From NCBI GenBank assembly GCA_021847855.1, contig JAJZOT010000041.1, positions 1 through 9,489 of the forward strand: a stretch of 9,489 nt of DNA, given 5' to 3'. Numbering within the stretch: position 1 is the first letter of the stretch; every line of letters begins with the position of its first letter. The notes beneath the pieces were generated by a model. It saw only the letters and a list, made by a program, of their open reading frames with translations. It did not search any database and was not told the origin of the DNA. Positions 1-9,489 of this stretch are shown here, one piece after another. The translations under genes and the position numbers were made by a program. This DNA is from Thermoplasmata archaeon (GTDB taxonomy: Archaea; Thermoplasmatota; Thermoplasmata; Thermoplasmatales; Thermoplasmataceae).

Positions 1-138
1 AAAAATCACTTTGAGCGAATAAAGCTATCGGCCCGGAACGACAAGAATAGCTATTGGATCTTTAGTACGGGGGTTGATTGGGTTTATGAATCTTCTAAAT
101 TCCTTATTCCTATCCTTGATGCTCTTGGAAGAATCTGA
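1..138 (+). CDS. C-terminal end of an unidentified gene (partial)
   Basis: The first frame is open from base 1 to a TGA at 136-138 and gives 45 residues, ending in a motif read as GVDWVYESSKFLIPILDALG-R-I. It has no start in the window. The composition (aromatic and hydrophobic residues spaced as in a folded C-terminus) looks protein-like, but I do not recognise the family. It runs directly into the recombinase remnant that follows in another frame, so it could be an upstream gene's tail or another piece of debris. A chance open frame of this length is possible, hence the low confidence. Confidence 0.3.
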   Translation, partial: KNHFERIKLSARNDKNSYWIFSTGVDWVYESSKFLIPILDALGRI

Positions 139-479
139 ACACGTGCATCAAACCCTACAACGCATACATTGCTTTCCCTGGGGTCCAGAAATTCAATCCC
201 TTCAGGAACCAGAAATCAATCAAGAGAACCAGGGCAACTATGGAAGATTATGAAAGGCTCGTGAGTGCCTGCAGAGGATATACAGCACCAAGAGATCGTT
301 TGATGGTTGAAATTCTGTTCAAAGCTGGTCTCAGGCATATTGAGATTGTTCATCTCACAGTTGATGACCTCTACCTTGGCGACGACAAGATCATTGTAAG
401 GGCCGGAAAGAATGAGAAGTAAAGAGAAGTTCCCTTATTTCCAAGTGTCATGGATGCCATTCTGACACCTAGGCCTTGA
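139..479 (+). pseudogene. decayed tyrosine recombinase (XerA/phage-integrase type) remnant
   Basis: The readable frame covers the end of the SAM-like core-binding domain (KPYNAYIAFPG, NPF) and the start of the catalytic domain. The latter includes MEDYERLV, then FKAGLRHIEIVHL, where the Arg of GLR (codon 32 from the ATG at 240) matches catalytic Arg I of the family. It ends in the beta-hairpin region (KNEK, stop, REVPLFPSV). A TAA at 420-422 interrupts the conserved K-x-R-x-V-P-L stretch in frame, and a TGA at 477-479 ends the frame. The box II residues (HxxR, H/W and the nucleophilic Tyr) are absent, so the protein cannot be active. Upstream of the ATG the frame stays open back to a TGA at 117-119, and family-like sequence starts around 140, so the N-terminus is also lost. 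In archaea such recombinases resolve chromosome dimers or integrate plasmids and viruses. With no chromosomal context, an element-borne integrase is the likelier origin. Confidence 0.7.
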
Positions 480-575
480 TGGCTACCCAGTATGGAAAGC
501 CATAACATTGTTGACAGAATTGCCAAGACAAAATCAAAGGGATATATTTTGGAAAAGACGGTTAAACTCAATTTG

Positions 576-3455
576 CTATCCCTTCACTTTCATCTCTCCT
601 ATAATTACTTCGTAAAGTGGGAACAGAATTTTTCTTGCTTCTTCGTCACTGAACCCCAAGACCGATAATATTCCGATGTCAAGGTTTACCCTCATTTCAT
701 TGGAACTTACATACTGGTCAAGAATTGACGGTAATTCTTTATTACAGAGATCATTAAAAAGATTCAATAATTTGGTTTTTGCCTCAGCGTTCAATGCAGA
801 CACATCAAATATGTCGAAGAGCACGAGTTCGCTTTCCATAATGTCGGTGAAGCCTCCCGTTGTCTGTTCCCTGAATGAGAGAATATTTGACATAGTGAGT
901 GTACTGTTTAGAATCAATGTCTGAATTTTGGCCTCAATTGGGTCCCTAAATCTTATCAACTTGAATGTATGGGGAGATAGAATACCATTCTCAGAATAGA
1001 ACGCAAAATGATGGGTATTCTTTGAATTGGGTCTGAATCTCCTGCCCACAACTACATTACTCGTCTTCTTCCGTACATTTTCTCTTTGGTTTGCCCAGTC
1101 AAATGAGCCCCTCCATTTTGAGAGGTTAAGAATTGCCTCAAAATTACCGGGAGGATCGATAAGAACATAATCTATGTCAGAGGCATCCATTGTTTTCACG
1201 GCAGTCAGAGTTCTAAGGGCGGGTTTTAACTTTGATCTTGCTACTGGGAATGATTCATTGAGACCTTTAATTCTTACCATAACAACCTTTTCATTTTCGT
1301 TCTCAACAATTAGGAATGCTCTTTCAATCCGTGAGGTGTCCAAAGGTTTCGTTATGAAAACCAGTTCTGACATTCCCGAAGGGGAGGCATGAAAACCCTC
1401 TGAAACCATGAGGGGGCTTATCTTTGTTAATTTCTTACCGGCCCTTTCTCTTACCCTTGTTAAGAAATCACCCAGAACCTTCTTGTTGGATGTAGATGCA
1501 AAACCGATGATGGGCATTAAATTATTTTCATATCGAGACAGTTTAATCGTTTCCAGGAACTCTGTCTCAACAGTTCCGGTGCTCAAGGGTTCTTTCCTAT
1601 TATATGAATTCTTTATTATTGAAATGAGCCTGCTCACGGCTTCGGGTGGCAGGTTCTTTATAGACGTCTTTATGGTCACGATTGCAGTGTAGTCACCCGG
1701 CATTGGTTTCCGCTTCCTCCCAATGAAAAGTACATCCTTAAACGATGAACCTTCACTGAAAGCCTCATCTTCAAGGGGTTTGACCAAATATTGCAGGGAA
1801 TAGTTCTTAAGCATATATTGTCTGATTTTCTTTGTAGCCTCTCCTCTGGCTATATTTATAGGTATGACCGCCGCCACTTTACCGTCCTTCCTGAGCAGCA
1901 TATCTGAAAGGGCCATAAATGAACCCCATAGGTTCACCCTATTCCCAGAAACCCTATTTAAGACCTCATTTTCATTGATTTTTTCCCTCATTTCAGTCGG
2001 CATCTTCTCTCTATCGGAAAATGGAGGATTCATGATCACCAAGTCCGAGGGGACGAGTGTGAAGCCTTTGCCTTTGCCTTCAGCGGATACTGCACCCCGC
2101 TTCCTAATAACGATATTGTCGCCGGTAAGCTGGCTCTGAATTGTATGCTCAAAACCGGAAATCCTTACCCCTTTTCCAGAACTGAATTCTTTCTTTCTCA
2201 ACTGTTCGGAAAGCGTGAGGGAGTCCATAGATGCAATCCTCACTATATTGGTAGGCTGTTCGATATTCTGCATAGCCAGATTTAATGTGCTGATATGTGC
2301 TGCAAATGGCATCAGGTCTATGCCAGTGATCTCGTTCTCCAGGAACTGTTTGTGTAACTTCTTCAGGTCTTTTGTCCCCTCTGTTTCAATATATAGTTTC
2401 ATTTTAGCTTTGTAACTTGAAACCAATAAAGTGCCTGACCCACAAGCAGGGTCTATAACTGTGGAAGCATAATCATCTATGGCCAGTCCAGTCAAGAGGT
2501 CCGCAGAGTTGGGGTGTGTGTAAAAGGCAGCAAGAATTTTCCTGACTTCAAACGGTATCAGATCGTGAAAAAATCTTCCGACAAGATCGTGAGAAATGTA
2601 CTCTGCCCTCAGGAGCTTTATGGCTTTTATCACTTCATTTATGACATCCAGAACACTCTTGGTTTCGGGAATGTGTGCCAGTAAATTTGTTCTGTATATG
2701 GATTTATAGTCGATCTCTGTGATAAGGTCAAAGTAATTCTGAATATCTTTCAGAGACTCAATTTCCTCCATTTCAGGAAGCTCGTTGCCCTTTGCTTTTT
2801 TTGTGTAGACATGGTAAAACAGCAATTGATTGAAAAGCAAGAATGATGCAAGGCTGATGACCTGGTTCTCTGCTGCTTCCTTCTCCTTTATCTCACCTAT
2901 TGATGCAAAGAGGTCCAGTTTATTGACCACTTCCGCAATCAACTCATCGGTCCTTATCTGATACACAACTGAATTGAGGTCAGTTGCATAGTTTCCAATC
3001 AACTTAACAGCTGATGCAAAATCTACCTTTGACAACTGCTTATCAATTGTAAGTTTTAGTTGCCTCGCCAAAAAATCCAGCGTGATTGCCCTGCTCTCTG
3101 TCCATGATTCAGTCAGCATTATTCCCCAAATTTCACTCTCAATAGCAATGCGTTGAATTGCATTGAAATTTTCAATGGGTGAATTTCTTATGCTATCTGG
3201 ATAAATTAGTATGATAACGTTCTGGGTGTTCAACCTCCTGCCGTAATCATAGGCCTGTGCAACTGCACTAAGGCCGATATTTTCCTTCTTACCTACTTTA
3301 ACCTCGATGACAAAGGTAAGCGAGCCGTATTTGAAAATAATGTCTGGTTCTTTTCCCATTACTATAGTATTGCCAATAGCCTGAAAACCGTTGTTTTCCA
3401 AGTGACTTATGATCGGATTGTAAAGTGTTCTTTCTTCAATTCTGGGCAAGGCCAC
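576..3455 (-). CDS. single-chain restriction-modification enzyme: PD-ExK nuclease-like domain fused to N6-adenine DNA methyltransferase (type IIG-like)
   Basis: This 959-residue protein is predicted to methylate adenine-N6 in a specific DNA site and probably to cut unmodified DNA. Residues 1-125 look like a PD-(D/E)xK nuclease of the HsdR_N type: E36-P-D38, then E51-V-K53 at the end of a beta strand, then Q67-x3-Y71. Residues 130-300 are mainly helical, like the region preceding N6-methyltransferases. Residues 310-580 are the gamma-type methyltransferase core: AFYTHP at 310-315, SAM-binding motif I DPACGSG at 335-341, GIDLMPFAA at 378-386, and catalytic motif IV NPPF at 476-479. Residues 640-900 are the likely target-recognition region. 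The start is GTG (3455-3453): a TAA lies two codons upstream and a TATA-like box sits about 26 bp upstream, which suits a leaderless message. No HsdS-like or helicase gene lies beside it, arguing for a self-contained enzyme. The alternative is an orphan methylase with an inactive nuclease fold. The frame is intact, unlike most of its neighbours. Confidence 0.85.
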   Translation of the reverse strand: MALPRIEERTLYNPIISHLENNGFQAIGNTIVMGKEPDIIFKYGSLTFVIEVKVGKKENIGLSAVAQAYDYGRRLNTQNVIILIYPDSIRNSPIENFNAIQRIAIESEIWGIMLTESWTESRAITLDFLARQLKLTIDKQLSKVDFASAVKLIGNYATDLNSVVYQIRTDELIAEVVNKLDLFASIGEIKEKEAAENQVISLASFLLFNQLLFYHVYTKKAKGNELPEMEEIESLKDIQNYFDLITEIDYKSIYRTNLLAHIPETKSVLDVINEVIKAIKLLRAEYISHDLVGRFFHDLIPFEVRKILAAFYTHPNSADLLTGLAIDDYASTVIDPACGSGTLLVSSYKAKMKLYIETEGTKDLKKLHKQFLENEITGIDLMPFAAHISTLNLAMQNIEQPTNIVRIASMDSLTLSEQLRKKEFSSGKGVRISGFEHTIQSQLTGDNIVIRKRGAVSAEGKGKGFTLVPSDLVIMNPPFSDREKMPTEMREKINENEVLNRVSGNRVNLWGSFMALSDMLLRKDGKVAAVIPINIARGEATKKIRQYMLKNYSLQYLVKPLEDEAFSEGSSFKDVLFIGRKRKPMPGDYTAIVTIKTSIKNLPPEAVSRLISIIKNSYNRKEPLSTGTVETEFLETIKLSRYENNLMPIIGFASTSNKKVLGDFLTRVRERAGKKLTKISPLMVSEGFHASPSGMSELVFITKPLDTSRIERAFLIVENENEKVVMVRIKGLNESFPVARSKLKPALRTLTAVKTMDASDIDYVLIDPPGNFEAILNLSKWRGSFDWANQRENVRKKTSNVVVGRRFRPNSKNTHHFAFYSENGILSPHTFKLIRFRDPIEAKIQTLILNSTLTMSNILSFREQTTGGFTDIMESELVLFDIFDVSALNAEAKTKLLNLFNDLCNKELPSILDQYVSSNEMRVNLDIGILSVLGFSDEEARKILFPLYEVIIGEMKVKG

Positions 3456-3456
3456 T

Positions 3457-3479
3457 TTACATTAACAGTTTGTCTCCTT
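3457..3479 (-). promoter_or_regulatory. Shine-Dalgarno-like AAGGAG followed by an ATG-TAA start-stop pair
   Basis: On the minus strand AAGGAG (3479-3474) is followed after 11 bases by ATG (3462-3460) and immediately TAA (3459-3457), just before the GTG of the restriction-modification gene. The AAGGAG is 18 bases from the GTG, too far for ordinary use, but well placed for the ATG. Either it is a chance part of the promoter (if the message is leaderless) or it forms a minimal upstream reading frame. Confidence 0.2.
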
Positions 3480-3489
3480 ATAATTTTTC
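3478..3489 (-). promoter_or_regulatory. TATA-like promoter element of the restriction-modification gene
   Basis: Read on the minus strand this is GAAAAATTATAA. The TATA-like core is centred near 3482, about 26 bp before the GTG start. That is the usual distance from an archaeal TATA box to the transcription start, so the message would begin at or next to the start codon. This is inferred from spacing and AT-richness only. Confidence 0.4.
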
Positions 3490-3583
3490 TATGCTATCCC
3501 CTTCACTCATCGTTTAAGCTTGACTTTCGGATGAACCTTAGAGAAGGATCGCTTCTGGAAGCATAATTACGCGCCATAAGTGT

Positions 3584-3912
3584 TCATTTTCCCTTCGGGA
3601 CTGTTAGTATGCTGTTTATTGTCCTTTCTGGATAAAGCACCTTCACGAAATCCAGTATCTCCCAAGCGTTACCTGATTCCCATCTCGGTGTTATTTAATC
3701 AGTACTTTCGCATTTATCCCAAAAATAACCCGGATTTGTAGGAATGCACTTACCTTAACTGCAACCTTCTTCCAGTTCTTAATCATCTCAATCCTTGCAT
3801 ATAACTGATGTATCATTCTTCTGGATCTATCAGGAATATCCTTTAAGGGTTGTTCACTGTGCTCATCCAGGTGAAGCAGCAGTTCCAGAAACCTAGAGTG
3901 TTTCTCACTCGC
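3584..3912 (-). pseudogene. frame-shifted remnant of an unidentified gene
   Basis: Two protein-like pieces lie end to end on the minus strand. The first (3912 to TAA at 3693-3691, 73 residues) has an amphipathic helical look, with SEKHSRFLELLLHLDEHSEQ, then IPDRSRRMIHQLYARIEMI and KNWKKVAVK. The second (3694 to TGA at 3586-3584, 36 residues), shifted by one base, reads ITPRWESGNAWEILDFV then KVLYPERTINSILTVPKGK. Neither has a start codon in a sensible place. A TAA at 3915-3913 precedes the first, and protein-like sequence may continue further upstream in another frame. The pieces probably come from one decayed gene, perhaps a transposase, but I do not recognise the family. The rest of the gap between the methyltransferase start and 3964 shows only promoter-like AT-rich sequence. 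Confidence 0.4.
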
Positions 3913-3930
3913 TTATGGAATCGACTGTGA

Positions 3931-3940
3931 GTAATTATTG
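3931..3940 (+). promoter_or_regulatory. possible TATA box for the AbrB-like gene
   Basis: The AT-rich element TAATTATT is centred about 28 bp before the ATG at 3964. There is no Shine-Dalgarno sequence ahead of that ATG, so a leaderless transcript fits. The element is short and weak. Confidence 0.3.
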
Positions 3941-3963
3941 ACGTCTGACCACAATTACCCTTA

Positions 3964-4116
3964 ATGCCACAATTGCTTGAAGTGTCACATGTATCCAAAA
4001 AGGAAGTGTCCCTGAGAATACCAAAGAAGGCAGCCGAAGCATTGGACCTCAAGGAATGGTACATCGTGGGATTTTACGAGGAAAACGGGAATATTGTCCT
4101 GAGGAAGATGAAATAG
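3964..4116 (+). CDS. small SpoVT/AbrB-type DNA-binding protein (MazE/VapB-like fold)
   Basis: This is a complete 50-residue frame from ATG to TAG. It reads LEVSHVSKKEVSLRIPKKAA, then EALDLKEWYIVGFYEENG and NIVLRKMK. That is the swapped-hairpin AbrB pattern: a beta strand ending in S-L-R-I-P, a short K-A-A-E-A-L helix, L-x-x-x-x-x-V, and a last strand (NIVLRK). Proteins of this fold form dimers that bind promoter DNA as local regulators or as antitoxins. No toxin gene (VapC PIN domain, MazF, RelE) follows within 200 bp, so an orphan regulator or a leftover antitoxin is likely. The length is typical for archaeal single-domain AbrB proteins. A decayed relative with nearly the same C-terminus lies at 5322-5466. 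The start is the only ATG that gives the full domain. Confidence 0.75.
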   Translation: MPQLLEVSHVSKKEVSLRIPKKAAEALDLKEWYIVGFYEENGNIVLRKMK

Positions 4117-4158
4117 CTATTGTTGTATTTGATAATGAGGTCATAAAAATGTTTTCGG

Positions 4159-4179
4159 TGGGGTCTTTGGAAGACCCCA
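4159..4179 (+). terminator. strong hairpin downstream of the AbrB-like gene
   Basis: TGGGGTCTT and AAGACCCCA form a perfect 9-bp stem around the 3-base loop TGG, 42 bases after the AbrB-like stop codon. Pyrimidine-rich sequence (CCTCTTCTTGTCCTTC) follows rather than a pure T run. It could help end that transcript or be a trace of a mobile-element end. It stands out as the most stable hairpin in the window. Confidence 0.4.
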
Positions 4180-4199
4180 TCCTCTTCTTGTCCTTCATA

Positions 4200-4633
4200 A
4201 GTAAATTAACCCTACTACAAGCAGGCAACCACCCTCCGGGTGTTCTATATGAGGTAACAGAGTGGCATACGAACGATTATGCCGGACAAGAGTCATGTAT
4301 GATTGGAATCCAGAGAATGCTGGGGCTTTCCCAGGCGGTTCTACTGGTTATACCGTCACTGCAGCATATGGGCCTGGAAGCATTTCAACTAGCTGGACAA
4401 CTTCCAATTCAATCAGTTGGGCTGACACGACAAATCTTGCAAACGGGAAAGCATCCGTAACTTACACATTCAACGGAGCCTCGAGTGGGCAGATGTACAC
4501 TCTCTGACCAAGATCTACTGGATACTTAGATCCAAGCAAAGCTGGCGGATTCCTTCCAATGGCCGTGACTGAAATGTTCTACGGTGATTTCATCGTGGGG
4601 AGAGCGGGGTATTATTACACTCCGATATTCTAG
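4200..4633 (+). pseudogene. broken gene for a secreted/surface protein (C-terminal part)
   Basis: Protein-like sequence begins around 4200 in one frame (QAGNHPPGVLYEVTEW, HTNDYAGQE). It switches frame near 4290 to VMYDWNPENAGAFPGG, GYTVTAAYGPGSISTSWTTS, NLANGKASVTYTFNGASSG and MYTL. There it meets an in-frame TGA (4505-4507), then continues PRSTGYLDPSKAGGFLPMAV, EMFYGDFIVGRAGYYYTPIF to a TAG at 4631-4633. The Ser/Thr/Gly/Tyr-rich beta-strand composition with almost no charged residues is typical of extracellular archaeal proteins. There is no signal peptide left, so the N-terminal part is lost. One frameshift plus one nonsense codon make it a pseudogene unless the TGA is a recent point change. 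I do not recognise a named family. Confidence 0.6.
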
Positions 4634-4671
4634 GCGTCCTATTCGTTGACAACAACATCTGTAAGCGGATA

Positions 4672-4697
4672 GAGGGGTTTACTCCTCAACATTTTTA
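4672..4697 (+). terminator. hairpin plus T-run after the surface-protein remnant
   Basis: GAGGGG (4672-4677) pairs with CTCCTC (4682-4687), with one G-T pair, around the loop TTTA. Five T residues follow at 4692-4696. It lies about 38 bases after the TAG of the broken surface-protein gene and before the promoter of the next gene, a sensible place for termination. Confidence 0.45.
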
Positions 4698-4729
4698 AAG
4701 TAGTCTGAGTATATTTTCCTCCAAGAAAA

Positions 4730-4740
4730 TTATATAAATA
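4730..4740 (+). promoter_or_regulatory. TATA box of the exported-protein gene
   Basis: The sequence TTATATAAATA is the clearest archaeal TATA box in the window, preceded by an A-rich stretch (AAGAAAA) that could serve as the TFB-recognition element. Its core centre near 4734 puts the transcription start at about 4757-4761, right at the first ATG and about 25 bases before the second. Confidence 0.65.
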
Positions 4741-4783
4741 AGGCTTAGTTATTAAAATGACCAAAAATGAGGTGTTCATTGAT

Positions 4784-5251
4784 ATGAATAGGAAGTTTTT
4801 ACTTACTGTCATTGTAGTGGTTCTTTTTGTTTCACCCATATTGCTATTGATACAACAACATTCTACAGACAGTAACAAATATTCTGTTTCTGACATTATA
4901 ATAGAAAAGGGTATGACTATTCATTATGCGGATAATGGAGGTAACGTCCTCGCCCCCAACTTTGGGGCAGTAATGGATCTCTATCCGGTCAAAACGATTT
5001 CTTCCGCAACTTTAACGGGTTCTTGGAAAAGTACCGCACCTATGGCTTTAATTGTCATACCAACATCACAGCTGAAAAATGATACCTTAATAATGAACCT
5101 CCTAGACAGAGCAGGATTGAGTCTATACGGTTCCTTAAATGTAGCGTTACCCCCAGCAGAATTTGGTTACACAATTGAATTCGCCCCAGCGGCAAATAGC
5201 TCCGGCACTTATACAATTACCGATGCGTTTGTTTTGAGTGCGATTTCATAA
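4784..5251 (+). CDS. small exported or membrane-anchored protein, unidentified family
   Basis: The frame encodes 155 residues from the ATG at 4784, or 164 from the ATG at 4757. From 4784 it begins with a positively charged N-terminus (MNRKF) and one hydrophobic segment (FLLTVIVVVLFVSPILLLI). This is a signal peptide or membrane anchor with the rest of the chain outside the cell. The remainder is rich in Ser, Thr, Gly and Asn, lacks cysteine and looks mostly beta (for example SGTYTITDAFVLSAIS at the C-terminus). I prefer 4784 because GAGGTG (4769-4774) lies 9 bases ahead, the extra nine residues from 4757 are acidic and unlike a signal-peptide start, and the TATA box would start the message near 4760. 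The 4757 ATG would be used if translation is leaderless. The gene is intact between two pseudogenes, with its own promoter and terminator. I do not recognise its function. Confidence 0.7.
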   Translation: MNRKFLLTVIVVVLFVSPILLLIQQHSTDSNKYSVSDIIIEKGMTIHYADNGGNVLAPNFGAVMDLYPVKTISSATLTGSWKSTAPMALIVIPTSQLKNDTLIMNLLDRAGLSLYGSLNVALPPAEFGYTIEFAPAANSSGTYTITDAFVLSAIS

Positions 5252-5270
5252 TGAATCCATTATTTTTATT
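5248..5270 (+). terminator. hairpin with T-rich tail at the end of the exported-protein gene
   Basis: ATAATG and CATTAT form a 6-bp stem around AATC, overlapping the stop codon, followed directly by TTTTATT. The T-rich tail is what archaeal RNA polymerase mainly responds to. Confidence 0.45.
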
Positions 5271-5321
5271 AATGTTGACCAAAGACGCTTTACCTGAAAT
5301 AGACTCTGTAGTGGATCTACT

Positions 5322-5466
5322 ATGAAAGGAGGTTTTCTGATCGTATTCCATAACGTGTAGAGTACGAGGTCCAGGAAAGGCTGTCGAAGTACTGAATCTC
5401 AGGGAAAGAGACATCGTGGAATTTTACGAGGACAGCGGCAACATTATCCTGAAAAAGATGAAATAA
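5322..5466 (+). pseudogene. decayed second copy of the AbrB-like gene
   Basis: The frame 5341-5466 reads ITCRVRGPGKAVEVLNLRER, DIVEFYEDSGNIILKKMK. It aligns with the intact protein at 3964-4116 over the helix and last strands: the intact FYEENGNIVLRKMK corresponds to FYEDSGNIILKKMK here. The frame has no start codon, because a TGA lies directly upstream (5338-5340). The likely original start is the ATG at 5322, which is now in another frame and stops after 12 codons at a TAG. The K-K-E-V-S-L-R-I-P strand of the intact copy is corrupted. It is therefore a frame-shifted paralogue, not expected to be functional. Confidence 0.6.
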
Positions 5467-5511
5467 CACCAGTCCGGCATTTATCTGGCTCATATAGCTT
5501 TCCCGAACTCT

Positions 5512-5712
5512 TCAGTCATCCGGATCGGGCGGTATTCCATTGCCGTTGCCCTCCCATTCAAATGCGAACTTCACAGTCTCCGGGGCACCTGCCACCATCA
5601 CCCTCGGTATCTGTATGCTCACCGGCCCAACCGGAGTCCTGTGAACAAACGTATAAAATTCCCCAACCCCGAAGCCTATGACCCTCTTCGCCTCTCCCTC
5701 CAACCCTGTCAT
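5512..5712 (-). CDS. small protein of unknown function (66 residues)
   Basis: A complete frame starts at ATG 5712, preceded on the minus strand by GGGGTGA five bases upstream. That matches the archaeal ribosome-binding consensus well and decides the start. The protein reads RVIGFGVGEFYTFVHRTPVG, PVSIQIPRVMVAGAPETVKF and AFEWEGNG, with an acidic Pro/Asp C-terminus (PPDPDD). It looks like a short beta-rich globular protein, with no membrane segment and no cysteine. The gene before it on the same strand ends 37 bases upstream, so the two were probably an operon. Both are clearly richer in G+C, especially at third codon positions, than the surrounding genes, suggesting a different source. I do not recognise the family. 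Confidence 0.6.
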   Translation of the reverse strand: MTGLEGEAKRVIGFGVGEFYTFVHRTPVGPVSIQIPRVMVAGAPETVKFAFEWEGNGNGIPPDPDD

Positions 5713-5749
5713 TTATGTCACCCCACTTCTGAAACTGTGTGCATGTTCA

Positions 5750-6163
5750 TCACACCCATTCCCATATATCCTTGCTGTAATCGCCCACGTAGCTTAGATC
5801 GAAATGCAGGTCCGGATGATCCCCGGACACTTTGAAGAGGATGTCCAGGTATTCTTTCAGCAGCGACTTGGGCATGAAGGCCAAAGCCCTGAGCTTTCCC
5901 CCGGCGATCTTCATGATGGTCCCTGCCCTAGGTATGTGTGCAGCATTGGCGCTGTTCCGCACGAGGTTGACGAACGGTGCTGTGACATCGGCAAGGTAGA
6001 TGCCGTTGTCACTGGGAAGCGGCCGCCATGAATCAGGAACGGTGGAGGAAGGGCATATGGCAATGCTCCTGAGTGAATCCTTCAGGAGTGCCCTGTACTT
6101 TTCAATTCCATCAATGTGTGCATACTGTTCATCATACACAAAATATCCGGATGATTCCATCAT
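5750..6163 (-). CDS. chimeric frame: transposase catalytic start fused to the C-terminal part of an unidentified GC-rich gene
   Basis: The 137-residue frame has two unlike parts. Residues 1-30 (SSGYFVYDEQYAHIDG, KYRALLKDS) are the first catalytic block of a DDE transposase, continuing the zinc-ribbon frame at 6160-6648. From about residue 31 the DNA becomes GC-rich. The protein then reads DSWRPLPSDNGIYLADVTAP, FVNLVRNSANAAHIPRAG, GKLRALAFMPKSLLKEYLDI and SGDHPDLHFDLSYVGDYSKD. This does not resemble the transposase continuation I would expect, and I do not recognise it. The change falls near 6074, inside a 7-bp inverted repeat (6066-6088). The likely history is that a deletion or insertion joined a truncated transposase to the tail of another gene, whose own start is lost. 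The downstream partner is the 66-residue gene at 5512-5712. The frame is uninterrupted, so a fusion protein could be made, but I doubt it is functional. Confidence 0.5.
   Translation of the reverse strand: MMESSGYFVYDEQYAHIDGIEKYRALLKDSLRSIAICPSSTVPDSWRPLPSDNGIYLADVTAPFVNLVRNSANAAHIPRAGTIMKIAGGKLRALAFMPKSLLKEYLDILFKVSGDHPDLHFDLSYVGDYSKDIWEWV
6066..6088. repeat. inverted repeat at the transposase/GC-rich junction
   Basis: CTCCTGA (6066-6072) and TCAGGAG (6082-6088) are perfect 7-bp inverted copies separated by nine bases. The protein-level switch from transposase to unrelated sequence falls in the spacer. It may be a recombination scar or chance. Confidence 0.4.
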
Positions 6164-6648
6164 TCCTGACGGTGATGGCTGTACATATTTCTTGATAGTG
6201 TTTCATGGGACATGATCACGTTCCCGATGATTCGAAAGAGGTCTGCTGCCTTCCTCAGGGATGTCTTAACCCTAGTCCTGACAATCTTCTCCCTGATTTT
6301 ATCAGGGTAATGCTTTCCATAACCGTAGATCGGAGGACGTGCAACAAATGAATATCTGCAGTCATTGCAGATGCATCTCTGAACCCGGAATACTGTACCA
6401 TTCTCCATGGTTCTGATGCAGGTTCCATTCCTCACCACGTTCTTGGATCGGCACTGGGGGCACATTGGATTCTTGAAACAGATCAGATCGTTTTCCTTAA
6501 GTTCCATGTCCATCATCGGTATGTTATTTACCGGAAAGACGGTAGAAGAATTCACTGAGACATAATCGTCAAGAGATGTAGAAACTCTCCTGAACTCAGT
6601 GTATGGAGCCTTCCTTAGTCGCATGTCAGGATTTCGGTACCGAAGCAC
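6074..6648 (-). pseudogene. truncated, frame-shifted IS transposase with N-terminal zinc ribbon
   Basis: The first frame (6648 to TGA at 6162-6160, 162 residues) starts at GTG, with an ATG nine codons in as an alternative. It carries a zinc ribbon: C63-P-Q-C66, C77, then C92-I-C94-N-D-C97. A basic helix-turn-helix follows (KTSLRKAADLFRIIG, then IMSHETLSR at about 147-153). Family proteins continue as ETxRKYV. Here that continuation (KYVQPSPSGMMESSGYFVYD) is found one frame over, so a frameshift near 6190 splits the gene. The second frame holds the first catalytic block, DEQYAHIDG, with YRALLKD, then changes into unrelated GC-rich sequence near 6074. The second and third acidic catalytic residues are therefore missing. 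The two frames overlap as ATGA, which would permit re-initiation, but the lost catalytic domain makes the element immobile unless helped in trans. Confidence 0.7.
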
Positions 6649-6657
6649 CTGTCAGGA
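6624..6657. repeat. 12-bp perfect palindrome flanked by direct repeats, between divergent genes
   Basis: TTCGGTACCGAA (6633-6644) is a perfect palindrome. The octamer TGTCAGGA occurs directly on both sides (6624-6631 and 6650-6657), and a shorter TGTCAGA follows at 6681. The block overlaps the transposase start and ends 16 bases before the first ATG of the ATPase. It could be an operator or the remaining end of the insertion sequence. The sequence alone does not distinguish these. Confidence 0.4.
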
Positions 6658-6673
6658 AGAAAACAACTAAATT

Positions 6674-9489
6674 ATGACAATGTCAGAAGATAAAAGAATT
6701 TATAAACAAACAGTGGCTAAGTTTGTGTTGTCCAAGGTAGAAGTTTTGAAAAAATTTGTTAAGGAAAATGCCCTTTTTTTAACATCAGTAAACGCTAGTT
6801 CAGAAGGTGCAAAGCACCTTATGAGAACCTTCTTGGATAAACACAACTTCAAGTCAGAAGACCGGTTCAAACTTAATGATGTTATTGACGAGGTCCTGAA
6901 TCTAATACTGAAACATAGTTATGAAACATTTGATGATTTTGTTGAAGATGTCAGAAAGATTCCATTCTTAAGAGAAAGGGCTCCGGAAACTAAGTTGAAA
7001 ATATTGTTTGATTCAAACACTTCACCATCGCAAACAATAATCAAACCCGAAGACCTGACTAAATTAGAAAACGATGAGTTTTTGAAGAGTTTGGAGGAAA
7101 AATACAAGCAAAAAGTCACAAAAGAATTGCAGGACCAGATTAACGAAAAACTCAATGAGTTAAATAGAAGGATAGAAGAATTTGAAACAGAAAAGAAAGA
7201 TTATGAAAAATTCAAGAGCGGACTAGACAGTATTCCACTTAGCATTTCATTGGACGAACTCGTTGAAAAATATCCCTCATCCATGGATAACGAGGTTCAG
7301 AGGAGTTCGGCCGATTGGTGGGAGGAAGCGGTTTTGACCGGTGACCCATTCCCTTCAAACTTGGGTCTCACGGGGATATCCCCTGAAAAATATGGGGAGA
7401 TTGTAGTGGAAACTCCTTTTATTAGGGACTATATAGACAAGGCAAGTAAAGGGTCTAAAACCTTGATGGGAAAAACCACTTTGTTGTTGGGGGAATTTGG
7501 ATCTGGCAAAACAACCCTATTTCAGTATCTCTCATATAAAGTGTCTATAGGGAAAATACTCCCAATAAACGTTATATTGAATCCTGGTCCTAGGATAGTG
7601 GATTTGACTTCTTCAATGTTGCAGCAAATATACAAAGGTGCCGCTGAGACTTACAAAGTTAGGATAGGGATTGATCCAAGAAGAGAAGACTCTGGACGAG
7701 ATTTAGCAATCGACATCACAAATACACTAACTTCTCTTTCTAGGGAAAATGTCACAGAGGGTTTCCTAGTATTGCTTGACGGGCTTCATAAAGGAAATTC
7801 TTATGAAAACCAAGTTTTTGAGTTTCTCCAACAGATACAGAACGTGCAAGAATATTTCTCGCAGCAGTCAATACAAATAGGATTCATTATAGCAGGTTCA
7901 ATGCGATGGAAGAATGAGATAGTCAATATACCCTCACTTTCTGGGAGTTTTTATGCAATAAACGTTATCCCACCAATCACCGCTGAATATGCGGTAATGG
8001 CCTTTAAGAAGAGGATAAAGTCCTTTTCCAGTGATGCTAGCGATGAACCTGTAATAAGGGACGATACAAGCCTACTGGGTGTATTTGAATTACTTCAAAG
8101 GAGACTAGTCCGTGAAGTTACTTTTCGGGACTTTCTGGATTACGTTAGACAGAGGCTCGATGCCAGAAATTACAAGGAATTGGGAGTGGAGGTTGCTCTT
8201 CATCTGGAGATTGTTACAGATGTCAGATCCATATTGAACAAGTCGATCATAGGAGGAAATTATAGGGCCTTGTGGGCAGAACTGTATAAAAAACCATTTT
8301 TGAAAGCACACTGCAAAGATATAATGAGACTGGCATTCAAACATGGTATTGCTGAAGATACTCTGCTCTTCAAGGACAATAAAGCTTCATTTTTCCTTTT
8401 AAGGCGTTATGGTTTTCTCTATCAAGTGAGAGTTGATGGCGAGGAATCGTTCAGGTGGTATCCCTCGTCTGAAGTAGTGTTTGCGACAACACAAGTTTGT
8501 AAATCACTCTACATATCTCCAAACAGAGCACTTTCAGCTGCCTTTGAAGAAGAAGCATCTGTCATGAAAGATGAAACTGTGACTATCTATGCGGGGGTAA
8601 TAAGAACACTTTCAGAGGTAATTTCAGCATGGTCTGATACTTTCCCGGATATCACACAGAGACTACAAGAAGCAAAAGCCACACTTACGCAGATAGGGGA
8701 AATAGTCTCTCATGCGAATGTTGATCTTCTCACACCAATTCTGATTTCAAAACCAGTTAAAATTCTAATAGAGTCGATAGTGCAATTCGTCTATGGTACT
8801 GAAATTGACGCGGATAAGATATGGGATTATTTCTCTAATTCTTGGGTATCACCTGAGAATTTCGATTCGATTAAACAGTATGCATACTGGGAGACAGCTA
8901 TCCCTCGACAACAAACACCTTTGTATGGTCTATTGCAGCAGCACAGCCAGATAATGACTGATTTGTTAAGAATTTTGATCGATGTAGTGAGAGGTGAAGG
9001 TGTTTCCAGATTGCTCGGCAGAACACTCTCTTTTTCTGATTTGCAGAGAATCCACATCATGAGAAAATTATTTCTGGACCAATCTTACGCTGAAGTGGCA
9101 GATAAAATGACCACATTAATGGAGGAAAGGTTCAGAGAGACTGTCTTCCCAGCATTGAGAGCGATTTGGGGTGATAAAGCAACAAAACTGCTTCCTAAAG
9201 ACTTAATTGATGAAATTGGAAGAGCCGGCGAACGGGGCCATCCGGATTTAATTCGTTCGACTCACCCTAACTTTCTTTATGATATATCCAGAAGTGAATA
9301 TTCCAAAGTCCTCTTTACTGGGGATATATACAAAGCTTTACTTGGAAGTCGGAACAATACTCCTCAGGAGAAAGAAAGAATCAAAAAATCCTTTGAATTG
9401 GCCTCTTCTTTAAATGACAGGGTTGCACATCGAGATGAGGCATCTTACTTTGCAGATAATGCAGTAAATATTGGTGCAACTCTAGCCTT
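6674..9489 (+). CDS. large P-loop ATPase with coiled coil and C-terminal HEPN-like region (partial, runs off the window)
   Basis: The frame is open from a TAA at 6668-6670 to the last base and encodes at least 938 residues. Residues 1-125 are helical and unrecognised. Residues 128-183 are a charged coiled coil (for example QINEKLNELNRRIEEFETEK). Residues 213-250 lead into the ATPase (DWWEEAV, DPFPSNLGLTGI, EIVVETPFI). Walker A is GEFGSGKT at 273-280 with K279. Walker B is FLVLLDG at 364-370 with D369, and IIAGSMRWK at 405-413 resembles the sensor strand of Orc/STAND-type ATPases. Residues 430-800 are mostly helical. Near the end GRAGERGHPDLIRSTHPNF and SSLNDRVAHRDEASYFADNA recall Swt1-like HEPN domains, with N914 where the usual Arg of the R-N-x-x-A-H motif would be and H919 kept. 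Predicted role: ATP-driven sensing or remodelling in defence, by inference from architecture. The start is uncertain: ATG 6674 or 6680, or GTG 6725 if the internal TATA box is used. Its true 3' end and neighbours are outside the window. Confidence 0.8.
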   Translation, partial: MTMSEDKRIYKQTVAKFVLSKVEVLKKFVKENALFLTSVNASSEGAKHLMRTFLDKHNFKSEDRFKLNDVIDEVLNLILKHSYETFDDFVEDVRKIPFLRERAPETKLKILFDSNTSPSQTIIKPEDLTKLENDEFLKSLEEKYKQKVTKELQDQINEKLNELNRRIEEFETEKKDYEKFKSGLDSIPLSISLDELVEKYPSSMDNEVQRSSADWWEEAVLTGDPFPSNLGLTGISPEKYGEIVVETPFIRDYIDKASKGSKTLMGKTTLLLGEFGSGKTTLFQYLSYKVSIGKILPINVILNPGPRIVDLTSSMLQQIYKGAAETYKVRIGIDPRREDSGRDLAIDITNTLTSLSRENVTEGFLVLLDGLHKGNSYENQVFEFLQQIQNVQEYFSQQSIQIGFIIAGSMRWKNEIVNIPSLSGSFYAINVIPPITAEYAVMAFKKRIKSFSSDASDEPVIRDDTSLLGVFELLQRRLVREVTFRDFLDYVRQRLDARNYKELGVEVALHLEIVTDVRSILNKSIIGGNYRALWAELYKKPFLKAHCKDIMRLAFKHGIAEDTLLFKDNKASFFLLRRYGFLYQVRVDGEESFRWYPSSEVVFATTQVCKSLYISPNRALSAAFEEEASVMKDETVTIYAGVIRTLSEVISAWSDTFPDITQRLQEAKATLTQIGEIVSHANVDLLTPILISKPVKILIESIVQFVYGTEIDADKIWDYFSNSWVSPENFDSIKQYAYWETAIPRQQTPLYGLLQQHSQIMTDLLRILIDVVRGEGVSRLLGRTLSFSDLQRIHIMRKLFLDQSYAEVADKMTTLMEERFRETVFPALRAIWGDKATKLLPKDLIDEIGRAGERGHPDLIRSTHPNFLYDISRSEYSKVLFTGDIYKALLGSRNNTPQEKERIKKSFELASSLNDRVAHRDEASYFADNAVNIGATLA
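6699..6706 (+). promoter_or_regulatory. TATA-like box inside the 5' end of the ATPase frame
   Basis: TTTATAAA is centred near 6702.5, giving an expected transcription start near 6728, at in-frame GTG (6725) and TTG (6728) codons. No TATA box lies the right distance before the ATGs at 6674 and 6680; only AGGAAG at 6654-6659 precedes them, 14 bases away from the first. The first 17 codons may therefore not be translated. Confidence 0.35.

Follow-up and report, generated by a model that had tools for sequence, protein, structure and literature searches.

What is the function of a very large ATPase gene that has stayed open in an archaeal region containing incomplete integrase and transposase frames? 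The gene runs off the end of a 9,489-nucleotide stretch of DNA from a Thermoplasmata archaeon (contig JAJZOT010000041.1), here referred to as the window, and a reading made from the sequence alone had suggested that it may encode an undescribed defence protein. Immunity in the archaea is thinly described (PMC12988326). Most of the gene for a large archaeal protein without a name of its own is contained in the window. The protein looks like an immune receptor, with a replication-type ATPase joined to a HEPN domain of the RNA-cutting type, and below we consider its relatives, its domains, its neighbors and the hypotheses that may explain them.

The gene and its relatives

The gene for the AAA+ ATPase-HEPN protein is located on the plus strand at 6674..9487 and covers 938 codons, with the frame still open at the window end. 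Compared with the window protein, two near-identical relatives of 1075 aa, P0001 and P0002, have only one and four residue differences, respectively, and the last 137 residues were therefore judged from these copies. At residue 220 (7331-7333) the window protein has a valine and both copies have a glycine, in a column that is nearly invariant in the family; V220 may be a genuine but rare variant, or an error in the sequence.

In a search of 5.8 billion proteins, the 7992 candidates with the most shared words were scored and yielded 28 relatives; 25 of them (P0001-P0025) have lengths of 982-1089 aa and align over 91-100% of the query. These homologues show that the frame is coding, in agreement with the emphasis that the sequence-only reading placed on its intactness over at least 938 codons, and conservation across the relatives suggests that it is under selection. 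No model in Pfam, NCBIfam or PADLOC matched the window protein above its cut-off or beyond partial coverage, the PADLOC matches to mad8 (E 3.5e-4) and LeoBC (E 0.033) both being partial. Sequence searches against the PDB gave matches at chance level (best E 0.55 and 0.039), and no description of the ATPase-HEPN family was found among literature titles and the opening parts of abstracts.

The family has a patchy distribution: roughly 1-3% of the archaeal genomes that we searched contain a member, and its range includes Thermoplasmata, Nitrososphaerota-type and Asgard archaea. Strong matches were obtained in 5 of 389 genomes in the phylum of G003 (Thermoplasmata) and in 5 of 194 in a second draw. 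The corresponding numbers were 1 of 398 genomes for the G007 phylum and 6 of 227 for the G005 phylum. At E<=0.001, the first of these samples contained 13 matching genomes, with the remaining 8 matches confined to the ATPase core. A scan of 84,980 species genomes, the reach of which is limited by the two peptide patterns used, identified 8 loci, all of them archaeal, and no relative was found in the viral contigs scanned. One match, L030:9420-11324 in genome G135, starts at about residue 426 and is missing most of the ATPase core; a DUF1828 gene is located directly upstream.

Domain architecture and the ATPase core

All features described here are encoded on the plus strand. The protein starts with an N-terminal helical domain (residues 20-115; 6731..7018), as seen in the AF2 model and the alignments, which is followed by a long helix that is probably a coiled coil (residues 134-178; 7073..7207; AF2 model) and by an ORC/Cdc6-like AAA+ ATPase core (residues 210-504; 7301..8185). 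The core contains the Walker A motif GEFGSGKT (residues 273-280; 7490..7513), in which G273, G276, G278 and K279 are invariant in the alignment, and the Walker B strand FLVLLDG (residues 364-370; 7763..7783), which continues into LHK, with D369-K373 invariant. The window protein has an AAA+ fold with both Walker motifs, and the P-loop core proposed from the sequence is present, as is a long helix that resembles the proposed coiled coil. Behind the ATPase lid, the AF2 secondary structure outlines a winged-helix-like region (residues 564-612; 8363..8509), and some of the ORC/Cdc6 fold alignments extend to residues 605-630, at an rmsd of 16-18 A. The helical region at 430-800, which the sequence-only reading could not match to a family, is now accounted for in part as the ATPase lid and the winged-helix-like region.

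In the fold search, the closest fold of the core was that of ORC/Cdc6, and TnsC, MuB, BrxC and the NRC4 resistosome also matched. Among the profile models, AAA_22 matched all 24 of the 24 family members compared, and the BrxC_BrxD, NACHT and nSTAND models matched 12-14 of them weakly (nSTAND3 14, NACHT 12 and nSTAND_NTPase5 12, with a best E of 2e-4 for nSTAND3). For the window protein, the STAND profiles scored below their cut-offs (nSTAND_NTPase5 13.0 vs 34 bits; NACHT 12.5 vs 26.7 bits).

The HEPN domain and its predicted active site

The C-terminal tail corresponds to a HEPN domain of residues ~781-957 (9014..9487), most of which is inside the window; the window stops at residue 938, after His919. 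The full-length fold search was filled by ATPase matches and silent on the tail, and the tail was therefore modelled alone from the relative L002. For this isolated domain, Foldseek gave no match at E<=0.001, and VIA-align 2 returned HEPN proteins in seven of its eight best rows, four of which are Csm6, which we take to be a HEPN protein, and the others 2jpu and 2q00, which are one protein, and 1wwp. Both 2q00 and 1wwp have been classified as HEPN (PMC3710099). A four-helix HEPN fold was recovered, and a conserved histidine is located at the end of its third helix.

The previous suggestion of a Swt1-type HEPN tail is supported in sequence only by way of a distant relative: the Pfam model HEPN_Swt1 (PF18731) matches residues 689-798 of L048 with an E of 2.7e-5 and 24.8 bits, which is below the curated cut-off of 27.5 bits, and RNPWAH at residues 791-796 inside this match is located at the His919 column. 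The window protein itself has no match to a Pfam HEPN model at E<=1, and the HEPN_Swt1 score of L005 was 12.8 bits. We read the tail as HEPN because of the VIA-align 2 result, the topology, the conserved residues and the link to L048. The family, its domain anatomy and the HEPN fold are results of the computation.

The predicted catalytic histidine, H919 (9428..9430), shares its column with the His of the L048 RNPWAH motif; in the AF2 model it closes helices 897-915/917-920 and precedes helix 930-957. It defines a group of 43 rows in the family alignment. In helix 2, E817-x3-R821 (9122..9136), with E817 and R821 each present in 40 of the 43 rows, resembles the Ex3[KR] element that has been reported from HEPN domains (PMC3710099). 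The arginine of the Rx4-6H motif, five residues before the histidine, occurs in only one of the 43 rows, that of L048. PaREP1/8 and c2405 also keep the histidine without this arginine, which most HEPN families have but which is not obligatory in the superfamily (PMC3710099). R873 and Y876 (9290..9301), in an insert before helix 3, are each conserved in 42 of the 43 rows, and the pair is a candidate replacement for the missing arginine.

Effector domains across the family

The same chassis is shared by many relatives that carry a TIR domain, TIR together with AlbA_2, AlbA_2 alone or a metallophosphoesterase at the N-terminus. Repeating the search with a broader alignment yielded 33 proteins, and a further search yielded 16. 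In the resulting alignment of 79 rows, 43 rows have His919 and 34 readable rows do not; P0070 and P0072 end before the HEPN region and are unreadable. P0002, as a near copy of P0001, and P0057, a fragment of 680 aa, were left out before counting, and L006 (counted as P0029) and the partial genes L030 and L047 are not rows in the alignment.

None of the 43 His919 rows shows an identified added effector. By comparison, precomputed Pfam matches to TIR, AlbA_2 or Metallophos are found in 29 of the 34 readable rows without the histidine, namely in 16 of 21 in the TIR/AlbA_2 clade and in 13 of 13 in the phosphoesterase clade. P0047, with an AlbA_2 score just below the cut-off (24.4 vs 25.3), is outside the 29. 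In the remaining four rows, P0035, P0036, P0050 and P0051, no intact added effector was identified: P0035 ends before the TIR domain, P0036 breaks off in its start, and P0050 and P0051 have tails without a Pfam match. By eye, the latter tails have a PD-(D/E)xK look.

Since the His group is defined by the histidine itself, the independent observations are the domain content and the residues R873, Y876, E817 and N866, the last of which is present in all 43 rows. In the 21 rows of the TIR/AlbA_2 clade, R873, Y876 and H919 are all absent, while E817 is found in 3 and N866 in 8. Among the phosphoesterase rows, 13 are readable; R873 and H919 are absent from these, Y876 occurs once and E817 in 3. The structural residues W724 and G833 are retained in 21 of 21 rows in the TIR clade; in the phosphoesterase clade, W724 is kept in 13 of 14 rows and G833 in 12 of 13. 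Likewise, the HEPN region is the best conserved of three regions in the His group, with a mean pairwise identity of 0.303 (0.229 for residues 505-780 and 0.180 for the C-terminal winged helix), whereas in 21 rows without the histidine its value of 0.324 is lower than that of residues 505-780 (0.407) and level with that of the winged helix (0.320). The computation thus shows an association: the HEPN residues tend to be lost where a different effector domain is present. L046 has retained them despite an extra tail without a Pfam match.

The histidine pattern requires two changes on both quick trees, in which rows with a gap at the column were scored as lacking the histidine, but a single clade of the 22 rows without it was not rejected on the first tree (p-AU 0.0535). 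There has thus been at least one loss of the histidine, and probably two.

A similar pattern is seen within the TIR domain. The catalytic glutamate is presumably the E of SxWxxxE, and this column has E in all nine proteins that end with the TIR domain and D in five of the six that continue into a further domain, with P0033 keeping E. In TIR NADases, the catalytic glutamate is required (PMC7282519). Behind the TIR domain, P0033 and P0048 have a tail of 150 C-terminal residues without a Pfam match; it contains RNPPSHG, which to the eye looks like a second, canonical HEPN motif. Fifteen proteins (P0058-P0072), one of them from the Promethearchaeota, have an N-terminal metallophosphoesterase on the same chassis, and the motifs DxH, GD, GNHD and GHxH were present in all three of those checked.

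We lean, if only slightly, towards the hypothesis that this is a conserved archaeal receptor chassis that has carried successive effectors. The ancestral effector would be a C-terminal HEPN RNase, the active site of which was partly rebuilt from the Arg-Tyr pair. Elsewhere in the family, a TIR domain may have been added at the C-terminus or a metallophosphoesterase at the N-terminus, after which the HEPN residues decayed and the fold stayed; the TIR glutamate would have decayed in turn once AlbA_2 or a second HEPN-like tail followed.

Genomic neighborhood

The sequence-only reading described almost all small genes around the ATPase gene as decayed, which is correct for some of them. The phage-type integrase frame at 240-422 (profile 6-65 of 172), the Ta1207-family frame at 5750-6163 (profile 185-275 of 277) and the IS1/ISH6-like transposase frame at 6160-6648 (profile 52-154 of 414) are incomplete, and together these frames suggest a decayed mobile region and a Thermoplasmata host. 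A MazE/AbrB-type frame of 50 aa looks whole, as does a restriction-type N6-adenine methyltransferase of 959 aa on the minus strand (576-3455), with type IIG- and PglX-like matches and, by eye, a PD-(D/E)xK look at its N-terminus. Two partial copies of a MazE/AbrB-type antitoxin (4027-4115 and 5377-5465; 89 nt, 80% identical) are located 1350 bases apart.

Defence-type neighbors were identified at 6 of 11 loci, the neighbors of which were scanned in part. Besides the window, these are L001 (NucS, EVE and a RiboL-PSP HEPN match below cut-off), L002, L004 (N6-methyltransferase, DpnI and NucS), L005 (OLD, HerA and SbcCD-like) and L030 (HSDR_N). Downstream of the ATPase gene in L002 are AAA_21 and HNH genes, which we assume to be Septu-like. 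No defence-type gene was seen among the partly scanned neighbors of L003, L031, L045, L047 and L048. Thus, the homologues are not consistently outside defence regions, and no full-length match to a housekeeping family was found. These results support the original proposal that the protein is a large ATPase which ends in a HEPN domain, is not covered by an existing family model and may act in defence; since defence-type genes are near just 6 of the 11 loci, we consider this role likely, and not more than that.

Proposed mechanism and alternatives

We favor, as the probable explanation, the hypothesis that the protein is an archaeal immune receptor encoded by a single gene and operating in the manner of NLR/STAND proteins, with the HEPN domain cutting cellular RNA. 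The ORC/Cdc6-like AAA+ engine and its winged-helix-like parts would sense the invader, probably through a DNA- or replication-associated signal, and the receptor would bind ATP and oligomerize. Oligomerization could then unite the C-terminal HEPN domains, such that cellular RNA is cut and the infected cell is stopped. The RNase activity, the oligomerization switch, the trigger and the antiviral role are all inferred from the features described above.

We also considered the possibility that the protein guards or backs up a restriction-modification system as one of its subunits; it would be silent while the system works, and its HEPN RNase would be freed when a virus blocks restriction. PrrC guards its type I restriction-modification enzyme in this manner. 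The linkage in L002 allows such a role at that locus, where the ATPase gene is the fourth in an HsdM-HsdS-HsdR-ATPase array and follows HsdR by 36 bases in the same orientation. In addition, the window and L004 have N6-methyltransferases that belong to a single family and are 28% identical over 881 aa, located within ~3.2 and 0.13 kb, respectively, of the ATPase gene. However, an N6_Mtase match within 10 kb was found in only 2 of 14 genomes, many with short contigs, and our rough hand estimate of the chance expectation is 0.5 of 14. Relatives of the window methyltransferase (E<=1e-30; 31-59% identity) were found in 5 of 378 genomes, all five of which lacked an ATPase match, and the 16-19.5 kb around three of them contained no ATPase relative at E<=1e-6. 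We therefore rejected a fixed partnership with this methyltransferase, although L004 carries both, and consider the guard role unlikely.

An even less likely explanation is that the protein serves in replication, segregation or repair as an ORC-like factor, the HEPN domain of which merely binds RNA or provides a scaffold. The fold of the core is closest to that of ORC/Cdc6, and HEPN domains without the motif have been proposed to be non-catalytic RNA binders (PMC3710099). But such a factor is difficult to reconcile with the rarity of the family, with relatives that contain TIR, AlbA_2 and phosphoesterase domains, and with the strict retention of H919, R873 and Y876, which is confined to proteins without another identified effector. 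Finally, it is most improbable that the protein is a subunit of a BREX-related (DUF499/Hma-like) system that targets DNA, not an RNA-targeting receptor, since its profile relation to DUF499 is limited to the P-loop, no PglZ gene was seen among the partly scanned neighbors and the methyltransferase is unlinked.

The family joins the ORC/Cdc6 ATPase clade to HEPN, TIR, AlbA_2 and phosphoesterase domains on one archaeal chassis. It may preserve a legible history of how effectors replaced one another, with the old effector kept as a fold that has lost its active-site residues. With H919, R873 and Y876 named, the RNase prediction is directly testable.

Comparison with known systems

Prokaryotic receptors of the NLR/STAND type, such as Avs and TIR-NLR, consist of one large NTPase with exchangeable effector domains. 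The family described here has the same general design, including the weak nSTAND3, NACHT and nSTAND_NTPase5 matches, but its closest fold is ORC/Cdc6, its effector is C-terminal except in the phosphoesterase type, and the fold of the old effector stays without the active-site residues. The TIR-bearing relatives match the TIR parts of PADLOC models (PDC-S66 in 4 of 13 members). PrrC is a restriction-modification-linked HEPN nuclease with an ABC-type ATPase; it has in common with our family the combination of an ATPase with HEPN and, in L002, the restriction-modification linkage, but its ATPase is of another type, and at most of our other loci no type I operon was seen.

PaREP1/8 (PDB 2q00/2jpu) and the Swt1-like HEPN domains (PF18731) share the HEPN fold, the histidine that ends helix 3 and the Ex3R element in helix 2, and PaREP1/8 likewise keeps the histidine without the arginine and has other conserved basic residues (PMC3710099). 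Unlike these, the HEPN domain of the window protein is located behind an ORC-like ATPase, has a conserved R..Y pair before helix 3 and is not matched by a Pfam HEPN model.

The DUF499 proteins (BREX-related/Hma), which the sequence-only reading had mentioned as a precedent, also combine an AAA+ ATPase of the ORC/Cdc6 type with a HEPN domain of the Swt1/Abi2 type in one fusion protein (PMC3710099, PMC12839542). However, the HEPN domain is N-terminal in DUF499 and C-terminal here, and our family has no fixed methyltransferase-helicase partner: as noted above, an N6_Mtase match was within 10 kb in only 2 of 14 genomes, and the L002 genes are type I HsdM, HsdS and HsdR. An hhalign comparison of A1 with five archaeal DUF499 proteins gave a probability of 0.7 (on the percent scale) and an E of 0.078, with a relation of 25 columns at the P-loop and nothing beyond, and we therefore rejected membership in DUF499.

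The ORC/Cdc6 ATPases of conflict systems are fused to STAND, pentapeptide-repeat or TIR domains, and a role against invaders has been proposed for them (PMC10853773). They resemble our family in the ATPase clade and in the TIR domain of some members, but as described they are set apart by adjoining either a second Orc/CDC6 and a KAP NTPase, or HerA/REase genes (PMC10853773). HEPN as an ancestral effector is not mentioned in the parts of that article concerned with these ATPases. Thus, fusions of ORC/Cdc6 with TIR or STAND in conflict loci have already been described (PMC10853773) and proteins of this kind are known, whereas the HEPN chassis and its pattern of decay look new.
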